Source: Natronorubrum halophilum
Lineage (GTDB): Archaea > Halobacteriota > Halobacteria > Halobacteriales > Natrialbaceae
NCBI RefSeq assembly: GCF_003670115.1
Contig: NZ_QQTY01000003.1
Coordinates: forward strand, 248,001 to 312,000
Direction of reading: 5' to 3'
DNA length: 64,000 bases
Every line of letters starts with the position of its first letter. Positions within the stretch are counted from its first letter, which is position 1. The position numbers and the translations under genes are program-made. Below are positions 1-64,000 of the stretch, piece by piece. The notes below the pieces were generated by a model that searched no databases, was not told where the DNA came from, and worked only from the letters and a program-made list of their open reading frames with translations.

Positions 1-163
1 GTGTTGCCATGGTACACGACAGGTCACGCCGAGATAATGAATGTTTTGAACAACTGACCAGGGTTTCGTCACAAAGTTTCCGCTCCAGGGACGATCGCTG
101 GCGATTGGGTTTTGACCGGACGCTCGCGGAACTATTATCGGGACTGGGGACACTCGTAGGGAC

Positions 164-1462
164 ATGACCACGTGGCTCATCACCGACGCGACGACGCTCG
201 AGGGATCCGCGGTCGACATCGCGATCGAGGACGGTACTATCTCTCGGATCGAGAACGCCGGCTCGATCGATTCGTCGGCCGCTCCCGAGGACCGGCGATA
301 CGACGCGAACGGTCGGCTCGTGACGCCGACGCTCATCGAACCGCACATCCACCTCGACGCGACGCTCACCGCGGGCGAGCCAAGCTGGAACGAATCGGGA
401 ACCCTCGCCGAGGGAATCGGCATCTGGGGGGACCGAAAGGAGACGCTCGAGGCGGCCGACGTGAAAGACAGAGCCGAGCGGGCCATCGAGTGGATGGCGG
501 CCAACGGTATCACCCGCGTTCGGACGCACGCGGATACGACCGAGGAGTCCCTTACCGGCGTTCGCGCCCTGCTCGAGCTGCGCGAGGACGTCTCGGATCT
601 CGTCGACCTGCAGGTCGTCGCGTTCCCGCAGGACGGCATCTTCACCGACGACTCCCACGAGGATCTGCTTCGGGAGTCCCTCGAGATGGGTGCGGATCTC
701 GTCGGCGCGATTCCGCACAACGAACACACCCGCGAGGACGGCGTCGCCTCAGTCGAACTCGCGATGGACCTCGCCGAACGATACGACCGTCCGGTCGACA
801 TGCATATCGACGAGACGGATGATCCCGGCTCGCGGTTCACCGAGGTGCTCGCGAGCGAATCGATTAAACGGGGGGTTGGCGACCGCGTCACTGCGAGTCA
901 CACGACGGCGATGCACTCCTATTCCAACGCGTACGCGGCGAAGGTAATCTCGCTACTGGCCGAAAGCGGTGCCAGCGTGATCACCAATCCGCCGGACAAC
1001 GCGGTCTTGCAGGGACGCTACGACGACTATCCGCGTCGTCGCGGCCACACCCGGATCGACGAACTGCACGAGGCCGGTGTGACCGTCGGGCTCGGTCACG
1101 ACTCGGTTATGGATCCGTGGTATCACTACGGGTGCGGCGACCAGCTCGATGCGGCGTTCATCCTCCTGCACTACGCCCACATGAGCGGACGGAACGATGT
1201 CGGACCGCTCTGGGAGATGCTCACGACGGCGAACGCCGAGGTTTTCGGCGTCGACGACTACGGGCTCTCCGTCGGTGCCGACGGCTCGCTCGTCGTCTAC
1301 GACGCGCCGGATCCGTTCAACGCGCTTCGCACGCGCGCCCCGAGAACGCTGGTACTCAAGGACGGCCGCAAAATCGCCCGAACCGAGCCCGCGAAGACGC
1401 GGGTGATCCGCGATGGCGACAGCGAGAACGGAACCGAACACGACATCGATTTCCACCGCTAA
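164..1462 (+). CDS. Cytosine-deaminase-like amidohydrolase
   Basis: This 432-residue protein resembles the cytosine deaminase / N-isopropylammelide hydrolase branch of the metal-dependent amidohydrolases, which deaminate or hydrolyse nitrogen heterocycles in the cytoplasm. The N-terminal metal motif is EPHIHLD (about residues 59-65). A mid-protein MHIDETDD block follows (about residue 217), then ASHTTAMHS and a GLGHDSVMDPW metal/catalytic segment. A TATA-like AACTATTATC lies about 30 bp before the ATG, fitting a leaderless transcript. The neighbours (molybdenum hydroxylase, hydantoinase) suggest it acts in the same heterocycle pathway. The family is clear; the substrate is not. Confidence 0.85.
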   Translation: MTTWLITDATTLEGSAVDIAIEDGTISRIENAGSIDSSAAPEDRRYDANGRLVTPTLIEPHIHLDATLTAGEPSWNESGTLAEGIGIWGDRKETLEAADVKDRAERAIEWMAANGITRVRTHADTTEESLTGVRALLELREDVSDLVDLQVVAFPQDGIFTDDSHEDLLRESLEMGADLVGAIPHNEHTREDGVASVELAMDLAERYDRPVDMHIDETDDPGSRFTEVLASESIKRGVGDRVTASHTTAMHSYSNAYAAKVISLLAESGASVITNPPDNAVLQGRYDDYPRRRGHTRIDELHEAGVTVGLGHDSVMDPWYHYGCGDQLDAAFILLHYAHMSGRNDVGPLWEMLTTANAEVFGVDDYGLSVGADGSLVVYDAPDPFNALRTRAPRTLVLKDGRKIARTEPAKTRVIRDGDSENGTEHDIDFHR

Positions 1463-1515
1463 CTGGTAGTTCTGCGGTCGGTGGTTTACTCCTGGTCAAA
1501 AAAGCGGTGAATCCC

Positions 1516-2274
1516 TTATTTGAACGCGACGCAGCGACAGACGCTCGACTCGCCGCCACGGAAGCGCCACGGGAAGGTTCCGATCTGGACGCGTTCGTTG
1601 AGCAGTTCTTCGGGGACCTGTGCGTTTTCGACGTGGATGATACCCTCCGGGAACAGATCGTTGTGCATGAGCTGATAGCCTTCGGGCGGGAAAATTTCGT
1701 CGAGGTCGTCGACGCCGAGGGCGTCTTCGGCTTCCGCCGCGAGGTCCGGACGGATCTCGCGGATGATCGTGTTCATCGGGTGGTCGGCACTGCCGCAGTC
1801 GAGGAGGAGGTAGTTGAGTTCCATCTCCTTACACCAGTCGGCAAACTCCTGGTTCGGGCCAGGGTGCTTGCTGAAGAATCGATCCGGATCGGCGTTTTCC
1901 TTGTGCCAAGCGTAGTCCTGATAGCCCGTGTGGATGAACAGGATGTCCCCCTTCCGGACATCACAGACGTCCTCGATCATTTCGCTGGTGTAGACGTCGT
2001 AGTCGCCGACTTTGTCCGAGATGTCCGCGACGACGGCGTCGCCGACGAGTTCGTCGAGCCCCACCTGTTCGATATCCCGTCCGCTGGCGACGAAGTGTTT
2101 CTCGCCGTCCAGGTGAGTTCCGGTGTGGTTCATGAACTCGATCTTCTGTCCGTTTACTTTCTCGGTGTCGAGGCTCTTTTCGTACCACACCTTGGGGTTG
2201 TCGTACGTTGGCCACGCCGGCGTGTCCTGTGACCACGGCTGAGTCAGGTCGTGCATCTCGTAGTCGTCGAGCAT
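1516..2274 (-). CDS. Cyclase-family metal hydrolase (isatin hydrolase / kynurenine formamidase-like)
   Basis: The protein belongs to the cyclase family of metal-dependent amide or lactam hydrolases. The diagnostic segment HTGTHLDGEKHF is present, with the metal-binding HxGxHxDxxxH pattern, together with the core DLTQPWSQDTPAWP near the N-terminus and a C-terminal VENAQVPEEL block. The start at 2274 (MLDDYEMHDL, 252 aa) was chosen because the upstream in-frame sequence has no family similarity; an ATG at 2256 is also possible. It is divergent from the FAD subunit gene at 2562 across a 288-bp promoter region. It probably opens a cyclic amide produced by the neighbouring oxidases or amidohydrolases. 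Confidence 0.85.
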   Translation of the reverse strand: MLDDYEMHDLTQPWSQDTPAWPTYDNPKVWYEKSLDTEKVNGQKIEFMNHTGTHLDGEKHFVASGRDIEQVGLDELVGDAVVADISDKVGDYDVYTSEMIEDVCDVRKGDILFIHTGYQDYAWHKENADPDRFFSKHPGPNQEFADWCKEMELNYLLLDCGSADHPMNTIIREIRPDLAAEAEDALGVDDLDEIFPPEGYQLMHNDLFPEGIIHVENAQVPEELLNERVQIGTFPWRFRGGESSVCRCVAFK

Positions 2275-2375
2275 GAACAGTACGTAGCCTCCCCCGTCAC
2301 TTAAACTTACGTGAACGGGAGAATCGATTTCTGTGACGTACGCGCCGTTCGATACCCCCTGTGAGTACTGTGGGC

Positions 2376-2414
2376 GTGCCAACAACCAACAACACTTATT
2401 AGTACCCTTGGCAC
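2376..2414. promoter_or_regulatory. Inverted repeat in divergent promoter region
   Basis: GTGCCAA (2376-2382) and TTGGCAC (2408-2414) form a perfect 7-bp inverted repeat separated by 25 bp. The spacer contains an AT-rich CTTATTAG core that could serve as a TATA element on the minus strand for the cyclase gene. The repeat lies between the divergent cyclase and FAD-subunit genes, so it is a candidate operator for a local regulator such as the IclR protein at 10671. Function is inferred from position only. Confidence 0.35.
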
Positions 2415-2561
2415 AATCATGTGGTATCCGTGTGACCGACAGATGACTATACGAACCACCGCCCAGTACGGACTCGAATCCGCGTACCAACCGCCGGCCG
2501 GCCGATACCCGAGCGATCGCGCCGGTCGTCGGTCCGGGAGCCGAAACCGGTTCGAGGGGCT

Positions 2562-3461
2562 ATGAAACCAGCACCGTTTACACACCACCGACCAAAGACG
2601 ATCGAAGAGGCCCTCGAGCTGCTCGAAGCGCTCGAGGACGCGGAACTGATGGCGGGCAATCAATCGCTCGGGATCGTCATGGCGAACCGTCTCGCGACCC
2701 CCGATCATCTCGTCGACCTCAACGGCGTTTCCGAACTCGCGTACATCGACGACACCGACGACGGCGTTCGGATCGGAGCGATGACGACCCATCGGACTCT
2801 CGAGCGGTCGGATCTCCTCGCCGAGGCGTTGCCGATGCTTCCCGAGGCGGCCGAACAGATCGCCGGACCCTCGGTTCGAAACCAGGGAACCATCGGCGGT
2901 AGCATCGGCGAAGCGGACCCGGCGGGCAACTACCCCGCGGCGCTGCTCGCACTGGAGGGGTCGGTGAACCTTCGTTCCGCCAACGGAACTCGATCGGTTC
3001 CCGTGAGCGAGTACTTCATCGCGTACATGTTTACCGACCTCCGCGAGGAGGAACTCATCGAGAGCGTCTCGGTGCCGACGGAGCCGTTCCCGCCCGCTCG
3101 GACCGGAATGGCCTTCCTCGAGCTCAAACGAGCCGCTCAGACCTTCCCGACGGTAAGCGCGGCGACTGCCGTTCGAGTCGACGATCCGACCGCCGCCGAC
3201 CCCCTCGTCGAGGATGCACGGATCGCCCTCGCGAACGCGGCGGACGTGCCGTTGCGCGTCGAGGACGCCGAGTCGGTCCTCGAAGGCGAGCCGCTGACCG
3301 AAGACGGTCTCGAGGAACTCACGGAAATCGTCACGGGAGCGGTCACTCCCGAGGGCGAGATGCACGCGGATCGAGAGTACAAAGAAGAAGTCGCCGGCGA
3401 GTACGCCAAACGCTCGATAGCGCAAGCCTACGACGACGCTGTCGCGGCGTCGAATTCGTAG
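2562..3461 (+). CDS. Molybdenum hydroxylase medium (FAD-binding) subunit
   Basis: This is the CoxM/XdhB-type FAD subunit, which passes electrons from the iron-sulfur subunit to an external acceptor. The N-terminus MKPAPFTHHRP and the first FAD loop (AGNQSLGIVMANR, about residues 31-43) are typical. So is the second FAD signature VRNQGTIGGSIGEADPAGNYPAAL, split here into VRNQGTIGGS and EADPAGNYPA. Length (299 aa) is normal. It stands apart from its S and L partner subunits, which lie on the opposite strand at 4156-7143; most clusters keep the three genes in one operon. The CoxG-like gene follows 46 bp downstream. Confidence 0.9.
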   Translation: MKPAPFTHHRPKTIEEALELLEALEDAELMAGNQSLGIVMANRLATPDHLVDLNGVSELAYIDDTDDGVRIGAMTTHRTLERSDLLAEALPMLPEAAEQIAGPSVRNQGTIGGSIGEADPAGNYPAALLALEGSVNLRSANGTRSVPVSEYFIAYMFTDLREEELIESVSVPTEPFPPARTGMAFLELKRAAQTFPTVSAATAVRVDDPTAADPLVEDARIALANAADVPLRVEDAESVLEGEPLTEDGLEELTEIVTGAVTPEGEMHADREYKEEVAGEYAKRSIAQAYDDAVAASNS

Positions 3462-3507
3462 TCGTCGAACCACCCACCAACCACCGTCGCAGCAATACCA
3501 ATCACAC

Positions 3508-4029
3508 ATGTTAGAATTCACTGGCGAAAACGAGATGGAACAGTCGAGAGAAGAATTGTGGCCCTACTTCACCGACCCGGATATCCTCGCGGAGTGCGCG
3601 CCGGGCTGTAAGGAGATGATCCTCGAGTCACCCCACGAGATCACGGCGGTGCTGGCGGTCGGCGTCGGGAGCGTTAAACCCGAGTTCGAGGTCGACGCCG
3701 TCGTGACGAACATCGAGTACCCGGAACTGCTCGAGTTGAAGGCCGTCGGTCAGGCTCCGCGAAACGAGTTCGAGATGACGGCGACGATGAAGTTGATCGA
3801 ACAGGACGACGGCGGAACGATCGTCGACTGGGAGGCCAAAGCCGACGTCTCGGGGACGATCGTCAGCCTGGGGAGTCGGGCGCTCAAGAGCGTGACCAAC
3901 CGACTGGTCAAAAAGTACTTCGCGGACATGCAGGCGATCATCGAGGAGGGGAAGGGAGCCGAGTCGAAGCTGGAGGCCGCGCCGGACGATTCGGACACCG
4001 ACTTCGACGTCGAAGTCGAGTCGCCGTAA
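3508..4029 (+). CDS. CoxG-like SRPBCC family protein
   Basis: A 173-residue protein of the carbon monoxide dehydrogenase subunit G family (SRPBCC / START-like fold). The opening MLEFTGENEMEQSREELWPYF and the following DPDILAECAPGCKEM block are characteristic. In CO dehydrogenases, CoxG is linked to membrane recruitment of the enzyme; in related hydroxylase operons its role is less clear. It follows the FAD subunit by 46 bp and is probably cotranscribed. The acidic tail (DDSDTDFDVEVESP) is typical of halophiles. It converges on the large-subunit gene. Confidence 0.85.
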   Translation: MLEFTGENEMEQSREELWPYFTDPDILAECAPGCKEMILESPHEITAVLAVGVGSVKPEFEVDAVVTNIEYPELLELKAVGQAPRNEFEMTATMKLIEQDDGGTIVDWEAKADVSGTIVSLGSRALKSVTNRLVKKYFADMQAIIEEGKGAESKLEAAPDDSDTDFDVEVESP

Positions 4030-4155
4030 TCGACCGCAGCCCGTTTTGCGTCTGTCGTCGTTCGTTCCCGCTATTTTTCCCGCCACTGCTGGGCTTACGA
4101 GCCATACCGATCGCTCGCGGATCGAGATCGACGGAAAACAGATCGAGCGGACCGA

Positions 4156-6633
4156 CTACTCGAGATCGCGAACGTTCGCCCGGATGTGATCCGGCGAGAC
4201 GGGGATCCGATCCGCCGGCTCCTCGACGTCGAGCGGATCGAGCGCGGCGTTGATCGACGTGGCGATACTCGCGGGGGCGTCGATCATGCCGCCCTCACCG
4301 ACGCCTTTCGCACCGGTTTCGGTGTACGGCGAGGGCGTCTCCGTGTGCTCCATCTGAATCTCCGGAACGTTCTCGATCGAGGGGAGCAGGTAATCGAACA
4401 GCGTGATCGCCTGCGGTTGACCGTCCTCCTCGTAGCCGAACTCCTCGAGGAGCGACGCGCCGATTCCCTGGGCGATGCCGCCGTGGGCCTGTCCTTCGAC
4501 GATCATCGGGTTCAGCATCGTCCCGCAGTCACGGACCGTGTAGAACGTGAGAATGTCGACCTCCCCGGTTTCGATGTCGACCTCGACGATGGGTGCGTTC
4601 GCACCGAAGGCGGCCGTCGGGTACACCGGGAACTTCCGCGAGAACGCCTCGTCGAACTCCTCGAACTCCGTCGCGGGGTGGTCGTAGTTGTAGCTCACCT
4701 GGCTGAGTCGCTTCTCGCCGTCGGCGTCGATCGCCGCGAGATCCGCCAGCGAGAGCGAGTCGCCGGTATCGACCCGTTCGACGGTGCCGTTCCGGTAGAT
4801 GACGTCGTCCTCGGAGACGTCCCAGCGGTCGGCTGCGACCGCCGTCGCGTTCGCGATGAACTGTTCCGCGAGACCGACGGTCGCCCCCGACAGCATGACC
4901 GCCATTCGCGACGCCGCGCTCCCGTACTCGGTCGGGGCGTCGATGCTGTCGAGATAGTCGACCTCGATGTCGCTGGGGAGAATCTCGAGTTCGTCGGCGA
5001 GCAGCTGGGAGACCAGCGTCTGGTGACCCTGCCCGGAGGAGTCCGTCGCGAGAAACGCCGTGACGGTCCCGTCCTGCTCGAGATTCGCGCGGAGGTGTTC
5101 GGGCAGTTCTTCGACCTCGTCGCGGTCCCGGTCCGCGAGCGATTCGCGGTCGCTTCGCTGCCGGTCGGTCCAGTCCGAGCCGCTGACGCCGGGCTCGATG
5201 ATGACGCTCGACTGGACGCCGCGATACTTGCCCTCCTCGCGCTTCGCCTCGACGATCTCGGGATCGAGGAGGCCGCCGTCGCGCTCGTCGTCGATGATCT
5301 CCTGGATCCGATCGAGCGTCGCGGGATAGTCCCCGGAGTCGTAGATGTTCTTCGAGGGGAGGGTGTAGGGCATCTGCTCGGGCTGGATCAGGTTACGCCG
5401 GCGGAACTCCGTCGGATCCATCCCGATCTCGCGGGCCGCCTTGTCGACGACCATCTCGAGGGCGTAAATGTGCGGATCGACGCCGAAGCCGCGGTAGGCG
5501 GTCTGTGACGTCTTGTTGGTCAGGACGAGATCGTACTCGTACGTGACGTCGTCGATCGCGTAGGAGTTCGTGACGACCGAAAGCGGCTTGAGAACCTGAT
5601 TGACGGGGTATCGCGGAAACGCGCCGAAGTCGTCGACGAACCAGACCTCGAGCCCGCGCATGGTGCCGTCGTCGTCGACGGCCATCCGCATCTCGTACTC
5701 CCGGTCCGAACAGTGCATGTCCCCGCCCTGCAGGTTCTCGATGCGGTCCTCCTCGAATTTCACGGGGCGCTCGAGTTTGTGACTCGCCATCGCGGCCAGA
5801 CAGCAGTAGCGGTGGATCCCGATTTTCGTACCGTAGCTCCCGCCGACGTCCGCCGGCACGTTCACCCGAACGTCGTCTTCCTCGTAGCCCAGCGTCTCGT
5901 AGATCATGTTGTCGACGAGGGTGTGGAGCTGGATGTTACAGTCGATCTCGAACGAGTCCGTATCGCCGTCGTACTGGGCGACGACGCCCGCCGTCTCGAG
6001 CGGGACGCCGGAGATGCGCCCCCACGAGTACGTGCCGTCGACGACCGTGTCGGCGTCTTCGAATGCTCGCTCTGGATCGCCGAACTCGATGCGCTCGTGG
6101 TCGACGACGTTCGTCCCGACGTGTTCGTGGACGACGACGTCGTCCTCGCGGGCGGCCATTCCGTCGGCGACGGCCTCGACGGCGTTGTACTCGACGGTGA
6201 CGAGATCCGCGACGTCTTCGGCCGCGTACCGGTTTGACGCGACGATGGCGACGACGGGTTCGCCGACGAACCGCGCTTTGTCGCCGGCGAGCGACCACTC
6301 GAACATCTCGTTGACGCCGTCTTCGGTCTCGACGCTATCGATGCCGGTCGGCATCGGATTGTAGTCGGCTTCGAGGTCCTCGGCGGTCAAGACGAGTTCG
6401 CAGTCTGGGTGGGCTTCGGCCTCGCTCGTGTCGATCGATTCGATCTCCGCGTGGGCGTGCATGCTGCGCACCAGCGCCATGTGAAGGCAGTTCTCCGGCG
6501 TGATGTCGTGGATGAACTCGGCTCGTCCGGTCAAAATCCGCCGATCCTCGACTCGCGGAAGCCCCTGGCCGGTGAACGATTCCGCGTCGGCGTCCGAATC
6601 GCCGTCGACGTCGGTCGCTTGCGATCTGGACAT
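4156..6633 (-). CDS. Molybdenum hydroxylase large (Mo-MCD binding) subunit
   Basis: The 825-residue protein is a xanthine-oxidase/CO-dehydrogenase family large subunit. It opens with the GQGLPRVEDRRILTGRAEF block, has the substrate-channel/cofactor loop AYRGFGVDPHI (about residue 370) and ends with GAKGVGEGGMIDAPASI, whose glutamate is the family's catalytic base. The loop AYRGFG differs from the AYxCSFR of true form I CO dehydrogenases, so CO oxidation is unlikely and a heterocyclic or aldehyde substrate is favoured. It starts 3 bp after the small-subunit stop, indicating cotranscription. Confidence 0.9.
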   Translation of the reverse strand: MSRSQATDVDGDSDADAESFTGQGLPRVEDRRILTGRAEFIHDITPENCLHMALVRSMHAHAEIESIDTSEAEAHPDCELVLTAEDLEADYNPMPTGIDSVETEDGVNEMFEWSLAGDKARFVGEPVVAIVASNRYAAEDVADLVTVEYNAVEAVADGMAAREDDVVVHEHVGTNVVDHERIEFGDPERAFEDADTVVDGTYSWGRISGVPLETAGVVAQYDGDTDSFEIDCNIQLHTLVDNMIYETLGYEEDDVRVNVPADVGGSYGTKIGIHRYCCLAAMASHKLERPVKFEEDRIENLQGGDMHCSDREYEMRMAVDDDGTMRGLEVWFVDDFGAFPRYPVNQVLKPLSVVTNSYAIDDVTYEYDLVLTNKTSQTAYRGFGVDPHIYALEMVVDKAAREIGMDPTEFRRRNLIQPEQMPYTLPSKNIYDSGDYPATLDRIQEIIDDERDGGLLDPEIVEAKREEGKYRGVQSSVIIEPGVSGSDWTDRQRSDRESLADRDRDEVEELPEHLRANLEQDGTVTAFLATDSSGQGHQTLVSQLLADELEILPSDIEVDYLDSIDAPTEYGSAASRMAVMLSGATVGLAEQFIANATAVAADRWDVSEDDVIYRNGTVERVDTGDSLSLADLAAIDADGEKRLSQVSYNYDHPATEFEEFDEAFSRKFPVYPTAAFGANAPIVEVDIETGEVDILTFYTVRDCGTMLNPMIVEGQAHGGIAQGIGASLLEEFGYEEDGQPQAITLFDYLLPSIENVPEIQMEHTETPSPYTETGAKGVGEGGMIDAPASIATSINAALDPLDVEEPADRIPVSPDHIRANVRDLE

Positions 6634-6636
6634 GGA

Positions 6637-7143
6637 CTACTCCTCCATTTTTTCCGCGGCGCGTTCGACCGCCTCGTAGATGTTCTGGTAGCCGGTACAC
6701 CGACAGATGTTGTCGGCCAGTCCGGTCTCGATCTCTTCTTTTGTCGGGTTGGGATTGTCCTCGAGCAGCTCTTTCGTCGCCATGACGAACCCGCTCGTAC
6801 AGAAGCCACACTGGAGCGCGTGCGTCTCGTGGAACGCCTCCTGAATTGGATGGAGGGAGCCGTCCTCGTCGAGTCCTTCTACCGTCTCGATCTCGGCCCC
6901 GTCGGCCTGGACGGCGTACGAGAGACAGCTCTTGACCGCCCGTTCGTCCTGCCGGACGGTACACGCGCCACAGACGCCGTGTTCGCACCCGACGCGAACG
7001 CCGTTGAGATCGCATTCGTACCGAAGGAAATCGGAGAGTTTGAGTCGTGGTTCGACCGCCGCGGTTACTGGTTCGCCGTTTACGGTTACCGTGATCTCTT
7101 CGGTCACAGGGCCGTCTGGTCCGTCTGTGCTATCGGTGCTCAT
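6637..7143 (-). CDS. Molybdenum hydroxylase small (2Fe-2S) subunit
   Basis: A CoxS/XdhC-fusion-type electron-transfer subunit of 168 aa with two [2Fe-2S] clusters. The plant-ferredoxin-like N-terminal cluster is marked by GCEHGVCGACTV, and the C-terminal helical cluster by LQCGFCTSGF and ICRCTGYQNI. It is the first gene of a two-gene unit with the large subunit and is divergent from the hydantoinase gene at 7253. The roughly 110-bp intergenic region would hold both promoters. Confidence 0.92.
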   Translation of the reverse strand: MSTDSTDGPDGPVTEEITVTVNGEPVTAAVEPRLKLSDFLRYECDLNGVRVGCEHGVCGACTVRQDERAVKSCLSYAVQADGAEIETVEGLDEDGSLHPIQEAFHETHALQCGFCTSGFVMATKELLEDNPNPTKEEIETGLADNICRCTGYQNIYEAVERAAEKMEE

Positions 7144-7252
7144 AGAGGATAGTTACTCTATCCCGTGACCGAGACATAAACGTTGTGCTGCTGCGGTGGC
7201 GCTCGACCGACTGATCGGGTACACTCAAGTAGGATGAGCTACGTGTAGACGT

Positions 7253-8683
7253 ATGGTCGACGCAACCGGAGACCTTCGAGTGACTAACGCACGCGTCGTC
7301 ACTCCGAACGGCACAATCAGCGGCGGAGTTGTAGCAAAAGACGGGATTATCGTCGGTGTCGGGGCCGAGTCGAACCTCCCCGAGGCGGATCGGGAAATCG
7401 ACGCCGAGGGCAACTATCTCATCCCCGGATTCATCGACCCCCACGTTCACTGGGGGCTCTCGCGGTACGAGTTCGAGTACCACGACGGACTCGAGCACGA
7501 CTTCGAAACCGAAACCCGCGGCGCAGTCCACGGCGGCGTGACGACCGTCGTCAACTTCCTGCTCCAGAAAGAGCCCTATGTGCCGGACATGGACTTCTTC
7601 AAGCGCGCGGGCGAGGAGAACTCCTACATCGACTTCGGCTACCACGCCATCGTCCACCAGGACCACCACGTCGAGGAGATCGAGGACCTCGCCGACGCCG
7701 GGATCCGCTCGTACAAGGTCTTCTTCAACTGGTACAAACACGCCTCGCCCGAACTCGGCATCGACCACTCCGACGCCGGTCGAACGTACCGCGTGCTCGA
7801 CAAGGTATCGGACATCCCCGGCGGCGTCGTGATGTTTCACGCCGAGAACGAGGATCTGGCGATCGAACGCCGCAAAGAGCTCCAGGCCGAGGGTCGAAAC
7901 GACCTCGAGGCGTGGTCCGAAGCCTCGCCGAACGTCGCCGAGGCGATGCAGATCGAACAGATCGGCCGACTCACGGAGTACACCGACTCGCGCGCGTACA
8001 TCGTCCACATGAGCACCGGTGAGGGCGTCGACGTCTGCGAACGCTTCCAAAACAAGGGCGTGAACCTGCACGCCGAAACGCTCCCCGCCTTCCTCAGCCA
8101 CACCTACGAACAGGACGACCTCGGTATCTGGGGGAAGATCTCGCCACCGCTTCGCGGCGAAGCGAGCAAGAAACGACTCTGGGAGGGCATTCGGACCGGC
8201 GTCGTCGACTACGTCGGCACCGACCACTGTCCGCACAAGATCGAGTTCAAAGAGAAGGATACGGGCAAACACGGCGATATCTGGGACGCGATTCCCGGCG
8301 ACAACAACGGAATCGAGTACTTCCTCCCGGCCATGATGAGCGAGGGAGTCAACAAGAACCGCATCAGCATGGAACGACTCGTCGAGGTCTGTTCGACCAA
8401 CAACGCCAAGCGCTGGGGACTGTACCCCCGCAAAGGAGCGATCGCGGAGGGCTCCGACGCCGACATGGTCATCGTCGACCTCGAGAAGAGTACGGTCGTC
8501 GACGACGACTTCTATCACACGATGGAGCCCCGCTACTCGACCTATCACGGCGAGGAGCTCACCGGGCTCCCGACCCACACCATCGTCGGCGGCGAGGTCG
8601 TCGTCGAAGACGGCGAGTTGCTCGCCGAACCGGGCGGCCGAGAGTACCTGCCGCGAGGCCCCGAAGGGGTCGCGCTCGAGTAA
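7253..8683 (+). CDS. Dihydropyrimidinase / hydantoinase-like amidohydrolase
   Basis: A 476-residue cyclic amidohydrolase that hydrolyses ring amides such as dihydropyrimidines, hydantoins or allantoin. Visible binuclear metal ligands are DPHVHWG (HxH), the likely carbamylated lysine in SYKVFFNWY, the histidines of FHAENED and VHMSTGE, and the aspartate/histidine block GTDHCPH. The C-terminal GSDADMVIVDL segment is normal for the family. It follows the divergent promoter shared with the small subunit and is almost contiguous with the nucleotidyltransferase gene downstream (2-bp gap), forming an operon. The exact substrate cannot be read from sequence. Confidence 0.88.
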   Translation: MVDATGDLRVTNARVVTPNGTISGGVVAKDGIIVGVGAESNLPEADREIDAEGNYLIPGFIDPHVHWGLSRYEFEYHDGLEHDFETETRGAVHGGVTTVVNFLLQKEPYVPDMDFFKRAGEENSYIDFGYHAIVHQDHHVEEIEDLADAGIRSYKVFFNWYKHASPELGIDHSDAGRTYRVLDKVSDIPGGVVMFHAENEDLAIERRKELQAEGRNDLEAWSEASPNVAEAMQIEQIGRLTEYTDSRAYIVHMSTGEGVDVCERFQNKGVNLHAETLPAFLSHTYEQDDLGIWGKISPPLRGEASKKRLWEGIRTGVVDYVGTDHCPHKIEFKEKDTGKHGDIWDAIPGDNNGIEYFLPAMMSEGVNKNRISMERLVEVCSTNNAKRWGLYPRKGAIAEGSDADMVIVDLEKSTVVDDDFYHTMEPRYSTYHGEELTGLPTHTIVGGEVVVEDGELLAEPGGREYLPRGPEGVALE

Positions 8684-8685
8684 CC

Positions 8686-9294
8686 GTGGTCGAACTCGTC
8701 GGCGTCGTGCTCGCGGCGGGTCGCGGAACCCGATTCGAGGGCGGGAACAAGCTGCTCGCGACGGTCGATGACGAACCGATCGTCGGCCGTTCCGCACGAG
8801 CGCTCGCCGGCGGCTCCCTCGATCGAACGATCGCGATCCTCGGTCACGATTCGGAGGCCGTCCGCGACGCGGTCGGGCCACACGTCGACGAGACGACGAT
8901 CAACGACGAGTACGAACGCGGGCAGAGTCGGTCGGTTCGATCGGGTGCCCGCTACGCCCGAGAATTCGGTGCCGACGCGGCGCTCTTTCTACCGGGCGAC
9001 ATGCCGTGTGTCGATGCGGCGACGGTTCGACGACTCGCCGACGCGTACCGCGACGACAGCGCCGATATAGTGGTCCCGACGTACGAGGGTCACCGCGGCA
9101 ACCCGGTGTTGTTCGACGCCGTTCACTTCGACGAACTGGCGTCGATATCCGGCGACGTTGGGGGTCGAGCGCTCTTTGACGCGGCGGACATTCGTCGCGT
9201 CCCGGTCGACGACCCCGGGATCCACCTCGACGTCGATACCGCGGCGGACCTCGAGAGCGTCCGTCAGTCGGACTGCGACGGCGGTCGGTCGTGA
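8686..9294 (+). CDS. MobA/MocA-like molybdenum cofactor nucleotidyltransferase
   Basis: A 202-residue NTP transferase that begins with a GTG codon two bases after the hydantoinase stop. The nucleotide-binding signature LAAGRGTRFEGGNKLL and the metal-binding LPGDMPCVD motif identify the MobA/MocA/IspD fold. In molybdenum hydroxylase clusters this protein adds CMP to molybdopterin to give the MCD cofactor used by large subunits like the one at 4156. Its 3' end overlaps the convergent XdhC gene by 31 bp. Confidence 0.88.
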   Translation: MVELVGVVLAAGRGTRFEGGNKLLATVDDEPIVGRSARALAGGSLDRTIAILGHDSEAVRDAVGPHVDETTINDEYERGQSRSVRSGARYAREFGADAALFLPGDMPCVDAATVRRLADAYRDDSADIVVPTYEGHRGNPVLFDAVHFDELASISGDVGGRALFDAADIRRVPVDDPGIHLDVDTAADLESVRQSDCDGGRS

Positions 9295-10409
9295 ATCGGT
9301 CCCTGTTTGTTGCGGAGTCGTCCGCCGCGTTCGCCGTTACTCGCTGCGACGACCTCCGAGACGATACTCAGCGCGATTTCGGCGGGTTCGCCGCCGCCGA
9401 GGTCGAGTCCGACGGGAGACGCGATCCGCTCCCGATCGTCTTCGGCTAGTGTTACACCATCTCCCTCGAGTTCGCCTAGGAGTCGCTGGAATCGCTCACG
9501 AGGTCCCATCAGTCCGATAAAGGGCACCGGCGTGTCGAGCAACGTCTCGAGTGCGAGTCGGTCGTCGAGGAAGTTGTGAGACATGAGTACGACGGCGGTT
9601 CGCTCGTCGACCAGTTCGTCGAGATCGGTCGGATGGGTCGCGACGACGCGGTCGGCACGCGGAAACGCCGACTCGTCCGCCTGTGCCCCTCTGGCAGTCG
9701 CGACCGTCGTGTGGAGCCCGACGTCTCGAGCTAGGCGCGTCACCGGTCGAACGTCGGGCTGGCCGCCGAAAAGTACCAGCCGCGTTGCCGGGGTGATACC
9801 GTCGACGAAGACTTCGACGGTTCCGGCCGCAGTTTCGACGGCGTGGCTGCTCGAGCCGCCGTCTTCGATTCGCGCGTGCACGGCGGTCTCGATGGGCTCG
9901 AGAACGGGGTGCGGGATCGTCGCGCGGTCCGCGGACTCCGCCGTCGATCCGTCGGGCGATACGACCGTCCGCGCACCGGTGGGAACGGAATCGGTTCCGT
10001 CGACCGCGGTGACGAGGGCGCGAGACTCACCGCGGTGAAACGCCGCGACCGGCTCTCGCCACGTCTCGTCGACCGGTTCGACGAGGACGTCGACGATACC
10101 CTCACAGCCGAGGCCGAGCCCCCACCCGTCCTCGTCGCCGGTGAGGTCGAAGGTCACGACCCGCGGGACGTTCTCTGCGACGACCTCCCGGGCAACGCCC
10201 CGAAGGGGTCCCTCGAGACATCCCGCCGTGATCCCTCCGTACGCTGGTCCGTCTTCGCCGAGTACCATTTTCGCTCCGGGCCGTCGGTACGCGGAACCGT
10301 CGACGTTCACGACCGTCGCGACTGCCTGTCCACCGTCTCTCTCGATCGTCTCTTCGACCAACTCGAAGAGATCGAGGGTGGGTACGCCCCACGAGTCCGT
10401 GTCGCTCAT
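9264..10409 (-). CDS. XdhC/CoxF family molybdenum cofactor maturation protein
   Basis: A 381-residue XdhC-type protein that binds and sulfurates or inserts molybdenum cofactor into xanthine-oxidase family enzymes. The N-terminal XdhC/CoxI domain shows VVNVDGSAYRRPGAKM and the conserved GGITAGCLEG cysteine motif. The C-terminal Rossmann domain has LFGGQPDVRPV and the FIGLMGPRERFQ block. It converges on the MobA-like gene with a 31-bp overlap, and it is the only XdhC protein near the hydroxylase, so it probably serves that enzyme. Confidence 0.9.
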   Translation of the reverse strand: MSDTDSWGVPTLDLFELVEETIERDGGQAVATVVNVDGSAYRRPGAKMVLGEDGPAYGGITAGCLEGPLRGVAREVVAENVPRVVTFDLTGDEDGWGLGLGCEGIVDVLVEPVDETWREPVAAFHRGESRALVTAVDGTDSVPTGARTVVSPDGSTAESADRATIPHPVLEPIETAVHARIEDGGSSSHAVETAAGTVEVFVDGITPATRLVLFGGQPDVRPVTRLARDVGLHTTVATARGAQADESAFPRADRVVATHPTDLDELVDERTAVVLMSHNFLDDRLALETLLDTPVPFIGLMGPRERFQRLLGELEGDGVTLAEDDRERIASPVGLDLGGGEPAEIALSIVSEVVAASNGERGGRLRNKQGPIHDRPPSQSD

Positions 10410-10670
10410 ACGTGGTGATCGGATGCGGATTGTATATTTGTTACCCCATCACATTCGACGTTCTATATCGTGGAACGCACCGCAGCTCAGTTCGGGTAAG
10501 TATATTCACCAATTCCCGTCACACAACCCTTCTATTTTGGATTCAGCGATTTTCGGCGTTGTTACTGGCCGTATTCGCATACTTGAACCGACACGACTCG
10601 CTAAGCGATATCCGGCACCCCGTTCCACGATGCTGAACACTTAATACCGTCCAGTCCGTACAGTGTGCTC

Positions 10671-11435
10671 ATGACAGCACCCGAGAAAACCGGAATCCAG
10701 GCGGTCGAACGCGTGTTCACCATCGTGGAAGCCCTGAACGAGCTCGACGGCGCGGGCGTTTCCGAACTCTCGAGGCACGTCGACCTGCCCAAAAGCACCG
10801 TCCACAATCATCTGCAGACGCTCGAGTCGACGGAGTACATCGTCCGCCGGGATGGGGAGTATCGGACCGGCTTGAAGTTTCTGCAGACCGGGGAGATCGC
10901 TCGCAACCAGCACAAACTGTACCAGGTCGCGCGCTCGGAGGTGGATAAACTCGCCGAAAAGACCGGCGACATCTCGGGCTTGATGACCGAAGAGCACGGC
11001 CAGGGCGTCTTCATCTACCGGGGTCGGGGCCCGGAGGCCGCCCGGATCGATACGCATATCGGCGACCGAATTCCGCTTCACTGCACTGCGCTCGGAAAGG
11101 TCATCATGGCGTTTCTCCCCGACGACCGCGTCGAAGAAATTCTCGATACCCACGGCCTGCAAGAGCTCACCCGCAACACGATCACCGATCGCGACCGACT
11201 CTACGAGGAGCTCGAGGCGGCCCGGGAACGGAAAATTGCGTTCGACGATGAAGAGCGCCTGAACGGGTTACGAAGCGTCGCCGCCCCCGTTCTCGACAGC
11301 TCGAGCACGGTGATCGGCGCCATCAGCGTTGCCGGGCCGACTCACCGAATGCAAGGCGAACGCTTCCGAACAGAACTCCCCGATCAGGCGCTCGGCGTGG
11401 CGAACATTATCGAACTCAACATCCAGCATTCCTAA
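10671..11435 (+). CDS. IclR family transcriptional regulator
   Basis: A 254-residue IclR protein. The N-terminal winged helix spans about residues 8-70 (IQAVERVFTIVEAL, then LPKSTVHNHLQTLES as recognition helix). The effector-binding GAF-like domain follows, with the family block PLHCTALGKVIMAFLP and the ending GAISVAGPTHRM. The ATG at 10671 was preferred over an in-frame GTG at 10665 because a TATA-like CACTTAATACC at about 10638 predicts a leaderless start there. It probably controls the heterocycle cluster on its left. Confidence 0.9.
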   Translation: MTAPEKTGIQAVERVFTIVEALNELDGAGVSELSRHVDLPKSTVHNHLQTLESTEYIVRRDGEYRTGLKFLQTGEIARNQHKLYQVARSEVDKLAEKTGDISGLMTEEHGQGVFIYRGRGPEAARIDTHIGDRIPLHCTALGKVIMAFLPDDRVEEILDTHGLQELTRNTITDRDRLYEELEAARERKIAFDDEERLNGLRSVAAPVLDSSSTVIGAISVAGPTHRMQGERFRTELPDQALGVANIIELNIQHS

Positions 11436-12255
11436 CCGTTCTACATCGTGGGACGATTTTGAAAGCTGTCGTGCCGAGCACGCTCGTCGATCAGGATCGA
11501 CTCCTCTAACTTTACACTGGTACTCCTGTAATAACTGTTGTCGACAGCAGTCGCCGAATGCTGTTCCACGCGAACCCACGATGGCCGATCTCACTCAAAA
11601 CTCGGTAGCGAATACACCGCTCGCTTTCGAAGAACCGTATCCTATGCGGTGGTTCGATCACGTTGAAGTCGATTTCATCCGCTACCGTTTCCTCGAATGC
11701 GGCCGTCTCGAAGGCGGGAGCAGTGGATCCGTTTGATCGGGGGATGTCAGTCACCGCTACACTACACCGGCCGCCACTACGTACGTCTCTTCGCCGGTTC
11801 GATTGCGATGAGGTTCTGTGATCGCATCGACTCTTCTACTGAAGAATAGGTCCCTCTTGAGAAAATTTCACCTATTGTAACTAATTCACCTGATGTAGGT
11901 GGCTCAGCTATTGCTCTGAAACGAACCGCAAGCCATCCGTCGCTGACCGAACGATATCCGACCTCAGATATCGATTCCAAATACTGTTAAGCGGTTAGTA
12001 ACATCTGGTATCACTCCCGTCGTGAAAAGAACGATGATGATGCTTTCGTGGACGAACAAATTTTCCGCCACCTTCGAACGTCGCGTCCCACACCGGTGAA
12101 CAAACGGCTACAGCCATTCCCGTTCTCTCTCGACGGCTCGAATTTCGATAGGACACTGGAACGCTGTTTCATATGTGTATAAGGTGGTGAGAAACTGAAA
12201 CCCTTTATTCTCAAACGTATCATCGCCTTCCTGTGCCTTCGCGGTCGGCGTGATA
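11436..12255. other. Gene-poor spacer with one palindrome and short ORF relics
   Basis: No intact gene is convincing here. The stretch holds the palindrome at 11511, a 51-codon plus-strand open frame from 11581 (MADLTQNSVANTPLAFEEPY...) that ends without recognisable domain, and a minus-strand frame at 11777-11980 containing SDGWLAVRF. Both look like ends of decayed genes. The AT content is higher than in the flanking genes. Confidence 0.5.
11511..11532. repeat. 22-bp palindrome, copy 1 (TTTACA-N3-GTAC-N3-TGTAAT)
   Basis: TTTACA CTG GTAC TCC TGTAAT matches the two-fold symmetric pattern found at eight places in this window. It lies 49 bp before the short open frame at 11581. It is a candidate operator for a dimeric regulator, possibly the fossil promoter of a lost gene. 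Confidence 0.55.
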
Positions 12256-13179
12256 CTACTCCCCGCCGGTTTTCCCGGTCGCTTCGATTTCACGCGCCGC
12301 TTCGAGGATCAGGTCGTCGTCGACGTGTTCGAGGAGCCGTTTGTGACCGCGCTCGATCCGCCGTTCGATCTCGTCGTCGGAGAGATACGTCGCGAACCTG
12401 CGGTCGATTTCCCGCTCGCGCATCGCTTCGAGTCGCGCCTCCTCGAGGTCGTGATCGTCGGGAAGTTGGTCGTCGAAATACTCCCGCCACCGGCTTCGCT
12501 CGCTCCACTCCCCGTTGAGTTCCGCTTCCCGGCGCATCCAGTCGTAGTGGTTCGCCATGGGTTCGGGATAGCCCTGTGCCCGTCGAACGTCCTCGACGAC
12601 GGTGATCCCGACCCGTGCGCCGTGTCCGGCAGCCATGCTCGCCTGATAGCCGGTGTCCCCGTACGGCGACGCGATGAACAGATCGTCGACCGGTGTCGTC
12701 CCGTCGCTCTCGGCGTACCCCTTATCGAAGTGCTCGTGTTCCTCGCCGTCGTGTTCGTGCGTCTCGAACATCGCCTCCTCGTCGTCGAGGCCGCGCATGT
12801 ACTCGCCGTCGTAGCGCGTGGCCGCGATCACTCGACGAGCGGTGACCGGTTCTCCCTCTTGTAGGCTGACGACGAACCCCTCGCCGTCGGCGCGCTCGAG
12901 CGATTCGACGAGGTCGGGAACGATCTCACAGCCCGCCGTCTCGGCATGATCGTGCATCAGTCCGTACAGCGTCTCGATGTCGATCCCCGCGGGGAAGCCG
13001 AGGTAGTTCTCGAGGTAGGCACATCGCTGAATCGAGGAGCGCCCGCGGTCGAAGATAACCGTCTCCAGGCCGTGCCGGGCGGTGAAGAGCCCTGCCGAGC
13101 AGCCGGCGGGACCGCCGCCGACTACAACGACGTCGTGATCGAACGCTGCCTCAGTTTGGGTCGTGTCGCGAGTACTCAT
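12256..13179 (-). CDS. FAD-dependent oxidoreductase of the thioredoxin reductase-like fold
   Basis: A 307-residue flavoprotein with the FAD-binding Rossmann motif VVVVGGGPAGCSAGL near residue 17 and the FDRGRS segment after it. The redox-active CxxC of true thioredoxin reductases is absent. The long C-terminal part (from about residue 200) is highly charged and unlike the usual NADPH domain. Its ATG overlaps the stop of the upstream binding-protein gene (ATGA), so it is the last gene of the iron-box operon starting at 17063. A role in reducing the imported ferric chelate is a reasonable inference. Confidence 0.75.
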   Translation of the reverse strand: MSTRDTTQTEAAFDHDVVVVGGGPAGCSAGLFTARHGLETVIFDRGRSSIQRCAYLENYLGFPAGIDIETLYGLMHDHAETAGCEIVPDLVESLERADGEGFVVSLQEGEPVTARRVIAATRYDGEYMRGLDDEEAMFETHEHDGEEHEHFDKGYAESDGTTPVDDLFIASPYGDTGYQASMAAGHGARVGITVVEDVRRAQGYPEPMANHYDWMRREAELNGEWSERSRWREYFDDQLPDDHDLEEARLEAMREREIDRRFATYLSDDEIERRIERGHKRLLEHVDDDLILEAAREIEATGKTGGE

Positions 13180-14315
13180 TGTTGAAATGCTCCGTTGACG
13201 ATGTCCGCAACGCGCTGGCGGTCGAATAGCTGTTCGCCTCCGAACTCGTCGGGATACAGTCCACGAGCCGCCCGCTCGAGTTGGAAGAGGTGGATGATCG
13301 GTCCCTGGTAGGTCACGCCGCCGTAGATGACGCGGTCGTTTTGAACCGCCCGAAGCTCGCTCGCGACGTTGTGGTTCTGGAGGTGTGAGACGATCTCGGC
13401 GTCGAAGTACTCCGGCGTGATCTCGCCTTGAATCCTGATCGCGATGGCGTCCGGATCGATCTCCAACAGCGTTTCGTAGTCGATCGTTCCACCGCCGGCC
13501 TGCGTATCGACGATCTCGTTCCGGGCGAGGCTATCCTCGACGTTCAGGTCGTTCCAGTGTTTGGACTGCGTCCCGGAGCCGATCAGGTACGGGTAGAACG
13601 ATTCCGGCGGGATCCCCTCCGGGTAGAGAACCGCGATGGTCGGCGTTTCGTTCGGAACGCGCTCTCGTACGTCCGCGAGCACCTCGTCGTGATACTCCGC
13701 GAACGCCTCGTAGCGAGCCTGCTCTTGGAACACCTGCGCGACCTTCTCGAAGGCTTCGTACAGCGTATAGTCGGCGTAGTCGTGCCAGTCGTAAACGCGC
13801 GAGAAGATCGTATTCCCGACGAACGGAGCGACGAGGTCTCGGATCTCGTCGACGTCGGCCTGCTCCCACTGGAGGCGGTTCACCATGAAGTTCGGATCGA
13901 TGAGGTGAACGTCGGCCTCGAGTTCGTAGAAGATCTCTTTGCCGGTGCCGTCCTGGTAGAGTTCGGTGAGTTCGCTTCCGTCGACGGAGACGCCGGGGAG
14001 TTCCTCGTACAGGTGCGAGGCGAACCGGGCGCGGACGCCGATGGCCGAGAGTCCGTTGACCTGCCCGAGCGCAACGCCCATGTCCGCGTAATCACCCGTG
14101 TACGGGAACCACGTTTCGGGAATCTCGTCGAACTCGACGGTGCCGACGGGCTCCATCGTCACCGAGTACGATCCGTCCGTTTCGCTCGGCGACATTCCCT
14201 CCTCCGAACTATCCGCACACCCGGCGAGTAGTCCGCCGCCGACCACAGCGCCGCCGTACTTCAGCGTGTCTCTGCGCGTCGGTGCCCCTGTCGTGTTTTC
14301 GGTACCATCTTTCAT
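13176..14315 (-). CDS. Substrate-binding lipoprotein of iron/chelate ABC transporter, SBP1
   Basis: A 379-residue FecB/BtuF-like periplasmic-binding-protein homologue. The Tat motif TRRD (R14-R15) and lipobox LAGC (C33) indicate Tat export and lipid anchoring outside the membrane. The mature domain begins YSVTMEPVGTVEFDEIPE, as in all ten paralogues, and ends with the shared signature QGPIIHLFQLERAA and EQLFDRQRVADIVNG. It overlaps the downstream oxidoreductase gene by 4 bp and the upstream remnant ORF by 4 bp, so translation is probably coupled. It is closest in pattern to SBP6 (EEFYELE, NLIF-type blocks). Confidence 0.88.
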   Translation of the reverse strand: MKDGTENTTGAPTRRDTLKYGGAVVGGGLLAGCADSSEEGMSPSETDGSYSVTMEPVGTVEFDEIPETWFPYTGDYADMGVALGQVNGLSAIGVRARFASHLYEELPGVSVDGSELTELYQDGTGKEIFYELEADVHLIDPNFMVNRLQWEQADVDEIRDLVAPFVGNTIFSRVYDWHDYADYTLYEAFEKVAQVFQEQARYEAFAEYHDEVLADVRERVPNETPTIAVLYPEGIPPESFYPYLIGSGTQSKHWNDLNVEDSLARNEIVDTQAGGGTIDYETLLEIDPDAIAIRIQGEITPEYFDAEIVSHLQNHNVASELRAVQNDRVIYGGVTYQGPIIHLFQLERAARGLYPDEFGGEQLFDRQRVADIVNGAFQQ

Positions 14316-14491
14316 GGATCGTTCTCTCCGTTGTCGCTGTCCACAGCCTGCTGGCGGTCGACTAGCTGTTCGTTCTCAAGGAGGCCCCCGCCTCCCCTGC
14401 ACTCCCTTCGAGGCCCCGAATCGCGCGCGAACGGGCTCGAGACGGAGCCGAGGCGTCTCCCGTGCGTCGTGTCGGTAGTGGTGTCGATCAT
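14312..14491 (-). pseudogene. Collapsed SBP relic (59-aa open frame)
   Basis: This open frame starts MIDTTTDTTHG, like the N-terminus of SBP7 (MSDDTTDTTHEAP). It ends NEQLVDRQQAVDSDNGEN, like the C-terminal EQLFDRQRVADIINGE of the array. The roughly 330 residues between are missing. Its stop overlaps the ATG of SBP1 (ATGA), so the spacing of the operon has been kept. It is best read as a binding-protein gene that lost its core by an internal deletion. Whether the 59-residue product is still made is unknown. Confidence 0.6.
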
Positions 14492-14500
14492 GGGTTGTCG

Positions 14501-14674
14501 TTAGCGTCTCACCGCCACCGGATGGTCGGCGGCGATGAACGGCTCGTCGTCCCCGTCGGCGAACGCCAGCCCGCCACACTCGCTGCGACGGACTCGCCAG
14601 GACGGCAGGTCGGGGATGTCGTACTCTTCCGGCTCGCGGAAGGCTCCCGCGATCGCCCACTCTCGAGCGCGCAT
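14501..14674 (-). CDS. Small hypothetical protein, 57 aa
   Basis: An open frame with ATG immediately after the SBP2 stop (TAAATG). It encodes 57 residues: MRAREWAIAGAF at the start, a central PDLPSWRVRRSECGGL, then DGDDEPFIAADHPVAVRR. Composition is halophile-like, with no membrane segment and a single cysteine. It ends 9 bp before the collapsed SBP relic, so it sits inside the SBP3-SBP1 operon. I do not recognise a family. It could be a real small protein or the C-terminal end of an inserted gene. Confidence 0.45.
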   Translation of the reverse strand: MRAREWAIAGAFREPEEYDIPDLPSWRVRRSECGGLAFADGDDEPFIAADHPVAVRR

Positions 14675-15880
14675 TTACCGATCACCCGCGATGATCTCCG
14701 CAATCTCCTGACGATCGAACAGCTGTTCGTCCGCGGAAATCTCCGGATACGGCTCCCCGTGGACGTAGCCGGGCCATTCCCCGAAGACGTCGGGATACAG
14801 CTGTTTGGCGGTCGCCTCCAACTGGAACAGGTTCATGATCGGTCCCTGAACCGGGTTGCCCGACGGATAGATCCGGTCGTTCTCGACGGCGCTCAACTGC
14901 TCGCCGACGGGGTGTTCCGAAATCGTCTCGCGGATCGCACCGACGTCGTAGTAGGACGCGATCCCGTACTGGTGGAGGATAACGTCGGGATCGATCTCGA
15001 GCATCATCTCGTAATCGTAGGACGTCTCGTAGGTCACGTCGTCGGCTGCGAACGCATCGACCACGCCGAGCGGACGGACGTGGGCGTTGCTGAATCCCGG
15101 CGTAGTGCTCTGCGAGGGGAAAAACGTCTCCTCCATGAAGATGACGGTTCCGACCGTCGGTCGTTCGGTTTCCGGCGGAAGATCCGCTTGGATCGTCTCG
15201 ACCATCTCCTCGCGTATCGCGTGGAGTTCCTCGTACCGCGATCGTGCCTGAAACACCGTCGCGACCTTCTCGGCGATTTCCCAGAGCGTGTAGTACTGGT
15301 AGTCGTCCCGGCAGTCCTCGGGTGGTTGACCGTGCGATCGGCTGTAGTTATTTCCGAACCACGGGCCGATATTCGTCCGGATCTCCTCGATATCGAACTG
15401 TTCCCAGCCGTCGAACGACAGCACGAGACAGGGATCGACCAGGTGGAGGTCGGAGTCCAGTTCGTAGAACAGTTCCCCGTCGATGTTGACGCCTCCCGAT
15501 CCCGTGTTGAGCTGAGCCAACCCGTCCCGGTCGAACGAAACGCCGTCGAGACGCTCGTAGTACGCGTCCAGCGTGTTGCCACCCGCTTCGGCGTCGAAGC
15601 CGAGCGAGTTAACGGCGTCCCCGTGTCCGTACGCGACCGCCATATCGGCGTACAACAAGCTGTACACCATCACGTTCTGTGGAACGCTCGAGAACTCCAC
15701 TTCTCCCGCGGGAGCCATCGTCACCGAATAGGTGCCATCGTCGGACTGTCCAGCCGACTCCTCGCTCCGTCCGGTCAGATCCGAACAGCCTGCAAGTCCG
15801 GAACCGACCGTCAGCGCACCTCCGTACTGGAGTATCTCTCTGCGCGTCGGTCCGCCTGTCGGCGCGTCGCTGTCACTCAT
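14675..15880 (-). CDS. Substrate-binding lipoprotein, SBP2
   Basis: A 401-residue paralogue of the array. The start at 15880 gives the Tat motif TRRE (R13-R14) and lipobox cysteine C32; an upstream in-frame start at 15907 would push the signal inward. The mature part shows YSVTMAPAGEVEFSSVPQ, the LYADMAVAYGHGDAVNSLG block and the terminal QGPIMNLFQLEATAKQLYPDVFGEWP. Its start overlaps the end of SBP3 by 8 bp. Sequence blocks group it with SBP3, 4 and 8 (FGEWP subtype). Confidence 0.88.
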   Translation of the reverse strand: MSDSDAPTGGPTRREILQYGGALTVGSGLAGCSDLTGRSEESAGQSDDGTYSVTMAPAGEVEFSSVPQNVMVYSLLYADMAVAYGHGDAVNSLGFDAEAGGNTLDAYYERLDGVSFDRDGLAQLNTGSGGVNIDGELFYELDSDLHLVDPCLVLSFDGWEQFDIEEIRTNIGPWFGNNYSRSHGQPPEDCRDDYQYYTLWEIAEKVATVFQARSRYEELHAIREEMVETIQADLPPETERPTVGTVIFMEETFFPSQSTTPGFSNAHVRPLGVVDAFAADDVTYETSYDYEMMLEIDPDVILHQYGIASYYDVGAIRETISEHPVGEQLSAVENDRIYPSGNPVQGPIMNLFQLEATAKQLYPDVFGEWPGYVHGEPYPEISADEQLFDRQEIAEIIAGDR

Positions 15881-17063
15881 CGAGATCCCCGTTGATGATG
15901 TCCGCAACTCGCCCGCGGTCGAACAGCTGTTCGTCCGCGGGGATTTCGGGGTACGGGCCGTCGGTGTACGTGGGCCACTCGCCGAACACGTCGGGATAGA
16001 GCTGTTTCGCCGTCATCTCGAGTTGGAACAGGTTCAGAATCGGCCCCTGGTAGCGCGCCCCCTGCGCGTAGATCCGACCGTTTTCGACCGCGGAAATCCG
16101 TTGGCCAATGGAGTGATCCCGAAACGCGTCCCGTATTCCCGGCATATCCGTTTCCGGGTGCATCCCACCCGGCGCAAATATAACCTCGGGGTCGGCTTCT
16201 AGCATCCCTTCCATGTCGATCGTATCGCCGGAGGAAATGTCGTCGCCCAGCGCACCGATCGGCTCGAGCGGGCGCACGTGTGCCGTCAGAATCCCTGGCG
16301 TGTCCAGCGTGTAGACGTACATGCTCTCGATGTCGCTCATCCCCGCCATGACCGCGGTCGGGCGCTCCCCTTCCGGGGGGAGATCCTCCTCGATCGTTTC
16401 CAACAGGTTCGCGTGTACATCCGCAAGCGCTTCGTACCGCTCTTCCTCGCGGAACACCGCTGCCACCGTCTCGAACATTTCCCAGAGGGTGTAATACTCG
16501 TAGCGGTCGGCCCAATCAGCCGGCGGTTCGCCGTGTCTGTCGCTGAATTGGTTCCCGAACCACGGTGAGATGTTCTCTTCTACTTCCTCGATGTCGGTCA
16601 TGCTCCAACTGTCGAGGGCGTTCACGCTCGCCGGATCGGCCAGGTGGATATCGCTGTCGAGATCGTAGAGCGTTTCCTTGTCCGGGTCCCAGGAGGAGTA
16701 CAACCCCGACCAGTCCAGCGTGACGCCGGGCAGTCGTTCGGTGAACTGGTTCCACAGTTCATCGTAGTAGTCGGGCGCGTGCATCGCGTTGACGTCGTTC
16801 CCGCGTCCGAGTGCGAACGCCATCCCGGCCAGGTGAGTCAGCCGCGTGAATATGCTCTCCGGCGGCGAGTCGAACGCGACGTCTCCCACGGGGGCCATCG
16901 TCACCGAGTACGATTCGTCGTCTTCCCCCTCCGTCGATCCCGGGTCGTCCTGTCCGACCAAGTCCGAACAGCCCGCCAGCAGTCCGCCGCCGACGGCCGT
17001 ACTGCCGTACGCTACGAACTCCCGCCGCGTCGATTCCCCGCATGCCGGTTCGTTTCTCCCCAT
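15873..17063 (-). CDS. Substrate-binding lipoprotein, SBP3, first gene of iron-box operon
   Basis: A 396-residue paralogue whose ATG at 17063 lies 4 bp after the iron-box palindrome at 17067-17082. The N-terminus MGRNEPACGESTRREF (Tat R13-R14, lipobox C32) is nearly the same as that of SBP10, which also sits directly behind an iron box. Promoter and leader were therefore probably duplicated together. The mature domain begins YSVTMAPVGDVAFDSPPE and ends GPILNLFQLEMTAKQLYPD. It heads the unit SBP3, SBP2, small ORFs, SBP1, oxidoreductase. Confidence 0.9.
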   Translation of the reverse strand: MGRNEPACGESTRREFVAYGSTAVGGGLLAGCSDLVGQDDPGSTEGEDDESYSVTMAPVGDVAFDSPPESIFTRLTHLAGMAFALGRGNDVNAMHAPDYYDELWNQFTERLPGVTLDWSGLYSSWDPDKETLYDLDSDIHLADPASVNALDSWSMTDIEEVEENISPWFGNQFSDRHGEPPADWADRYEYYTLWEMFETVAAVFREEERYEALADVHANLLETIEEDLPPEGERPTAVMAGMSDIESMYVYTLDTPGILTAHVRPLEPIGALGDDISSGDTIDMEGMLEADPEVIFAPGGMHPETDMPGIRDAFRDHSIGQRISAVENGRIYAQGARYQGPILNLFQLEMTAKQLYPDVFGEWPTYTDGPYPEIPADEQLFDRGRVADIINGDLDE

Positions 17064-17066
17064 GAT

Positions 17067-17118
17067 TTTAGGCTCGCCTAAAGAATCATAACCGCTTCGA
17101 TTTTTAGGCCAACCAAAA
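17067..17118 (-). promoter_or_regulatory. Iron-responsive promoter A (paired DtxR/IdeR-like boxes)
   Basis: The box at 17067-17082 reads TTTAGGC-TC-GCCTAAA, a perfect 7-bp inverted repeat. A second, degenerate box TTTAGGC-CA-ACCAAAA lies at 17103-17118, 36 bp away. A TATA-like TTATGATT lies between them at about 17084-17092, placing the transcription start next to the SBP3 ATG. A regulator bound at both boxes would flank TATA and the start. The pattern matches DtxR/IdeR/SirR family operators. Confidence 0.8.
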
Positions 17119-17292
17119 CAATTCGATTCGACCGTCGACTCGCTCGAGGGCGACCGGGTCGGTGGGTTCCGGGATCGTTTCAGGGCAGTCCAGGAGGGCG
17201 AAGACACGCTCGGCGGAGGCGCACCCGCTGGTAGTTGTTGAGCACTCGTCTAACAGGGTCTCGTCCGCCTCCGTGGGCCTGTTGTTACTCAC
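17104..17292 (-). CDS. Possible small acidic cysteine-containing protein, 62 aa
   Basis: An open frame from a GTG at 17292 (MSNNRPTEADETLLDECSTT...) to a stop inside the distal iron box. It has three cysteines in DEC, SGCAS and LLDCPE, is acidic and ends RVDGRIELFWLA. The halophile-like composition argues for coding, but there is no recognised family. It lies between the SBP4 end and the SBP3 promoter. It could be the tail gene of the SBP10-SBP4 operon or a relic. Confidence 0.35.
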   Translation of the reverse strand: MSNNRPTEADETLLDECSTTTSGCASAERVFALLDCPETIPEPTDPVALERVDGRIELFWLA

Positions 17293-17454
17293 TCAGCCAC
17301 CTCTGACGTGCGGTATTGGACCTCCGACGGACGCTACTGGGTCTCGATTTCGATGGTGCACCGTGCGACCCGCTCGCCCGCGTTCGACGCTGACGACCGT
17401 GCTATCTTTCACGACCGGTTCCGCTGGAGCGTCTCGAATCGCGCTCAACACCGC

Positions 17455-18695
17455 TCACAGATCACCGTTGACGATGTCGGCGACTCGCCCGCGGTCGAAC
17501 AGTCGCTCGTCTTCCGGTATCTCGGGATACGGTCCCTCGACGTACGTGGGCCACTCGCCGAACACGTCGGGATAGAGCTGCTTCGCCGTCATCTCGAGTT
17601 GGAACAGGTTCAGGATCGGCCCCTGATTCCGAACGCCGCCGGCGTACACGCGGTCGGTTTCGACCGCCGTGACCTGTCGGGCGACGGGGTCGTCCTCGAG
17701 CGTCCGGCGAGCGTCCTCGATGCCGTCTTCGCCCATCGTTTCGGTAACGAGCAAGATGTCCGGATCCCGGTCGACCAGCAGTTCGATGTCAACTTCGGTG
17801 GCCCCGTCGAGTTCGCCGCCGAAGGCGTCTCTCGCCTCGAGCGGGCGGATGTGCGAGTGCATGAATCCGTCCGCGTTGAGCGGGTACGCCCAGATCGCCT
17901 CTCCGAGGAACTGTACGATCGCGACCGACGGTCGTTGTGCCGCCGGTGGTCGGTTCGCGTCGATCGCCTCGAGCACGCCCGAGTGAATCTCGGCGAGGGC
18001 GTCGTAGCGGCCCCGTTCCTGGAAGACCGCCGCGACCCGCTCGAAGATTTCCCAGAGGGTGTGGTGTCGGTACTCCCCGTCCCACTCCTCTGGGGGAGCC
18101 GTGTTGCCGTTGCTGAACGTGTTGCCGAAAAACGGCGCGACGGTTCGATCGATCTCCGCGACGTCGTCGCTATCCATTCCGTCCATCCAGGTCACGTAGG
18201 CGGGATCTGCCAGATGGAGGTCGCTGTCGAGTTCGTAGAAGAGTTCCTTGTCTGCGTCTAACGAGTTCGGGAGGTCGCTCCACTCGACCGAGACGCCCTC
18301 GAGTCGCTCGAGGTAGTTGTTCCAGACCGGACCGAAGCGCTCCCCGCCCAGGTCGCGTTGACGGCGTCGCCTCGACCGAGCGCGAGGGCCATTCCGGCGT
18401 GGTGGGTGAGATCGGTGAAGACCGTCTCCGGGACCGCCTCGAAGGTGACCGTCCCGGCGGGCGACAGCGTCGCCGAATACGACTCGCTTTCGTCCCCGGG
18501 ATCGGCTTCGTCGTCGGACGCGTCCCCGGCACATCCGGCGAGCAATCCGGCTCCGACGATCGCGCTCCCGTATCTCATGTAGTCCCGTCGAGTCCGTTCG
18601 CTTCGCTCACTCCCCCGACGACTTCCCGCTCGCTGATGCTCGCGGGAATCCCGCCGCGTCGATTCCTCGAGTCGAGTCGGTTCGGTTCTCGTCAT
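17455..18695 (-). pseudogene. Substrate-binding lipoprotein SBP4, frameshifted
   Basis: The N-terminus (MTRTEPTRLEESTRRD, lipobox C55) reads in one frame to ALGRGDAVNATWAG. The rest (ERFGPVWNNYLERLEGVSVEW to the end, GRVADIVNGDL) reads in another. Alignment with SBP3 and SBP8 shows one base missing in the C run at 18342-18345 (plus strand); restoring it gives about 413 residues. The signal peptide carries a roughly 22-residue insertion with a second TRRD, shared with SBP8. The ATG overlaps the SBP5 stop (ATGA). It could be a true frameshift or a homopolymer sequencing error. Confidence 0.8.
18584..18660. repeat. REP-like palindromic insert in SBP4 signal region (copy 1)
   Basis: This 77-bp block is nearly identical (about three differences) to 23375-23451 in SBP8. 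It contains CGCTTCGCTCACTCCC and an imperfect palindrome of the CCCGCTCGCTG...GCTCGCGGG type that resembles dispersed repeats common in haloarchaeal genomes. In SBP4 it is read through in frame as SREHQRAGSRRGSERSERTR. Confidence 0.55.
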
Positions 18696-19879
18696 TGTTC
18701 GCTGTCTCCGTTGATGATGTCGGCGACTCGCCCGCGGTCGAATAATCGCTCACTCTCCGGGACGGATTCGTCCGGCGCAGGCGGTTGGCCGAACAGGTCG
18801 GGATAGATCTGTTCCGCCGAGAGTTCGACCTGGAAGAGGTTGAAAATCGGTCCCTGCAGGGCCGATCCGCCGGCGTAGAGTCGGCCGTTCTGAACGGCCG
18901 TAATCTCCCCACCGACGGGGTGGTCGCCGAGGTCGAAGAACGCTTCCGTCCGCTCTCGGACGTTGGTCCAGTCGAAGTTGTGGATCATCACGTCCGGATC
19001 GAACTCGAGCATCGCCTCCATCGAGTAGTTGTTCCCGTAATCCGAGGCGTAACTTTTCGTCCCCTCCGCGAGCGCGTCGTTCGCGCCGAGCGGGCGCGTG
19101 TGCGCTTTTCCGAACCCCGGACCGTTCAGTCGGTACGGCCCGAACGTGTCCTCGTCGTGATTGTAGACGACGAGCGCCACCGACGGGCGCTCCTCCTGTG
19201 GTGGGAGTTCGGCCCGAATCGTCTCGAGCATCTCCTCTCGAACCCGGATCAGCGCCTGGCTTCGGCTCTGTACCTGATACACCTGTGCGTACCTGTCGAG
19301 GAGTTCCCAGAGCGTGTAGTACTCGTAGGACCGGTCGCCCTGGTAGCCGTGTGCCCGGCTGAATCGATTGCAGAAGAACGGTGCGACGTTCTGTTCGAGC
19401 TCCTCGATGTCCGCGTCGTCGAAGGTCCCCTCCCACCGGAGCGGGTCGAGATGGTGGATATCGGCGTCGAGTTCGTAGAGTATCTCCTTGTCGAGCGTCA
19501 ACTGATCGGTGTAGAACGCGGTGAGGTCGCTCGTATCGAACTCGACGCCGGGGAGTTCGTCGTAGAATCCCGTGTAGTAGCGGTCCGGGAAGCCAAGCGA
19601 AACGATCCTGTCCTGTTGACCCAGCGCGACGAGGTGATCGGCCACCTGCGGATCGTAGAGGACCGCCGCCTCGGGGATGCTATCGAACTCGACCGTTCCG
19701 ACCGGTGATATCGTCACCGAGTACGTCTCATCGTCGGTCGGTCCGGGATCCGAGTCTCCGTCCCGTCCGACCAGCTCCGAACAGCCCGCGAGGGCGGTGC
19801 CGGCCGCGAGTGCGCCGCCGTATTTCAGCGTGTCTCTGCGCGTCGGTTCTCCGGTCGTGCCGTCGGTATTGTCGCTCAT
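18692..19879 (-). CDS. Substrate-binding lipoprotein, SBP5
   Basis: A 395-residue paralogue with Tat motif TRRD (R14-R15) and lipobox LAGC (C33). The mature domain starts YSVTISPVGTVEFDSIPE. It carries the subtype blocks YYTGFYDELPGVEFD and NRFSRAHGYQGD also seen in SBP10, and ends GPIFNLFQVELSAEQIYPDLFG. The C-terminal GEWP motif of SBP2-4 is replaced by GQPPAPDE. It starts 3 bp after SBP6. Its stop overlaps the SBP4 start. Confidence 0.88.
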   Translation of the reverse strand: MSDNTDGTTGEPTRRDTLKYGGALAAGTALAGCSELVGRDGDSDPGPTDDETYSVTISPVGTVEFDSIPEAAVLYDPQVADHLVALGQQDRIVSLGFPDRYYTGFYDELPGVEFDTSDLTAFYTDQLTLDKEILYELDADIHHLDPLRWEGTFDDADIEELEQNVAPFFCNRFSRAHGYQGDRSYEYYTLWELLDRYAQVYQVQSRSQALIRVREEMLETIRAELPPQEERPSVALVVYNHDEDTFGPYRLNGPGFGKAHTRPLGANDALAEGTKSYASDYGNNYSMEAMLEFDPDVMIHNFDWTNVRERTEAFFDLGDHPVGGEITAVQNGRLYAGGSALQGPIFNLFQVELSAEQIYPDLFGQPPAPDESVPESERLFDRGRVADIINGDSEQ

Positions 19880-19881
19880 CG

Positions 19882-21039
19882 TCAGAACTCTCCGTTGATG
19901 ATATCCGCAACCTCCTGGCGGTCGAATAGCCGTTCGTCGCCGGTCACGTCACCGAACTCCTCGGGAAACAGTTGCTTCGCCGCCCGTTCGGTCAGGAAGA
20001 GGTTGTGAATCGGACCCTGGTTGAGGTAGCCGCCGCGGTACACTCGTCCGTTCTGGACGGCGGCGAGCTCGCTCCCGACGGGATGGCTCTGCATGTAGTC
20101 GAGAACGACGTCTCGGAACTCCGCGGCGGACTTTCGCTCGTGGCCGCGCACGAGAATCACGTCGGGGTCGATCTCGAGCAGGTTCTCGTAGTCGAGTTCG
20201 CCGCGATTCCTGGTGCTGAGGTTGTCGATGTCCGTCCCAGTCAGCGCGTCGTGAACGCCGAGATCGCGCCACTGTTTCTTGCTCGTTCCCGCGTCGTCGA
20301 GTCGGTACGGCGAGAACGTCTCCGGCTCTTCGGTCCCCTCGAAGGTGAGGAAGACGTCCGGTCGCTCGTCACTGGGCGGAAGCCGCTCCTGGATCGACGC
20401 GATGAATTCGGTGTGCAGTTCGCTGAACGCCTCGTAGCGCTCTTGCTGTTGGAACACCTCGGCCACTTTCTCGAAGGCCTCGTACAGCGTGTAGTAGCGG
20501 TAATCGTGCCACTCGTCGGACCGGCGGAAGATCAAATTGCCGACGAACGGCGCGACGTTCGACGCGATTTCATCGACGTCCTCGTCGCTCCAGTCGAACC
20601 AGTTGACGAGCATCTGAGGGTCGTACAGATGCACGTCGCTCTCGAGTTCGTAGAACTCCTCTTTGGTTCGGACCTCCGGATACTGCTCGAGGACGTCTCG
20701 ATCGACGGTTACGCCGGGGAGTTCGTCGTAGACGTAGGTGTAGTATCGATCCGCGCCACCGATCCCTATCAGTCCATCAGCCTGTCCCAGTGCGACGGCC
20801 ATATCGGCGTAGCCGCCGTTGTACGCGGTCCACCGCTCGGGTACCTGGTCGAACGAGACCGTCCCCGTCGGTTCCATCGACACCGAGTACGAGCCGTCCT
20901 CGGTCGTCTGGGTCCCTTGGGAATCCTCCTGTCCAACCAGTTCCGAACAGCCCGCGAGGGCGGTCCCGGTCGCAAGCGCCGCGCCGTACTTGATCGTGTC
21001 TCTGCGTGTCGGTGTCGTGTTTGTATTCTTCGAATTCAT
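19882..21039 (-). CDS. Substrate-binding lipoprotein, SBP6
   Basis: A 385-residue paralogue with TRRD (R12-R13) and lipobox C31. The mature part begins YSVSMEPTGTVSFDQVPE and carries GGYADMAVALGQADGLIGIG. It ends QGPIHNLFLTERAAKQLFPEEFG, differing from the NLFQLE consensus. It aligns best with SBP1, SBP7 and SBP9 (HDYRYYTLYEAFEKVAEVF). Its start lies directly against the SBP7 stop with no spacer, indicating coupled translation. Confidence 0.88.
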   Translation of the reverse strand: MNSKNTNTTPTRRDTIKYGAALATGTALAGCSELVGQEDSQGTQTTEDGSYSVSMEPTGTVSFDQVPERWTAYNGGYADMAVALGQADGLIGIGGADRYYTYVYDELPGVTVDRDVLEQYPEVRTKEEFYELESDVHLYDPQMLVNWFDWSDEDVDEIASNVAPFVGNLIFRRSDEWHDYRYYTLYEAFEKVAEVFQQQERYEAFSELHTEFIASIQERLPPSDERPDVFLTFEGTEEPETFSPYRLDDAGTSKKQWRDLGVHDALTGTDIDNLSTRNRGELDYENLLEIDPDVILVRGHERKSAAEFRDVVLDYMQSHPVGSELAAVQNGRVYRGGYLNQGPIHNLFLTERAAKQLFPEEFGDVTGDERLFDRQEVADIINGEF

Positions 21040-22230
21040 TTAGATCTCTCCGTCGATGATGGCTGCAACTCGCCCGCGATCGAACAGCTGTTGGTCCTCG
21101 GGAACGTCCGGGAACCGCTCAGGATCGAACGCGCCGAACGTCTCGGGGTAGAGCAGGCGTGCGACGAGTTCGGTCTGGAACAGGCTCACGATCGGCCCCT
21201 GTTGGAAGTACGGGCCCGGATAGACGGCGTCGTTCTGGACAGCAGTGAGTTGGCGGCCGACGGGATGGTCCGAAAGCGGCGCGACGAACTGGTCGTGAAA
21301 CGCGCTTGCGGAGAACTCGCCGGTTTCGTCCGTGAGGCGAACGCCGCCGTGGACGACGATGATCTCGGGGTCGACATCGAGCATCGCCTCGTAGTCGAGC
21401 ATTCCGTCCGTCTGTTCGTCGCTGAACGCCGATTTGATGCCGAGATCGCGATACTGCTTCATCTCGACCCCCTCAGAATCAGTCGTCATCGCCGCGAACT
21501 CGCCGCTTTCGAGGTCGGATCCGAAGTTTATCAGTCCGATTTCGGGCCGGTCCTGGTCGGCCGATAATTTCGAGTCGATCTCGGACCAGAGCTCGTCGTG
21601 AACGTCGACGAACGCCTCGTACCGCTCGCGTTCGTCGAAGACGTCGGCCAACCGATCGAACGCCTCGTACAGCGAGTACAGTTCGTACTCGTGAAACTCG
21701 CGTCGGCGAACGATATTGTTCCCGAAGAAGGGAGCGACGGTCTCCACGATCTCCTCGGTGTCGGACTCGTCCCAGGAGTCGTCGAAGCCGGTCTTGTGGA
21801 GATAGTTCGGGTCACAGAGGATGATATCCGGATCGAGTTCGTAGAACAACTCCTTGTCCCAGCCGCCCCCGGCGAGCGGGTTCGGGACGTCCGTCGGCAT
21901 CGACACACCGACGCGGTCGTAGAAGTACGGCTGTGGATACCATCCGGCGGGCCGAAACCCATCCCGTTGACCGAGTGCAACGGCCATATCCGCCCACGGG
22001 CCCGTAAGTGCCATCCACGTTTCCGGAACCTCCTCGAGGGAGAGACAGCCGACGGGCTCGATGCAGGCTTCGTACGATCCCTGGCTGTCGGTCCCCTCTG
22101 CCCCGTCGTCCTGCCCGACCAGTTCCGAACAGCCGGCTAGCAGACTTCCCGTGACGAGCGTCCCGCCGTACTTGAGGGTGTCTCTGCGCGTCGGTGCCTC
22201 GTGCGTCGTGTCGGTGGTGTCGTCGCTCAT
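21040..22230 (-). CDS. Substrate-binding lipoprotein, SBP7
   Basis: A 396-residue paralogue. The start at 22230 (MSDDTTDTTHEAP) places TRRD at R15-R16 and the lipobox cysteine at C34; upstream in-frame sequence is an out-of-frame shadow of SBP8. The mature domain opens YEACIEPVGCLSLEEVPE, an unusual variant with two cysteines where paralogues have the YSVTMEP..TV pattern. It ends QGPIVSLFQTELVARLLYPETFG. The divergent first strand may reflect a distinct ligand. Confidence 0.87.
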   Translation of the reverse strand: MSDDTTDTTHEAPTRRDTLKYGGTLVTGSLLAGCSELVGQDDGAEGTDSQGSYEACIEPVGCLSLEEVPETWMALTGPWADMAVALGQRDGFRPAGWYPQPYFYDRVGVSMPTDVPNPLAGGGWDKELFYELDPDIILCDPNYLHKTGFDDSWDESDTEEIVETVAPFFGNNIVRRREFHEYELYSLYEAFDRLADVFDERERYEAFVDVHDELWSEIDSKLSADQDRPEIGLINFGSDLESGEFAAMTTDSEGVEMKQYRDLGIKSAFSDEQTDGMLDYEAMLDVDPEIIVVHGGVRLTDETGEFSASAFHDQFVAPLSDHPVGRQLTAVQNDAVYPGPYFQQGPIVSLFQTELVARLLYPETFGAFDPERFPDVPEDQQLFDRGRVAAIIDGEI

Positions 22231-22232
22231 GT

Positions 22233-23489
22233 TCAGATGTCTCCGTTGATGATGTCTGCCACTCGCTGCCTGTCGAACAACTGCTCTGACTCGGGGAACT
22301 CCGGATACGCGCCGCCGTCGTATCTCGGCCACTCGCCGAACGCCTCCGGATAGAGCTCCTTCGCGCCCATCTCGAGTTGGAAGAGGTGCGCGATCGGTCC
22401 GCCGTACCGAATCGCCATCGGGTAGACGCGGTCGTTTTCGACGGCGGGAATCCCTTGAGCTACGGGATCGCTCTCGAGGTGGTCTTTGGTCTCGAGGAAG
22501 TCCCTGGTCGGCCCCATCGCGTGGGTGATGAGCATCACGTCGGGATCGGCTTCGACGACGGCCTCGAGGTCGATCTCGCTGTACGCTTCCGTGTCGGTGA
22601 ACGCGTCTTTCGCGCCGAGCGGGCGGAGATGCGCCTGCTCGTAGCCGGGGTCGTCGAGTGCGAACGGCCAGATACTCAGCTCGCCGTCCGAGAGCCCCGT
22701 CTGTATTCGGGCGACTCGCGGCCGGTCCGTCTCCGGCGGGAGATTCGCTTCGATCTCGGCGAGGAGATCCGTGCGGATCTCCGTGAGCTCCTGATACCGC
22801 TGTTCTTCCCGAAAGACCGCCGCGACCTTCTCGAAGATCTCCCACAGCGTGTAGTACTCGTAGTCGTCGGCCCACGCTTCAGGGGGCTCCCTCTGGGAAT
22901 CGCTGTAGGCGTTGCCGAACCACGGGGCGACGTTCTCGCCGATCTCCTCGATATCGTCGCGGTCCAAACTGTCCATCACCGTCATGTACGCCGGATCGGC
23001 CAGGTGAAGATCGCTGTCTAACTCGTAGAGGTGCTCCTTGTCGATGTTCCAGGAGTTGGGAAGGCCGGCCCAGTCGGTGGATACGCCCTCGAGGCGCTCG
23101 AGGAAGAGTTCGTAGAGCGTTCCGAAGTTCTCCGGGCTGTACAGCGCGTTGATCGACTCGCCGTACCCGAGCGCGAGCGCCATATCGGCGTGGTGAACGA
23201 GATTGGTGAAGACGCGCTCTGGAGGATGATCGAGCGTGATCTCGCCGGCGGGCGACATCGTCACCGAGTATGACTCTCCATCGCCATCGTCCTCGCTTTC
23301 GACCTCGTCACCGGTCCCGGTACAGCCGGCGAGTAACCCGCCGCCGATCACTACCCCGCCGTATTTCACGTATTCCCGTCGAGTCCGTTCGCTTCGCTCA
23401 CTCCCCCGACGACTTCCCGCTCGCTGGCGCTCGCGGGAATCCCGTCGCGTCGGTGTTTCGGTCGTTTCCGTGCCGTTGGTATTACTCAT
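22233..23489 (-). CDS. Substrate-binding lipoprotein, SBP8
   Basis: A 418-residue paralogue, the longest because of an in-frame insertion in the signal region (SRERQRAGSRRGSERSERTRR), giving two twin-arginine motifs (R15-R16 and R37-R38) before the lipobox C56. The mature domain begins YSVTMSPAGEITLDHPPE and ends GPIAHLFQLEMGAKELYPEAFGEWP. It is the closest relative of SBP4 and supplied the frame check for that gene. Gaps to its neighbours are 2 bp on each side. Confidence 0.88.
   Translation of the reverse strand: MSNTNGTETTETPTRRDSRERQRAGSRRGSERSERTRREYVKYGGVVIGGGLLAGCTGTGDEVESEDDGDGESYSVTMSPAGEITLDHPPERVFTNLVHHADMALALGYGESINALYSPENFGTLYELFLERLEGVSTDWAGLPNSWNIDKEHLYELDSDLHLADPAYMTVMDSLDRDDIEEIGENVAPWFGNAYSDSQREPPEAWADDYEYYTLWEIFEKVAAVFREEQRYQELTEIRTDLLAEIEANLPPETDRPRVARIQTGLSDGELSIWPFALDDPGYEQAHLRPLGAKDAFTDTEAYSEIDLEAVVEADPDVMLITHAMGPTRDFLETKDHLESDPVAQGIPAVENDRVYPMAIRYGGPIAHLFQLEMGAKELYPEAFGEWPRYDGGAYPEFPESEQLFDRQRVADIINGDI
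23375..23451. repeat. REP-like palindromic insert in SBP8 signal region (copy 2)
   Basis: Second copy of the 77-bp block at 18584-18660, lying at the same codon positions of a paralogous signal peptide. In SBP8 the palindromic part reads CCCGCTCGCTGGCGCTCGCG. The shared position indicates insertion before the SBP4/SBP8 duplication, or later gene conversion. Confidence 0.55.
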
Positions 23490-23491
23490 GA

Positions 23492-24682
23492 TTATCTCTC
23501 TCCGCTAACGATGTCGGCAACCTCCTCGCGGTCGAACAACTGTTCCTCCTCGGGCGTCTCGTCCAGCCCTCGCCACTCGCCGAACGCCTCGGGGTACAAC
23601 TGCTTCGCGGCCACTTCGGTCTGGAAGAGATTGGTGATCGGTCCCTGGACGTTCTTGCCGCCGCGGTAGACGCGGCCGTTCTGTACCGCGGTGAGTTCGC
23701 TCCCGAGGCTGTCCGACCGCATTACATCGACGACCTCGGACTGGAACTGCGCTTCAGAATCGGTGTACCCGAACGCGTTGTGCGCGATGATGACGTCCGG
23801 ATCGGCCTCGAGCAGCGTCTCGTAGCCCACGCTTCCGTCGGCGTCGACGCCCGCGGCCGCCCAGGCGTCCTCGACGCCGAGGTCGTGGTACTGCTTCCTC
23901 GCCATTCCCGGCTGCGTCGGGTCGTTGAGGTAGAAGGTTCCGGAGCCGACGAAGTCCTCGCCGGGTACGAGGAACGCGAGGCCAACGCTCGGCCGCTCGT
24001 CGGCCGGCGGCCGTTCCGCCTCGACCTGCGAGAGCATCGCCTCGTGTATCTCTGCGATCGCCTCGTAACGCTCGTGCTCTCGAAACACCTCTGAGACCTT
24101 CTCGAACGCCTCGTACAGCGTGTAATGGGGGTATCCCGGCCCGATTTCCTCCTGCGGACGACGGATGAAGCTCCCGATCCACGGGGCGACGGCGGTCTCC
24201 AGGTCCGAGATGTCGTCCTCGTCGAAATCGAAGTAGTGCTTCGCGTTGTTCGGGTCGATGAGGTGGAGGTCGGCGTCGATCTCGTAGAAGACCTCTTTAT
24301 CGTACTCGCCGCCATGCCGAAGCTGAGTGATTCCCGCGGGATCGACGGACACGCCCGGAAGTTGCTCGAGGAACTCCGTGGGGAGGCTCTGGGTGTCTTG
24401 CATCCCGACCAGCGCGTCTCCGTGTCCGAGGGCGATCAGCATGCCCGCGTAGTCCGCCCGGTAGACGACGACCGACTCGGGGACGGACTCGAAGGTAACC
24501 TCCGTTCGGGGCTCCATCCGAACCGTCCACGAATCCGGATGATCTCCATCGGCATCGTCCGCATCCGACGGGTCTTCGCCGGTACAGCCGGCGAGCAGGC
24601 CGCCGCCGACGACCGCGCCGCCGTACTTGATCGCGTCTCTGCGTGTCGGTGCTCCGCTCGTAGTAGTGTCGTGATTTGGCAT
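23492..24682 (-). CDS. Substrate-binding lipoprotein, SBP9
   Basis: A 396-residue paralogue with TRRD (R14-R15) and lipobox LAGC (C33). The mature domain starts WTVRMEPRTEVTFESVPE, has ALGHGDALVGMQDTQSLP and ends QGPITNLFQTEVAAKQLYPEAFGEW. Blocks such as PHYTLYEAFEKVSEVF group it with SBP1, SBP6 and SBP7. It starts 2 bp beyond the SBP10 stop and precedes SBP8 by 2 bp. Confidence 0.88.
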   Translation of the reverse strand: MPNHDTTTSGAPTRRDAIKYGGAVVGGGLLAGCTGEDPSDADDADGDHPDSWTVRMEPRTEVTFESVPESVVVYRADYAGMLIALGHGDALVGMQDTQSLPTEFLEQLPGVSVDPAGITQLRHGGEYDKEVFYEIDADLHLIDPNNAKHYFDFDEDDISDLETAVAPWIGSFIRRPQEEIGPGYPHYTLYEAFEKVSEVFREHERYEAIAEIHEAMLSQVEAERPPADERPSVGLAFLVPGEDFVGSGTFYLNDPTQPGMARKQYHDLGVEDAWAAAGVDADGSVGYETLLEADPDVIIAHNAFGYTDSEAQFQSEVVDVMRSDSLGSELTAVQNGRVYRGGKNVQGPITNLFQTEVAAKQLYPEAFGEWRGLDETPEEEQLFDREEVADIVSGER

Positions 24683-24684
24683 GC

Positions 24685-25863
24685 TCAGACGTCTCCGTTG
24701 ATGATGTCCGAAACGCGCTCTCGCGAGAACAGCTGCTCCGATTTAGAGATGTCGTAGGTTCCATCGTCATTGTAGGTCGGGAACTCTCCAAACTGCTCGG
24801 GGTAGATTTGCTTCGCAGCCATCTCTATCTGGAACAGATTGTAAATCGGGCCCTGCATCGAATCTCCGCCACCGTACAGCCGATCGTTCTGCACCGCGCT
24901 CAACTTCGAGCCAACCGGATCATCTTCGAGTTCGAGCATCGACTGATACCGTTCGTCAAATCCGCCCGTGCCAAAGTTGTGAATGAGAACGTCTGGATCG
25001 AGCTCAAGCATCGCTTCGAGGTCGTAAACGCCCCCGTCTTCTTCGTACGTCCGGTCACTCTCTGCGAACACGTCCTTCACACCAAGCGGCCGATAGTGGG
25101 AAACACCGAAGCCCTCATTGTCGATTTTGTACGGTGAGAACACCCCCCAATCGTTCATTGCGACTAGTCCGACTGTCGGACGCTCCGCTTCGGGTGGTAG
25201 ATTGGACTCGACGTGAGCAACCAGTTCGTCACGAATACGTTTCAGTGCCTGAAGTCTCTCTGTCTCACGGAACACCTGTGCGACTTTTGCGTACAACTCC
25301 CACGCAGTGTAGTACTCGTAATCCTGAATCCCCGTGTCGGTGTGCGCTCGCGAAAATCGGTTCCCGAAGTACGGGGCGACGTTTTTGGTAATCTCCTCGA
25401 TGTCATCCTCACCATAGTCGTAATACTGTGAATAGACGCGGTACCACGTCGGATCTAATAGAATGAGGTCGGGGTCGACCTGATAGATTATTTCCTTATT
25501 GTCGTGGCTGACCGTTACTCGCGTCGACGGGTCAAACTCGACTCCGGGTAGCTGTTCGTAGTACCCGGTGTAGAAGTTGTCTCCCATGGCTTTGATCGCC
25601 TCACCGTGTCCGCAGGCGACCGCCATGTCAACGTAGTGCTTATTGTACGTCAGTACCTGACTTGGCACCTCCTCAAATTCGATGGTTCCGACTGGTGATA
25701 TCGTAACCGAGTACTCGTCGTCCGTCTCCCCCGCCGGCTCCGATTCGTTCCGGCTGACGACGTCCGAACACCCGGCCAGTAATCCACCACCGACGGCCGT
25801 GCTGCCGTACGTTACGAACTCCCGCCGCGTCGATTCCCCGCGTGCCGGTTTCTCTCTCCCCAT
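24685..25863 (-). CDS. Substrate-binding lipoprotein, SBP10, first gene of iron-box operon
   Basis: A 392-residue paralogue whose ATG (25863) sits 4 bp behind a perfect 16-bp iron-box palindrome. The N-terminus MGREKPARGESTRREF (Tat R13-R14, lipobox C32) closely matches SBP3. The mature domain reads YSVTISPVGTIEFEEVPS, with FYTGYYEQLPGVEFD as in SBP5, and ends GPIYNLFQIEMAAKQIYPEQFGEFP. Codon use appears less GC-rich than in its neighbours (e.g. many A/T third positions from 24720 to 25700), suggesting a younger arrival. It heads the seven-gene run SBP10 to SBP4. Confidence 0.9.
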   Translation of the reverse strand: MGREKPARGESTRREFVTYGSTAVGGGLLAGCSDVVSRNESEPAGETDDEYSVTISPVGTIEFEEVPSQVLTYNKHYVDMAVACGHGEAIKAMGDNFYTGYYEQLPGVEFDPSTRVTVSHDNKEIIYQVDPDLILLDPTWYRVYSQYYDYGEDDIEEITKNVAPYFGNRFSRAHTDTGIQDYEYYTAWELYAKVAQVFRETERLQALKRIRDELVAHVESNLPPEAERPTVGLVAMNDWGVFSPYKIDNEGFGVSHYRPLGVKDVFAESDRTYEEDGGVYDLEAMLELDPDVLIHNFGTGGFDERYQSMLELEDDPVGSKLSAVQNDRLYGGGDSMQGPIYNLFQIEMAAKQIYPEQFGEFPTYNDDGTYDISKSEQLFSRERVSDIINGDV

Positions 25864-25866
25864 GGA

Positions 25867-25918
25867 TTTAGGCTAGCCTAAAACATAATAAGCGCTCCGA
25901 TTGTTAGGTGGGCCTAAA
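25867..25918 (-). promoter_or_regulatory. Iron-responsive promoter B (paired DtxR/IdeR-like boxes)
   Basis: The proximal box TTTAGGCTAGCCTAAA (25867-25882) is a perfect 16-bp palindrome. A distal box with TTAGGT-GG-GCCTAA follows at 25903-25918, again 36 bp away. A TATA-like TTATTATG lies between them (about 25884-25892). The architecture equals promoter A and drives SBP10. The distal box abuts the stop codon of the ABC exporter gene at 25921. Confidence 0.85.
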
Positions 25919-25920
25919 AA

Positions 25921-27828
25921 TCACCGCTCGCCGTCAACTGGCCCGTGAGCGACGGTATCGACGAACGTCTCGGGCAAGTCGTCGATCTCGCCGGTTTGTA
26001 CGCCCCACAGATTGGCGTACAGGCCGTCCGCCGCGACCAGCTCCTCGTGGGTGCCGCGCTCGACGACCCGTCCGTCCTCCAGCGCGAGGATGGTGTCGGC
26101 GTCTTTGATCGTCGACAGCCTGTGGGCGATCGCCAGCGTCGTCCGGTCGGCGGTCAGGCGCTCGAGCGAGCGCTGGATGAGGTACTCGGTCTCCGTGTCG
26201 ACGCTGGCGGTCGCCTCGTCCAGCAGGATGATCGCGGGATCCTGAAGGATCACCCGAGCCAGTGCGATCCGCTGGCGCTGACCGCCCGACAGTTTGACCC
26301 CGCGCTCGCCGACTCGCGTCCGGTATCCCTCCGAAAGCTCTCGGATGAACTCGTGGGCCTCCGCCGCGGCGGCGGCCGCCCGAACCTCGTCGTCGCTTGC
26401 GTCGAAGCGTCCGTAACGGATGTTCTCGGCGACCGTGCCGTCGAAGAGAAACGTGTCCTGGCTCACGTAGCCGATGGCTTCCCGCAGGTCCGAAACGCGG
26501 AGATCCTGTACGTCGTGACCGTCGACGCGGATCGCGCCGTCGTCGATGTCGTACAACCGCAACAGGAGTTTCGCGACCGTCGACTTGCCCGCGCCGGTCG
26601 CGCCGACGAGCGCGACCGTTTCCCCCGCCTCCACGTCGAAGTCGACGCCGTCGAGGATGGTCTCCTCACCCTCGTAGCTGAACCGAACGTCGTCGTACTC
26701 GATCCGACCGTCGACGTCCTCGAGCGGGACCGAGTTCGGCGTGTCCCGAATCCTGACCGGAACGTACATCAGTCCGCAGATACGCCTGCCAGACGCCTTT
26801 GCGTTCTCGTACCAGTCGACGATGCTCGAGAGCTGGGCCATCGGCCCCGTCAGGCGCTGGGTCAACAGCATGAAGACGACGAAGTCGCCCGTGGTGAGCT
26901 CCCCGGAGAAGAACAGCGGCGGTCCGGAGAACACCCACAGTCCGCCGACGACGAACGTCGCGAGCAGCGCCACGCCGGTGATCAACTCCATGCCGGGCCG
27001 GTAGAAGTAACTCAGCTTCAACACGTCCATCTGCGCGTCGAGGACCTCCTGTGAGACGTCGCGAACCCGGCCGTTCTCGTACTCCTCGGTACTGGCGGTC
27101 TTGACGAGTTCGATCCCGCTGAGGCCGTTCTCGATGCGCGTGTTCAGATCGCCGATCGTCGAGCGGACGGCGGTGTACCGGGGCTCGATCACCCTGACGA
27201 ACCACCAGGTGAACGCGACCAGCAGCGGCACGGCCCCCAGCGTGACCAGCGCGAGTTGCCAGTTCGTGTACAGCAACGCGGCGGTGATCCCGACGACGAT
27301 CACGCCGATCCGCACGCTGTCGCCCAGCGCGTTATCGAAGAACACCTCGAGGTTCGAGGTATCGTTGTTCAGAATCGACATGACCTCTCCCGTCTCCTTG
27401 TTGTCGAAGAACGTCATATCGAGGCGCTGCATCTTCTCGTACGTCTCCGTTCGAATCGTGTACATCACCCCGTGGGCGAAGAAGTTCATCGCCACGCCCC
27501 GAATCCACTGGAGGAGCGCGCCGCCCGCCAGCGCGACCCCGATAACGGTCGCGGACAGCCAGAACTGTGCGGTCGGGTCGGTCGGCAGCCACGCGGCGGG
27601 CACGAGCGGAAGCGCGTACGTTTCCTCCCCGAACACCGCGTCGATGGTCGTCCCGAGCACGAGCGGCGTCACGAGGATCGTCCCGTAGGCGAGCACGCTG
27701 GAGAACAGCCCGAGTGCGAGCCAGCGCCCCTCGCCGAGGCCGTACGTATGGAACAGTCGAAGCAACGGCCGCGAGACTCGCTCGCGGTAGGCGTCGAGTT
27801 CCGTCTCGAACTCCTCGTGCTCGGTCAC
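25921..27828 (-). CDS. Exporter-type ABC half-transporter (TMD-NBD fusion)
   Basis: A 635-residue protein with an N-terminal six-helix ABC exporter membrane domain (about residues 30-340) fused to a nucleotide-binding domain. Visible motifs are Walker A GATGAGKST, the Q-loop SQDTF, signature LSGGQRQR, Walker B IILLDEATASVD and H-loop AHRLST. Such proteins act as dimers. It shares an operon with the import permease and ATPase (1-bp overlap with the latter), so it may export a siderophore or, as in the mycobacterial IrtAB system, import a ferric chelate. The substrate is inferred from context only. Confidence 0.9.
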   Translation of the reverse strand: MTEHEEFETELDAYRERVSRPLLRLFHTYGLGEGRWLALGLFSSVLAYGTILVTPLVLGTTIDAVFGEETYALPLVPAAWLPTDPTAQFWLSATVIGVALAGGALLQWIRGVAMNFFAHGVMYTIRTETYEKMQRLDMTFFDNKETGEVMSILNNDTSNLEVFFDNALGDSVRIGVIVVGITAALLYTNWQLALVTLGAVPLLVAFTWWFVRVIEPRYTAVRSTIGDLNTRIENGLSGIELVKTASTEEYENGRVRDVSQEVLDAQMDVLKLSYFYRPGMELITGVALLATFVVGGLWVFSGPPLFFSGELTTGDFVVFMLLTQRLTGPMAQLSSIVDWYENAKASGRRICGLMYVPVRIRDTPNSVPLEDVDGRIEYDDVRFSYEGEETILDGVDFDVEAGETVALVGATGAGKSTVAKLLLRLYDIDDGAIRVDGHDVQDLRVSDLREAIGYVSQDTFLFDGTVAENIRYGRFDASDDEVRAAAAAAEAHEFIRELSEGYRTRVGERGVKLSGGQRQRIALARVILQDPAIILLDEATASVDTETEYLIQRSLERLTADRTTLAIAHRLSTIKDADTILALEDGRVVERGTHEELVAADGLYANLWGVQTGEIDDLPETFVDTVAHGPVDGER

Positions 27829-28766
27829 TACTCGGCCTCCACGCCGTCGTTTCGTTGGCAGGCTTCGTCGCCGTGATCCGAATCGGCGTCGTCGCTGCGA
27901 GCGCAGAGCGGGTCGATCCGCGGTCCGCGCTCGGTCAGTTCGACCTCGGCGTCGATGCGGAACACCTCCTCGAGAAGCGCTTCGGTGACGACCTCTTCGG
28001 GCGCTCCTCGAGCCCGTATCTCGCCGTTCTCGAGGACGACCATGCGGTCGGCGAGCCGCGCCGCCTGTTCGATGTCGTGGAGCACGACGACGACCGTGAT
28101 GTCGCTTTCCTCACGCAGGTGCTCGATGATCTCCAGGACCGCTAGCTGATGGTGGAGGTCGAGGAACGTCGTCGGTTCGTCGAGCAAGAGCACGTCGGTT
28201 TCCTGGGCCAGTGCCATCGCGATCCACGCGAGTTGTTTCTGCCCGCCGCTGAGGCTCCCGACCTCCCGTTCGAGGAGGTGGCCACAGCCCGCGAGTTTGA
28301 TCGCGCGATCGACCGCCTCCCGATCCGCTTCGGAGACGGTCTCGAAAAAGCCTCGATGGGGGTAGCGGCCGTGGTAGACGAGATCCTCCACGGTGATACT
28401 GCTCGGCGATGTACTCTCCTGAGAGAGTAAGCCGAGCTTCCGGGCGAGCGCCTTCGTCCCCATCGACTGCACGTCGTCGCCGCCGAGCAGTACCGAACCG
28501 CCCTCGGGCGCGAGCTGGTTCGCCAGCCCCTTCAAAAGCGTACTCTTCCCCGACCCGTTCGGGCCGACGAGGGCGGTGACGGCACCCGGTTCGGCCGCGA
28601 TGGATTCGCCGCCGATGATCGGTTCGCCCGAACTCGAGTACCGGAACACGAGTTCAGAGCCGGAGAGCGTACTCGGAGCCGACTCGGCAATCGCATCCGA
28701 CGGCTCGACGACGGCTGTCTCCCCCGATTCCTTCGTCCGTCCAACGTCCGTGGTTGTGCCTCTCAT
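27828..28766 (-). CDS. FecE/BtuD-type ABC transporter ATPase
   Basis: A 312-residue ATPase of the iron-siderophore/cobalamin importer class. Motifs are Walker A GPNGSGKST, the DLVYHGRYPHRG segment typical of FecE/FhuC-type subunits, signature LSGGQKQ and Walker B DVLLLDEPTTFLDLHHQ, then the HDIEQAARLADRM H-loop. About 35 extra N-terminal and 35 acidic C-terminal residues flank the core. It abuts the permease gene (28767) and overlaps the exporter gene by 1 bp. It is the only importer ATPase beside the ten binding proteins. Confidence 0.93.
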   Translation of the reverse strand: MRGTTTDVGRTKESGETAVVEPSDAIAESAPSTLSGSELVFRYSSSGEPIIGGESIAAEPGAVTALVGPNGSGKSTLLKGLANQLAPEGGSVLLGGDDVQSMGTKALARKLGLLSQESTSPSSITVEDLVYHGRYPHRGFFETVSEADREAVDRAIKLAGCGHLLEREVGSLSGGQKQLAWIAMALAQETDVLLLDEPTTFLDLHHQLAVLEIIEHLREESDITVVVVLHDIEQAARLADRMVVLENGEIRARGAPEEVVTEALLEEVFRIDAEVELTERGPRIDPLCARSDDADSDHGDEACQRNDGVEAE

Positions 28767-29897
28767 TCACATCTCACCCATGTTCTCTTGCTTCCGCATC
28801 AGATAGAGGAAGTACGGACCGCCGATGAGGCCGGTCACGATTCCGACGGGAATCTGCGTGGGACTCAACGCGAGTCGCGCGCCAACGTCGGCGGCGACCA
28901 TCAGCGCCGGTCCGACGAACAGACAGCCGACGATCAGCTTCTTCGAGTCGCTCCCGACGAGGTTCCGCACCATGTGCGGGACGATGAGGCCGACGAAACC
29001 GACGATGCCGGCGACGGCGATGCTCGCTGCCGCCGCGAGGACCGCGACCCCGGAGAGCGCGAAGCGGACCTTCTCGATCGACATGCCCAGCGACTTCGCC
29101 GTCTGCTCGCCCAGCAACAGGACGTTCATTTGTCGCGACCCGGCGATCGAGAGGAGAACCGCCACGATCGTCCACGGCAGCACGAGGCGGACCTGTTCCC
29201 AGTCGGTGCCAGTAAGCGATCCGGTCGTCCACGCGATCGCCGACTGGACGACGCCGATGTCGTCCGCGAAGAAAAACAGCGCCGTCTGCAGCGAGCCGAA
29301 GACCGTGCCGACGATGACGCCGGCGAGCACCAGTCGAACCGGTGACGTCCCGTTCTTCCAGGCGATCACGTAGACGATGAGAAACGCGACCGCACCCCCG
29401 AGAGCGGCGATCAACGGGAGGAACGCCGACAGACCGCCGAAGACGACGAGAGTTAGCAGAATCATCAGCCCCGCTCCCGAGGAGACACCGAGGATGAACG
29501 GACTCGCGAGTTCGTTCCGGGTTACCGCCTGGAAGATCGCCCCCGAGATAGCGAGGTTCATGCCGACGAAGACGGCGACGAACACCCGCGGGAGGCGGAT
29601 GTTCCAGACGATGAGGCTCTCGGTGCTCATCTCGGGCATCGTTTCGCCCAGCAAGAACGCGTCCCACGCGTGGGGATTGAACACCACGTTCGGATTGAAC
29701 ACCGCACGCCACGCTTCGGCGAACGTCATCGAGTACGCGCCGTAACTTACCTGAATCATCGCGCCGACGAAGACGACGGCGAGGCTACCCAACATTACCG
29801 TGACGAGCTTCGGATCGAAGAGCCACCCGAACCGCGTCTCGTCCGCCATCGATGTCGCCGTCTGATCCGCCCCGACGCTCGACTTTCTCCCGCTCAT
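28767..29897 (-). CDS. FecCD/BtuC-type ABC importer permease
   Basis: A 376-residue polytopic membrane protein of the FecCD family, with the expected run of hydrophobic helices. Conserved segments include NIRLPRVFVAVFVGMNLAISGAI (residues split here: IRLPRV and SGAIFQAVTRNELASP), GAGLMILLTLVV, and the coupling region VAGIVGFVGLIVPHMVRNLVG. The start at 29897 (MSGRKSSVGAD) is chosen because its ATG overlaps the stop of the SBP remnant. It would transport substrates delivered by the SBP array. Confidence 0.93.
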   Translation of the reverse strand: MSGRKSSVGADQTATSMADETRFGWLFDPKLVTVMLGSLAVVFVGAMIQVSYGAYSMTFAEAWRAVFNPNVVFNPHAWDAFLLGETMPEMSTESLIVWNIRLPRVFVAVFVGMNLAISGAIFQAVTRNELASPFILGVSSGAGLMILLTLVVFGGLSAFLPLIAALGGAVAFLIVYVIAWKNGTSPVRLVLAGVIVGTVFGSLQTALFFFADDIGVVQSAIAWTTGSLTGTDWEQVRLVLPWTIVAVLLSIAGSRQMNVLLLGEQTAKSLGMSIEKVRFALSGVAVLAAAASIAVAGIVGFVGLIVPHMVRNLVGSDSKKLIVGCLFVGPALMVAADVGARLALSPTQIPVGIVTGLIGGPYFLYLMRKQENMGEM

Positions 29898-30088
29898 CGG
29901 TGGACCGTACCGGTTAATTCGACTGATACGGGAGACGAGAATCCATCGGTCGTTTCGGTGGTCGACCCGGTACTGTCTTTCCCTCGCACCCACCGTCCAA
30001 AAGTCGATACGTCGCCGGTGACCGCACCGCCGTATTTCACGCAATCTCGCCAGTGCGGCGTTTCAACCTCCCCGAATTCTTTCACCAT
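29894..30088 (-). pseudogene. Truncated SBP signal-peptide remnant leading the permease operon
   Basis: A 64-codon frame (MVKEFGEVETPHWRDCVKYGG...) aligns with the N-terminus of the array proteins. The Tat motif TRRD has become WRD, the lipobox LAGC has become FGRW, and the frame stops at VSVELTGTVHR where the mature domain would begin. The ATG lies 5 bp behind iron box C, the same arrangement as in SBP3 and SBP10. Its stop overlaps the permease ATG (ATGA), so it may survive as a translated leader. Binding-protein function is lost. Confidence 0.65.
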
Positions 30089-30093
30089 ACTGG

Positions 30094-30144
30094 TTTAGGC
30101 TCACCTAAAGAATAAAACCGTTCCGATTTTTAGGCCAACCTAAT
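30094..30144 (-). promoter_or_regulatory. Iron-responsive promoter C (paired DtxR/IdeR-like boxes)
   Basis: Proximal box TTTAGGC-TC-ACCTAAA at 30094-30109 and distal box TTTAGGC-CA-ACCTAAT at 30129-30144 lie 35 bp apart, with a TATA-like TTTTATTC between (about 30110-30117). The promoter drives the SBP remnant, permease, ATPase and exporter. The shared layout with promoters A and B implies common control by an iron-sensing DtxR/SirR-type repressor. Confidence 0.8.
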
Positions 30145-30156
30145 CGACCTGCTACG

Positions 30157-31158
30157 TCAGCGGGGACCGCCACATTGCGGACACATCGGCGGTCCCATTT
30201 CGGGAAGCGAAAGGCCACAGTAGGGGCACCCGTCGCCGTCGGGGGAACTCATCTCGCTGACGACCTCGTCGGTTCGTTCGCGGATCGCCTCGATCGACCC
30301 GATTCCGTTCGAAGCGCCATCGACCTGCCCGTCGTCGTCCGCCCCAATCGCAAATCGGACTCGGTCGGCGAGGAACTGCTCGGCATCGTCGTCCGCGATC
30401 GAAGTCACGTCAGGTACCGACACGTCCGAATCCGACCGACCGAGCAGACCGAACGCTTCGGCCGCCCGTCCCCGCACGTAGGGGCTCTCGTCGTCCAACC
30501 GATCGGACAGCTCATCGACGCTTTCCGACACTGCACTCGGATACGTACAGCCGATCGCGACGAGCGCGGTACAGAGGTGATACCGGACGAATTCGTTCGA
30601 ATCGGTTAGATGTCTGGTTAGATCCGCGACGTGGTGACGGAGTCGGTCCTGATCGCCCAACGCGACGTACTCGAGCGTTTTCGCCAGCTTCTCCCTCACT
30701 TCGGGTTCGTCGAACGAGAGTCCGACTCGCAGGTCCGCGAGCACCTCGGGCGAGGCGACCGTCGTCGGATGCTCCAGTGCGACGTAGCCCAGCGCCTCCG
30801 CCGAGCGAGCGCGAACGTAGTAGAACTCGTCCTCGTCGGCCAACCGATCAGCCAGCGGTGAGACGACCGCCGCGGTCGCGTCCGGCTCGGCCTCGGCAAT
30901 CGCGACGAACAGCTTCGCGGTCGTGAGACGGATCGACCGCTCCTCGTCGGTGAGAAACGGCGTGAGCGCCTCGAACACGGGCTCGAGTGCGGTCGGCCGC
31001 TCTTCCCCGAGCTGTCGGAGCGCCCGAAGCGCAGTTTTCCGCGTCCCGGTGTCAGCGTCCCTGAGGCGCTCGAGACACCGTTTTGCCTCCTCGTGGTCGC
31101 CCCCGTCGAGGAAGGCGTTGAGTTGGTCGATAGCGCGTGTCTGTGTCGGATCATCCAT
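30157..31158 (-). CDS. HEAT-repeat protein with C-terminal zinc ribbon
   Basis: A 333-residue protein of tandem HEAT-like helical pairs (for example ALRALRQLGEERPTAL, VRARSAEALGYVALEHP, VRGRAAEAFGLLGRSD). It ends in a two-CxxC zinc ribbon, CPYCGLSLPEMGPPMCPQCGG. Such scaffolds mediate protein-protein contacts. The start at 31158 (MDDPTQTRA) is preferred to 31197 because a TATA-like GTTTATGG at about 31206 would start transcription between them. It sits upstream of iron promoter C on the same strand; a functional link is not shown. Confidence 0.85.
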   Translation of the reverse strand: MDDPTQTRAIDQLNAFLDGGDHEEAKRCLERLRDADTGTRKTALRALRQLGEERPTALEPVFEALTPFLTDEERSIRLTTAKLFVAIAEAEPDATAAVVSPLADRLADEDEFYYVRARSAEALGYVALEHPTTVASPEVLADLRVGLSFDEPEVREKLAKTLEYVALGDQDRLRHHVADLTRHLTDSNEFVRYHLCTALVAIGCTYPSAVSESVDELSDRLDDESPYVRGRAAEAFGLLGRSDSDVSVPDVTSIADDDAEQFLADRVRFAIGADDDGQVDGASNGIGSIEAIRERTDEVVSEMSSPDGDGCPYCGLSLPEMGPPMCPQCGGPR

Positions 31159-31197
31159 GGTGATGTCGGAGCGTACTGATAGGTTCTTCTCCACCAC

Positions 31198-31906
31198 GCC
31201 ATAAACTCCACTGTCAAAAATAGCGTTCGTTCGGGACGAGATCGGTCATGCGCCAAGTGATGACGCTCGATATCGACTCTATCACACTGAGTTACCATAT
31301 ATATACACATATAGAACATCGATAACACTATCCGTACCACGTTGAAACCGACGGAACAGAAAACTGGAGCGACGAGCGGTGGTAGTAGCTGTGTACGGTT
31401 GCTGAGCTGAAACGAATAGAACGTCTGACAAATAACCACTCTCGATGAATATGCCGTTTGTGCAGCGGTTTTCCCGCAAGAACGAGCCGAGAAGCGCGAT
31501 CTCGAACAGGCGGCGATTCCCGTTGATGGCGCGGATTCCCTTCAGAATCCACTCGGTCGGTGCGGGCTTCGACCCTGACACGAAAAGTACGGGAACTGGA
31601 ACGCTCTGAATATCCCCACTATTCTGGTACTATTGTGGACTTGTAATTCTTAAACTACTCCACTTGTACGAGACCAGCGACCGCAGAACCGTGGCTCCGT
31701 GCTTTCTCTCCGGTACAGCGGGACAACCTGAACGCGACCGGTCTGGGGTGCCGTTTGGTCGCGAGTTCGACTTCCAACGCAATCGTTCAGAGCGAATGTC
31801 GCGGGTAAAATCGCTTTTTACCTCGAGACCGACAACTGCTACGAGCGGTCACATGGAGAAAGTATATCCGTCGCAATCTCTTGGGATCCGATACTAAACA
31901 GACCTT
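31198..31906. other. Gene-poor spacer before lonB
   Basis: No convincing gene. Minus-strand frames at 31282-31581 lack family features. The part around 31270-31320 is AT-rich (ACCATATATATACACATATAG). A weak relative of the GTAC-centred palindrome lies near 31625. The last 50 bp hold TATA-like elements (AGTATATCC at 31860) for lonB. Confidence 0.5.
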
Positions 31907-34057
31907 ATGAATAACGACACGAACGTCGACGACCCTCCCGAAGACCCGTCGGACGCTGTTCCCGCCGAGGAACGGCCCGAGCGTCGGGGAGATCAGTCGC
32001 CGCTCGAGGCGGACGGCGACGGTCACAGCGACGTCGACGATCCGATCGACGACCCCGAGTCGGTGTCCCACGAGGAGGACGACGGCACCACCGAGGCCGG
32101 AACGGAACTCGGAAGTACGGTCGAGGTCGATCCCGGCGTCGATATCGACGAAGAGATCGCCGAAGACGACCTCCTCGGCGGTCTCAAGATCGATTCGACG
32201 GACGATATCGAAATTCCGGATCGACTCGTCGACCAGGTCATCGGACAGGACGAAGCGCGAGATATCATCATCAAAGCGGCGAAACAGCGCCGCCACGTCA
32301 TGATGATCGGTTCGCCGGGGACCGGAAAGTCGATGCTGGCGAAGGCGATGAGCCAACTGCTTCCACAGGAGGATCTCCAGGACGTCCTCCTCTACCACAA
32401 CCCGGATGACGGCAACGAGCCGAAGGTCCGAACCGTCCCCGCGGGGAAGGGCGAACAGATCGTCGCCGCCCACAGGGAGGAAGCCAACAAGCGCAACCGG
32501 ATGCGCTCGATCCTGATGTGGGTCGTCATCGCCGTCATCATCGGCTATACGATCCTCTCCTCCTCCTCTCTCTTGCTGGGAATTCTCGCGGCAGGAGTTG
32601 TCTGGTTGATCTTCCGGACCATGAGCCAGGGGTCGGACACGATGGTTCCGAACATGCTCATCAACAACGGCGACAAGCGCACCGCGCCGTTCGAGGACGC
32701 GACCGGTGCCCACGCCGGCGCACTGCTGGGCGACGTCCGCCACGACCCGTTCCAGTCCGGCGGGATGGGAACCCCGAGTCACGACCGGGTCGAAGCCGGT
32801 TCCATTCACAAGTCCAACAAGGGCGTGCTCTTCCTCGACGAGATCAACACGCTCGACGTCCGCACCCAGCAGAAGCTGATGACGGCGATCCAGGAGGGCG
32901 AGTTCTCGATTACGGGCCAGTCCGAGCGCTCCTCGGGCGCGATGGTCCAGACCGAGCCCGTCCCCTGTAACTTCATCATGATCGCCGCGGGGAACCTGGA
33001 CGCGATGGAGAACATGCACCCCGCGCTCCGCAATCGAATCAAGGGGTACGGCTACGAGGTCTACATGGAGGACACCATCGAAGACACTCCCGAGATGCGG
33101 CGCAAGTACGTCCGCTTCATCGCCCAGGAGGTCGAACGCGACGGTCGCCTCCCACACTTCACCGCCGACGCCGTCGAGGAACTCATCCTCGAGTCCAAGC
33201 GTCGCTCGGGTCGGAAGAACCACCTGACGCTACACTTCCGTACCCTCGGCGGACTGGTCCGCGTCGCCGGCGACATCGCTCGCTCGGAGGACCGAGAACG
33301 AACCACTCGCGACGACGTCTTGCGAGCCAAAGACCGTTCGCGATCGATCGAGCAACAGCTCGCCGACGACTACATCGAACGGCGCAAGGACTACGAACTG
33401 CAGGTCACTAAAGACGGCGTCGAGGGTCGCGTCAACGGCCTGGCCGTCATGGGCGAGGACTCCGGTATCATGCTCCCCGTCATGGCCGAAATCGCCCCCG
33501 CACAGGGTGGTGGACAGGTAATCGCGACGGGGCAACTCAAGGAGATGGCCGAGGAGTCCGTCCAGAACGTCTCGGCGATCATCAAGAAGTTCTCGGACGT
33601 CGACCTCTCGGAGAAAGACATCCACATCCAGTTCGTCCAGGCCGGTCAACAGGGTGTCGACGGCGACTCCGCCTCCATCACGGTGGCGACCGCCGTCATC
33701 AGCGCCCTCGAGGACATTCCGGTCGACCAGTCGATCGCGATGACCGGATCGCTGTCGGTGCGGGGCGACGTGCTCCCGGTTGGCGGGGTCACTCACAAGA
33801 TCGAAGCCGCCGCCAAAGCCGGCTGCAAGACGGTCATCATCCCCAAGGCTAACGAACAAGACGTCATGATCGAAGACGAGTACGAGGAGATGATCGAGAT
33901 CGTCCCCTGTTCGAACATCAGCGAGGTCCTCGAGGTTGCCCTCATGAGCGAACCGAAGAAGGACTCGCTGCTCGATCGACTCAGGTCGATCACCGGTACC
34001 GCCTTCGACCAGGGCTCCGTCGGCTCCGCGAGCGGCTCGAACCCGAGCCTGCAGTAA
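31907..34057 (+). CDS. lonB: Membrane-anchored archaeal Lon protease (LonB)
   Basis: A 716-residue ATP-dependent protease. After an acidic N-terminus come Walker A GSPGTGKS (residues 135-142), two closely spaced membrane segments (about 202-237) inserted in the AAA domain as usual for LonB, Walker [10 protein letters not shown], and the C-terminal protease domain. The catalytic dyad is visible as Ser588 (GDSAS) and Lys631 ([11 protein letters not shown]), 43 residues apart as in other Lon enzymes. It degrades membrane and regulatory proteins at the cytoplasmic face. Monocistronic in appearance. Confidence 0.97.
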
Positions 34058-34065
34058 TTGACGCG

Positions 34066-34197
34066 GTGCCGGCGGCCGTCGACTACGACGCGGACCGGCA
34101 GCTCTCTATCGCCGAACGGTTTCGCGGACGGGATACCGACTCGCTGTCGGATGTCGTGGCTGCGTCGGTGGACGAACTGATCGCGGATGGAATGTGA
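34066..34197 (+). other. Short coding-like fragment after lonB
   Basis: A 43-codon frame from GTG (PAAVDYDADRQLSIAERF, ending VAASVDELIADGM) begins 8 bp after lonB. Its acidic, helix-rich composition suggests a genuine C-terminal piece of a lost protein or a very small gene. I do not recognise it. Confidence 0.3.
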
Positions 34198-34286
34198 TTC
34201 GCGACACCGCACACCTGACTGAACGGTCAGTAAGGTTTATGTCGACCTCTGACTAACGTTCTACCAGTAGCAGTGTTGTCTCTGAG

Positions 34287-34308
34287 ATTACGATAGTACG
34301 AATGTAAC
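34287..34308. repeat. 22-bp palindrome, copy 2
   Basis: ATTACG ATA GTAC GAA TGTAAC fits the repeated TTTACA-N3-GTAC-N3-TGTAAT pattern with mismatches only in the outer arms. It lies in the spacer downstream of lonB, 52 bp from the TFB-like remnant. Confidence 0.5.
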
Positions 34309-34359
34309 GTCATCGAACACGCGAAGTTGATACCGCTTACTCGTCCAACAACACTGGCT

Positions 34360-34566
34360 CTATTTTCGCTCCGCGGACGGGACAGTCGGCCCGTTTCGCG
34401 GTACTCCTGCGTAATCGACAGTGGATGCGATAGCCGTTTGATCCATCGTTCCGGTGTGATCGACGAATTGCTCGTGGCGAGCACGAACCGTGGATTCACT
34501 GACGCCTGTAATAGCCGTCAACTCCGCCGCACTCGTCCGGAGATCGTCCGTCTCCGCAGCGTACAA
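34360..34566 (-). pseudogene. TFB (TFIIB) C-terminal fragment
   Basis: The frame YAAETDDLRTSAAELTAITGVSESTVRARHEQFVDHTG resembles the last cyclin-repeat helix-turn-helix of archaeal transcription factor B (the ...REVAEVAGVTEVTIRNRYQEQ type). The zinc ribbon, B-finger and first cyclin repeat are missing. It is therefore a tail fragment, not a working initiation factor. The gene upstream of it is unrelated. Confidence 0.5.
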
Positions 34567-34597
34567 CCACGAATCGGTATCGGGCTACGCAGGTCGC

Positions 34598-35386
34598 TCA
34601 CGCTCTTGAGTCGGCCGCCTCGTAGTTCGTGCTCTCCTCGAGGAACGCGCGCAATTGTCGACGGACCCGTTCTCCCGACGGGGACGGACAACAATCGGCG
34701 AGCGCATCGATTTGGCGGCGGCACACGTCTACCGGAGTCGACGATTTCGAAGATTCCGCGGTCACCGTCTTTGGTGACCTCAGGTGCAACCACAGATGAT
34801 ACTCGAACGCACTTCCGGCCTCGATCAGTCGCCGTCGGTAGTCGTCGGCTTCGGTGACGATTCTTGCGAGCTCGGCTGCGCCACCGGTGAGCGCACCGAA
34901 CCGTCGACCGACGTCCAGATCGGGGTGTCGGATCACGGTTTCGGCTCCGTAATCCATCGCATTGCCCTCTTGCACTCGCCTGCTCGCTCGGACGAGAACC
35001 CCGAAACAGCGCTGGACGACTCGGGGCGAAGCACGAACCGAAAGCATCGTTTCGAACGCCGTTGACTCGAGGAGATCCCCTCGAAGGATGTCGCGCGTCG
35101 GGTCGTATTCGGCGGTCGTCGAACGGGGTCGCTCGAGCGCGGTTCGGTGAACGCGCGTCTGTAACGACGCGAGTTCGAGGGCGACTGCGATGGGGAGAAT
35201 CCGATCGGGAACGCGGGTACCAGCGCTGAATCCGTCGAACAGCGCCAGAAACACCTGTCCGCGCGTTCGAGGGCGACCGATCGATACCGGCCCCTCGCGA
35301 TACTGCTCGAACTCGTCCACGTCGGGGAGGTGGTTTCGAAGCGCGTCTTCGATCGCTGCTCGTCTCCGGGTGATCGTTTCTCTCAT
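34598..35386 (-). CDS. Prenyl-synthase-like protein lacking the catalytic aspartates
   Basis: The 262-residue sequence follows the outline of trans-isoprenyl diphosphate synthases. It opens MRETITRRRAAIEDAL and has PIAVALELASLQTRVHRTALE where the DDxxD substrate motif should follow ALELIHxxSLIHDD. It also has LRGDLLESTAFETML in place of LxGDxLxxxAFE, and RVQEGNAMDYG. Both aspartate-rich motifs are gone, so it cannot bind Mg-diphosphate in the usual way. It may be a regulatory relic. It starts about 180 bp from the TetR gene end and is probably cotranscribed with it. Confidence 0.55.
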   Translation of the reverse strand: MRETITRRRAAIEDALRNHLPDVDEFEQYREGPVSIGRPRTRGQVFLALFDGFSAGTRVPDRILPIAVALELASLQTRVHRTALERPRSTTAEYDPTRDILRGDLLESTAFETMLSVRASPRVVQRCFGVLVRASRRVQEGNAMDYGAETVIRHPDLDVGRRFGALTGGAAELARIVTEADDYRRRLIEAGSAFEYHLWLHLRSPKTVTAESSKSSTPVDVCRRQIDALADCCPSPSGERVRRQLRAFLEESTNYEAADSRA

Positions 35387-35569
35387 ATTCCGTGTCTATC
35401 GGGCGCTACTATCCTCGCGCAGTTTCTCTACGGTCGCCGGTTCGTACTCCCGTTACTGTTCGATCAGTTCACATCACTATGAAGTCTTTGCATTTCTCGC
35501 TCGAGGACCTCGAAACGTGCCGTCGTTACGACCCGCCCGAGGCGCACGGGACGCGGCGTCTGTCCGATC

Positions 35570-36181
35570 TCACTCCGTCCCGTCTGACTCCTCGAGTAGC
35601 TGTCGATCGATATATTCTATGAGACTCCGACGGTTTCGACGATACAGGTCCTCGTCTTCGAGCGTCGCCACCCGTTCCATCGTCCCGATACTCATCGTAA
35701 GAATGAAGTCCACCGTCTGCTCCGGATCGACCGATCGAAACTGTCCCGAATCGATACCGCGTTCTATCACGCTCGTCAACTCCGAGCGGAGTAAGTCATC
35801 GTTTTGTGCGATCAAATCGTGGTACGCTTCGCTGTGGGGTGCCTGCGATCGAATCTCGAAGAACGCCTGTCGGAACCGAAGTTGATCGTCGTCCAATCGA
35901 GCGGGAAGAATCCGTTCGATCAATCCGATGAGTTGCTCGTACGGATCGCCGTCGATATCGTCTTTGATGTTCGAGTCGAATCGCTCGAGGAGATATCGTA
36001 GAAAATCGGTGAGGAGATCGTCTTTATCATCGTAGTGATAGTACAGAAGCCCCTTGCTCTTGTCGAATTCGGCGGCGATATTCGAGATGGTCGTATCCGG
36101 ATAGCCGTGTTTGCACAACGCCTGATACGTTGCACGCATTATCGCGTCCGTCGTTTCGTCGGATCGTGATTGTGCGGCCAT
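35570..36181 (-). CDS. TetR/AcrR family transcriptional regulator
   Basis: A 203-residue regulator. The N-terminal helix-turn-helix (residues about 10-55) shows IMRATYQALCKHGYPDTTI, then ISNIAAEFDKSKGLLYYHYDDKDDLL, the TetR signature. The rest is an all-helical ligand/dimer domain ending EYIDRQLLEES. The start at 36181 (MAAQSRSDE) is favoured over 36223 because it gives the standard short arm before the HTH. It lies upstream of the prenyl-synthase-like gene. TetR proteins next to transporters or lipid genes are usual, but no transporter is adjacent here. Confidence 0.9.
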   Translation of the reverse strand: MAAQSRSDETTDAIMRATYQALCKHGYPDTTISNIAAEFDKSKGLLYYHYDDKDDLLTDFLRYLLERFDSNIKDDIDGDPYEQLIGLIERILPARLDDDQLRFRQAFFEIRSQAPHSEAYHDLIAQNDDLLRSELTSVIERGIDSGQFRSVDPEQTVDFILTMSIGTMERVATLEDEDLYRRNRRSLIEYIDRQLLEESDGTE

Positions 36182-36601
36182 CGATACGCCTCCTATGCGT
36201 AGAAGGTACATGATTTTTGGCATCCGTTTCTGAGCGTGTGTACGCGAGACTGACCCCGCTTTAGAGTCGGTTCGCCTCTGTTGGAACCTTCTTTTCCAGG
36301 GTTCGCATCACATTCCTGCGGTTCTCCAGATGTCGTCAAGTCGCCCATCTCTCGACGTTAGAGTGGATGCACTCGAAACACCCTTGTAGCTGTTCGGTTC
36401 GTGCGTTGTCTGGCATCTCTCGTTCGATCCGGATTACAATCAGTAATCGAATCGTGGATCAGGTTTGGTATCAAGTTACGGCCGGTCGATCTCGCCCGTT
36501 CACCAGCGAACATCTCGATAACCCGAACAGTATTTGAAAGAGATATTTGGCAAGATGAAGCGACGCACTACGCTTCACCAACAGCGATTCGGTGGTATCG
36601 T
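36182..36601. other. Spacer without supported gene
   Basis: About 420 bp between the TetR gene and the fragment at 36602. I see no coding frame with family features and no clear repeat. A TATA-like run ACAGTATTTGAAAG occurs near 36528. Confidence 0.5.
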
Positions 36602-37192
36602 TCAGTTCGTAGTCGGTGGTGTCGTTCCGTTCGTAGCGCGGGAGTCGTCCCAGGGAAACGCGTAGGTCGGCTCGTTCACGAACCGATCGAGGGACGCCCG
36701 GAGCGAGACGCGAGAACCGCTCGGGAGCGAGACCCGGACCGCATTGGACTCGAGACGCACGCGCTCGGTTCCGTACTCGAGGGCCGTGAATTCGTGTTCG
36801 CCGTACGCGCCGGCCTGAACGATTAGTTCGCGGTCCGCGCCGCCGCCGTTGACGAGCTCGAGGGCGACGCCGTCGCGGGTCACGTCCTTGACCAGCGCGG
36901 AGACGCCCGGCGGAAGCCCCGACCGTTCGCGTTCGGCGTCGAAGTGGCGGAACTGTGCCATCACGAGGCCGCCGTAGTAGACGGGCTGAGATGCCCCCAT
37001 CGTGAGCTGGAGGAGCCCACGATGGAAGACCGGGCTTCGATCGCGGAGGTAATCTTCGTCGACGTTGTCGGGAACGCTGCCTTCCTCGCGAAGGAGTGTG
37101 AGGTGATCCTGAACATGGGCGTGGTTCGCTTCCATGATCCGTTCGGGATAGGCGGGAAAGTCGCCGTCGAGTCGACTCAGGGCGACGAGCAA
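36602..37192 (-). pseudogene. C-terminal fragment of an unrecognised catabolic-island protein
   Basis: A 196-codon frame beginning abruptly (MLVALSRLDGDFPAYPERIMEAN) and continuing through FHRGLLQLTMGASQPVYYGGLVMAQFRHFDAE to a beta-rich end (VRLESNAVRVSLPSGSRVSL). It looks like the second half of a larger, two-domain protein with a helical catalytic domain followed by a beta-sandwich. No promoter or signal precedes it, and the pectate lyase relic starts 50 bp away on the other strand. I cannot name the family. Confidence 0.45.
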
Positions 37193-37241
37193 CAGCGTCT
37201 GGCTCGCCTAGATTTAAGCGGGGGTGGGTATGGGCGGAGAT

Positions 37242-38274
37242 ATGGATCGAACGAGTGGCGGTACTACCGGTGTGGGCGAGCGGTGTCGTTTCGCTCGGCG
37301 GAAATTCCTGGCCCTCACCGGAATCGGGTTCACCGGAACGCTGGCTGGGTGCAGCGAACTCGAATCCCGCGCCGACGGATCGAAGACCAAGGACATCGAT
37401 CCTGACAACTCAGCGGGATTCGACGGGAGTTTCCTCGCCGAGTCGGCGAGTTCCCACATCGGAGCGACGGCGGCTCGAACGTCGTCTTCGACCACTGCTC
37501 AGTAAGCTGGGGCACTGACGAGAGCATCTCGACCAACAGCGGTCCCGAAAACCCGGACATCACGTTCAGCAACAACCTCATCGCGGAGTGCCTGAACGAC
37601 TCGATCCACCCGAAAGGAGCCCACTCTTACGGCACGCTCGTGATGGATCGCAGCAAACGGGTGACCATCGCGGGGAACCTGTGGGCGAACACGGTCGCCC
37701 GCCACCCGCGGCTCAAAGGCGGCTCGAGTTCGGTCGTCGCGAACAACGTGGGGTACAACTTCGAGCGCGCGCTCAACCTCGGCGGCGGCGTCGACGACGA
37801 GACGACCGCCACTATCATCCGGAACTACTACCGCGCCGGACCGCGGACGCCCACCGACGACACCGTCATCGGCACGACCTACACCGATGCGCAGGGGCCG
37901 ATAACAGCCTACATCGCGTACAACGAGACCGAGCCGAATTCGATGCCGGTGTCCGGAGCCGGGAGCGGGATCACGATGGCCGACAAACGCCCTTGTGGCC
38001 CGACGGACTGGAAACCGTTCCGGGATGGCAGGCCTACGAAGCCGTGTTCTCGGGTGTCGGGGCTCGTCCCGCCGACCGAGCGTACCACGACGAACGGATA
38101 CTCGAGCACGTTCGCGAAGGAACGGGATCGATTATCGACAGCCAGTCGGCCGTCGGCGGCTATCCCGAGCCAGCGACAACGACCCATTCGCTGGATGTGC
38201 CCGACGACGGCTTGGACGAGTGGCTCGCACAGTGGACTCGAGCCGTCGAGAACCCCGATGCGAGTCCGCCCTGA
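37242..38274 (+). pseudogene. Pectate lyase relic (Tat lipoprotein, internally deleted and frameshifted)
   Basis: The leader CRFARRKFLALTGIGFTGTLAGCSEL is a Tat/lipobox signal. After about 60 codons the frame jumps to SNVVFDHCSVSWGTDESIS and HPKGAHSYGTLVMDRSKRVTIAGNL, typical of the right-handed beta-helix of polysaccharide lyase family 1-like pectate lyases; the intervening part of the catalytic helix is missing. A second shift near 37985-37995 moves to WQAYEAVFSGVGARPADR and GSIIDSQSAVGGYP. The gene is therefore dead but shows that the island once degraded pectin. Confidence 0.75.
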
Positions 38275-38388
38275 CCGCGATACGCCGTCGCTACCAAGAC
38301 GGTGAATCGACGAGACGATCAAACGCCCGCCGTTGTGATGATTGCCCCCATCTCGCGGATGGACTCGGTTCCCCCCCCCTGCCGAATA

Positions 38389-38410
38389 TTTACAATAGTG
38401 CAGACGTAAT
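38389..38410. repeat. 22-bp palindrome, copy 3
   Basis: TTTACA ATA GTGC AGA CGTAAT, one of a tandem pair 36 bp apart. It lies about 340 bp upstream of the IclR TATA box. Confidence 0.5.
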
Positions 38411-38424
38411 GCTCTGTTTTCAGA

Positions 38425-38446
38425 ATTACAGACATGTGGGTGTAAA
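38425..38446. repeat. 22-bp palindrome, copy 4
   Basis: ATTACA GAC ATGT GGG TGTAAA keeps both outer arms and the 10-bp spacing but not the GTAC core. It pairs with the copy at 38389. Confidence 0.45.
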
Positions 38447-38728
38447 TGCCGAGTACCGGATTTCGGCGAAGCGATATCCGTATTTCGGGTCCGACGTTTT
38501 CGAGGGTCAATACACCGATATATCGGACATCGTCAGTGTTCGCGAGAAGAAAATGAAGAAGCCGCTTCTGGAGGGGGACGATGACAGCTACCGGTGTCGA
38601 AACCGATCCGAAGACGTTCCGATCATGGTTGAGACACTCACACATGGATTAGACAGGGAGATGACGATTATTCAGCCCCAAATTACCGATTGCGGACGGG
38701 CACCCGTAAGCGGATTTCTCCGCTAATA

Positions 38729-38745
38729 GTTCCCTCTTGGGGAAC
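38729..38745. promoter_or_regulatory. GTTCCC-N5-GGGAAC operator before IclR gene
   Basis: A perfect 6-bp inverted repeat with a 5-bp spacer ends 2 bp before the TATA box (GATATATAAC) of the IclR gene at 38780. The location just upstream of TATA suits an activator or autoregulator. The same site with the same spacing is found at 62632 before another TATA-like element. Confidence 0.6.
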
Positions 38746-38779
38746 AGATATATAACGGAGAACCATACTACAACATAGT

Positions 38780-39553
38780 ATGACAAAACCACCCAAGAAA
38801 CGAACGGGGCGCAGGATACAATCGGTGGAAATCGCGTTCAATATCCTCGATGCCGTACGGAAGAACGATCAGATCACCGTGACAGAACTAGCCGACGAAC
38901 TCAGCCACTCGAAGAGTACGATACACAGTCACCTACAGACCTTAGAAGAGCAAGAGATTATCGTTCGCTACGACGACGGCTACCGACTGAGCCTCCAGGT
39001 ACTGGACATGGCTAACGACGTCCGCGATCAGGTCGCTAACTACGACGTGATCGTCGACGAGGTCGACGAACTGGCGGCCGAGACGGGGGAAATCGCTCAG
39101 TTTGGCCTCGAAGAACACGGGAAAGTATCCTACCTCTACAAGGCGATGGGAAATCAGGCGGTCGAAACGGCGTCACGCGCCGGTGGGAAACAGCCGATGT
39201 ACTCGACCTCGCTCGGAAAAGCCATTCTCGCGTTCCTTCCGTCCGACAAACGGGACGCGATCGTCAGCGACACGACGTTCGCGTCGAAAACGCCGAAAAC
39301 GATCACGGACCCGAACAGTCTCGACGAGGAACTCGACACGATCGCCGAGCGCGGGTACGCGATCGACGACGAGGAAAACATCGAGGGACTTCGCTGTGTC
39401 GCCGCGCCCGTCAGGAACGGAAAAACGGTGCTCGGTGCCATCAGTATCACAGGTCCGGCCAGTCGGATCACGGACGACTACCTGCACGGCGAACTCGCCG
39501 ACAGCGTCCAACGAGCCGCAAACGTCATCGAACTCAATACCAAATTCTCCTAG
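38780..39553 (+). CDS. IclR family transcriptional regulator
   Basis: A 257-residue IclR protein. The winged helix (about residues 12-75) carries VEIAFNILDAVRKN and HSKSTIHSHLQTLEEQ; the ligand domain has MYSTSLGKAILAFLPSD and ends GAISITGPASRITDDYLHGEL. A TATA box about 28 bp before the ATG predicts a leaderless mRNA. It lies in the pectin/uronate island, where bacterial IclR-type KdgR proteins do similar work, so it probably senses a sugar-acid intermediate. A degraded tail copy lies at 45.8 kb. Confidence 0.92.
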   Translation: MTKPPKKRTGRRIQSVEIAFNILDAVRKNDQITVTELADELSHSKSTIHSHLQTLEEQEIIVRYDDGYRLSLQVLDMANDVRDQVANYDVIVDEVDELAAETGEIAQFGLEEHGKVSYLYKAMGNQAVETASRAGGKQPMYSTSLGKAILAFLPSDKRDAIVSDTTFASKTPKTITDPNSLDEELDTIAERGYAIDDEENIEGLRCVAAPVRNGKTVLGAISITGPASRITDDYLHGELADSVQRAANVIELNTKFS

Positions 39554-39915
39554 ATCCGAGTGCGGACGATGGGTTCGAGTCCCGGTCGCGTTCATGTGGC
39601 GGAAATCATAGTTAGGTCTGAGATTACGACGGGTCAGACGGCGTGAATGCCCGTAACGTAGGAGGGATCAGCCACGATCCCAGTAACGGTTACGGTCGTA
39701 TCCGAAAAATGTACATTCACCGGGAAAAGATTTATCAAGAGGAGTATTGTCTCACTCAACGGTGTAACAGAATGACACACGATAGACGATCCTTCCTTCG
39801 AGCGATCGGTGTAGGGAGCCTCGGCGTGACTGCAGCAACGCTATCCAGTGGAACGACCGCAGCGACAACCATCATCACGATTTGTGGGGGCGGTGCGGAT
39901 ATCTGGACCACGAAG

Positions 39916-41310
39916 CATCGGTGTTCGGTTAAGCGGAGAAACCAGGAGACTGCGCTCTATTGACGAGGTTATCGTTGTAGACCGCGTGGAAAGAGGTTGT
40001 GTTAACAGAACTCTCCCCAGACCTCATTCGACGACGGTTGACTTCTCTCTTTCCAGCAGAGCTTATCGAAGACATCGCGTACGAGCGCGATGTCGTTCAG
40101 CGCAAACGCACGATCGACATCACGATGCTCGTCTGGACCCTGATCATGGGCTTCGCCGTCGACGGCGAAGCCCGTACCATCGCCGGGTTTCAGCGAGCCT
40201 ATTCCGCAGCGACCAACCAGACTGTTGCTCGCTCCAGCTTCTACGACCGGTTCACACCAGCACTTGCGACATTGTTGAGCGACCTTCTCGCGCATGCGCT
40301 CGAGGAGGTCGCGGTTCCTCACACGATCGCTCCACGGTTCGAGTTGTTTCGCGACGTGCTGATCGCCGATGCAACCATCTTCCGGTTGCATCGGCTCCTC
40401 AGCGAGTTTCTCGCGACTCACCCCGATCAGTCCGGCGCAAAGCTTCATCTCGTCCATAACGCCACCTCACAGAGCCTCGAACAGTTCCAGCTCACCGATG
40501 AGCGCACTCAGGAGAGCAGCCAGCTCCGCACCGGGAGCTGGCTGCGAGGCCGGTTGTTGCTGTTCGATCTCGGGTTCTACAGCTTCCGCCGATTCGCGTT
40601 GATCGAGGAAAACGGCGGATTCTTTCTGACGCGGCTGAAGTCGAACGCGAACCCGTTGATCGTCGGAGAGCGGCGGAAATGGCGTGGGCGCGCCATTTCC
40701 TTGCCAGGCCGCCGTCTCCAGGACGTTCTGGGCGATCTCAGACGTGAGATCATGGACGTGACTGTGGAGATTACGTTCAAGCGACGGGCGTACGCTGGGA
40801 AACAATCAACCGGCACGATGGAGTTCCGCGTCGTCGGTGTCCGAAACGAGGACACCGACGACTACCATCTGTACATGACGAATCTGCCCGATGAGTTCAC
40901 TCCACGGCAGGTTGCGGCGCTGTATGGGTTGCGGTGGGAGGTGGAGTTGCTGTTTCGGGAGTTGAAATCAGTGTACGGGCTGGAGAAGTTCCAGACAAGC
41001 GATCCAGCGATCGTGGAACTGCTGGTTGTGGCGGCTCTGCTGACGCTTGTGGTCAGCAGAGCCTTGCTTGGAATGTTTCAAGAGTTGTTTCCCGAGACGG
41101 TGTTTCCGCGGGAACGCTGGGCGAGGACCGTTCGGTCTCTCGCCCAGCTCATCCTCGAAGATTTGGCCCAGTCGTTCGGACATCCACCGCCGAACCTGTC
41201 GGAATTGACGTTCCGTGACGCCCGTCAACCAGAGAAATCACGCCTCTTACTCAGCGAACGAGTGGCTGAAGCCTTCACGAGGCCATCCAGTGCTTAACCG
41301 AACACCGATG
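39916..41310 (+). mobile_element. IS4-family insertion sequence, ISH8-like
   Basis: The 1395-bp element is bounded by perfect 19-bp terminal inverted repeats: CATCGGTGTTCGGTTAAGC at 39916-39934 and its complement at 41292-41310. A 10-bp target duplication GACCACGAAG flanks it (39906-39915 and 41311-41320). It carries one transposase gene. Intact ends, open frame and matching target duplication indicate a recent, possibly still active insertion. Confidence 0.95.
39999..41297 (+). CDS. IS4-family (ISH8-type) transposase
   Basis: A 432-residue DDE transposase starting with GTG. The first catalytic aspartate is in LIADATIFRL (about residue 126), the second probably in LLLFDLGFYSF, and the IS4 signature Y-x2-R-x3-E-x6-K is seen as YGLRWEVELLFRELK. 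The frame is intact and fills the element. It catalyses cut-and-paste transposition at the terminal repeats. Confidence 0.95.
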   Translation: MLTELSPDLIRRRLTSLFPAELIEDIAYERDVVQRKRTIDITMLVWTLIMGFAVDGEARTIAGFQRAYSAATNQTVARSSFYDRFTPALATLLSDLLAHALEEVAVPHTIAPRFELFRDVLIADATIFRLHRLLSEFLATHPDQSGAKLHLVHNATSQSLEQFQLTDERTQESSQLRTGSWLRGRLLLFDLGFYSFRRFALIEENGGFFLTRLKSNANPLIVGERRKWRGRAISLPGRRLQDVLGDLRREIMDVTVEITFKRRAYAGKQSTGTMEFRVVGVRNEDTDDYHLYMTNLPDEFTPRQVAALYGLRWEVELLFRELKSVYGLEKFQTSDPAIVELLVVAALLTLVVSRALLGMFQELFPETVFPRERWARTVRSLAQLILEDLAQSFGHPPPNLSELTFRDARQPEKSRLLLSERVAEAFTRPSSA

Positions 41311-41415
41311 GACCACGAAGACGTGTTCCACTTCTACTTCGACAAGGTCAACAGGGACTTTTACGGCGAGAGTCCGATCCGACCGAGTCTACGACCAGTT
41401 CTCCTACACGGCACA

Positions 41416-41437
41416 ATTACAGTAGTACAATTGTAAT
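41416..41437. repeat. 22-bp palindrome, copy 5
   Basis: ATTACA GTA GTAC AAT TGTAAT, the most symmetric copy, lies about 105 bp beyond the IS element at the end of the interrupted gene's remnant. No intact gene follows within 500 bp on the plus strand. Confidence 0.55.
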
Positions 41438-41996
41438 ATATTTTGGCAAGAGAATACGAATGGTTTCTACAAATCCAACCAACATTGAATCATTTATAAT
41501 TATATTAATTAGTAGATACAAATTCGAAATATGGGCGAAGAGCGGCTAAAGCTGATAGTTCCCGACAACCGAACACGGGTTGTCGAAAAGGCCGTTTCGA
41601 ACTGACAACGACAGACAACAGAGACTGAAGCCGGCGGCTTTAGGCATTGATCACTCTCAGTCAAGCATAGAATTCAGCGAAAGCGAGAATAGGGGCGGTC
41701 TCCAGCGTCGTATCACGATCCGTGGAGCAACACTGTGTGAACTTGATCGGCGTCCATTTCGTTGATTACGGCAAAAATCGTTCCTCAGGGAGGAACGAAA
41801 TAGTGGTGGTCGCGTACCGTCGCACAGATCAAATTCGGAAGTGCGAGCGAGTAGCAGCCAAGAGACGTGATCAGTCCTGCACAGCGGCAAGATTGACTCG
41901 CTGTCGCCTCGTGACGAACTCACACTGGCTGCAAAACGGAGGCACTTGGAAACGCTGTGCTATCGGCCGCTGTTCGCGTCTGGGATCGCTCTCGAG
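41438..41996. other. AT-rich spacer with a hairpin
   Basis: No supported gene. The first 90 bp are AT-rich (ATTTATAATTATATTAATTAG). A strong hairpin lies at 41563-41585: CGACAACC, 7-nt loop, GGTTGTCG. It may be a relic terminator or the end of a lost repeat. Confidence 0.5.
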
Positions 41997-42515
41997 TTAG
42001 TTGACGAGGGACTCGATGTCATCATCGAGTTGATCGTACAGCCGTTCGGCTTTCTGTTCCTCTTCGGGCTGGAGCGTGCGGATCGGTTCGCGGACGTTGC
42101 CGCCGTGGAGTCCGGCGAGTTCGAGCCCCTTCTTGACTGCCGAGACGCTGATCGCGCCGGCGATCGCGTTGTCCTGACCGGTCTCATCCCGGAAGTTCTG
42201 GAAGGGCAGGCAGATGTTCCGGAGTTCGCGGGCGCGCTCCCAGTCGCCATCGGAGAGCGCGTCGAACAGTTCAAGCCCGACCTCCGGTCGGAAGTTGCTG
42301 ACGCCTGCGGAGAAGCCCTCCACGCCCTCGGCCCAAAACGGGACAGCGTAGGGTTCCGCGAGGCCGTCGACCCAGACGACATCGTCGTCGCCGGCCCCAA
42401 TGGCTGCCCCGAGTTTGACCGGGTCCTTCAGCGCGTATTTGATCCCGACGACGCCCTCGACGCGGGTGAGGCTGACGAGGTAGTCGACGGACGGATCGAA
42501 GCCGTCGGACTCCAG
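41997..42515 (-). pseudogene. C-terminal fragment of a DapA-family aldolase/dehydratase
   Basis: The frame contains VEGVVGIKYALKDPVKLG (Schiff-base lysine region), VWVDGLAEPYAVPFWAEGVEGFSAGVSNF and an ordinary C-terminus AERLYDQLDDDIESLVN. It aligns with the second half of the intact enzyme at 56629. The N-terminal half is missing; sequence homology stops at about 42515, where a TRAP permease fragment on the opposite strand begins. An N-terminal DapA fragment is found at 62985-63230. Confidence 0.7.
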
Positions 42516-43172
42516 ACGATCGGTCAAGAGTTCATCAGTGCTCTCCCCGCGCTAGTAATCCCTGTATTCATCATCGGCGGTATTCTCTCAGGAATGTTTA
42601 CCGCGACGGAGGCTGGCGCGGTTGCAGTTCTCTACGCGATCGGACTAGGCTTCTATCAGGGTTCTCTCACTGGAGAGATACTGCTCGAGGAATTCCGGGA
42701 CGGAATGGTAGAAACGTTCTCTATTCTGTTCATCATCTCTCTCGCGATGCTCTACGGTCTCGTCGCGCTGCAGCTCCGGATTCCAATACTGTTAGCTGAC
42801 GCAATTACAGGCTTTACGACGAATCCGACAGTGGCAATCCTAATCTTCGTCCCGCTGTTCATGCTCATCGGGACGTTCATGAGCATTACCGCAACGATCA
42901 TGATCATGGTTCCAATCCTCATGCCGATCATCGGGACGCTCGGAATCGATCCGATCCACTTCGGAATCGTGATGATCCTCTCGCTCATGACCGGCGTCGT
43001 GACGCCGCCGCTGGGATCCGTCCTCTTTGTTCTGGAAAAGGTGACTGATGCCTCACTCGAAACCGTCATGCGTGCAATGGTCTTGTTCTACATTCCGTTA
43101 CTAGTCGTTATCTTGATTGTCGCCCTCGTGCCGGAAGTCTCAGTCTACGTCCCGAACAACTACTTCTTCTAA
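42510..43172 (+). pseudogene. C-terminal half of TRAP transporter large permease (DctM-like)
   Basis: From about QTIGQEFISALPALVIPVFIIGGI the frame is clearly a DctM-type TRAP permease: GMFTATEAGAVAVLYAIG, TLGIDPIHFGIVMILSLMTGVVTPPLG, and a last helix ending VYVPNNYFF. About 210 residues remain of a protein usually over 420 residues, so at least half of its helices are missing. Neither the small permease nor the binding protein of a TRAP system is nearby. The upstream in-frame sequence to 41946 is antisense to the DapA fragment, not protein. Confidence 0.75.
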
Positions 43173-43273
43173 TTTAGTTCCCTGTTTTCGTGCCTTCATC
43201 GTCCTGTAACTGCATCTGAACAGCGTCTCACCGCAGGCTGAGGTTTATATGTCTTCACGATAGTACAGAGAGT

Positions 43274-43717
43274 ATGGATACAGTGCTTATCGTCCTGACG
43301 GAGGACGAACCGGATCAACAACTGCTACGTACGGGAAAGCGATACGTATCCGGAACGGAGACGGAGATTATTCTCTGTAGAATAGTCGACGAAAAGACGT
43401 TCCAAAATAACCTTCAACGGCAGGCGACCTCGGAGAGACAGATCGAAAGCATCGACGAGATGGAGGAGATTGCAAAGACCGAAGCAGAAGATATCGCGAG
43501 CGACGCGTTCGGTGACGAGATCCCACATCGAGGAATTGGTCTCGTCGGGACGATTCCAGGAGACCTGATCCGGGTGGCCGAGAAAGAGAATTGCGAACAC
43601 ATTTTCGTTAGCGGAAAGAAGCGTTCTCCGGCCGGAAAAGCAGTTTTCGGCGACGTAGCCCAATCGGTTATCCTCCAGTTCGATGGACCAGTTACCGTAA
43701 CGACGATGTCGACCTAA
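43274..43717 (+). CDS. Universal stress protein (UspA family)
   Basis: A 147-residue single-domain UspA protein. It starts MDTVLIVLTEDEPDQQLL and ends with the nucleotide-binding loop VSGKKRSPAGKAVFGDVAQSVILQ, a variant of the Gx2Gx9G(S/T) motif. A TATA-like GGTTTATATG about 30 bp before the ATG supports a leaderless transcript. UspA proteins bind ATP or modulate transporters; here it follows a broken TRAP permease, with which such proteins are often paired. A paralogue is at 54835. Confidence 0.88.
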   Translation: MDTVLIVLTEDEPDQQLLRTGKRYVSGTETEIILCRIVDEKTFQNNLQRQATSERQIESIDEMEEIAKTEAEDIASDAFGDEIPHRGIGLVGTIPGDLIRVAEKENCEHIFVSGKKRSPAGKAVFGDVAQSVILQFDGPVTVTTMST

Positions 43718-44121
43718 CGCGGTGGAATCTGTCGACCGTCACGGGCTGGTTTTCACTCGAATAGGAGACGGATAGCTGCGTTTGTGCCCCAGTGCGCCGG
43801 TCGAACGGATGGCGCAATCTAGTACACTAACAGAATGCGAGTCAACCAGCGCGTCGCCTAGAGTCTGCCGAGAGAACGTTGGGCCACCTGTCGTAACTTT
43901 CTGAACACGCTAGCCCGGATTGCTGTCCCATAGCAAACGGGTGCACCTAGTTTTCAGATTCCCATTCATGCGGGTTCCGATGGTATGGGGGTTTGAACTA
44001 ATGCTGACAGTCTTTCGATGGCCCGACACTATCCGAAGGCGGTACCGATCATCACATCCGTCCTATTCGCGGTCACTGTACTCTTCGTAACAGTTTAGTC
44101 GTTTCAAGATAAGTATAAAGT
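43718..44121. other. Spacer without supported gene
   Basis: About 400 bp between the UspA and mannonate dehydratase genes. No coding frame is convincing. A TATA-like AAGTATAAAG near 44111 probably belongs to the following gene. Confidence 0.5.
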
Positions 44122-45198
44122 ATGACCCAAAAGAGTAGCGCTGATGTTCGCGTTGGCGTTCGAACACGGTCACTTTCGGAGTCTCGACTACGATACATTC
44201 GTCAACTGGGTGCAACGGACATTTTCGTTGATCACGCCGATACGGAGGAGGAACCCGATGAATTCAACGACCGTGATGGAACCGACACGATTGCAGTCGG
44301 TCCAAACCAAATTCCGTCCATTTCGGAACTTACAGCCGCTCGGGAACGGGTCGAGGATGCAGGGCTGACCTTTACAGGTATACAATCTCTCCCGTATTCG
44401 ATGTACGGCGACATTATGTTCGGTCGTGACGGTGCGGATGAGGCACTCGATCAGATTACGACCCTGATTCGAAATCTCGGAGAGGCCGACATCCCAATAT
44501 TGGGATATCAGTGGAATCCCCGTAGCGTGGTTCCGATGCGCACTTCTCCCGTTGAAGACCGAGGCGGCGCCGAATCAACTGCCTTCGATTACGACGAGCT
44601 TGACAACCCGGACGAGCTCGCACCCGGTATCGACCGTGAGTACACCGAAGACGAGTTCTGGGACAACTATCAATACTTTCTTGAGAACGTTCTTCCAGTA
44701 GCCGAGATGGCAGGTGTCGACCTGGCACTCCATCCGGTCGATCCGCCGAGTCTCGAATCGCTCGGAGGGATTCCGCGCCTGTTCCGCAATGTGGAGAACT
44801 TCGAGAAGGGCATGGAACTCCTCCCGAGCGACAATCACGGACTGAAGCTCTGTCTAGGCTGTTTCTCACAGATGGGTGAGGATGTTACCGATGTCATCCG
44901 TCGATTCGGCGAGCGCGATCAGATCATCTTTATCCACTTCCGTGACGTCGCCGGCACGATGCCGAAGTTCCACGAGACGTTCGTCGATAAGGGCAACTTC
45001 AATACCGCTGATGCGATGAGAGCTCTCCACGATGTCGGTTTCGAAGGGGCAGTCATTCCCGACCACGTACCGAAGATGGAGGGCGATGACGACTGGCGAC
45101 ACCGAGGACGCGGATTTACTATCGGATATCTCTGCGGCGTCGTCGATACGGTTCGTTCGGAACAGACGCAGACAACGCCGGCGCCCGAAACCGAATAA
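44122..45198 (+). CDS. uxuA: Mannonate dehydratase (UxuA family)
   Basis: A 358-residue TIM-barrel protein of the UxuA family, which dehydrates D-mannonate to 2-keto-3-deoxygluconate in the glucuronate branch of uronate catabolism. Supporting motifs are NYQYFLENVLPVAEMAGVDLALHPVDPP (barrel strand with metal histidine), GLKLCLGCFSQMGEDV with the metal cysteine, IIFIHFRDVAG and a terminal VIPDHVPKMEGD metal/catalytic block. Codon use is less GC-rich than in the 47-58 kb genes. It is monocistronic within the island. Confidence 0.88.
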   Translation: MTQKSSADVRVGVRTRSLSESRLRYIRQLGATDIFVDHADTEEEPDEFNDRDGTDTIAVGPNQIPSISELTAARERVEDAGLTFTGIQSLPYSMYGDIMFGRDGADEALDQITTLIRNLGEADIPILGYQWNPRSVVPMRTSPVEDRGGAESTAFDYDELDNPDELAPGIDREYTEDEFWDNYQYFLENVLPVAEMAGVDLALHPVDPPSLESLGGIPRLFRNVENFEKGMELLPSDNHGLKLCLGCFSQMGEDVTDVIRRFGERDQIIFIHFRDVAGTMPKFHETFVDKGNFNTADAMRALHDVGFEGAVIPDHVPKMEGDDDWRHRGRGFTIGYLCGVVDTVRSEQTQTTPAPETE

Positions 45199-45795
45199 TA
45201 CTATTCGATGCTTCCTCACTCTAAATATTATATATAATTTATAAGAAGAAAGATTCAAGAGTTATATAAATTATATATCTATAGAATAAACAAAACAAGC
45301 AGAAAGCGTAGAACCTGAGCCCGAAGCTCTACTGTCGGTTCACGGCGATCGCGAGACTTCCGGCGATCATGTCGATCTTTCGAGATGATCTGCCGTCATC
45401 GTAACGCCGGTCGCAGTGCCGACCTGAACTAGATAGCGGCCGACAAGAAGCGGAAAATGGGAAACACCGTAAAGAACTGTTCTAAGTCCAAATAGTTATT
45501 ATTGCGACGAAAGACACAATGGCCGTATTATCAATTTATGCGCGATTCCTCTCTGAGCTCGCCACCTGTGGTATATCTCTTTAGTAGATGCCGCGCTAAG
45601 GGCAATACCGAGCATACTTCTCGTTTGGTGAGATATCCAATTACCGACGGCCACTAAATTGTTCAGTCTTCTCCAGTTCCCCCCTCTCGCCGAATTTTAC
45701 ACTTGTGCGTATGTAATAGAACATCGTTCAGTACATGTGGACGGTTATAAATAGTTGAGAGTTACGATCGATACACAGTATATCAAAAACAAATC
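45199..45795. other. AT-rich spacer with one palindrome
   Basis: No supported gene. The first 100 bp are strongly AT-rich (ATATTATATATAATTTATAAG). From about 45673 the sequence resembles the region upstream of the IclR gene at 38.37 kb, including the palindrome at 45696. Confidence 0.5.
45696..45717. repeat. 22-bp palindrome, copy 6
   Basis: TTTACA CTT GTGC GTA TGTAAT. The flanking CCCCC...GCCGAAT preceding it also matches the sequence before the copy at 38389, showing common descent of the two regions. Confidence 0.55.
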
Positions 45796-45805
45796 CGGCC
45801 ATTCT

Positions 45806-46032
45806 CGATAAGGAACTTAAGGAAATCGCCGAGCGGAGGTACGCGATCAACGACGAAGAAAATACCGGGGACTCCGCTGTGTTGCCGCGCCCGTCCGGAA
45901 CGTCGGTCGTCCGCTGCCGTCAGCGTCACCAGTCCGGCCAGTCGAATCACGGACGATTACCTCCACGGCGAACTTGCCGAATGTGTCCAGCAGGCGGCCA
46001 ACATCATCGAACTCGACATCAAGTTTTCGTAG
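45806..46032 (+). pseudogene. IclR C-terminal remnant
   Basis: The frame LKEIAERRYAINDEENTG and, after a shift, RCVAAPVRN followed by ITDDYLHGELAECVQQAANIIELDIKFS match the last 80 codons of the IclR gene at 38780. Two frameshifts are needed and the DNA-binding domain is absent. With the upstream similarity this is a duplicated copy of the 38.4-39.5 kb locus that lost its middle. Confidence 0.7.
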
Positions 46033-46675
46033 CCTGAACGCGGGGTAGACTTGCTTTCGTCGCGTCCGTACGAGGAAGTATCGCGTTCGCGAGTACAACG
46101 GAGGGGAACGGATCTGCCATCCGTCGCGGTAAAATCAGAATCGGTCACGGTCCGAGGAACGGATTGAACTGTTGGGTAATGATTGAACTGATCAGACAAA
46201 CCGAGCCGCCAGCTCACGGATCAGTTGTTTAACCGGATTGATCGGTCTTTTTCGGTGATTTAGGGTATCGGCACCAGTCCGAGACGAGAAAGCACAGTAT
46301 TCGCACCGCTCGCGGAGACAACCGACGACGTCTATCTCAAGCAGACGTTGCTGTTCGTCGACTTCTTCACCGATATCTGGATTCGAAGGAGAATCTCGAG
46401 GCGTAGTCTACGCCGGATTCACGGCACCCAAATATTAATCCGTCTGAGAGACACGCTGGCCGACTACGTCGAGACCGACGACGACAGCGACGAGACGATT
46501 GAGCGCTCCTGAACGCGATCGCGGTCCGCGTCAACCGCGTTTTGGCGGGCGTTGGATCTGCCTGCGTTCGTCTCTGAACCGGCAGTCGCGGTAGTGACGC
46601 GGCCTCGAGTTTATACCTCTGCATCGCCGAGAAACACGGCGGAGAAACGCACAACTCGAGCGACCGAAGGGCCGA
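46033..46675. other. Degenerate segment with coding-like relics
   Basis: From about 46300 to 46512 a plus-strand frame reads TTDDVYLKQTLLFVDFFTDIW and later LADYVETDDDSDETIERS before a stop. This composition looks like a worn gene end, but I do not recognise the family. Nothing else is supported. Confidence 0.4.
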
Positions 46676-46942
46676 TCACCGGTCGTCCCGAACGACGCGG
46701 GCGGTCGGCTCGAGATCCAGTTCTTCGATCCCCTCGAGTACCAGTTCGGCCATCCGGCGAGCCCCGTGCTCGCTGAAGTGCGTATCGTCGGACACGCCGT
46801 CGGGATAGTTGGGGTGTTCGCCCGGCTCCTTCTCGGCCATTGTTGAATCCCCGATCGAGTGGACGGTGATCGACTCTGGCGACATCTCGGTAGCGGTTGT
46901 CGAGACGTAATATATAGCCACCGGTACCGTCTGGTCCGTCAC
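46676..46942 (-). pseudogene. Rhamnogalacturonan acetylesterase relic (SGNH hydrolase, internally deleted)
   Basis: An 88-codon frame joins the first and last catalytic blocks of an SGNH esterase. VHSIGDSTMAEKEPGE carries the block I serine (GDST), and GVSDDTHFSEHGARRMAEL carries the block V Asp-x-x-His (DDTHF). The roughly 150 residues normally between them are absent. This arrangement is typical of rhamnogalacturonan acetylesterases (YesT/RhgT type), which strip acetyl groups from pectin. The gene is an internal-deletion relic. Confidence 0.7.
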
Positions 46943-47025
46943 GTCGGATCCGATCGACGAACTTCTGCGGCAGCGCTATCGAACAAAACAATTATAGGCA
47001 GTTTGGCTGTATGCGTGAGTACAAC

Positions 47026-48078
47026 ATGGCCGACTCACCACCAACCGATTTCCGCGTCGGGCTCGTCGGGCTCGGGAGCCTTGGGATCCGGCTCGGACGG
47101 CAGTTCGACTCCGTGCCGAACACGGAACTGGTCGCGATAGCCGACATCAACGAGGACAATTTGGTCGAAGCGGGCAGCGAGCTCGAGGTCGCGGCGTCGG
47201 CCCGGTACACCGACTACGAGACGATGCTAGCGGAAGAGCCCCTCGACGCGGCGGCGATCGCTACCCCGAACGGGCTTCACTACGCACAGGTGGTCGCCGC
47301 GCTCGAGCGCGATCTCCACGTTCTCTGCGAGAAACCGCTGGCGACCTCCGTCGAGGACGCCCGCGATCTGTACCGGCGTAACCAGGAGACCGACCGGGTC
47401 ATCATGCTCGGTTACCAGCGGCATCTGAACCCCGCGTTCATCATGGCCCGCGAGCGGTGGGCGACGGGTGACAACGACCCGACGTTCATCACCGGCGAGA
47501 TCACCCACGACTGGCGCTCGTACTACGAGTCCATGGACGACTGGCGGATGAACCCCGAACTGAGCGGCGGCGGTCACCTCCTGAACGTCGGCTCGCACGT
47601 GATCGACGCGATCCTCTGGGTGACCGGCCTCACCCCGACCCACGTCAACGCCAACGTCGAGTTCCACGACGAGGACAAGATCTTCGACAAACAGTCCTCG
47701 ATCACCATCGAGTTCGAGAACGGGGCGCTCGCTAACGTCTCGGACTCGGGTATCGTCGCGTGTACGCGAGAACACATCCACATCTGGGACGACGACGGTG
47801 CCGTCTACCTCGAGGGGCGCGAGTGGGACGAGCGCACCGGCTACACGATCGATGCGGAGGGCACCGAGCACGACCCGTACCTCGACTACCACGGCCGACA
47901 GACCAAAGCCGAGGCGTTCATCGAGGCGGTCCGCGAGGGAACCGAGCCGCCAATCACGGTTCAGGACGCGTTCCGGACGATGATCGTCACGATGGCCGCC
48001 TACGAGTCCGGCCGAACCGGCGAGCGTATCGACCTCGCGGAGCGGTACTCGTTCGTCGGCGACGGACTGGTCGACTGA
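47026..48078 (+). CDS. Gfo/Idh/MocA family oxidoreductase
   Basis: A 350-residue NAD(P)-dependent sugar oxidoreductase. The N-terminal Rossmann fold shows FRVGLVGLGSLGIRLG, followed by the EKP motif in LHVLCEKPLATS, and the C-terminal substrate domain has SGGGHLLNVGSHVIDAILWVTG. The ATG at 47026 is favoured over 47011 because the TATA element ATTATAGG (about 46991) would start transcription near 47020. It probably oxidises a sugar or sugar acid in the uronate pathway. The beta-propeller lactonase follows 18 bp later. Confidence 0.88.
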   Translation: MADSPPTDFRVGLVGLGSLGIRLGRQFDSVPNTELVAIADINEDNLVEAGSELEVAASARYTDYETMLAEEPLDAAAIATPNGLHYAQVVAALERDLHVLCEKPLATSVEDARDLYRRNQETDRVIMLGYQRHLNPAFIMARERWATGDNDPTFITGEITHDWRSYYESMDDWRMNPELSGGGHLLNVGSHVIDAILWVTGLTPTHVNANVEFHDEDKIFDKQSSITIEFENGALANVSDSGIVACTREHIHIWDDDGAVYLEGREWDERTGYTIDAEGTEHDPYLDYHGRQTKAEAFIEAVREGTEPPITVQDAFRTMIVTMAAYESGRTGERIDLAERYSFVGDGLVD

Positions 48079-48096
48079 CGGCGGCCGTTTTCCGAT

Positions 48097-49161
48097 ATGG
48101 GTACACGACAGTCGTTCCTCGCGTTCGTCTGCTCGACCGGGAGCGATGGGAACGGCGTTGTCACCGTTCAGTTGTCGGCCGACGGAACGGTGGCCGAACG
48201 AGGGCGGTCGCCGGCAGAGAATCCGCTGTTTCTTTCGATCCACCCGAACGGTGAGAGCCTCTACGCGGTCGAACGAGTCGACGGCGGGCGACTGTCCGCT
48301 TACCGAATCGAATCCGGTCGCGGCGACCTGACGCGGCTCAACGATCGCTCGAGCGAAGGGGCCGCTCCCTGCTACGTTAGCGTCGACGCGGTCGGACGCT
48401 ACGCGTTCGTCGCCAACTACCAGGGCGGTACCGTGTCGGCGTTCCCGATCGAACCCGATGGCCGCCTGGGCGAAGCCGCCGACGTCGTCCGTCACGAAGG
48501 GTCGGGTCTCGACCCGGAGCGTCAGGCGGCTCCCCACCCGCACTCGATCGTGCCCGGTCCGCGAAATCGCTTCTGTTACGCGCCCGACCTCGGAACGGAC
48601 CGCATCGAGATCTATCGCCCGGACGCCGAGTCCGGAGCGCTCCGAACCGCCGAGGCGGGGGCTACGACGACCCGTGCGGGTTCGGGACCGCGTCACATCG
48701 CGTTTCATCCGACCGAGGCGATCTGTTACGTGGTCAACGAACTCGATTCGACGGTGAGCGCGTTCGAGTGCGCCCGTGAAACCGGCGCGCTCGCCGAGAT
48801 CGATCGGGCGAGCACCCTGCCGCCGGGACTCGACGGAGACGACGCACCCGCGGACGTTCACGTCCATCCGTCGGGACGGTGGGTGTACGTCTCCAACCGG
48901 GGGCACGATAGCATCGCCGTCTTCGCGGTCGATCGCGAGAGCGGTCACCTCGATCTCGTCACCCACGAACCGACGCGCGGAGAGACGCCTCGAGATATCG
49001 CTCTTACACCCGACGGCGGGTTTCTGATCGCGGCCAACCAGCACGGCGACTCGATCGTCGCGTTCGCGATCGACGGGGGCGGACGCCTCGAGCCGGTCGC
49101 GGAACTCGCGGTGCCGAAACCCGTTTGCATATCGGTGCTCGAGCCAACGCGTCGTCGCTGA
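48097..49161 (+). CDS. Beta-propeller lactonase (6-phosphogluconolactonase-like)
   Basis: A 354-residue seven-bladed propeller of the YbhE/lactonase family, visible as repeated blades ending in patterns such as FLSIHPNGESLYAVE, YVSVDAVGRYAFVANYQGG, HIAFHPTEAICYVVNEL and DVHVHPSGRWVYVSNRGHDS. The HPHSIVPGPRNRF segment is a family hallmark. It starts 18 bp after the Gfo/Idh/MocA gene, so the two form an operon in which the lactonase could open the aldonolactone or aldarolactone produced by sugar oxidation. Confidence 0.87.
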   Translation: MGTRQSFLAFVCSTGSDGNGVVTVQLSADGTVAERGRSPAENPLFLSIHPNGESLYAVERVDGGRLSAYRIESGRGDLTRLNDRSSEGAAPCYVSVDAVGRYAFVANYQGGTVSAFPIEPDGRLGEAADVVRHEGSGLDPERQAAPHPHSIVPGPRNRFCYAPDLGTDRIEIYRPDAESGALRTAEAGATTTRAGSGPRHIAFHPTEAICYVVNELDSTVSAFECARETGALAEIDRASTLPPGLDGDDAPADVHVHPSGRWVYVSNRGHDSIAVFAVDRESGHLDLVTHEPTRGETPRDIALTPDGGFLIAANQHGDSIVAFAIDGGGRLEPVAELAVPKPVCISVLEPTRRR

Positions 49162-49179
49162 TCGACCGGATCCCTCCGG

Positions 49180-50175
49180 TCAGGTGTGCGCTTGTACGTC
49201 GCGGACCTCGTCGATGCACACGGGACGATCGAGCACCGCCGACGCGTAGGCGGCGAGGACGACTTCGACGGCCTCGCGCGCGTCGCGGCCGCTGACGATC
49301 GGGTCGCGCTCCTCGCGGATTGCCGCGACGAAGTCTCCGATTTGTCCCTCGAGTCCCGTTCCGTACGGCGGTTCCGTTAGGTCCGGATCGACCGCTTCGT
49401 CCTCGAGCACGAACGTCCCGGAGTTGTACGATCCCGCGGTACCGTTCAGTTCGACGCGCTCCCGTCCGCCCGAGACGCCGGTCGTCGCCTCGATGGTACC
49501 GCGAGCGCCGTTCTCGAATCGGACGGTGACGACGGCGACGTCCTCACACTCCATCTCGTGGGCCATCGTTCCGGTATCGGCGGTCACGCGCTCGATACCG
49601 CCGGTCAGCCACTGGAGCAAGTCGACGAAGTGGATCGCCTGCTGCATGAGGACGCCGCCGTCGAGATCGCGGCGACCGTGCCAGTGGTCATCGTAGTAGC
49701 GCTGCGGACGGTGCCACTTGACCGCCGTATCGGCGAGGAGCAGGTCACCGAACCGTCCTTCCTCGACCCACTGTCGGGCGGTCCAGCGCTCGGGCGTGAA
49801 GCGACGCTGGAAGACCCCGCCGAGGCGAACGTCGTTTCGATCCGCGGCGTCGATCATCCGGTCGACGCGCTCGAGATAGACGTCGAGCGGTTTCTCGGAG
49901 AGGACGTGGAGCCCCGCGTCGGCGGCGGCGACCGCGATTTCGGCGTGCGTTCCCGAGGGCGTACAGATGCTGACCGCATCGAGGGGTTCCGCGTCGAACA
50001 GGTCCTCGTAGTCCGTGTATCCCGTCGCGTCGTGGTCCACCTCAAACGATGCGAGCGACGCCTCGCTCCGCGCCGTACCCCCGACGACTTCGGCGCCGTC
50101 GATGGCCGCGACCGCATCAGCGTGGTTGCTGCCGTATCCCGTCGCGCCGACGATTCCGTACCTGACGGTCTTCAT
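49180..50175 (-). CDS. Gfo/Idh/MocA family oxidoreductase
   Basis: A 331-residue dehydrogenase. The start at 50175 (MKTVRYGIVGATGYGSNHA) places the Rossmann motif at the N-terminus. The upstream in-frame extension is antisense to the PPC-protein gene. The EKP motif reads LHVLSEKPLDVY, and the substrate domain has LDGGVLMQQAIHFVDLLQWLTGG. It converges on the lactonase gene (18-bp gap) and is divergent from the PPC gene, with about 125 bp of shared promoter. Substrate is probably a sugar or uronate derivative. Confidence 0.88.
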   Translation of the reverse strand: MKTVRYGIVGATGYGSNHADAVAAIDGAEVVGGTARSEASLASFEVDHDATGYTDYEDLFDAEPLDAVSICTPSGTHAEIAVAAADAGLHVLSEKPLDVYLERVDRMIDAADRNDVRLGGVFQRRFTPERWTARQWVEEGRFGDLLLADTAVKWHRPQRYYDDHWHGRRDLDGGVLMQQAIHFVDLLQWLTGGIERVTADTGTMAHEMECEDVAVVTVRFENGARGTIEATTGVSGGRERVELNGTAGSYNSGTFVLEDEAVDPDLTEPPYGTGLEGQIGDFVAAIREERDPIVSGRDAREAVEVVLAAYASAVLDRPVCIDEVRDVQAHT

Positions 50176-50299
50176 AGATACCGTACCGACCGTCCCGCCA
50201 CACTTCAAGCTTGCTGCCAGCGCGCTGCTCGATGCGTCGGAACCGCCCTCGACTGCCGCGGCGTCAAGGTTTATTCCGATGGCCGTTCGACGGGCTGAC

Positions 50300-50734
50300 A
50301 TGGAATCGTTCGAATCCGACGACGGACACGTGATCGTCCGTCTCGACCGCGGCGACATGGCCCTCGAATCGATCGAGCGGGCCTGCGAGGACCACGGGGT
50401 CGACACCGGTGCCGTCGTCACCGGCATCGGCACGTTCAGCACGCTGAACGTCCACTACGTCGATCGCACGGACCTTCCCGACGAGCAGGGCGATCGCAAC
50501 GTCGACCTCGAGCTGGACGGTGCGTGGGAGGTCACCGACATCAACGGCGTCATCGCGGATGGCGAGCCCCACCTCCACGTGACCGCGTTCGACGGTGACC
50601 GAACCGTCGGCGGTCATCTGGAGGCGGGCTGTGAGGTCAACGTCCTCGGCGAGATAACGATCCGGAAGATCGACGGGCTCTCGCTGGAGCGTCGACCCGG
50701 CGAGCGGAACGTCTCACAGCTCACCCGTCGCTGA
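50300..50734 (+). CDS. PPC/DUF296-domain protein
   Basis: A 144-residue protein made of one PPC (plant and prokaryote conserved, DUF296) domain. It reads VIVRLDRGDMALESIERACEDHGVDTGAVVTGIGTF, then HLHVTAFDGDRTVGGHLEAGCEVNVLGEI with the histidines characteristic of the fold. These trimeric proteins bind DNA in plants; in prokaryotes the role is unclear. A TATA-like AAGGTTTATT about 28 bp upstream supports the ATG at 50300 over 50279. Confidence 0.85.
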   Translation: MESFESDDGHVIVRLDRGDMALESIERACEDHGVDTGAVVTGIGTFSTLNVHYVDRTDLPDEQGDRNVDLELDGAWEVTDINGVIADGEPHLHVTAFDGDRTVGGHLEAGCEVNVLGEITIRKIDGLSLERRPGERNVSQLTRR

Positions 50735-50887
50735 AGTCCGAACGCGTCGTCCGACGGGCGTCGATCGCAGTACTCCGTATCGCCCGCTGAAGGCACGTCC
50801 GTCGTGGAGAACTACTCGGATAGTGACTGCACTGAAGCCCGGCAGCCTCGGATCTCCCGTACTCGAAGTTTCACCACCAGTCGCACA

Positions 50888-51157
50888 TCAGCGCCGACGC
50901 CACCAGACGAAAGTGTAGAGACCCAGGCCGACGAGGACCAGCCCCGCTCCCCAGACGGCGAAGATGGCCGACCAAATGCCCATCAACTCGCCGTCTCCCG
51001 TGCCTCCCCCGTTTAGAAACGCGCCTAGCACGATGAAGACGACGCCCGCCGCCGCGATTTTCAACAGGATGGAGCCGAAGAGCGGTTCGAGTACTGATTC
51101 TCTGATATGAGAGATCGTTTCCGAATCGTTCGTTCGCTGCGTGGAACCCATTACCAC
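50888..51157 (-). CDS. Small membrane protein, two helices
   Basis: An 89-residue protein with two hydrophobic segments: LFGSILLKIAAAGVVFIVLGAFL (about 27-49, given in part) and WSAIFAVWGAGLVLVGLGLYTFVWW (about 62-86), ending WWRRR on the positive side. The N-terminal 25 residues are polar. I do not recognise a family. It is probably a genuine haloarchaeal small membrane protein; its start may be at 51157 or 51151. Confidence 0.6.
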   Translation of the reverse strand: MVMGSTQRTNDSETISHIRESVLEPLFGSILLKIAAAGVVFIVLGAFLNGGGTGDGELMGIWSAIFAVWGAGLVLVGLGLYTFVWWRRR

Positions 51158-51294
51158 GATAGTTCGCCGCTCCTGTATAAATTAGTTAGGGTTCGTCGCG
51201 CCGAGCCGATCGCCGGCGGACCCGTCGTCGCCGACGCCAGTAGTATTGCCGGAAAACAAACCTTCGTATGAGGGAGAACGAATAGCTAGCTCGA

Positions 51295-52749
51295 ATGCCG
51301 ACAGCGTACCGCAACTACGTCGATGGAGAGTGGGTAGAATCGAGTTCCGGAGATACGTTCGAGGTGCTGAACCCCGCGAACACGAACGAGGTCGTCGGGG
51401 AGTTCCAGTCCTCCTCGTCCGCGGACGCCGAGGCGGCGATCAAGGCCGCCGTCGCCGCCGAGGACGAGTGGGCGTCGACGCCCGGCCCGGAGCGGGGAGC
51501 GATCCTCAAGGAGACGGCGCAGATTCTCGAGGATCGGAAGGAGGAACTGACCGAGACGCTGACCCGCGAGGAGGGCAAGACGCTCGGCGAAGCCGGCGGC
51601 GAGGTCCAGCGCGCGATCGACATCTTCTACTACTATGCACAGAAGGCCAGCGACCTCGGCGGCACCGTCAAGTCGCCCAGCGGAGCCGACAAGGACCTCT
51701 TTACCAAACGCGAACCGCTGGGAACCGTCGCGCTGATCACGCCGTGGAACTACCCCATCGCGATCCCGGCCTGGAAGCTTGCACCCGCGCTGGCGGCCGG
51801 CAACACGGCCGTCCTCAAACCCGCCTCGGCGGCACCGACCGTCGCCCTGAAGCTGCTCGAGGCGCTCGACGACGCGGGACTGCCCGACGGCGTCGCGAAC
51901 TCCGTCACCGGCTCCGGCAGCGAAGTCGGCGGCGTGTTGACCGACCACGAGGGCGTCGACGCCGTCTCCTTCACCGGGAGCACGGCGGTCGGTACCGCCG
52001 TCGCACAGGCCGCCGCTGACGACCTCAAGCGCGTCCAGTGTGAGATGGGCGGGAAGAACCCGACGGTCGTGATGTCCAGCGCCGACGTCGACGAGGCGGT
52101 CGACATCGTTGGCGCCGGCGCGTTCGGCGTCACCGGCCAGGCCTGTACCGCCTGCTCCCGAGCGATCGTCCACGAGGACGTCTACGACGAGTTCGTCGCG
52201 GGGATCACCGAGTACGCCGAATCGATCGAGATCGGCCCCGGCGACGAGGACGTCGACATGGGCCCCCACGTCACGAACAGCGAACTGGAGGGCACGCTCG
52301 AGTACGTCGAGATCGCCGCGGAGGAAGACGGCGCGCCCCTCGAGACCGGCGGCGAGCGACTTACCGGCGACGAGTACGACGACGGCTACTACGTCGAACC
52401 GGCCGTCTTCTCGGACGTGGAAAACGACATGCGCATCGCCCAGGAGGAGGTCTTCGGTCCGGTGCTGGCAGTGTTGAAGGTCGGCGGCTTCGAGGAGGGT
52501 CTCGAGGTCGCCAACGACGTCGACTACGGCCTCTCGGCGAGTATCATCACGCAGGATCTCACCGAGGCCAACCAGTTCGCCGAGAACGTCGAGTCGGGCG
52601 TCGCGAAGGTCAACGAGAAGACGACCGGCCTCGAACTGCACGTCCCCTTCGGCGGCTACAAGGGATCCTCGACGAACACCTACCGCGAACAGGGCGACGC
52701 GGGGCTCGACTTCTTCACGTCGACGAAGACGGTCTACATGAACTACTAG
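51295..52749 (+). CDS. Aldehyde dehydrogenase (alpha-ketoglutarate semialdehyde dehydrogenase-like)
   Basis: A 484-residue NAD(P)-dependent aldehyde dehydrogenase. Catalytic elements are Asn152 (TPWNYPIA), Lys175 (VLKPAS), Glu250 (CEMGGKNP) and the nucleophile Cys284 (GQACTAC), followed by the C-terminal FGGYKGSS loop. In an oxidative uronate or pentose pathway the expected substrate is 2-oxoglutarate semialdehyde; this is inferred from the neighbouring sugar-acid dehydratases and DapA-family gene. The last 83 codons are duplicated at 61001-61249. Confidence 0.9.
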   Translation: MPTAYRNYVDGEWVESSSGDTFEVLNPANTNEVVGEFQSSSSADAEAAIKAAVAAEDEWASTPGPERGAILKETAQILEDRKEELTETLTREEGKTLGEAGGEVQRAIDIFYYYAQKASDLGGTVKSPSGADKDLFTKREPLGTVALITPWNYPIAIPAWKLAPALAAGNTAVLKPASAAPTVALKLLEALDDAGLPDGVANSVTGSGSEVGGVLTDHEGVDAVSFTGSTAVGTAVAQAAADDLKRVQCEMGGKNPTVVMSSADVDEAVDIVGAGAFGVTGQACTACSRAIVHEDVYDEFVAGITEYAESIEIGPGDEDVDMGPHVTNSELEGTLEYVEIAAEEDGAPLETGGERLTGDEYDDGYYVEPAVFSDVENDMRIAQEEVFGPVLAVLKVGGFEEGLEVANDVDYGLSASIITQDLTEANQFAENVESGVAKVNEKTTGLELHVPFGGYKGSSTNTYREQGDAGLDFFTSTKTVYMNY

Positions 52750-53868
52750 GTCGTCGGCCGACCGGTCCGCCCGTAGCACGTTATTTCGTTTTTTGCTCGT
52801 CCCGACAGTCGTCTCGCCGGTCAGTCGACGCCCGGCCCGGAGTTCGCTATCGCCACCGGGCGAAATCGATCGTTCACCGACTCGAGTCGACCGTCTCGAG
52901 GGACCGCTCGAACCGGTGCCGACGGCCGTTCACTCGTCGCCGAGGTGAGTCGGCGGGACGATCCCGGGTTGACCGAGTCGGAGGCGGTCGCCGACCTCGA
53001 TCTCCTCGATGATGCGGGGTACTCGAAGGTCGTCGCGGCCGCCGAGAGCGCGCCGGGATCGGCCTGGATCGACCGCCAGCGCCGCCAGTGGGTCGGCACC
53101 AGTCGATCGATCCCGAGGGCGTTCGCGGCCTCGATCACGTCCTGGGCGTCGTTGTACAGTTTCCGACGCTTGACGTCGCCGTCCATCACGATGCGGCCGC
53201 TGGTGCCGTAGGAAAGCATGCCCATGTCGATATCGAACTCCTCGCCGACGTCGTGGAACGCCTCGCAGGGGCGGTTGTCGCCGCCGTGGAAGATCGTCCC
53301 CTCCTCGTGCTCGAGCACGTAGGTGACGCTTCCGTCGGCGTCGGGGTCGCGGCCGCCCCGAACGTGGATCGTCAGGTCGCCGACCTCGTAGGTGTCGCCG
53401 GGTTCGACGGCCTCCTGCTGGTCCGGCGGAATCTCGCTCACGTCGTGGTTCTCGTAACACTCGGCCGGCGCGTGGACCGATCCCCCGTGGTCCAGCAGCG
53501 GGCCGAAGGACGGGGGCCAAAAGTGGTCGCGGTGGTCGTGGGTGCAGAACACGGCGTCACAGGAGTCAGCCCACTGAGGTTCCATCGGCACCGGCGGCAT
53601 CCGGGCGATGTACTCGCGGTCCCGCTCGGTGCTGAAGTAGGGGTCGATGAACACGGTGGTCTCCGGCGTCCTGATCGCCCAGCCCGTAACGCCGAGGAAC
53701 CACAGGGAGACGCCGTCCACCGAGGGTCCGTTGAACTCCTCGCGGGCCCACCACTTGCCCCAGTCGCTGTTGATCGTCATCGAGCCACCCGATAGCGCAC
53801 ACTGTCGATCTCGCTGATACGGTCCATGCGGAACCGATCCGCTCGAGCGTGCGTAAACCTTTCGACGC
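52501..53868. repeat. Segmental duplication, copy 1 (ALDH tail plus MBL gene)
   Basis: This segment matches 61001-62300: the last 83 codons of the aldehyde dehydrogenase, a variable spacer, the whole UlaG-like hydrolase on the opposite strand, and its upstream sequence up to TGCGTAAACCTTTCG. The first 26 bp of the shared block are identical and the offset is exactly 8500 bp through the dehydrogenase part. Confidence 0.8.
52930..53780 (-). pseudogene. UlaG-like metallo-beta-lactamase hydrolase, frameshifted copy
   Basis: From MTINSDWGKWWAREEF to AATTFEYP the frame matches the intact paralogue at 61362, including the metal motif CTHDHRDHFWPP. Then the frame is lost. In the shifted frame the proper end RIIEEIEVGDRLRLGQPGIVPP and THLGDE follows to 52930. 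One G is missing from the run at 53016-53019 (plus strand). Without repair the protein runs on to 52821 with a non-homologous tail. The defect may be real or a homopolymer error. Confidence 0.75.
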
Positions 53869-53948
53869 GGCTCCGCGCCCTCTTCGGGATCCTCCCGCCG
53901 ATCGCGATACGGCCGCTGTCCGCGGCGTGAAAATCGTTGAGACCGACG

Positions 53949-54785
53949 TTACTCCGGCGGCGCGTCCCACTCCTCGCCGTCGTCCTGCGGATCGTAGCCG
54001 ATCCGCGCTCGAGCGTGCTCGAGGTCGTACCAGCGCCGGCGGTTGTCGCTGACGCCGCTGAAGATATCGAACTCGACGCTGTCGTCCTGCAGACAGCACT
54101 CGATCTGGTGGGCGAAGTCCCGGCGGGACTGCCAGGTCGCTTTCATCCGCGCGACCTCCTCCTCGTACTCGTCGCTGCCGCGCTCCCAGTCGCCCTCCGC
54201 GACGCCGATCTCGGCGTCGCCGTAGGGATGGTCGTACTCCTCGCTCCGGACGCTACAGATTCGGAGCGCGTAGAACCGCGTCGGAAACTTACCGCCCTCG
54301 ACGTAGTACCGGCCGAGATCCTCGCCGAAACTCTTGGACGCGCCGTAGTAGGAGTCGGGACGAACGGGGTCGGTGTGATCGAGGACGAGGCCGTAGTCGC
54401 GCTCGTAGATCTCGGGCAGGTTCTCGAGTTCGTACATCCCCATCACGTGGTTGGTCGAGCCGAAGACGACGGACTCGACCTCGGCCTCCCGGGCGGCCTC
54501 GAGGACGTTGTACATGCCGAGGATGTTCGGCTCGAAGATATCGCTCCAGTCGCCGTCGGTGTAGGGGTAGGCGGCGAGGTGGACGATCGCGTCCTGACCC
54601 TCGCAGGCCTCGCGGAGCGTCTCGTAGTCCGCGATGTCGCCGACGACCGTCTCGTACTCGGCGTAGGGACCGGCGTCCCGGTCCGATCGATTGTAGTACG
54701 TGAACTCGTACCGATCGTCGTCTTGCAAGTGATCGATGATTGCGGTACCGCACCGACCGTACGAACCGGTTACTAGTACGTCCAT
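53949..54785 (-). CDS. udh: Uronate dehydrogenase-like NAD-dependent epimerase/dehydratase family protein
   Basis: A 278-residue short-chain dehydrogenase. It has the NAD motif VTGSYGRCGTAI at the N-terminus, DIADYETLREACEGQDAIVHLAAYP, the VVFGSTNHVMGMYE segment typical of uronate dehydrogenases, and the catalytic YGASK. Such enzymes oxidise D-galacturonate or D-glucuronate to the aldarolactone. Its place among lactonase, sugar-acid dehydratases and a ketoglutarate-semialdehyde-type dehydrogenase fits the oxidative uronate pathway. The symbol is assigned by similarity only. Confidence 0.8.
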   Translation of the reverse strand: MDVLVTGSYGRCGTAIIDHLQDDDRYEFTYYNRSDRDAGPYAEYETVVGDIADYETLREACEGQDAIVHLAAYPYTDGDWSDIFEPNILGMYNVLEAAREAEVESVVFGSTNHVMGMYELENLPEIYERDYGLVLDHTDPVRPDSYYGASKSFGEDLGRYYVEGGKFPTRFYALRICSVRSEEYDHPYGDAEIGVAEGDWERGSDEYEEEVARMKATWQSRRDFAHQIECCLQDDSVEFDIFSGVSDNRRRWYDLEHARARIGYDPQDDGEEWDAPPE

Positions 54786-54834
54786 ACGCCTAGCCCTCGG
54801 GGACTCACCATCAAAATACCGGTCCCATCCGGGA

Positions 54835-55293
54835 CTACTGCATCACGAGGGTCACCGGACCGTCGAAGTTCAACAGGACGCGTTGGGCGACGTCGCCGAA
54901 GATCGCCTTCCCAGTCGGCGACCGCTTGCGACCGACGAGAAAGATGTGATCGCAGGCCAGTCGATCGGCCGCTGAGAGGATCTCGTCGTCGAGACCGCCC
55001 TCCTCGGTGACGATGCCTTCGACGTCTACGTCGACGTCTACGTCGCCGAGTACGTCGTCGCTGAACTCCCGAGCGAACTGCCGCGTCATGGACACTTCGT
55101 CGGTTTCCTTGAACGTCGTTCCCTCCATCTTCTCGACCCACTCGAGCGCGTCGACGCTCTCCTCGGCCGCTTCGGGGGTCGTCCACGCGAGGACGACGAG
55201 CTCGGCGGCCCCGTTCCGTGCGAACGCGCCCGCTTCGGCGAGAAGTTGTCTGTGCGTTTCCGTGTCGTCTACGACGACGAGTGCTCGCTCCAT
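54835..55293 (-). CDS. Universal stress protein (UspA family)
   Basis: A 152-residue UspA protein similar to that at 43274, ending LVGRKRSPTGKAIFGDVAQRVLLNF with the nucleotide-binding loop. A run of alternating Asp-Val residues (DVDVDVDVEG, 55013-55052) is encoded by near-perfect GACGTC repeats and could vary in length. It precedes the uronate dehydrogenase gene on the same strand with a 50-bp gap, so it may be cotranscribed with it. Confidence 0.87.
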   Translation of the reverse strand: MERALVVVDDTETHRQLLAEAGAFARNGAAELVVLAWTTPEAAEESVDALEWVEKMEGTTFKETDEVSMTRQFAREFSDDVLGDVDVDVDVEGIVTEEGGLDDEILSAADRLACDHIFLVGRKRSPTGKAIFGDVAQRVLLNFDGPVTLVMQ

Positions 55294-55372
55294 ACTGGTC
55301 GCGCCGGATGGCAGTCAGATAAAGCTACCTCCGGTCGCGGGCGTCGAATGAGTATCACGACGGCTTCGCCAG

Positions 55373-56506
55373 TCAGTCAGCGCGGTACCGTTCCAGCGCG
55401 TCGCGGTCGATTTCGATGCCCAGTCCCGGACTCTGCGGGACGTCGATGGTGCCGCCGGTCGGATCGAACGGCGTCTCGAGCAACTCGCTCCGCAGCGGGT
55501 TCTCGCTGCGATCGAACTCGATCACCATCGGTTCGGGGACGTTGCGCGTGTGGGGATAGCTCGAGATGCTCGCGCCGAACTGTACCGCGGCGGCCATGCC
55601 GACGGCACTGTTCCAGATGTGCGGCCTGACGGCGACGTTCTCGGTCGAGGCCATGCCCGCGATCAACCGCGCCTCCGAGAGGCCGCCACAGCGACCGAGG
55701 TTCGGCTGGACGATGTCGACCGTCCGATCGTCGATCAACTCTTTAAACTCGAATCGTCCGTAGTGGGCTTCGCCGGCGGCGATGGGGACATCGATCTTCC
55801 CGCGTAGTTCGCGGTATCCCGACCGGTTCTCCGGCGGGACGGGCTCTTCGATCCAGGCCACGTCGTACTCCTCGATGGCCCGTGCCGACTTGACGGCCTG
55901 GTGGGGACGATAGTTGCCGTTCATATCGACCATCAGATCGGCGTCGTCACCCATGATCTCCCGCGCCGTGCGCACGCGCTCGACGTCGGACTTGAGGCCC
56001 GCCCCGATCTTGATCTTCGCGGCGGTAAACCCCTCCTCGACGGCCTCGCGGATCGGCTCCGCGATCGGTCGATCCGCTTCGGTGAAGTACATCGTCGACG
56101 CGTAGGGAGTCAACTCCTCGCAACGCGTGCCGCCGAGCAGCCGGTGGACCGGCCGACCGACGCTCTTTCCGATGATGTCCCAGCAGGCGACGTCGATCGC
56201 GCTGACGGCGCTCTGGACGACCACGTCGCCGCCGAAGTGGTACGGATCGGTGTAGGACGTCTCGGCGAGCGATTCGACCTCGAAGGGGTCCATGCCGACG
56301 ACGTCGTCCACGAACATGGTTTCAATGGTCGCCGTCGCCATCGGCCCCGGCGCGAACGCCTCGCCCCAGCCGACGGTGCCGTCATCGGTCTCGAGGCGTA
56401 CCAGCGTCGTCCCGCGGTCGGTCCCGAAGCCTCGCGCGTCGCCGAGTCCGTGCCCGTCGGGGAGCGAGTGTGCGAGCGGAATCACCTGAACGTCCGTGAT
56501 CTCCAT
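55373..56506 (-). CDS. Enolase-superfamily sugar-acid dehydratase (mandelate racemase subgroup)
   Basis: A 377-residue enolase-superfamily enzyme. The capping domain (MEITDVQVIPLAHSL) is followed by a barrel with the acid/base lysine pair AAKIKIG, metal ligands in DMNGNY, WIEEPVPP and AAGEAHYG, and the histidine base in RPHIWNSAVG. The KxK plus His arrangement is that of the mandelate racemase subgroup, which includes galactarate, glucarate and gluconate dehydratases. The start at 56506 is used because upstream residues precede the domain. It is divergent from the DapA-family gene, an ideal pathway partner. Confidence 0.88.
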   Translation of the reverse strand: MEITDVQVIPLAHSLPDGHGLGDARGFGTDRGTTLVRLETDDGTVGWGEAFAPGPMATATIETMFVDDVVGMDPFEVESLAETSYTDPYHFGGDVVVQSAVSAIDVACWDIIGKSVGRPVHRLLGGTRCEELTPYASTMYFTEADRPIAEPIREAVEEGFTAAKIKIGAGLKSDVERVRTAREIMGDDADLMVDMNGNYRPHQAVKSARAIEEYDVAWIEEPVPPENRSGYRELRGKIDVPIAAGEAHYGRFEFKELIDDRTVDIVQPNLGRCGGLSEARLIAGMASTENVAVRPHIWNSAVGMAAAVQFGASISSYPHTRNVPEPMVIEFDRSENPLRSELLETPFDPTGGTIDVPQSPGLGIEIDRDALERYRAD

Positions 56507-56628
56507 AGCGAACCCGACAGACTCGCGTCCAATATAGCTTGCGTTGCACCGAGTGCGAGATCGCGAACGAGCCGAGCGGACCCAGGGATACATTCATCAC
56601 TTCGGTTCGTCGTAGTACCGACCACGAC

Positions 56629-57564
56629 ATGCCCAGAGCTGGCCTCAGAGTGCGTTTCCGAGACGTCGCATTCACCACCGCCGTGCCGTTCAGCGACGAC
56701 GGATCGGGCGTGCTGTTCGACGAACTCACCGACAACCTCGCGACGCAGTACGAGGCCGGCGCTCGCCTGTTCATCCCCTGTGGTAACACGGGCGAGTACT
56801 ACTCGCTGACCGACGAGGAGCGGATCGAGATCGTCGAGACCCACGTCGAGGCGACCGGCGACGAGGCGACGATCGCCGGCGGCGTCGCCGGCAGCCTCCG
56901 GGAGGTCGAACGACTCGCCGACGCCTACGAGGACGCCGGGGCGGACGCGATCATGGTGATGCACCCCGACCACACCTACCTGCACCAGCGCGGGTTGGCG
57001 AACTACTACCACCGGATCTGCGACGCGACCGACCTCGGTGTCGTCATCTACAAGCGCGGTCCCGAGGTTCCGCGGGACGTAATCGTCGACCTGAGCGAGC
57101 GCGAGAGCGTCGTCGCGGTGAAGTTCGCGGTGAACGACGTCAGGGAATTCTCCCAGACCGTCGCGGACGCACCCGGCGAGGTGACCTGGGTCAACGGGAT
57201 CGCAGAGCGGTACGCGCTCTCCTTTGCCATCGAGGGAGCGACGGGCTTTACCACCGGTCTCGGAAACTTCGCGCCAGCGGCGACGCTGGCGCTGTTCGAC
57301 GCCGTCGAGAACGAGAACTGGGAGGTGGCCCGATCGATCCAGCGTCTGCTGCGCCCGATCGAGGACCTCCGCGAGGAATCTGGCGAGGGGAACGCGCTCT
57401 CGGCCGCGAACAACGTGCCCGTCGTCAAGTACGGCATGGATCTCGCGGGGCACACCGGCGGACCGGTGCGCGACCCGCTGGTCGACCTCTCCGCGGACGA
57501 TGCGGTGCGCCTCGAGGAGTACTACGACCAACTCCAGTCGACACCGGTGCTGGAAACGGCCTGA
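56629..57564 (+). CDS. DapA-family keto-deoxy sugar acid aldolase/dehydratase
   Basis: A 311-residue TIM-barrel Schiff-base enzyme. It shows PCGNTGEYYSLTDEERI (phosphate/carboxylate loop), the tyrosine in GVVIYKRGP and the Schiff-base lysine in VVAVKFAVND, then WVNGIAERYALSFAIEGATGFTTGLGNF. Members include 5-keto-4-deoxyglucarate dehydratase (decarboxylating, giving 2-oxoglutarate semialdehyde) and 2-keto-3-deoxygluconate aldolase. The context favours the former. The ATG at 56629 was chosen because the preceding in-frame residues are antisense to the promoter of the divergent dehydratase. Confidence 0.87.
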   Translation: MPRAGLRVRFRDVAFTTAVPFSDDGSGVLFDELTDNLATQYEAGARLFIPCGNTGEYYSLTDEERIEIVETHVEATGDEATIAGGVAGSLREVERLADAYEDAGADAIMVMHPDHTYLHQRGLANYYHRICDATDLGVVIYKRGPEVPRDVIVDLSERESVVAVKFAVNDVREFSQTVADAPGEVTWVNGIAERYALSFAIEGATGFTTGLGNFAPAATLALFDAVENENWEVARSIQRLLRPIEDLREESGEGNALSAANNVPVVKYGMDLAGHTGGPVRDPLVDLSADDAVRLEEYYDQLQSTPVLETA

Positions 57565-57637
57565 GTTCGGACGCGCGGTCGACCGCTCGCGCCGACAGCG
57601 AACGGCGTCGAAACGAGAGCACTGGTTCTTCCGCGCC

Positions 57638-58882
57638 CTACTCGTCGTCGTAGCGGAACTCCGTCCACGGACCGTCGACGAACGAGTACTCCTCGATGAC
57701 GTCGAGATCGACATCGACGCCGAGTCCGGGCCCGTCCGGCACGGTCAGGTGGCCGTCATCGATTTCCGGCTGTCCTTCGATGATGTCGAAGGCGAGATCG
57801 AACGGGTACATTCCGGGATCGGTCTCCGCATCGGGGAGCGCCGGGTTGCCCTCGAAGATGGGATACTCGAGCAGTTGCACGTCCGGTGCCGCGGCGACGA
57901 GGTGGGCGTTGGCCTGCAGTCCGAGCCAGGTGCCGAAGTTGTGCGGGACGAACTCGACGTCGCGGCCGTCGCAGTACTCGACCGCGTCCCGGCAGCCGGT
58001 AAAGCCCTCGTGGTGGCGGACGTCGCCCTGCAGGAAGTCGACCGCGCCGGTCTTACCGAGTTCGACCAGCCCCGCCGGCGACTCCTCGCTCTCCCCGCCG
58101 GCCAGCGGCGCGCCGGTCTCGGCCAGTTCGACGTATCCCGCGTGGTCGTCGGGTTCGACCGGCTCCTCGATCCAGTAAGCGCCCCGTTCGGCGGCGTGTT
58201 CGACCAGTTCGCGGACGGTGTCGCGCCCGTACGCTTCGCCGAGCTTCCACCAAGTGTGGACGTCGAGCATGATCTCGATGTCATCGACCGCGTCGGCGAG
58301 CGAGTCGACCGTCCGGCGGTCGCCGTCGGGGCCGATCCCGGGTCGGTACTTGTAGCCGAAAAAGCCCTGTTCCTCGAGCACTTCGGCCTGTTCGACGTAC
58401 CCGTCCGGCTCCATGTACATCCCGGCGCTGGCGTACAGCGGCATCTCGGTCGTCGGCTCGGTCTCGTACTCCTCGGCCAGCAGTTCGTAGATCGGTGCGC
58501 CGACCTCCTTGCCGCGGATGTCGTACAGCGCGACATCGACGGCCGAGATCGCTTCCGTCCGAAGGTGAGCGGGGAGGTCCGCCGCCGCGATCAGGTCGTG
58601 GGCATCGGCGATCGCGTCGATCGACGCGCCCTCGAGCGCGTCGGCGACGGACTCCTCGATGACGTCGGCGAACGTCCCCTGCGAGTCGCCTTCGAAGTAC
58701 TCGCGCATCGCGGAACTGCTCGCGCCCGCGGTCGCGAATCCCTGGCGGCCGTCTCGAGTCTCCAGAACGACGAGAACGACGTCTCGCTTGCGGAGCCGCC
58801 GCACGCCGCCGAAGAACGGGCGTTCCTGTACCGGATCGATCGGAGAAGAGAGCGCGTACCCTCTCACGTCAGCGATATCCAT
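57638..58882 (-). CDS. Enolase-superfamily sugar-acid dehydratase
   Basis: A 414-residue enolase-superfamily protein, distinct from the one at 55373. Catalytic region: FFGYKYRPGIG (lysine-bearing strand), metal ligands in MLDVHTWW, WIEEPVEP and AGGESEESPAG, and the histidine in FVPHNFGTWLG. The start at 58882 (MDIADVRGYALSS) fits the capping domain and a TATA-like ATTATTTATATG about 30 bp upstream. It converges on the DapA-family gene. A fragment of a homologue survives at 62755. Substrate is probably an aldarate or aldonate. Confidence 0.85.
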   Translation of the reverse strand: MDIADVRGYALSSPIDPVQERPFFGGVRRLRKRDVVLVVLETRDGRQGFATAGASSSAMREYFEGDSQGTFADVIEESVADALEGASIDAIADAHDLIAAADLPAHLRTEAISAVDVALYDIRGKEVGAPIYELLAEEYETEPTTEMPLYASAGMYMEPDGYVEQAEVLEEQGFFGYKYRPGIGPDGDRRTVDSLADAVDDIEIMLDVHTWWKLGEAYGRDTVRELVEHAAERGAYWIEEPVEPDDHAGYVELAETGAPLAGGESEESPAGLVELGKTGAVDFLQGDVRHHEGFTGCRDAVEYCDGRDVEFVPHNFGTWLGLQANAHLVAAAPDVQLLEYPIFEGNPALPDAETDPGMYPFDLAFDIIEGQPEIDDGHLTVPDGPGLGVDVDLDVIEEYSFVDGPWTEFRYDDE

Positions 58883-59218
58883 AGTCAGCCTATTTGCACC
58901 CGGCCATATAAATAATGCGAGTGACTGATAGCGGGAAACCACCGCGTCGACGGGAGTGCCCTGACCACTCCTGCATTTTCAGCGCCTTCGTCGCTCCCGC
59001 ATCTAGCGCGATCGGCTCGAGCGCGACAGCGCTACGGTGACAGGTCGTACACGACTCGATCGCGCTGAACGCGACGACGAGTTTTCTGCCGTCGGGAATC
59101 GAAACCGCGGTCTGAACCGATCGCGTTAGAGAGCGGCTCTTCCGGTCGTGTTCGTCCAGTTCGTGTTCGATCGCGCTCGCTCCCATCGGCCTCGAAGGCG
59201 ACAGAATGACGTGGCGTG

Positions 59219-59396
59219 TTACCATTCCTTCTGTTCGCTAATCGGGAACAGATCCTCGAAAATCCGGCTGCTGTGAGTCTCCTCCCACTCGACCGGACGA
59301 GCGAGTCGACCGGATCTCGAACGCGCTTTTCCACCGTTGGCGATGCTACACCCGGAATCGCCCCGTTGTTCGGGGTGAATCGACCTGAGACGTCAT
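59219..59396 (-). pseudogene. Small frameshifted ORF with a strong ribosome-binding site
   Basis: GGAGGAAA directly precedes an ATG at 59396 (MTSQVDSPRTTGRFRV, then stop). One base out of frame, a coding-like stretch reads SIANGGKARSRSGRLARPVEWEETHSS and ends RIFEDLFPISEQKEW before a stop at 59219. Combining the two gives a protein of about 58 residues. No family is recognised. The strong Shine-Dalgarno sequence is unusual here, as most starts in the window look leaderless. Confidence 0.3.
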
Positions 59397-59514
59397 TTTC
59401 CTCCTGCGAATTCGCCGTATTCCGAGTTTGTGGGCCGTGAACCCGAGTTATTCGGTGCACGTGCGGATGACTCTCCAGCCACTCGATCCTAGATACTCTT
59501 TCGCATACGACGTA

Positions 59515-59536
59515 TTTACAAACGTATGTCTGTAAT
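59515..59536. repeat. 22-bp palindrome, copy 7
   Basis: TTTACA AAC GTAT GTC TGTAAT, first of a tandem pair 27 bp apart (centre to centre), about 140 bp before the ThuA gene. Confidence 0.5.
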
Positions 59537-59541
59537 CTCTT

Positions 59542-59563
59542 TTTACAGCAGTACTACTGTAAC
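59542..59563. repeat. 22-bp palindrome, copy 8
   Basis: TTTACA GCA GTAC TAC TGTAAC, second of the pair. It carries the GTAC core and nearly perfect outer arms, and lies about 110 bp before the ThuA start. Confidence 0.55.
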
Positions 59564-59674
59564 GTTCGCGAGGGGTGAATAGGTGGGTCGCGATCGCTGC
59601 TCCTGTCCCGGCCACTCGACACAAGCGACCCGCGATCCCGGAAACTTATCACCGCTCCCGACGACCCATCGCGT

Positions 59675-60400
59675 ATGACCCTTCGCGTCACGGTTTGGAA
59701 CGAGAACGTTCACGAGCGAGAGGAGCCAGCGGTCGCCGAGCGGTACCCCGACGGGATCCACGGGGCGATAGCGGACGCACTCGAGGGCGACGAACGCGTC
59801 GTTCGGACGGCCACGCTCGAGGAACCCGACAACGGCTTGTCCGAAGACGTCCTCGCGAACACCGACGTCCTCGTGTGGTGGTCTCACTGCGCGAACGACG
59901 AGGTCGACGACGACGTCGCCGAACGCGTCGTCGATCGGGTTCACGAGGGGATGGGCTTCGTTCCGGTCCACTCCGGAAAGAACTCGAAGCCGTTCAAACG
60001 GCTGATGGGAACGACCTGTAACATCAAGTACCGTCATAGCGGCGAGACGGAACGGCTCTGGGTCGCAGACCCCGGTCATCCGATCGTCGACGGCCTCGAG
60101 GAGTCGTTCGAGATCCCAAAGACGGAGATGTACGGCGAGCCGTACGACGTTCCGGAACCCGACCGCACCGTCCTCATCTCGTGGTTCGAGGGCGGCGAAG
60201 TGTTCCGCTCCGGCGTCTGTTACCGCCGCGGCCGCGGTCACATCTTCGCGTTCCGCCCGGGTCACGAGGCGTACCCGATCTTCTATCAGGATGAGGTTCG
60301 GACAGTGCTCGATAACGCCGTCCAGTGGGCGGCCCCGACCGACGGAAGCGAGGCGATCTGGGGCGAGGTCGAACCGATCGAATCGCTGGACGGCGACTGA
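59675..60400 (+). CDS. ThuA-domain protein (trehalose-utilisation family)
   Basis: A 241-residue ThuA-like protein with a class I glutamine-amidotransferase-type fold. Matching segments are [21 protein letters not shown] and IHGAIADAL at the N-terminus, [36 protein letters not shown] (the pocket motif), GHPIVDGL and [18 protein letters not shown]. Members occur in sugar-catabolic operons with Gfo/Idh/MocA enzymes and are thought to act in ketosugar metabolism. A TATA-like element is about 28 bp before the ATG. It stands alone and precedes the Tat-lectin gene. Confidence 0.88.
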
Positions 60401-60544
60401 TCGCCGCCCAACCGGACCGAATTCGTGCCTTCATCGCTCGTTTCGTCAGCTGGTCGCTCGCCGCTATTGTGTCTATCAAATTTAATTCCTATAATATAAT
60501 TTTTGCTAGAATAGTCTGTTCGTTGTCGATTGAGGTGCGATACC

Positions 60545-61054
60545 ATGAGACAAACAAGACGAACCTATCTAAAAGGAACGGCAGTATCGGCACTGATCGG
60601 AACCGGAGCGTTAAGCGGTCTCAGCGGGTCGGCGATGGCCCAACTCGCCAGCGCTTCCCAGTTCGGAATCGATGACGGGTTCGCGGACACGTCGTGGCTC
60701 GACGACGGCGTCGACGTCTACCGGATCACCGAACCCACACGCGCGGCCGTCGAGGAGGGCAGTTCGCCGCCCGACGGCGGTAACGGCGACGACGGCGACA
60801 CCGGCGGTCTGATCTCGACCGGCACCTACGAAATCACGAACGTCAACAGTGGGCAACTGCTCGAGGTCGCAAACGCCGAGACGACCGACGGAGCGAACGT
60901 CCAGCAACACTCCGACACCGGCCACGCAACCCAGCAGTGGTACATCGAGGAAACGGAGGACGGCGAGTATCTCCTCGAGAACGAAAACAGCGGCCTATTG
61001 CTCGAGGTCGCCAACGACGTCGACTATGATCTTTCGGCCAGCATCGTCACGTAG
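60545..61054 (+). pseudogene. Tat-exported ricin-lectin protein fused to an aldehyde dehydrogenase tail
   Basis: The Tat leader (MRQTRRTYLKGTAVSALIG) is followed by a short region with SQFGIDDGFADTSWLDDGVDVYR, a Gly/Asp linker and a ricin-type beta-trefoil repeat (GTYEITNVNSGQLLEVANAE, HATQQWYIEETEDGEYLL). At LLEVAND the sequence changes in frame to the C-terminal part of the aldehyde dehydrogenase (DVDYDLSASIV), then stops at a TAG where the dehydrogenase has CAG. The rest of the tail, ending TVYLNY at 61249, is untranslated. The catalytic domain originally attached to the lectin is unknown. Confidence 0.75.
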
Positions 61055-62300
61055 GACCTCACCGAGGCCAACGAGTTCGCCGAGAGCGTCGAGTCGGGTG
61101 TCGCGAAGGTCAACGAGAAGGCGGCCGCGATCGAGCTCCACACCCCCTTCGGCGGCTACAAGGGGTCCTCGACGGACACCTATCGCGAACAGGGCGACGC
61201 CGGGCTGGACTTCTTCACGTCGATGAAGACGGTCTATCTGAACTACTAGACGGTCGCCATCGCCGTCCCATAGCAAACGGATTTTCTCGTGCCGGCCCTC
61301 ACGGACCGGTCGTTCGCGACGTAGCGGCTGTACTCGCGCCCGTGAGTTCGGAGACGGCCGTTCACTCGCCGCCAAGGCGGGTCGGCGGGACGATCCCGGG
61401 GTGGCCGAGTCGGAGGCGGTCGCCAACCTCGACCTCCTCGATGACGCGCGGGTACTCCCAGGGCGTGGCTGCCTTCGAGAGCGCGCCCGGGTCTGCCTGT
61501 ATCGACCGCCACCGTCGCCAATGGGTCGGCACCAACCGGTCGATCCCGACGGCGTTCGCGGCGTCGATCACGTCCTGTGTGTTGTTGTACAGCTTCCGGC
61601 GGATGATGTCGCCGTCGTCTAGGAGACGAGCCGTCGTCCCGTACGACAGCATCCCCATGTCGACGTCGAACTCCTCGCCAACCTCGTGGAAGGCCTCGCA
61701 GGGACGGTTGTCGCCGCCGTGGAAGATCGCCCCCTCCTCGTGCTCGAGCACGTAGGTGACGCTTCCGTCGGCGTCGGGATCGCGGCCGTCTCGCACGTGG
61801 ATCGTCAGATCGCCGATCTCGTAGGTGTCACCGGGTTCGACGACGATCTGCTTCTCCTTGAGGACGTCGCTCACGTCGTGGTTCTCGTAACACTCTGGCG
61901 GCGCGTACACCGATCCGCCGTGCTCGAGCAGGGGGCCGAACGAGGGCGGCCAGAAGTGGTCGCGGTGGTCGTGCGTGCAGAACACGGCGTCGCAGGCCTC
62001 GGCCCACTGCGGTTCCATCGGCACCGGCAGCATCCGCGCGATGTACTCACGGTCCCGTTCGGTGCTGAAGTACGGGTCGATGAAGATCGTCGTTTCGCTC
62101 GTCCTGATCGCCCAGCCGGTCACGCCGAGGAACCACAGGGAGACACCCTCGACCGGCGACCCGTAGAGCTCCTCGCGGGCCCACCACTCGCCCCAGTCGC
62201 TGTTGATCGTCATCGACTCACCCGATAATCTGTACTGTAGGCCTCACTGTTGCGATCCATGCGAAACCGTTCCGCTCGGCGGTGCGTAAACCTTTCGGCG
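61001..62300. repeat. Segmental duplication, copy 2 (ALDH tail plus MBL gene)
   Basis: Counterpart of 52501-53868. The dehydrogenase part is degenerate (in-frame TAG at about 61052-61054), whereas the UlaG-like gene is intact. The left junction falls inside the identical stretch CTCGAGGTCGCCAACGACG, which also happens to encode LEVAN in the lectin. Confidence 0.8.
61362..62213 (-). CDS. UlaG-like metallo-beta-lactamase-fold hydrolase
   Basis: A 283-residue MBL-fold enzyme with the metal-binding CTHDHRDHFWPPSFGP, the FIDPYFSTERDREYIARM substrate segment, IFHGGDNRPCEAF and the terminal THWRRWRS motif. It belongs with the UlaG/lactonase-like branch, which includes L-ascorbate-6-phosphate lactonase, so hydrolysis of a sugar lactone is plausible. 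It is the intact copy of the frameshifted gene at 52930. Confidence 0.87.
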   Translation of the reverse strand: MTINSDWGEWWAREELYGSPVEGVSLWFLGVTGWAIRTSETTIFIDPYFSTERDREYIARMLPVPMEPQWAEACDAVFCTHDHRDHFWPPSFGPLLEHGGSVYAPPECYENHDVSDVLKEKQIVVEPGDTYEIGDLTIHVRDGRDPDADGSVTYVLEHEEGAIFHGGDNRPCEAFHEVGEEFDVDMGMLSYGTTARLLDDGDIIRRKLYNNTQDVIDAANAVGIDRLVPTHWRRWRSIQADPGALSKAATPWEYPRVIEEVEVGDRLRLGHPGIVPPTRLGGE

Positions 62301-62754
62301 TGATTCCGCGTCGCGGGTACGGACCTGCTTCGCAGTAGTTTGTGATACCCTTTCGTTATTCCGGCCGGAGTCTGGACCCGAGTCTCTTCGATTTCGGTAC
62401 GTGCATGTGCCAACCTTTTGCTCTGCGCTTCTTCGCTTCGGTCGGGCGCTCGGCAAAACGGTGACGAAAAGCACTCCTACCTCTCCTCCGGGTCGGTCGT
62501 TGGCCGGTCCGCTCGTTCCCTTTGGTCGCTCACGGTGAGTGCACATTTCCCCGCCTCTCCTATCCGGAGGTTTCGCGCTCAAAACCGAATATGAAACCAC
62601 AGTCGCTTCGATAACGTGGTATTTAAGGGGAGTTCCCCCATCGGGAACGATTCATATATGCCACGTGACATCACTCTATCCAACGTGTCATAGGAGGATC
62701 GGATACCCCGGCTGGCCCAGATCTTTTAGGATAGTTTGGTCAGTTGTCTCGGTA
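62301..62754. other. Regulatory spacer before enolase remnant
   Basis: No supported gene. Contains the GTTCCC-N5-GGGAAC site at 62632 and TATA-like elements at 62619 (TATTTAAGG) and 62652 (TTCATATATG). Confidence 0.5.
62632..62648. promoter_or_regulatory. GTTCCC-N5-GGGAAC operator, second copy
   Basis: Perfect 6-bp arms and a 5-bp spacer, as at 38729. It ends 3 bp before a TATA-like TTCATATATG and about 105 bp before the enolase relic at 62755. A TATA-like TATTTAAGG also lies on its left. It probably once controlled the enolase-superfamily gene now broken downstream. Confidence 0.55.
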
Positions 62755-62985
62755 TGGCGATTGCTCATATCTTTGAATACGCTCTGTCACCACCAATCAT
62801 GCTGCATCAGGACAATCAAGCCGCATCAAGATTGCCAGTTCCACGGTGGCTACCGCCACCTGCTCAAACGCGACGCCGTCCTCGTTGTCGTCGAGACTGG
62901 CGACGACACTCGCGGTGTCGCCATCACTGGCGCGAGCAGTTCGGCCATGACGGAATATTTCGAAGGCGATTCACAGGCGAGGACA
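62755..62985 (+). pseudogene. N-terminal fragment of enolase-superfamily dehydratase
   Basis: The reading MAIAHIFEYALSPPI, then after a shift FHGGYRHLLKRDAVLVVVETGDDTRG and GASSSAMTEYFEGDSQ, matches the first 75 residues of the gene at 57638 (MDIADVRGYALSSPI; GGVRRLRKRDVVLVVLETRDG; GASSSAMREYFEGDSQ). At about 62985 it meets the inverted DapA fragment. One frameshift and the lack of a barrel domain show it is dead. Confidence 0.7.
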
Positions 62986-63230
62986 CAGGCGTCGTCTGGG
63001 AGAGATTCGACGACTGTCTTGGCGGAGTCTATCCGTTCCTGCTGGGACAGTGAATGATATTCGCTGATGTTAGCCGTCGTGAGAAACGTCTGGATCCCTT
63101 CGTCGTAAAGGTCGTGAGCGTTCTCCGCGAGTTCACTGTGATTAATTTCACGACTTTTGTCAAATGGTGTGAGGAGTCCGACGGCGACACCCTGCAGGTG
63201 TTCCTGAACCCGGTTGGCTAGCAGCGACAT
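62985..63230 (-). pseudogene. N-terminal fragment of a DapA-family enzyme
   Basis: The frame MSLLANRVQEHLQGVAVGLLTPFDKSREI (opening split), then FLTTANISEYHSLSQQERIDSAKTVVESL matches the first 80 residues of DapA-family enzymes; the loop TANISEYHSL corresponds to GNTGEYYSL. It ends at the junction with the enolase fragment. With the C-terminal piece at 41997-42515 it could represent two parts of one lost gene. Confidence 0.6.
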
Positions 63231-63659
63231 GGATTTAGAATTCGGCGCGGGCGAGATAAATCCATCACTCGTTCGAGAAACTGATTACAGGCGACGCAAC
63301 GACGAGCTGGATTCCCTGTTGACGAATCGTCGCTTCCCGCTCAGACGTGATCTTCTCGATCCGTTCCGGCCCGGTATCGCCCTGCGGCCGACGAGCAGGC
63401 GTTGGAACGCGGCAACCTCAGGGGACGCCCGGGTTGATAGCCGATATACGCATTTAGCACCTCACCAGACGGAACGTTCTCAACTCGATGCCACTCGTAT
63501 TAGATAGGCGCCCGAACCCACTCCACTATACCTCTCGCAGATACTCCGGTCCGAATGAGAGCCGCTGACTCTATCAGGCTGCCAGTGTCTTCATTCAAGC
63601 CGGTTCGGCTGAGTAGGTCGTCGGAAAAGAATAAGTACCGCCGTTTCTACCATACTCGT
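63231..63659. other. Spacer before family 4 glycosidase gene
   Basis: A 97-codon plus-strand frame from 63214 overlaps this region but lacks recognisable motifs and is rich in Arg, so I do not accept it. The last 40 bp (AAGAATAAGTACCG near 63628) could provide a promoter for the next gene. Confidence 0.45.
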
Positions 63660-64000
63660 ATGCGTTCCAAGCAATTGCCTCATCGTGAGGAGACCGAAGA
63701 GAAAGCGTTGCCGTCACTGCCGGAAGACGAAATCAAGATCACGTACATCGGCGGCGGAGCCCGCGAGTGGCCGCCGAAACTGTTCCGCGACCTCGCGCTC
63801 TGTTCGGACATCGAGGGCGAAGTCGCGCTGTTCGACCTAGATTATGAGAGCGCCCAGCTGAACGCCGAATTCGGCAACTGGGTCCAGGAGCAGGACGGAG
63901 CGGTCGGTGACTGGACATACACGGCGGTCGAAGACCGGGCGGAGGCGCTCGAAGGCACCGACTTCGTCATCCTATCCACGCAGTTCAACCCGGCCGAGAC
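63660..64000 (+). CDS. Glycoside hydrolase family 4-like protein (partial, runs off window)
   Basis: The first 113 codons are present. After a polar start (MRSKQLPHREETEEKALPS) the sequence IKITYIGGGAREWPPKLFRDLAL is the NAD-binding N-terminus of GH4 enzymes. LFDLDYESAQLNAEFGN and TDFVILSTQFNPAE continue the Rossmann fold. GH4 members include alpha-glucosidases and alpha-galacturonidases, which use NAD and a divalent metal. An alpha-galacturonidase would fit the pectin island, but the discriminating residues lie beyond the window. Confidence 0.8.
   Translation, partial: MRSKQLPHREETEEKALPSLPEDEIKITYIGGGAREWPPKLFRDLALCSDIEGEVALFDLDYESAQLNAEFGNWVQEQDGAVGDWTYTAVEDRAEALEGTDFVILSTQFNPAE

What the first reader, a model, noticed from the sequence alone, without database searches (positions are those of the whole stretch)
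60545..61249. Ricin-lectin protein joined to an aldehyde dehydrogenase tail
The Tat-lectin frame passes without a break into dehydrogenase sequence at LEVAND, because both genes contain CTCGAGGTCGCCAACGACG. This looks like microhomology-driven recombination that replaced the lectin gene's 3' end and generated a chimeric secreted protein ending at an in-frame TAG.
Basis: seen in the sequence. Interest (0 to 1): 0.6.

Follow-up and report, generated by a model that had tools for sequence, protein, structure and literature searches.

The report
Recombination scar through dead pectate-lyase gene
The 'lectin–dehydrogenase fusion' is the wreck of a secreted pectin-degrading enzyme gene in a salt-loving archaeon, cut off where a stretch of DNA from another genus was spliced in at a few matching bases; it is a well-preserved example of an ordinary accident, not a new working protein.

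Summary
The junction is real, but the reading needs correcting. Window 60545-61054 is an open 169-codon frame: Tat-type signal, linker, about half a ricin-type lectin, then 12 residues of aldehyde dehydrogenase (ALDH) and a TAG. Relatives show that it is not a lectin gene that lost only its 3' end. It is the remnant of a secreted pectate lyase-lectin protein of about 570 residues, intact beside the same ThuA gene in Natrialba and other genera. Here its catalytic domain (about 340 codons) is deleted in frame at 60745-60758, and the second half of the lectin is gone. The ALDH tail was not copied from the neighbouring ALDH (88% identical): it starts a 15.6 kb island 95-96% identical to G104, a genome of another genus with a complete ALDH (sampled core identity mostly 78-80%). 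The joint lies exactly at CTCGAGGTCGCC(AACG…), about 12-16 bp shared by lectin and ALDH codes. The TAG is a C-to-T change in a tail that evolves like a pseudogene. The fusion occurs in no other genome searched (125 family, 392 class). It is most likely a non-functional scar of microhomology-directed illegitimate recombination at the edge of inter-genus DNA transfer.

The parts
60545..60757 (+). N-terminal remnant (Tat-type signal and the first 71 residues) of a secreted pectate lyase–ricin lectin protein
   Evidence: 79% identical to residues 1-71 of the 572-aa protein of G082, beside ThuA in relatives
60745..60758 (+). Joint J1: in-frame deletion of about 340 codons (catalytic domain) at GGCCGTCGAGGAGG (AVEE)
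   Evidence: query residues 1-71 and 68-157 match the two ends of full-length relatives; short similarity between the two flanks in relatives
60746..61015 (+). Linker plus about one and a third of the three ricin-type lectin repeats
   Evidence: 72% identical to residues 407-498 of 572 in G082; PF14200 E=1.5e-19
61001..61019 (+). Joint J2: CTCGAGGTCGCCAACGACG, lectin to ALDH; left boundary of the G104-like island
   Evidence: similarity to G104 ALDH starts abruptly here and continues at 95.5%; lectin relatives share 12 exact bp
60545..61054 (+). Chimeric open frame, 169 codons plus TAG
61001..61249 (+). 3' end (82 codons plus stop) of a 2,5-dioxovalerate-type aldehyde dehydrogenase gene, broken by TAG at 61052 (CAG in G104)
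61362..62213 (-). Intact metallo-beta-lactamase-fold hydrolase (MBL2), convergent with the ALDH tail, part of the island
   Evidence: 95% identical to G104, 84% to the window's other copy 52821-53780
62598..62607 (.). Joint J3 inside the island: 7.75 kb present in G104 is missing; at most about 1 bp shared
   Evidence: G104 C3 137445 to 145196
62713..62979 (+). Fragment of a mandelate racemase/enolase-type gene
   Evidence: tblastn 45% to the window MR_MLE, residues 13-89; 83% DNA identity to a broken copy in G104
62972..62980 (.). Joint J4: 1.3 kb deletion relative to G104, about 2 bp shared
62978..63230 (-). N-terminal fragment of a DHDPS/KDG-aldolase-family gene
   Evidence: PF00701 E=5.7e-5; 95% identical to G104
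59675..60400 (+). ThuA-family gene, syntenic neighbour of the pectate lyase in relatives
51295..52749 (+). Intact resident ALDH (not the source of the tail)
   Evidence: 88% to the tail; 86% to G104

Best explanation
The locus is a recombination scar in a resident pectin-degradation gene cluster of a haloarchaeon (family of Natrialba). DNA from a relative of G104, a different genus carrying the same cluster, entered the cell. Its left end was joined illegitimately to the resident secreted pectate lyase gene where both encode LEVA(N), at about 12-16 bp of matching sequence (CTCGAGGTCGCC...). This put a donor ALDH 3' end, the donor metallo-hydrolase and about 15 kb of donor DNA behind the truncated lectin domain. 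A separate in-frame deletion between two short similar stretches (AVEE...AVEE) removed the catalytic domain, further deletions (J3, J4) removed redundant donor genes, and a C-to-T change made the TAG. The 169-codon frame is most likely a pseudogene: a Tat signal, a linker and half a lectin without a catalytic domain. Shown by sequence: the anatomy, the donor-like island and its exact left edge, the deletions, the absence elsewhere. Inferred: the direction of transfer, the molecular route (microhomology-mediated end joining, or strand invasion with one illegitimate end), the order of events, and loss of function.
For: Chimera residues 1-93 and 67-157 match the two ends of proteins of 567-572 aa beside ThuA in G082, G037, G035, G034, G051, G052 and G057; three Natrialba species carry such a protein. 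Window 61001-62598 and 62972-76610 (the end lies beyond the window) match G104 C3 at 95.5-96.4%, while 51118-60396 match it at only 80-86%, and a sampled core region mostly 78-80%. Alignment to G104 collapses to background immediately before CTCGAG. At the joint, four lectin relatives share 12 exact bp with the G104 ALDH; only about 5e-6 of all position pairs lie in runs of 12 or more. Native order resumes right of the island at a DHDPS gene, 83-86% identical in four relatives where it lies 11-23 kb downstream of the pectate lyase. ALDH tail against G104: 9 of 12 changes at codon positions 1 and 2, including CAG to TAG, against 12 of 34 in the neighbouring hydrolase (p=0.02). No other genome among 125 (family) and 392 (class) has the joint.
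Against: The resident lectin sequence beyond the joint is lost, so the exact length of shared sequence is inferred from relatives. The ALDH-tail changes are few and partly clustered; merging the cluster gives p=0.13. The lectin remnant shows no significant relaxation compared with a control lineage (p=0.26). The frame is still open, so translation is not excluded. The right end of the island lies at a repeat that may be an IS remnant, so its mechanism is unclear.
Confidence: 0.88

Rival explanations
1. Local event: part of the window's own ALDH–hydrolase pair was duplicated within the replicon and fused to the lectin gene, with no foreign DNA.
For: A homologous ALDH–hydrolase pair lies 8.5 kb upstream in the same order.
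Against: The tail and hydrolase are 94-96% identical to G104 but only 84-88% to the local copies, and about 96% identity to G104 continues for 15.6 kb, most of which has no local counterpart in the window.
Confidence: 0.04
2. The chimera is a functional small secreted carbohydrate-binding protein kept by selection.
For: Open frame with an intact Tat-type signal; the joint keeps the reading frame; the upstream ThuA neighbourhood is conserved.
Against: Only about 1.3 of 3 lectin repeats remain, the W of DGANVQQW that is invariant in seven relatives is H here, 12 foreign residues end at a new nonsense codon, it is found in one genome only, and no selection signal was detected.
Confidence: 0.04
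3. Assembly artefact joining two unrelated stretches.
For: No reads could be inspected.
Against: The assembly has 8 contigs and is rated 99.99% complete, the joint is far from contig ends, donor and native orders run on at both sides, and the tail carries its own substitutions.
Confidence: 0.03

Closest known systems
Homology-facilitated illegitimate recombination (defined in the abstract of PMC3240628)
   Same: Foreign DNA joined to a resident sequence at an illegitimate end with short shared sequence, next to related DNA that could serve as anchor
   Different: The homologous anchor end was not identified; the right end of the island lies at a repeat that may be an IS remnant
Microhomology-mediated end joining in haloarchaea (Haloferax volcanii, abstract of PMC7521656)
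   Same: Joints at short repeats, as at J1 and J2
   Different: A natural, inter-genus joint; J3 and J4 have only 1-2 bp; the enzymes involved are unknown
Pectate lyase PelZ-like (NF041900) plus RicinB_lectin_2 (PF14200) secreted enzymes of haloarchaea
   Same: N- and C-terminal parts 70-79% identical and syntenic beside ThuA
   Different: Catalytic domain and half of the lectin are missing
Inter-species recombination in haloarchaea (reviewed in PMC4500145)
   Same: Multi-kilobase stretch of about 96% identity shared by two genera
   Different: The edge falls inside genes at non-allelic positions and leaves a chimeric frame

Membership tests
PelZ-like pectate lyase with ricin-type lectin (intact enzyme) | Catalytic beta-helix domain | tested here: not met
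   Residues 72 to about 408 of relatives (where NF041900, PF00544 and the pectate lyase structure 9buj match) are absent
PelZ-like pectate lyase with ricin-type lectin (intact enzyme) | Complete three-repeat beta-trefoil lectin | tested here: not met
   PF14200 covers residues 91-158 only; relatives carry the lectin over about 429-563
PelZ-like pectate lyase–lectin gene (as remnant) | Sequence and synteny | tested here: met
   Best hits to full-length genes beside ThuA in 7 genomes
2,5-dioxovalerate dehydrogenase (NF052305) | Full-length ALDH | tested here: not met
   Only the last 82 codons remain, with an internal TAG; the intact copy at 51295-52749 scores 861 bits against a cut-off of 750
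Homology-facilitated illegitimate recombination | One illegitimate end with short shared sequence | tested here: met
   Exact left edge at 61001 with about 12-16 bp similarity
Homology-facilitated illegitimate recombination | Other end joined by homologous recombination | tested here: inconclusive
   Right end at C3:324610 lies in a truncated aldo/keto-reductase-like reading frame beside a repeat; 84% DHDPS homology resumes 285 bp on

The most novel reading that the evidence does not exclude
Inter-genus recombination between homologous sugar-degradation clusters at non-allelic coding microhomology (LEVAN codons shared by a lectin and an ALDH) has generated a new secreted mini-lectin that is made and used.
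Probability: 0.03. Interest if true: 0.55.

Novelty: new member of a known kind. Interest (0 to 1): 0.25.

Why it matters
It is an unusually legible fossil of how haloarchaea exchange DNA across genera: the donor type, the exact joint, the shared bases and the later decay can all be read. It warns that an open frame with a Tat signal can be a doubly deleted pseudogene. It also shows that the edges of transferred segments can fall at chance coding similarity between unrelated genes.

Tried and rejected
Local duplication of the window's ALDH was rejected on identity (88% against 94-96% to G104). Conserved fusion: none found in genus, family or class searches; one scan of genome contigs gave three Natrialba species with the intact type only. 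Selection on the lectin remnant: inconclusive. An intact copy of the pectate lyase elsewhere in the genome: none, only the C-terminal lectins of other proteins and a frameshifted homologue at 37.4-38.3 kb. The origin of the short peptide at the right end of the island was not identified beyond a repeated element. The paper on homology-facilitated illegitimate recombination holds no passage on microhomology length under the words tried.

Full report
The observation. The window is G000:C3:248001-312000 of a 4.67 Mb haloarchaeal genome. From ATG 60545 a 169-codon frame encodes a Tat-type signal, a short region, a linker and a ricin-type lectin segment (PF14200, residues 91-158, E=1.5e-19), then runs into LEVANDVDYDLSASIVT and stops at TAG 61052-61054. 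In the same frame the ALDH sequence goes on to its natural TAG at 61247-61249. The 19-mer at 61001 recurs exactly at 52501 in the intact ALDH 51295-52749, a 2,5-dioxovalerate dehydrogenase (NF052305, 861 bits). So the junction exists, but the protein ends 195 bases before the end given in the finding.

What the lectin half is. In the family search, residues 1-93 and 67-157 of the chimera match two places about 1.2 kb apart in one gene. These genes encode Tat-type proteins of about 567-572 residues, present in G082, G037, G035, G034, G072, G051, G052 and G057; three such loci belong to Natrialba taiwanensis, asiatica and aegyptia. The middle resembles pectate lyases (NF041900 PelZ, E=4.9e-51 though below its cut-off; structure 9buj, E=1.5e-12; PF00544 weak) and the end is a ricin-type lectin. 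In all of these except G072 (ThuA not seen in the stretch fetched) the gene lies directly after, or one lyase gene away from, the same ThuA-family gene as in the window. The window gene has therefore lost about 340 codons. The joint..RAAVEEGSSPP.., combines ..RAAVEEAFHAS.. near the N-terminus with ..AQAVEEGSSPP.. near the linker; the two flanks, as judged from relatives, share about 9-14 bp there. No intact copy exists elsewhere in the genome.

What the dehydrogenase half is. The match to the local ALDH is 88% over 256 bp and continues as an 83-90% match through the convergent metallo-hydrolase gene. A far better match exists: G104, of another genus in the same family. Window 61001-62598 is 95.5% and 62972-64000 96.4% identical to G104 C3, whereas 51118-60396 is 80-86%. 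With flanking sequence fetched, the 96% similarity runs to C3:324610, 12.6 kb beyond the window, in the order of G104 apart from several indels, and then stops; a sampled core region is mostly 78-80% identical between the two genomes. The next best genome over 61260-63660 is 82-83% identical. The island begins exactly at the CTCGAG of the 19-mer: to the left there is no similarity to the G104 ALDH, to the right 26 bases are identical. G104 has the whole ALDH, so it resembles the donor. To the right, a DHDPS-family gene of native type (83-86% to G037, G082, G035 and G077, where it lies 11-23 kb downstream of the pectate lyase) resumes the resident order. The island thus sits in the slot of resident cluster DNA.

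The shared bases. The claim that both genes contain the 19-mer cannot be checked directly, because the resident lectin sequence beyond the joint is gone. In relatives this place reads CTCGAGGTCGCC followed by GAC or a similar triplet: 12 exact bases shared with the G104 ALDH in four genes, with 13-16 of 19 positions matching. Between such a gene and the donor region only about 5e-6 of all position pairs lie in runs of 12 or more, so the similarity at the joint is unlikely to be coincidence. Frame continuity follows from both genes encoding LEVA(N) in the same phase.

Decay. Two more joints lie inside the island: at about 62598, where 7.75 kb of G104 sequence is missing (1 bp shared), and at 62972-62980, where 1.3 kb is missing (about 2 bp shared), leaving a mandelate-racemase-like fragment against a DHDPS fragment. 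The TAG at 61052 is CAG in G104. The tail differs from G104 at codon positions 1/2/3 by 5/4/3, against 7/5/22 for the adjacent hydrolase and 4/1/13 for the intact resident ALDH (p=0.02, weaker if clustered changes are merged). This fits a dead tail beside a living hydrolase gene. For the lectin remnant the test is inconclusive.

Function and mechanism. Lectin-less pectate lyases occur naturally (G028 and G077 end near the linker), so joint J2 alone may have been tolerated; loss of the catalytic domain is what leaves no enzyme. The order of J1 and J2 is not known. Microhomology-mediated end joining is documented in Haloferax (abstract of PMC7521656) and recombination between haloarchaeal species is well known (PMC4500145); homology-facilitated illegitimate recombination is defined in PMC3240628. 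The anatomy fits these, but the homologous anchor of the island was not found, so the exact route is inference.

Verdict. Interest is modest.

Noticed in passing
37466-38271: A second pectate-lyase-like gene in the window is broken by a frameshift (39% and 47% matches in two frames), so the strain may be losing pectate lyase capacity.
   Followed up: partly
62598-63230: Two deletion joints inside the imported segment leave fragments of a mandelate-racemase-like gene and a DHDPS-family gene back to back on opposite strands.
   Followed up: partly
L117:12610-12895 (G000:C3:324610-324895, right of the window): Right edge of the imported island: an aldo/keto-reductase-like frame cut after about 35 codons next to a repeat with a hairpin that recurs at other places and at a contig end, possibly an IS remnant.
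   Followed up: partly
61001-64000 and on to C3:324610: A 15.6 kb segment is 95-96% identical to another genus (G104) while sampled core DNA is mostly 78-80%: recent inter-genus transfer.
   Followed up: yes
L085 (G104:C3:145345-146120): G104 itself carries an internally deleted mandelate-racemase-like gene, so decay of duplicated cluster genes also occurs there.
   Followed up: no
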